Of a stretch of 5,840 nucleotides of DNA, positions 1 through 5,840 are shown piece by piece. Both the position numbers and the translations under genes were made by a program. The stretch comes from a bacterium (GTDB lineage Bacteria; UBA9089; CG2-30-40-21; SBAY01). A model generated the notes under the pieces. It was not told where the DNA came from and did not search any database. It worked only from the letters and a program-made list of their open reading frames with translations. The number at the start of each line of letters is the position of its first letter. Within the stretch, counting starts at the first letter, position 1. The stretch covers positions 1-5,840 of the forward strand of contig JBFLYA010000231.1 of the NCBI GenBank assembly GCA_040757115.1, given 5' to 3'.

Positions 1-92
1 GTCTGTAAAGATGGACCGGTATTTAGTGCTTTGGAGATAGTGTTATGCTAACTATTCAGCCACTGATTAACACGGATTAGCACGGATAAATA

Positions 93-148
93 GCAGAAGG
101 CAGAGAGCAGAGGGCAGAAGGCAGAGGACAGAAAGCAGAAGGCAGAGG
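93..148 (+). repeat. Heptanucleotide tandem repeat, GCAGAAG type
   Basis: Eight consecutive 7-bp units in strict register: GCAGAAG, GCAGAGA, GCAGAGG, GCAGAAG, GCAGAGG, ACAGAAA, GCAGAAG, GCAGAGG. The variation is mostly in the last two positions. It lies inside the TA-flanked inverted-repeat element. Confidence 0.85.
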
Positions 149-225
149 CAGGTTGTCCCCCGCTGGCGGGGGATTAAGGGGGTGGAAATTTCCTCCACTG
201 GCACAGATGAAATCAGGCTCGGGGC

Positions 226-244
226 ACCCATGCAGAGCATGGGT
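226..244. repeat. Perfect 8-bp hairpin (REP-like)
   Basis: ACCCATGC at 226-233 pairs perfectly with GCATGGGT at 237-244 around a three-base AGA loop. There is no following T-run, so it does not look like a terminator. It sits between the two heptad arrays of the element. Confidence 0.6.
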
Positions 245-262
245 CGTGTGGCTACCAGCCTT

Positions 263-297
263 CCCGAGTCCCGAACTCCGAGTCCCGAGTCCCGATT
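263..297 (+). repeat. Heptanucleotide tandem repeat, CCCGAGT type
   Basis: Five 7-bp units in register: CCCGAGT, CCCGAAC, TCCGAGT, CCCGAGT, CCCGATT. A further 7-bp doublet (TTCAGCC twice) follows at 311-324. The unit differs from the array at 93-148, but the period is the same. Confidence 0.8.
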
Positions 298-506
298 TTC
301 AGAAGAACCCTTCAGCCTTCAGCCTAATTACGGACACGGAAAACGGACACGATTCACGAATTTTCAGTGTTTCATCTGTGTCCATCTGTGGCTGAATAGT
401 TACCCTGGATTAAAGCGGACTATAGAAGTCTCAAAAATAGATAACTAAACCTACCAAATACAAAATAGCCTTTTATTCAAATTCCAAATAATACTCCATT
501 GCGTTA

Positions 507-563
507 GTTCAACCCAGAATTGTGTGTCGGCGTTGCTCCACACAAATTCTTAATTCGTTAGGC
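507..563 (-). other. attC site (short type) after the brnTA cassette
   Basis: On the minus strand the site opens with GCCTAAC (563-557) and closes with GTTGAAC (513-507). The arms 516-526 and 539-550 pair over 11 bp, with one unpaired A at 546, the kind of extrahelical base that sets strand choice in attC folding. The 12-base tip (527-538) is GC-rich. The antitoxin stop codon TAA occupies 560-558 inside the first core. At 57 nt it is under half the length of the other sites here and shares no obvious loop sequence with them, so it probably came from a different attC lineage. Confidence 0.75.
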
Positions 564-767
564 ATATTGTTTTTGTCTCTTAATAATATCAATTAATGAT
601 CTTAATGCTTGATTTACAGATTCATGGTCAGGGAAAAATTTGATAACATCAGGATCAACAACTACAACATTTGTTCCTTCACAGTATTTTTTTGCGTATT
701 TTCCCTGAATACCTTTACTGAAATCATATTCTTCAAGCATATCTCGATCTTTTTGCATTCTCTTCAT
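558..767 (-). CDS. BrnT-partner antitoxin (BrnA-like)
   Basis: Small protein of 69 residues with a charged N-terminus, an EYDFSKGIQGKYAKKY stretch (about residues 10-25), a beta-like NVVVVDPDVIKFF segment and a C-terminal helix ending in a basic tail. This layout is typical of short antitoxins encoded directly after BrnT-family toxins (family knowledge). It is expected to bind and neutralise the toxin and to repress the operon. I chose the ATG at 767 because AAAGGA lies six bases upstream. An in-frame ATG at 782 with AAAGG nine bases upstream is possible and would add five residues. The gene overlaps the end of the toxin gene by about 35 bases, implying coupled translation. Its TAA stop lies inside the attC core box. 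Confidence 0.8.
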   Translation of the reverse strand: MKRMQKDRDMLEEYDFSKGIQGKYAKKYCEGTNVVVVDPDVIKFFPDHESVNQALRSLIDIIKRQKQYA

Positions 768-1029
768 ATTGTTTCCTTTCATTTTTTGTTGCCTTTCTTG
801 AGCTTATTATTCTAATTTTATCCTCTCTTCCTGTATGAACAGTTACTAACACACGATGTTTAACTGAATTCCCAATTAAAATAAATCTGTCTTCTTGCTC
901 AGAATGTAGAGGATCATAGATTGTTAATGATAGTGTATCGCTAAAAGTTGTGCTGGCTTCATCAAAAGATATCCCATGGACATTTATATTCTTAATTGCT
1001 TTTCTTGGATCCCACTCAAATAATAACAT
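733..1029 (-). CDS. brnT: BrnT family toxin (DUF497), ribonuclease
   Basis: This 98-residue protein has the BrnT signature in order: FEWDPRKAIKN near the N-terminus (4-14), HGISFDEA (18-25), HSEQEDRF (42-49), and the RIISSRKATKNER strand-helix motif (73-85). The length is normal for the family. BrnT toxins are RelE-fold ribonucleases that arrest translation by cutting RNA, and they are held inactive by their antitoxin. Gene order here is toxin first, antitoxin second, as in brnTA. The gene starts 42 bases after an attC core, so it is the first gene of its cassette. I see no strong Shine-Dalgarno before the ATG and no confident promoter. The known autoregulation of brnTA would require one close by. 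Confidence 0.9.
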   Translation of the reverse strand: MLLFEWDPRKAIKNINVHGISFDEASTTFSDTLSLTIYDPLHSEQEDRFILIGNSVKHRVLVTVHTGREDKIRIISSRKATKNERKQYEENAKRSRYA

Positions 1030-1071
1030 ATTTCATTTTACCAATTCATCTTGAGTGTTAATATTTTATTT

Positions 1072-1202
1072 GTCTAACGATAGAGCTCACCTGCCGCCAA
1101 CAGGCTGGGCACAAAACTTTGAAAAACCACTAACCTTTGATGGAGCACAGAATTTCGAAAAACCGCACGCTGTTGGCGGTCAGGTGCAGCGAATGATAAT
1201 AA
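1072..1202 (-). other. attC site with one decayed core box
   Basis: The closing core is intact (GTTAGAC on the minus strand, 1078-1072). Arms 1088-1103 and 1170-1186 pair perfectly over 16 bp, with one unpaired T at 1180. This is the best stem of any site in the window. Aligned on the arm with the site at 4185-4317, the opening core should fall at 1196-1202, but the sequence there is TTATTAT on the minus strand instead of GCCTAAC. The loop resembles that of the 4185 site. Excision using this site is probably weakened, although the box where strand exchange occurs is kept. Confidence 0.7.
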
Positions 1203-1303
1203 TTAAAAGGCACTTGAAATCGATCGTACAGTATGATATAATACCAATGAGTTTATCGCTTTAACCACACCTGGATATATATATGAAAACATTAATTGCT
1301 TAA

Positions 1304-1443
1304 CCTTCTCCTCTGAGAGGTCAGATGATCTTCTTCAGAGGCATACATATCCAGTATGTGGTCTGGAAGGCGCTCGGGTCGCTCTCCAGCGTTGCCCTAT
1401 CCTCCTCCCAGGGGAGAAAGCTAAAAAATTAGCTACTATATAT
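1304..1443 (-). ncRNA. Candidate structured small RNA, unknown family
   Basis: The minus-strand arms 1420-1404 and 1320-1304 form a 17-position terminal stem with 14 Watson-Crick pairs, two G-U pairs and one C-A mismatch. Inside are a hairpin at 1397-1376 (GGG, CAA, CGCT, loop GGAG, AGCG, A, CCC) and another at 1359-1345 (ACATA, loop CTGGA, TATGT). A near-consensus promoter ends about seven bases before 1443, so transcription would begin just upstream of the stem. The region is richer in G+C than its flanks and has no open reading frame with a start and ribosome site. The leader forms a small AGCTAA/TTAGCT hairpin at 1434-1419. I do not recognise it as 6S, SRP, tmRNA, RNase P or a known riboswitch. 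The 3' end is uncertain, as no terminator is visible. It could be a standalone cassette RNA or a partner of the reverse transcriptase upstream. Confidence 0.45.
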
Positions 1444-1449
1444 TATAAT

Positions 1450-1478
1450 ATTATAGCCTTTTCTTTGGCTTGCGTCAA
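1450..1478 (-). promoter_or_regulatory. Sigma70-type promoter for the candidate RNA
   Basis: On the minus strand: TTGACG (1478-1473), 17-base spacer, TATAAT (1455-1450). That is 5/6 and 6/6 matches at ideal spacing, among the best promoters in the window. It points into the structured region at 1304-1443, not into any protein gene. Confidence 0.65.
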
Positions 1479-1495
1479 GTATTATTTTGATAAGC

Positions 1496-1715
1496 CTGTG
1501 ATTCAGACACTGGACATCAGACACAAAACTATAGACTCTATTTATGCAGGAAATTAGTGACATTTGGGAAACCATCCTCAAAACTTCACTCCCTGAATTT
1601 TTCCTAAGTATTACCTACAGAAGTATAGGCAGGTCTCTCAAGCCTTCATTCTTCTGCAATTTCTGCCCGCTTTAGTCTGAGGTCTGATGTCTATAGTCTA
1701 CTGTCTGAATCACAG
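1496..1715. mobile_element. Inverted-repeat element with heptad arrays at both ends
   Basis: A perfect 14-bp inverted repeat bounds the element (CTGTGATTCAGACA at 1496-1509 and its complement at 1702-1715). Each end continues as an array of 7-bp units. The left end reads ATTCAGA, CACTGGA, CATCAGA, CACAAAA, CTATAGA (1501-1535). The complement of the right end reads ATTCAGA, CAGTAGA, CTATAGA, CATCAGA, CCTCAGA (1710-1676). The ends thus share units in a different order. The 140-base middle has no gene, and I see no target-site duplication. It lies between the half attC of the reverse-transcriptase cassette and the RNA promoter, and may be the insertion or rearrangement that broke that attC. Confidence 0.5.
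1676..1710 (+). repeat. Heptanucleotide tandem repeat, TCTGATG type
   Basis: Five 7-bp units in register: TCTGAGG, TCTGATG, TCTATAG, TCTACTG, TCTGAAT. Every unit begins TCT. It is the right arm of the inverted-repeat element and mirrors the left array at 1501-1535. Confidence 0.75.
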
Positions 1716-1753
1716 TTACTAAACCTGATAAAATACCAGAAATTTAAGTTCAT

Positions 1754-1792
1754 CGGACAGCTCTGGCTGTTAGGTGCACGCAATGGTTAGGC
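1754..1792 (-). other. Half attC site after the reverse-transcriptase gene
   Basis: On the minus strand it begins with a good GCCTAAC core (1792-1786), then CATTGCGTGCACCT. This matches the opening arm of the sites at 4185 and 1072 (CGCTGCACCTGA). A small hairpin follows (1770-1757, ACAGC, loop CAGA, GCTGT). No matching closing arm or GTTRRRY core occurs in the next 200 bases. The site looks truncated at or just past its tip, close to the heptad element. The core begins 59 bases after the reverse-transcriptase stop codon. Confidence 0.55.
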
Positions 1793-1850
1793 GGAATATT
1801 TCGAGTTTCGGGATTAATTCCAGATATTTATTTTAATTAATGGTATAAAT

Positions 1851-3347
1851 TTAATACATCATTGCTTTTTTCTTGAATATTTCAATTTCCTCGGGCTGAA
1901 CAACTTCTGATGCATCATATACCGAACCAACAACTATTTTTGACACATTTAATGCAGATTTTAATTTTTCGCTTGAGATCCAATCATTTACCCAAAGTTT
2001 AGGATTTTCACCATTTACAATTTTGCATATTACTTCATTGCTAGAAAAGGATATTCCAACTGACTTTGGTTGTGTTATTCTTTGCAACCAGATTTCAAGA
2101 TAGCCGTTATAGGGAACACGTGACATCTTATTATGTACTTTCGTCCATAATTTTGTTTTATCTCTTTGGGGAGCAAGTGCGATAAGATGGCTTAGAATAC
2201 CAGCAATAGCAGGAAATGTATCTGGAGAAATAAAACCAATATCAACTGCAATTGCAACTTGTACTTCAAGATCATCTGGTGCTTCTGTTTGTTTTGTAAT
2301 TTTTGTATGGAATTCACTCACTAAACGCCGTAACGTTCCACTATTCGGGAATTGCTGTCCAAATTTATGCAATCGTAAAAGTTGCTTCTGAATTGTCTTT
2401 GCATTATCAAGTCCTAAATCTTGTAAATCAATACCGGCCAATTTATCAGGTTTGATAGCCCCCTCAATGACATTTTTAGTAAGATACGTTTTTGAAACAC
2501 CTACTTTCATCCCAACTGGTCTTAAATTGTCACTAATTATTTTAAGTATCTCTTCTGCACGTTCATCACTATTTGTAAATATCCTATAATCATCACGATA
2601 TCGTAATATGCGAAAATCTGTCGAACCACATAAAGAGTCATTAATTTGTTTGTCTATAAAACCAAGGACGATCTCTGCCACAAAGTCCATTAAAACAGGG
2701 CCCTGTGAAATACCATTTGTTTGACCATATCGGCCCGCCCTTATATGTGAGTCAATTATATTCCCCAAAAGTGAATTATCATTTTTCTTCGCCTTAGCGG
2801 TTTTTATACCATGTAACGCCCATGAAATACTGTGGGTATAAAGAGATGCGTAGCAGTCAATTACGTCTGTATGAAGTAAGTGACTAAACTCCAAAGAATA
2901 TATTAAAGATTGTTGCTCAACGCATTGCCACCAACTTGTAATTTGTTTAGCTACATCTTTTTGATCATCAAGTGACATGACAGGAGCGCTACAACAATAA
3001 ACGACACCATCTTCAAATTCTGCTATCCTATTAGTGATAAACTTCCAATTATCTGGATCACATATAACATTTACCAATGAAACATAAATTACTGGATGTA
3101 TAAGCTCAAGTGGCCTCCAAGCAAATTTGCCATCTTTGTTTGAGATGAAGCTATAGTTTACACCTGAATAATCATTGGGATTGGCAACTTTAAATTCTAA
3201 ATAATGACGCCCATTTAGTATAGTATCAACATCAGATAAAATTTGATCAAAGCTAATGTAGTCTGGTATATCTGCGTTAAAATAACTACTTCCTTTTAAA
3301 AAGTGTTTTTTTGCTTCTTCATTTGTTAGGTCAATTAATCTTTTCAT
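1851..3347 (-). CDS. Reverse transcriptase, Abi/UG (DRT) defence type
   Basis: This 498-residue protein is an RNA-templated DNA polymerase by its motifs. They are an RPLELIHP segment (78-85) ahead of the core, motif A HTDVIDCYASLY with catalytic Asp161, motif B NGISQGPVLMDF (211-222), motif C YRDD (250-253) with the catalytic Asp pair, and a motif D-like VGMKVGVSKT (278-287). Residues from about 310 onward form a helical C-terminal region. No maturase, integrase or nuclease domain is visible, which argues against a group II intron or a retroelement protein. The architecture matches single-protein antiviral reverse transcriptases of the Abi/UNknown-Group class, which block phage by untemplated or ncRNA-templated DNA synthesis (family knowledge). 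I cannot fix the UG number. The ATG at 3347 has AAAGGA six bases upstream. The gene starts 74 bases after an attC and is alone in its cassette apart from the candidate RNA. A retron is less likely: no msr-msd is evident upstream. Confidence 0.85.
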   Translation of the reverse strand: MKRLIDLTNEEAKKHFLKGSSYFNADIPDYISFDQILSDVDTILNGRHYLEFKVANPNDYSGVNYSFISNKDGKFAWRPLELIHPVIYVSLVNVICDPDNWKFITNRIAEFEDGVVYCCSAPVMSLDDQKDVAKQITSWWQCVEQQSLIYSLEFSHLLHTDVIDCYASLYTHSISWALHGIKTAKAKKNDNSLLGNIIDSHIRAGRYGQTNGISQGPVLMDFVAEIVLGFIDKQINDSLCGSTDFRILRYRDDYRIFTNSDERAEEILKIISDNLRPVGMKVGVSKTYLTKNVIEGAIKPDKLAGIDLQDLGLDNAKTIQKQLLRLHKFGQQFPNSGTLRRLVSEFHTKITKQTEAPDDLEVQVAIAVDIGFISPDTFPAIAGILSHLIALAPQRDKTKLWTKVHNKMSRVPYNGYLEIWLQRITQPKSVGISFSSNEVICKIVNGENPKLWVNDWISSEKLKSALNVSKIVVGSVYDASEVVQPEEIEIFKKKAMMY

Positions 3348-3420
3348 CTTAATTCCTTTTATTACATTTGGGGATCTTATTAGATATGATATTAAACTTT
3401 AAAATATGATGATATTTACC

Positions 3421-3553
3421 GCCTAACGATAAAGCTCACCTGCAGCAGGGAGAATTACTACTAAACTTTATAAGCACAATTACCCCTTTGAGATACTACA
3501 AAACTTTCAATCACGGCACAGCCCCCGCCGTCCGCTGCAACGATTTGTTAGAC
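3421..3553 (-). other. attC site between protease and reverse-transcriptase cassettes
   Basis: On the minus strand it opens with GTCTAAC (3553-3547) and closes with GTTAGGC (3427-3421). The arms are weaker than at the other long sites: GCTGCA at 3534-3539 pairs with TGCAGC at 3441-3446. Its 133-nt length equals that of the site at 4185, and the closing segment (core, then AAAGCTCACCTG on the plus strand) is nearly shared with it. The opening core begins nine bases after the protease stop codon. Confidence 0.75.
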
Positions 3554-3561
3554 AAAATACT

Positions 3562-3948
3562 TCATACCTCCAATGTACCCTCACTAAAATCTATCTTTAA
3601 TTTAAGTTCAACCAACGATTTTATCCCCAGCAACCCATCTACATAGCTTTTTGGCGGAAGATCATGAACAACAACCTCAACCTCTTTTATCCTCTTTCCC
3701 AGAACAACTATAGACTCCAGGGTAGCCAAAGGAGCTTTTTCCACTCCACTGGCAGTGATTATTTCTATTCTTTCTTTGGATAACTCTGGTTCTAACCCTA
3801 AAATTTCAGCAGTTTTCCAGGGAATCATAGTATAAGTTGCTCCTGTATCAAGAGCCATCCTTATCTTCTGCTTGGAGTTACTTTTACCCTCCAATAGGAT
3901 AGATAGTATAATTACTGGTGCTTTGGTATTAAATCTAAATTTTGGCAT
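3562..3948 (-). CDS. Retropepsin-like aspartic protease (clan AA)
   Basis: This 128-residue protein has a single retropepsin-type domain: the catalytic loop ALDTGATYTMIP with Asp34-Thr35-Gly36-Ala37, and a later DGLLGI (104-109) that supplies the hydrophobic-hydrophobic-Gly motif. The family acts as a homodimer, each chain giving one catalytic Asp. No signal peptide or membrane segment is evident, so a cytoplasmic soluble enzyme is likely. The substrate is unknown. I prefer the ATG at 3948 (MPKFRFN) because family members usually begin there. The ATG at 3963 is in frame but has AAAGGA only one base away. Either start overlaps the upstream small gene (by 14 or 29 bases), so translation is probably coupled and the two products likely act together. 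Confidence 0.8.
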   Translation of the reverse strand: MPKFRFNTKAPVIILSILLEGKSNSKQKIRMALDTGATYTMIPWKTAEILGLEPELSKERIEIITASGVEKAPLATLESIVVLGKRIKEVEVVVHDLPPKSYVDGLLGIKSLVELKLKIDFSEGTLEV

Positions 3949-4165
3949 AGAATACAACCGCATATCCTTTAGTAGGAATTTTTCCTGTATAGAAATGGTA
4001 GGAGTACTTACCTTTTACTTTTTTCATTGCGTCATAGGTCTCATCTCTATCTTTAGAATGTGTTATTACCTTCAGTTCTGTAGGCTCTCCCAGTTCGTCT
4101 TCCTTCAATACTTCGGCTAATACCCACTCATCTGTGTATTTTTCTTTTACCTCTTTCAATTTCAT
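3935..4165 (-). CDS. Small protein paired with the aspartic protease
   Basis: This 76-residue protein is rich in Lys and Glu, with alternating strand-like and helical stretches. It has an EWVLAEVLKEDE segment (13-24), ELKVITHSKDRDETYDAM (30-47) and a C-terminal GYAVVFYAKI strand. I do not recognise a named family. It is the first gene of its cassette, beginning 19 bases after the attC core. AGGAGG lies seven bases before the ATG, the strongest ribosome site in the window. Its 3' end overlaps the protease gene, and small proteins of this kind often precede such proteases (my recollection, unchecked). It could be a regulator, inhibitor or substrate of the protease, or one half of an addiction-like pair. 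No function can be claimed. Confidence 0.75.
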   Translation of the reverse strand: MKLKEVKEKYTDEWVLAEVLKEDELGEPTELKVITHSKDRDETYDAMKKVKGKYSYHFYTGKIPTKGYAVVFYAKI

Positions 4166-4184
4166 TTCTCATCCTCCTATCATG

Positions 4185-4317
4185 GTCTAACGGCAAAGCT
4201 CACCTGCCGCCAACAGTATACACCACAAAAATTTGAAAAACAACTAAACTTTTATAGGGCACATAACTTTGAAAAAACCACCAGCGGTTGGCTCTCAGGT
4301 GCAGCGATGGGTTAGGC
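4185..4317 (-). other. attC site between the MNT-HEPN and protease cassettes
   Basis: On the minus strand it opens with GCCTAAC (4317-4311) and closes with GTTAGAC (4191-4185). The outer arm CACCTG (4201-4206) pairs with CAGGTG (4296-4301), and the inner arm GCCAAC (4209-4214) pairs with GTTGGC (4287-4292). A 2-by-3 internal loop between them gives extrahelical bases. The long loop contains two copies of a TTTGAAAAA-type motif, also present in the site at 1072. The stop codon of the upstream gene (4314-4312) lies inside the opening core. Confidence 0.85.
4215..4243 (-). promoter_or_regulatory. Possible promoter inside the attC loop
   Basis: On the minus strand: TTGTTT (4243-4238), 17-base spacer, TATACT (4220-4215). 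These are 3/6 and 5/6 matches at ideal spacing. Transcription would start near 4208 and give the protease cassette a leader of about 43 bases. The -35 match is weak. Confidence 0.35.
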
Positions 4318-5196
4318 TTTTTTAATTTCCTGTTCAAATTGCTTAAACTTCTCACGACATTTTTTCAATGATAATCTGCGTAGTTTTTTCACTCGCTCAG
4401 CAAGGTATTCAAGTTCTTGTTTTGTTATTTTATAATTCTTGCTGTATCTTGCATCAACATAAGCCTTCTTAAGAAGTTCAAATAATCGCTTTTCTTCACC
4501 CTCTTTTCTTGGAAAGATCTTACAGAAATCCTCGTCAATCTTCTCTATCCGCTTGGTCAGTTTCTCTAAATCATGGGTTCTGGGTTTGTAGGAGGTAAGA
4601 ACAAGGGAAGTGCCAGTGTATAGGTGTTCTGTGGTCTGGTGCAGGCTGAATGCAGCCTCGTTGTTCCAATCTCTTTCAAGCTGAAGCTTGTAAGTTCCAA
4701 ACAGCCTCTTCGCCTTTGGAAACCAAAGAGCAAGATCCTCTTCCGCTAACTTCTTCTTTATCCCAGGAGTAAGCTTCCTTGCCCGGGCTAATTGGAACCT
4801 CTTTGAGTCATAGAGTAAGATGCCTTCTTTTTTGATGTCAGCATAGAAGTATCTGCCAACCGAGAGTTGCTCATTGACATGCTCAATATCTTCAATGATT
4901 AAGCTTACAGGGGTAGGGATTTTACGGCTGATCTGATTCTCTATCTTTCCCCAAATCTTAAAATCCTCAGGCTTTTTCTCATCCTTTACGATCACCATAA
5001 TGTCAAAGTCAGACTCATAGCTGGTAAAGTGCCCCTCTTCTTTATCATAGCGAAAGTCAGAGTCAACAAAGTCTCCCCTGGCATAGCTGCCAAACAGAAT
5101 AATCATCTCTACCTTGGTGGCATGAGAGATGAGATTGACAATAGTCTCTAACTCCCTCTGTTTTCGAAAAGGAAGATGGTCTAAAGTTGTTTTCAT
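4312..5196 (-). CDS. MNT nucleotidyltransferase-HEPN domain fusion protein
   Basis: This 294-residue protein has two domains. Residues about 15-125 are a minimal nucleotidyltransferase with the GSYARG signature (36-41) and the metal-binding Asp63-x-Asp65 (ESDFDIMV). A longer than usual linker separates the two motifs. Residues about 146-275 form an all-helical HEPN-like domain with RTHDL (206-210) and RYSKNYKI (250-257). In paired MNT/HEPN toxin-antitoxin systems, HEPN is an RNase silenced by MNT AMP-transfer. Here both are in one chain, so the protein may be self-controlled or may modify a different target. Position 254 is Asn where a His of an RNase-type R-x-H motif might be expected, so catalysis is doubtful. 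The ATG at 5196 is chosen for GAGG six bases upstream; a TTG at 5208 is in frame. The TAA stop lies inside the attC core. Confidence 0.8.
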   Translation of the reverse strand: MKTTLDHLPFRKQRELETIVNLISHATKVEMIILFGSYARGDFVDSDFRYDKEEGHFTSYESDFDIMVIVKDEKKPEDFKIWGKIENQISRKIPTPVSLIIEDIEHVNEQLSVGRYFYADIKKEGILLYDSKRFQLARARKLTPGIKKKLAEEDLALWFPKAKRLFGTYKLQLERDWNNEAAFSLHQTTEHLYTGTSLVLTSYKPRTHDLEKLTKRIEKIDEDFCKIFPRKEGEEKRLFELLKKAYVDARYSKNYKITKQELEYLAERVKKLRRLSLKKCREKFKQFEQEIKKA

Positions 5197-5218
5197 GATA
5201 ATCCTCAATAATTCAGTA

Positions 5219-5225
5219 GCCTAAC
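5219..5225 (-). other. Lone integron core site (possible attI junction)
   Basis: GTTAGGC on the minus strand, 22 bases before the MNT-HEPN start codon, in the same place relative to the gene as the cores that precede the other cassettes. I find no pairing RYYYAAC arm upstream within about 130 bases. That fits an attI site better than an attC, or else a decayed attC. Confidence 0.45.
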
Positions 5226-5230
5226 AAGTT

Positions 5231-5276
5231 ATTATATAGTTTTCTTTACTTTAACACAATAGCCTCAAAAAGTCAA
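5231..5276 (-). promoter_or_regulatory. Two overlapping promoters reading into the first cassette
   Basis: On the minus strand, one promoter is TTGACT (5276-5271), 17 bases, TAAAGT (5253-5248). The other is TTGTGT (5259-5254), 17 bases, TATAAT (5236-5231). Both lie immediately before the core at 5219-5225 and read into the MNT-HEPN gene, the position expected of an integron cassette promoter (Pc). Confidence 0.5.
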
Positions 5277-5769
5277 GAAAAAATTCGACAAAAACCAATA
5301 AATTCTCTATAACTCTAACTGGTTATCATTAACTTTTTACATGATATACAGAAAATAGGATAATTCTGCATGATTAATATACCAATCCATATTCCGCACT
5401 CATCCACTAAGGAAATAATATTTTTAGGACTGATAGGAAATTGCTTTTTTGAGTGTTTTGGGTATTATATCCATTTGTGCCCATTGTGAGGATATTTTAC
5501 CTCAAATTTTATCCTATGTCAACAAAAAATTCGGCTCTTTTGAAAAAATCCAAAAATTAGTATCAAAAATCTGCTCGATTAGATTAGGACAAAATCATAA
5601 AAATGGACATTGTCAATGACGATTTTGGACACACTTATCCTGCATGGTATGCTGATGGGAGAAAACTAGTACTGTGTTAAGTAAATTTTTTCACAGTTTT
5701 TTCTAAAGTTTTACTGATAAAATGACGATAATTCCACGTGGGCATAGAAATTTTAAGGAGGAAAGAATT
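5277..5769. other. Gene-free AT-rich region beside the array
   Basis: No credible gene on either strand. The clearest signals are the minus-strand promoter at 5494-5522, with its 6-bp inverted repeat, and the translation start region of the plus-strand gene near the right end. The short palindrome CATTG-T-CAATG lies near 5607-5617. A weak plus-strand promoter, TTGGAC, 17 bases, TATGCT, lies near 5625-5653. I see no integrase remnants or terminator. Confidence 0.5.
5494..5522 (-). promoter_or_regulatory. Near-consensus promoter overlapped by an inverted repeat
   Basis: On the minus strand: TTGACA (5522-5517), 17-base spacer, TAAAAT (5499-5494), with 6/6 and 5/6 matches. The inverted repeat AGGATA (5489-5494) / TATCCT (5510-5515) spans the -10 and spacer and could be an operator. 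Transcription would start near 5487 and run toward the array through about 260 bases without a gene. Confidence 0.55.
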
Positions 5770-5840
5770 ATGCAAAAAAGATATCCACGTGGTCCAAAAC
5801 CAAATTCATTTGATTTATCAGGAGAAATTCTCAAAACTAT
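5770..5840 (+). CDS. 5' end of an unrecognised protein gene
   Basis: Only 23 codons are in the window (MQKRYPRGPKPNSFDLSGEI and onward). AAGGAGG (5755-5761) stands eight bases before the ATG, so translation is likely. The N-terminus is basic and proline-rich. It is divergent from the cassettes, which is where an integron integrase would lie. However, these residues do not resemble the usual integrase N-terminus and the gap to the core at 5219 is about 545 bases. A transposase or regulator is equally possible. Confidence 0.5.
   Translation, partial: MQKRYPRGPKPNSFDLSGEILKT

Follow-up and report, generated by a model that had tools for sequence, protein, structure and literature searches.

An integron cassette array with defence-type cargo, an attI site and a destroyed intI in a bacterium of a little-studied phylum

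Known integrons and the array in the window

In integrons, the integrase IntI takes the bottom strand of an attC site in its folded form and recombines it with attI or with another attC; new cassettes enter at the first position. Integrons have been published from many phyla (PMC9668308, PMC9024848), and both defence-rich chromosomal integrons of Vibrio (the biobank reports Darracq 2025 and Getz 2025, as cited in PMC12409362) and integrons of the mobile type that carry phage defence (Kieffer 2025, as cited in the same paper) are among those described. A search of the literature for integrons of anammox bacteria or candidate phyla with toxin-antitoxin cargo gave no match.

The stretch of DNA analyzed here, called the window, is the entire contig JBFLYA010000231.1 (C231), with 5,840 bases, of a draft genome of 4.32 Mb in 462 contigs that is estimated to be 99.87% complete. 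The window is almost certainly the part next to attI of a chromosomal integron platform that has decayed and whose own intI was destroyed. In it, attI is followed by an MNT-HEPN gene in first position, an aspartic protease with its partner, a reverse transcriptase of the AbiP2 family and BrnTA, with long attC sites of one genome-wide family between them. The first-pass annotation had proposed an integron cassette array from the letters of the window, and had named the lack of attC by covariance model and of any integrase as the outcome that would speak against it. Three attC sites were found in the window with a covariance model, together with at least 132 in the genome; the cassette junctions lie at the core, attI is in the window and an intact IntI is encoded on contig C39, all of which bears the proposal out.

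The sedentary chromosomal integrons (superintegrons) of Vibrio share with this genome the many related attC sites, the toxin-antitoxin cargo and the presence of anti-phage genes in cassettes. Here, by contrast, the sites are scattered across at least 32 contigs of a draft assembly, and a single intact integrase is accompanied by several decayed attI/intI remnants; the host belongs to a small non-proteobacterial phylum, and AbiP2 and an expanded family of MNT-HEPN genes are part of the cargo. With three attC sites and no functional integrase, on a truncated contig that ends at 5840, C231 also falls within the CALIN class of IntegronFinder (PMC9024848), which takes two or more attC with no integrase near them. 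It departs from a CALIN in that attI and the first few codons of intI are still present, and in that another contig carries an intact integrase. The C231 integron adds a new example to the defence-rich chromosomal integrons already published.

The attC sites and the attI platform

Thirty-three attC-like sites of other contigs, each read in gene orientation, were aligned (alignment A1). A covariance model, R1, was built from these sites of the genome itself, with no window sequence in it, given that a search of the window against Rfam had returned no attC and no other credible RNA. On the minus strand of the window, R1 matched the attC of the protease cassette (3421-3553; 116 bits, E 1.2e-30), the attC of the MNT-HEPN cassette (4185-4317; 85 bits, E 5.4e-22) and an orphan attC with a degenerate R'' box (1072-1202; 69 bits, E 1.6e-17), these E-values coming from a shortened calibration and, as the model was trained on the same genome, indicating only that the window sites are members of the family. 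The three sites, of 131-133 nt, have a single orientation and are placed at cassette junctions, and those at 3421-3553 and 4185-4317 are complete, in agreement with the long, related attC sites that had been claimed.

The family is taken as attC because of its boxes, its stem, the cassette junctions and the integrase. Besides the R and L boxes, it has a conserved stem in which 12 of the 24 pairs show changes on both sides, a covariation that exceeds all 500 shuffles (0/500) on all five measures, and slid versions of this stem pair 33-50% of the cells versus 93.5% for the named stem. It also has extrahelical bases on one arm, the unpaired G16 and A23, which are nearly invariant or invariant in A1. 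A left half-site pattern derived from the window was found 62 times genome-wide, and its reversed control once. When the two intact window sites were folded as single-strand DNA, their predicted energy was no better than that of shuffles, so that this measure is uninformative for them and the support for the window attC is comparative. On the gene-sense strand, the extrahelical bases at A1 columns 16 and 23 read G and A. The usual extrahelical pair would read C and A, and the G at the first position may be a variant.

An attC for each cassette had been proposed, and this held for the MNT-HEPN and protease cassettes. For the AbiP2 cassette, what is left of the site is a half-site (1682-1792, minus strand, R'' box at 1786-1792; R1 11 bits, E 0.16), the lost half being missing beside an inserted MITE-like repeat (1449-1715) that has an imperfect 42-nt inverted repeat and copies of 88-99% identity on several other contigs. 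The proposed leftmost site at 507-563 scored 6.5 bits (E 2.9) and was discarded, since it belongs to a 160-nt dispersed repeat (404-563) that replaces the array end and holds a hairpin. The possibility that this stretch is a short attC from a different family, with RYYYAAC/GTTRRRY boxes and a hairpin, was likewise rejected, given that it has no R1 match and that the shared sequence extends 100 nt and recurs beside unrelated neighbors. Six other copies of the 160-nt repeat, one of them partial, are found on C197, C208, C261, C56, C124 and C28. In five copies the repeat starts with TAACG, immediately behind unrelated sequence (TGCC in three of the five), and for this reason it may use or mimic the attC core; in three copies it is followed by the same second repeat. 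Another MITE-like element, with inverted-repeat ends and similar copies on other contigs, lies at 49-402.

The attI region (5219-5386, minus strand) joins the first cassette at its core GTTAGGC (within 5219-5226) and is 79-80% identical to positions 14979-15143 of C39, which are directly upstream of the intact intI. Other copies of attI are found on C14 (90%), C329, C98 and C63, and at a second place on C39. The region runs into the first codons of the destroyed intI (5370-5390, plus strand), giving the arrangement of attI beside intI that is typical of an integron. These codons read MINIPIH, versus MINIPIE at the start of the C39 integrase: the window has ATG ATT AAT ATA CCA AT and then diverges from C39 into unrelated sequence, and the resulting reading frame (MINIPIHIPHSS...) ends after 39 aa. 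Comparison with C39, C98 and C63 shows that the intI promoter (5285-5313, plus strand) has decayed, with TCGACA-N17-TATAAC in the window versus TTGACA-N17-TATAAT in C39, as would be expected once the gene was lost. For the cassette promoter Pc, only a weak site was found (5276-5248, minus strand), and the number of such sites is not above that of shuffles.

A repeat with copies up to 93% identical on other contigs occupies 5429-5641, in the place expected for the rest of intI. An ORF that starts near 5771 runs off the contig end, with no family match for the 23 residues searched. On C98, a cassette array of uniform direction has an attI remnant (L053:3369-3555) within it, which looks like a fusion of two arrays following the loss of an integrase.

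Cassette cargo and its copies

Every gene of the four cassettes is on the minus strand, which agrees with the common orientation given in the first-pass annotation, and the cargo names proposed there were matched by family models (Polbeta/MNT with HEPN, aspartyl protease, AbiP2 reverse transcriptase and BrnT). Stop codons inside core boxes, which had also been claimed, were found in two of the four cassettes: those of the MNT-HEPN gene (TAA at 4312-4314, in the R'' box) and of the putative BrnA gene (558-560, in GCCTAAC) are so placed, and those of the reverse transcriptase (1851) and the protease (3562) are not.

The first cassette (4312-5208) encodes a single chain of 294-298 aa with a nucleotidyltransferase (MNT) and a HEPN domain (Pfam HEPN 4.2e-12, Polbeta 2e-9). 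In the type VII toxin-antitoxin system HepT/MntA, the HEPN toxin and the MNT antitoxin are separate genes. This two-gene arrangement is not found here, both domains being in one chain, and the MntA equivalog model gives the window protein 27.6 bits, below the cut-off of 60. The genome has eight copies of the gene, the window and seven others, and a sister species has one. The 5' end of the cassette (GTTAGGCTACTGAA) follows attI in the window, and on C93, C116 and C329 it is preceded by different attC ends; the cassette start GTTAGGCTACTGAATTATTGAGG, which adjoins attI in the window, has the same or nearly the same sequence after the attC ends of these three contigs. In the three copies checked, identity to the window breaks at the GTTAGGC core; for the copy on C39, no core junction was found in the stretch examined. 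The family has one strongly variable patch, which covers residues 161-195 in the window protein, where its HEPN domain begins; there pairwise identity falls to 0.34 (15-residue window) versus a mean of 0.82.

The fourth cassette carries a BrnT toxin (733-1029; Pfam BrnT_toxin 4.5e-27) and a putative BrnA-type antitoxin of 74 aa (558-782), so named from its position and general resemblance; family searches of this protein gave no match. The same gene pair, with 96% identical DNA, is present on C30, where it keeps a normal attC. The window cassette is without one of its own, which it has lost, given that 507-563 is part of the dispersed repeat. The MNT-HEPN and BrnTA cassettes are thus both found in several contexts, with boundaries in GTTRRRY, and copies bounded by the core in this way have the signature that would be expected from the insertion of integron cassettes.

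The second cassette holds two genes, for a small PDC-M08A-like partner protein of 76 aa (3935-4165; PADLOC 7.1e-6) and for a PDC-M08B-like clan AA aspartic protease of 133 aa (3562-3963; Pfam Asp_protease_2 7.3e-15, PADLOC PDC-M08B 5.7e-11). The third encodes a reverse transcriptase of 498 aa (1851-3347) with the catalytic motif YRDD, which matches AbiP2 in PADLOC over its full length (2.7e-187; 621 bits over 495 aa, the next model giving 1.3e-47). AbiP2 is a known anti-phage family in the class of the Abi/DRT reverse transcriptases. The window protein matches the AbiP2 of PDB 7r08 at 2.4e-71 and differs from it in being carried as an integron cassette. As an annotation, the "defence-type" label given to the cargo is sound, since the remaining genes belong to toxin-antitoxin or candidate-defence families, and by family membership AbiP2 would act in defence and other cargo as toxin-antitoxin systems. 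On the Agrobacterium leguminum plasmid NZ_CP119973.1, a stretch with no listed gene has 66% identity to the AbiP2 protein, which is closer than other plasmid relatives.

The integrase and the genome-wide system

C231 has no integrase in its 5,840 bases, and it stops at 5840, leaving therefore no right flank in which to look for one. The only intact integron integrase of the genome is that of C39 (TIGR02249, 368.6 bits versus a cut-off of 265), which aligns unbroken to the IntI of V. cholerae (2a3v) through query residues 175-226, the IntI-specific insertion, at which the XerC-like match splits in two. Fragments of intI or copies with stops are found on C30, C63, C118, C114, C324 and C116.

The C39 integrase (L051:1616-2995, minus strand) is extended at its N terminus by about 130 aa, of which residues 6-86 are predicted with confidence as a four-helix domain (pLDDT about 90), and the predicted helix layout resembles that of the core-binding SAM-like domain after it (130-215). 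A contig scan of other genomes gave relatives of this integrase in many phyla, and most of the 53 related integrases examined have an extension of 110-215 aa upstream of the canonical IntI part, with extended relatives in Nitrospirota, Desulfobacterota and anammox bacteria. A literature search on the topic of integrase N-terminal extensions gave no match. A group of IntI that is about 120 aa longer by gene fusion, clade 15, is described by Nemergut et al. 2008 (PMC2426708) and given there as deltaproteobacterial. The C39 extension may be the fusion noted for clade 15 (PMC2426708); the deltaproteobacterial description of that clade is a point of difference.

The attC sites of the genome, at least 132 on 32 or more contigs (R1, 150 candidates scored), have a uniform orientation on each contig, except for C93 with two blocks, and a spacing as for cassettes. 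In 92 inter-attC intervals the longest ORF is in the cassette sense in 81 and antisense in 10, intervals without a 40-aa ORF being tallied as sense. The commonest Pfam families among 108 cassette proteins are PIN (7), HEPN with nucleotidyltransferase (7), BrnT (4), aspartic protease (4) and HicA (3), and an MjaI-type restriction enzyme with its methylase is also part of the cargo. R1 gave matches in 16 of the 18 genomes sampled from this phylum, and weaker ones adjoin the related integrases of anammox bacteria, Nitrospirota, Desulfobacterota and other groups. With 462 contigs, the assembly does not give the genomic order of the arrays, and some copies could be strain variants, which is less likely because the attI copies are only 70-90% identical to one another. 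A tentative picture, somewhat less likely than not, is that of a dispersed superintegron with several attI platforms and mostly dead intI, in which a single long-form integrase serves all arrays in trans, forming a shared store of toxin-antitoxin and anti-phage cassettes; the pattern may hold across the phylum.

By the established mechanism, IntI would act on the folded bottom strand of attC in the C231 array and recombine it with attI or with another attC. In the last step, the intact C39 integrase would serve the attI and attC of C231 in trans, for which it is the obvious candidate because the attI and attC sequences are homologous. Recombination may be continuing, and the cargo may have a defence or stabilizing role. 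Only this last step separates the mechanism from one in which C231 is a CALIN or fossil array whose cassettes are no longer mobilized, an outcome that we regard as possible though doubtful. It would account for the destroyed intI with its degenerate promoter (TCGACA/TATAAC), the two eroded cassette ends and the inserted repeats, and it has against it an intact integrase and many near-identical attC elsewhere in the genome, as well as the two complete attC of the window, because of which mobilization in trans could still take place.

That the genes form an ordinary defence island or operon, with GTTAGGC-like boxes at the gene junctions by chance, agrees with cargo of the defence-island type and is otherwise refuted by the covariance-model matches (E down to 1.2e-30), the number of sites in the genome (at least 132), the half-site pattern (62 versus 1 for the reversed control) and the divergence of cassette copies at the core, which together leave it practically no probability. 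It is very improbable, too, that the genes spread by way of repeats, through transposons or homologous recombination, with attC-like hairpins carried along without integrase action: dispersed repeats and MITE-like elements are indeed many in this genome, but the junctions are site-specific at GTTRRRY in unrelated contexts and attC orientation is constant over long arrays.

Read as a decayed integron platform, the window array is a worn offshoot of a large integron system that extends through the genome of a bacterium from a phylum that has been little studied. Here a very large integron system is seen beyond the proteobacterial models, and in it a defined attC family, attI, one intact integrase and decayed platforms could be recognized. 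AbiP2 is placed by it among the genes carried in integron cassettes, and the eight MNT-HEPN copies are a natural case for the study of cassette duplication and divergence.

Follow-up and report, generated by a model that had tools for sequence, protein, structure and literature searches.

The window, namely the whole stretch of 5,840 nucleotides analysed here, contains an integron cassette array on the minus strand, and a reverse transcriptase (RT) gene is located in this genuine array as the third cassette. The array runs in the order of attI-like region, NT-HEPN, attC, PDC-M08A/B, attC, Abi-P2, interrupted attC, BrnT with a short ORF, and a tentative attC. The attC sites were scored with a covariance model, R1, which was built only from attC sites elsewhere in the host genome. 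C39 is the contig of the same genome that carries an intact integron integrase gene. The features are as follows.

5370, plus strand: start of a truncated integron integrase gene (intI) beside the attI-like region, stopping after a few codons
5221–5386, minus strand: attI-like region, 79% identical to the segment between the start of the C39 integrase and its attI
5276–5248, facing the array: Pc-like promoter TTGACT-17-TAAAGT within the attI-like region, a consensus match only
4312–5208, minus strand: cassette 1, fused nucleotidyltransferase–HEPN (NT-HEPN) gene (Pfam HEPN 4e-12, Polbeta 2e-9)
4185–4317, minus strand: attC of cassette 1 (R1, 93.5 bits), 84% identical to an attC on C39
3562–4165, minus strand: cassette 2, overlapping gene pair 3935–4165 and 3562–3963 (Pfam, PADLOC)
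3421–3553, minus strand: intact attC of the cassette preceding the RT gene (R1, 113.3 bits, E 6e-32)
1851–3347, minus strand: Abi-P2 polymerase gene as assigned by sequence, 498 aa, with Asp161, YRDD 250–253 and predicted priming Tyr30
1786–1792, minus strand: R'' box GCCTAAC of the attC of the RT cassette (motif scan and joined-site test)
1196–1785, no strand: insertion of about 590 bp splitting this attC, with CATT at both junctions
1496–1717, no strand: MITE-like element ending in inverted repeats of 42 nt, in many copies on many contigs of the genome
1072–1195, minus strand: rest of the same attC (L'', loop, L' and R'; R1, 93.6 bits for 1072–1202)
558–1029, minus strand: cassette 4, BrnT RNase toxin 733–1029 (Pfam BrnT_toxin 4.5e-27) and short partner ORF 558–782
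507–563, minus strand: tentative short attC of the BrnT cassette, from a pattern scan only and missed by R1

According to the known structure of attC sites, the extra base located in L'' of the stems gives the orientation of the array. The attC sites on both sides of the RT gene have the same orientation as the gene, and the R' box at 3421–3427 bounds the RT cassette on its upstream side. The initial annotation described the gene as bounded by attC sites. The upstream site is intact (113 bits), as described; the downstream site is also present, but it is split by the insertion, which the annotation had missed. R1 contains 24 base pairs, 12 of which show changes on both sides; the shuffles gave 5.6, and none of 500 reached 12. 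In the window, R1 finds three sites on the minus strand (3421–3553, 4185–4317 and 1072–1202) at 93–113 bits. At least 122 attC sites of at least 50 bits are distributed over many contigs of the host genome, as counted from 150 scored candidates out of 1758. A scan with a generic attC motif, at a threshold of 11, was too insensitive and missed the window's own sites. The integrase on C39 scores 368.6 bits against a cut-off of 265, with matching attC sites beside it. An integrase gene is present in the genome and an attI-like region near the array, and the adjacent intI is truncated. Further integron integrase genes or fragments, broken or partial, are found on contigs C30, C63, C118, C114 and C324. 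In the region 5370–5840, the truncated integrase start gives way to sequence unrelated to it, and a transposase may start at 5770 on the plus strand.

The start codon of cassette 1 is probably the ATG near 5196. Paralogues of NT-HEPN are present in other cassettes of the same genome (C39, C93 and C282) with 74–87% DNA identity, and their loci are L031 5335–6210, L032 1548–2434 and L034 near 3528. The gene pair of cassette 2 corresponds to the candidate defence pair PDC-M08A/B of PADLOC and is aspartyl-protease-like. The short partner ORF of BrnT, which has no match in Pfam, PADLOC or NCBIfam, may be an unusual antitoxin.

The part of the downstream attC at 1072–1195 aligns over 123 columns with an attC on C39 at 88.6% identity. 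When the flanks of the insertion are joined, an attC of 131 nt is restored, the usual length in the host genome. According to folding with RNA parameters, an illustrative 133-nt join has −52.8 kcal/mol, compared with −41.8 kcal/mol for the interrupted form. Beside the MITE-like element, the insertion contains a 300-bp segment (1196–1495) with one other copy in the genome (C143:8702–8997, L030). Both copies abut an attC-like end that has no R''. The segment carries a sigma-70-like promoter (TTGACG, 17 nt, TATAAT) and a G+C-rich foldable stretch, and it is possibly one end of an element that targets attC sites. An assignment as an IS110 end was not confirmed: the neighbouring 66-aa ORF on C143 is like the start of an IS110 transposase by eye, and it has no Pfam hit. 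No Rfam RNA was found in the window or in the insertion. As the downstream attC is interrupted, the present mobility of the cassette is doubtful; with the adjacent intI truncated as well, this copy may have lost the ability to move on its own.

The RT gene is an ORF of 498 residues with an ATG start, free of frameshifts and breaks. The palm catalytic aspartates, which the initial annotation had described as intact (Asp161 and YRDD 250–253), are both present in this ORF. RVT_1 (residues 155–290) is the sole Pfam domain, in agreement with the earlier statement that intron and retron partner domains are missing. The protein matches the AbiP2 profile of PADLOC over its full length (residues 1–495) with 621.5 bits (E 2.7e-187), whereas the second-best RT profile, RT_UG14, gives 160.7 bits and the AbiK, Drt4 and Drt6 profiles give 90–157 bits. 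Among the solved structures, the Abi-P2 polymerase 7r08 is the sole full-length match (phmmer E 2.4e-71, residues 1–491). The identity to the characterised E. coli Abi-P2 is about 30%.

A tree of 19 RTs was constructed, in which the non-AbiP2 enzymes included AbiK, Drt3b, Drt6, a UG-type RT, a type IV retron RT and a group II-like enzyme from the host genome. Twelve AbiP2 proteins, including the window protein and the characterised Abi-P2 of P2-like prophages, are located on one side of a branch with 99/97 support, and the grouping requires one change on the tree. The sister of the window protein is a protein of Ca. Anammoxibacter (99/98 support). No Rfam intron match was detected in the window, and the tree places the RT apart from the retron and group II-like enzymes. 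The original assignment to the Abi/UG-type RTs is thus narrowed to Abi-P2, and since the protein is placed with Abi-P2 and away from AbiK, Drt3b, Drt6, the retron and the group II-like enzyme, it withstood the phylogenetic check that had been proposed with it. Judged from its sequence, the RT of the window is a full-length Abi-P2 polymerase.

In Abi-P2, Tyr61 is required for priming and Tyr46 is dispensable, and the mutant with Phe in place of Tyr61 is inactive (Figiel et al., PMC9508834). When the N-terminus of the window protein is aligned to 7r08, which requires no gaps, its Tyr30 falls opposite Tyr61 and its His15 opposite Tyr46. Tyr30 is conserved in 11 of the 12 AbiP2 proteins and in none of the seven other RTs. 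The one AbiP2 protein lacking the equivalent is from Enterococcus, and its N-terminus is poorly aligned. In a second set, the tyrosine is present in all 17. An AlphaFold model of the window protein was obtained with a mean pLDDT of 75; a model from an input of two sequences alone (pLDDT 41) was discarded. The best fold match of the model is 7r08, covering both lobes (residues 1–492, Foldseek E 1.3e-25). The structural alignment to 7r08 gives a Z-score of 30.6 over 436 residues with an r.m.s. difference of 22, because the lobes are placed differently in the model. The C-terminal lobe is modelled as helical (helices 300–428), with an unreliable placement relative to the other lobe. Between the window gene and the Anammoxibacter gene, codon positions 1, 2 and 3 differ at 23, 13 and 57%, respectively, and dN is 0.19 with dS saturated. 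The low dN and the smaller divergence of positions 1 and 2 than of position 3 indicate purifying selection on the protein.

The closest relative found is this Ca. Anammoxibacter AbiP2 homologue (L003, JAIQZQ010000066.1), which shows 73% identity and belongs to another phylum. Its gene starts 53 nt behind an attC. About eight copies of that attC are present in the Anammoxibacter genome, and they are shared up to GTT and diverge right after, as predicted for the attC crossover. An integron integrase is also present in that genome. The attC downstream of the Anammoxibacter gene is weakly recognised (13 bits). A plasmid of Agrobacterium carries an AbiP2 copy (L036 5001–6495) that is unannotated and frameshifted and shows 66% identity to the window protein. 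Other relatives are located on plasmids of Paracoccus, Pediococcus and Enterococcus and in P2-like prophages, and those of Planctomycetota adjoin methylase, helicase or ATPase genes (ATPase by eye). A close-relative scan of viral contigs gave no match, and an alignment-based scan gave 32 loci.

The initial annotation had proposed to check whether relatives also lie between attC sites. For the nearest relative they do, with the downstream site weak; at the others examined, which are plasmid- or prophage-borne or adjoin restriction genes, R1 detected no attC. As R1 is tuned to the attC type of the host genome, this result is only suggestive of the absence of attC there. The generic motif scan of their flanks was also empty, and its empty results mean little, since it misses the window's own sites.

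The window protein is homologous over its full length to Abi-P2 of P2-like E. coli prophages (orf570 of P2-EC30 and orf544 of P2-EC58; PDB 7r08). Both are single-gene systems with the same predicted two-lobed fold, YRDD motif and priming tyrosine. The identity is about 30%, and the E. coli genes occupy a phage hot spot, whereas the window gene is located in an integron. The Anammoxibacter homologue is the sister of the window gene and, like it, follows immediately on an attC in a genome with an integrase; it differs in its attC type, its phylum and the weakly recognised downstream site. AbiK, DRT4, DRT6 and UG15 belong to the same wider RT lineage and share the fold of the RT lobe (Z-scores of 21–23); AbiK and Drt6 form separate clades in the tree and have no tyrosine at the position of Tyr30. 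The defence cassettes of Vibrio cholerae and of mobile integrons, as far as they are described in a published summary (PMC12409362), are likewise defence genes stored as attC-bounded cassettes. They differ from the present case, which is an Abi-P2 polymerase in an uncultivated phylum.

According to these comparisons, we consider, with a probability of about 85%, that the integron is of the chromosomal type and that its third cassette encodes an abortive-infection polymerase belonging to the Abi-P2 family. In E. coli, the Abi-P2 protein encoded by ORF570 confers protection against phage T5, and Abi-P2 synthesises DNA without a template (PMC9508834). By analogy, the window protein most likely polymerises DNA from a protein primer and independently of a template, and in this way aborts phage infection. 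It would form a trimer, attach the first nucleotide to Tyr30, the equivalent of Tyr61 in Abi-P2, and extend untemplated single-stranded DNA via Asp161, Asp252 and Asp253. As in Abi-P2, its activity during phage infection would stop the cell or the phage. The gene would be expressed from the promoter next to attI or by read-through; the third cassette is located more than 1.8 kb from the presumed promoter, and thus it may be poorly expressed. The integrase would recognise the folded attC sites and could move and reshuffle the cassettes, with the attC of the RT copy itself interrupted.

Two other explanations concern the non-coding DNA around the gene, and both are very improbable. The RT might use a non-coding RNA template like DRT2 and DRT9, in which case the downstream segment 1196–1495, with its good sigma-70-type promoter and foldable G+C-rich stretch adjoining the RT gene, would be that RNA. 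The segment is, however, outside the coding part and within an insertion, and its copy on C143 is found at an attC-like end again and near no RT. The DNA alignment to the 73% relative spans the gene alone and shows no non-coding similarity, so that no conserved adjacent RNA of the DRT2/DRT9 type was found by this comparison or by Rfam; the family, moreover, is Abi-P2, in which DNA synthesis is template-free (PMC9508834). It is just as improbable that the attC-like repeats are ordinary dispersed repeats of the MITE type and that the RT gene came by another route. The region is indeed repeat-rich and contains a real MITE, but in the repeats the R and L boxes pair, one base is extrahelical and covariation is strong, and each copy is followed by different genes. 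The best matches lie beside the intact integrase gene, an attI-like region is present, and the homology among the Anammoxibacter copies ends exactly at the crossover point GTT.

The remaining alternatives accept the cassette and concern its role. The cassette may be a silent or decaying passenger, stored but unexpressed and not currently protective, and its third position, the truncated intI and the interrupted attC are consistent with this. We regard this as rather unlikely, as the ORF and the catalytic residues are intact and strong purifying selection is seen against the 73% relative, a comparison that is no test of recent decay. It is more unlikely still that, instead of shielding the cell from lytic phages, the protein guards a mobile element or serves in competition between such elements. 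Many relatives are carried by plasmids and prophages, and toxin–antitoxin-like genes are present in the same array; on the other hand, the single homologue that has been tested defends its host cell against T5 (PMC9508834), and the two roles are not exclusive.

According to Darracq 2025 and Kieffer 2025, as summarised in PMC12409362, about 10% of the cassettes of V. cholerae act against phages, and defence cassettes also occur in mobile integrons. The suggestion of the initial annotation that integrons circulate defence RTs is strengthened by the cassette status of the gene and of its nearest relative, but the general idea of defence genes in integrons was already published in 2025 (PMC12409362). 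In the literature searched, which covers Darracq 2025 and Kieffer 2025 through that summary, we found no report of Abi-P2 in an integron. It is well supported that the Abi-P2 cassette joins the known class of integron defence cassettes, and the host group is new. The defence genes carried as cassettes thereby gain a large DNA polymerase encoded by a single gene, and the setting is environmental, uncultivated bacteria, not Vibrio or clinical integrons. The host genome, with its numerous attC sites, is a good place to seek candidate defence genes. As the closest relative found is located in an integron of a different phylum, Abi-P2 defence genes can be cassette-borne. Abi-P2 may have been captured once as a cassette and passed between integrons of different phyla, which would be a regular cross-phylum route for protein-primed defence polymerases; we propose this only tentatively, as possible but not the expected case. 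The two cassette-borne copies in two phyla suggest that this defence is spread by cassette exchange, and not only by prophages and plasmids.
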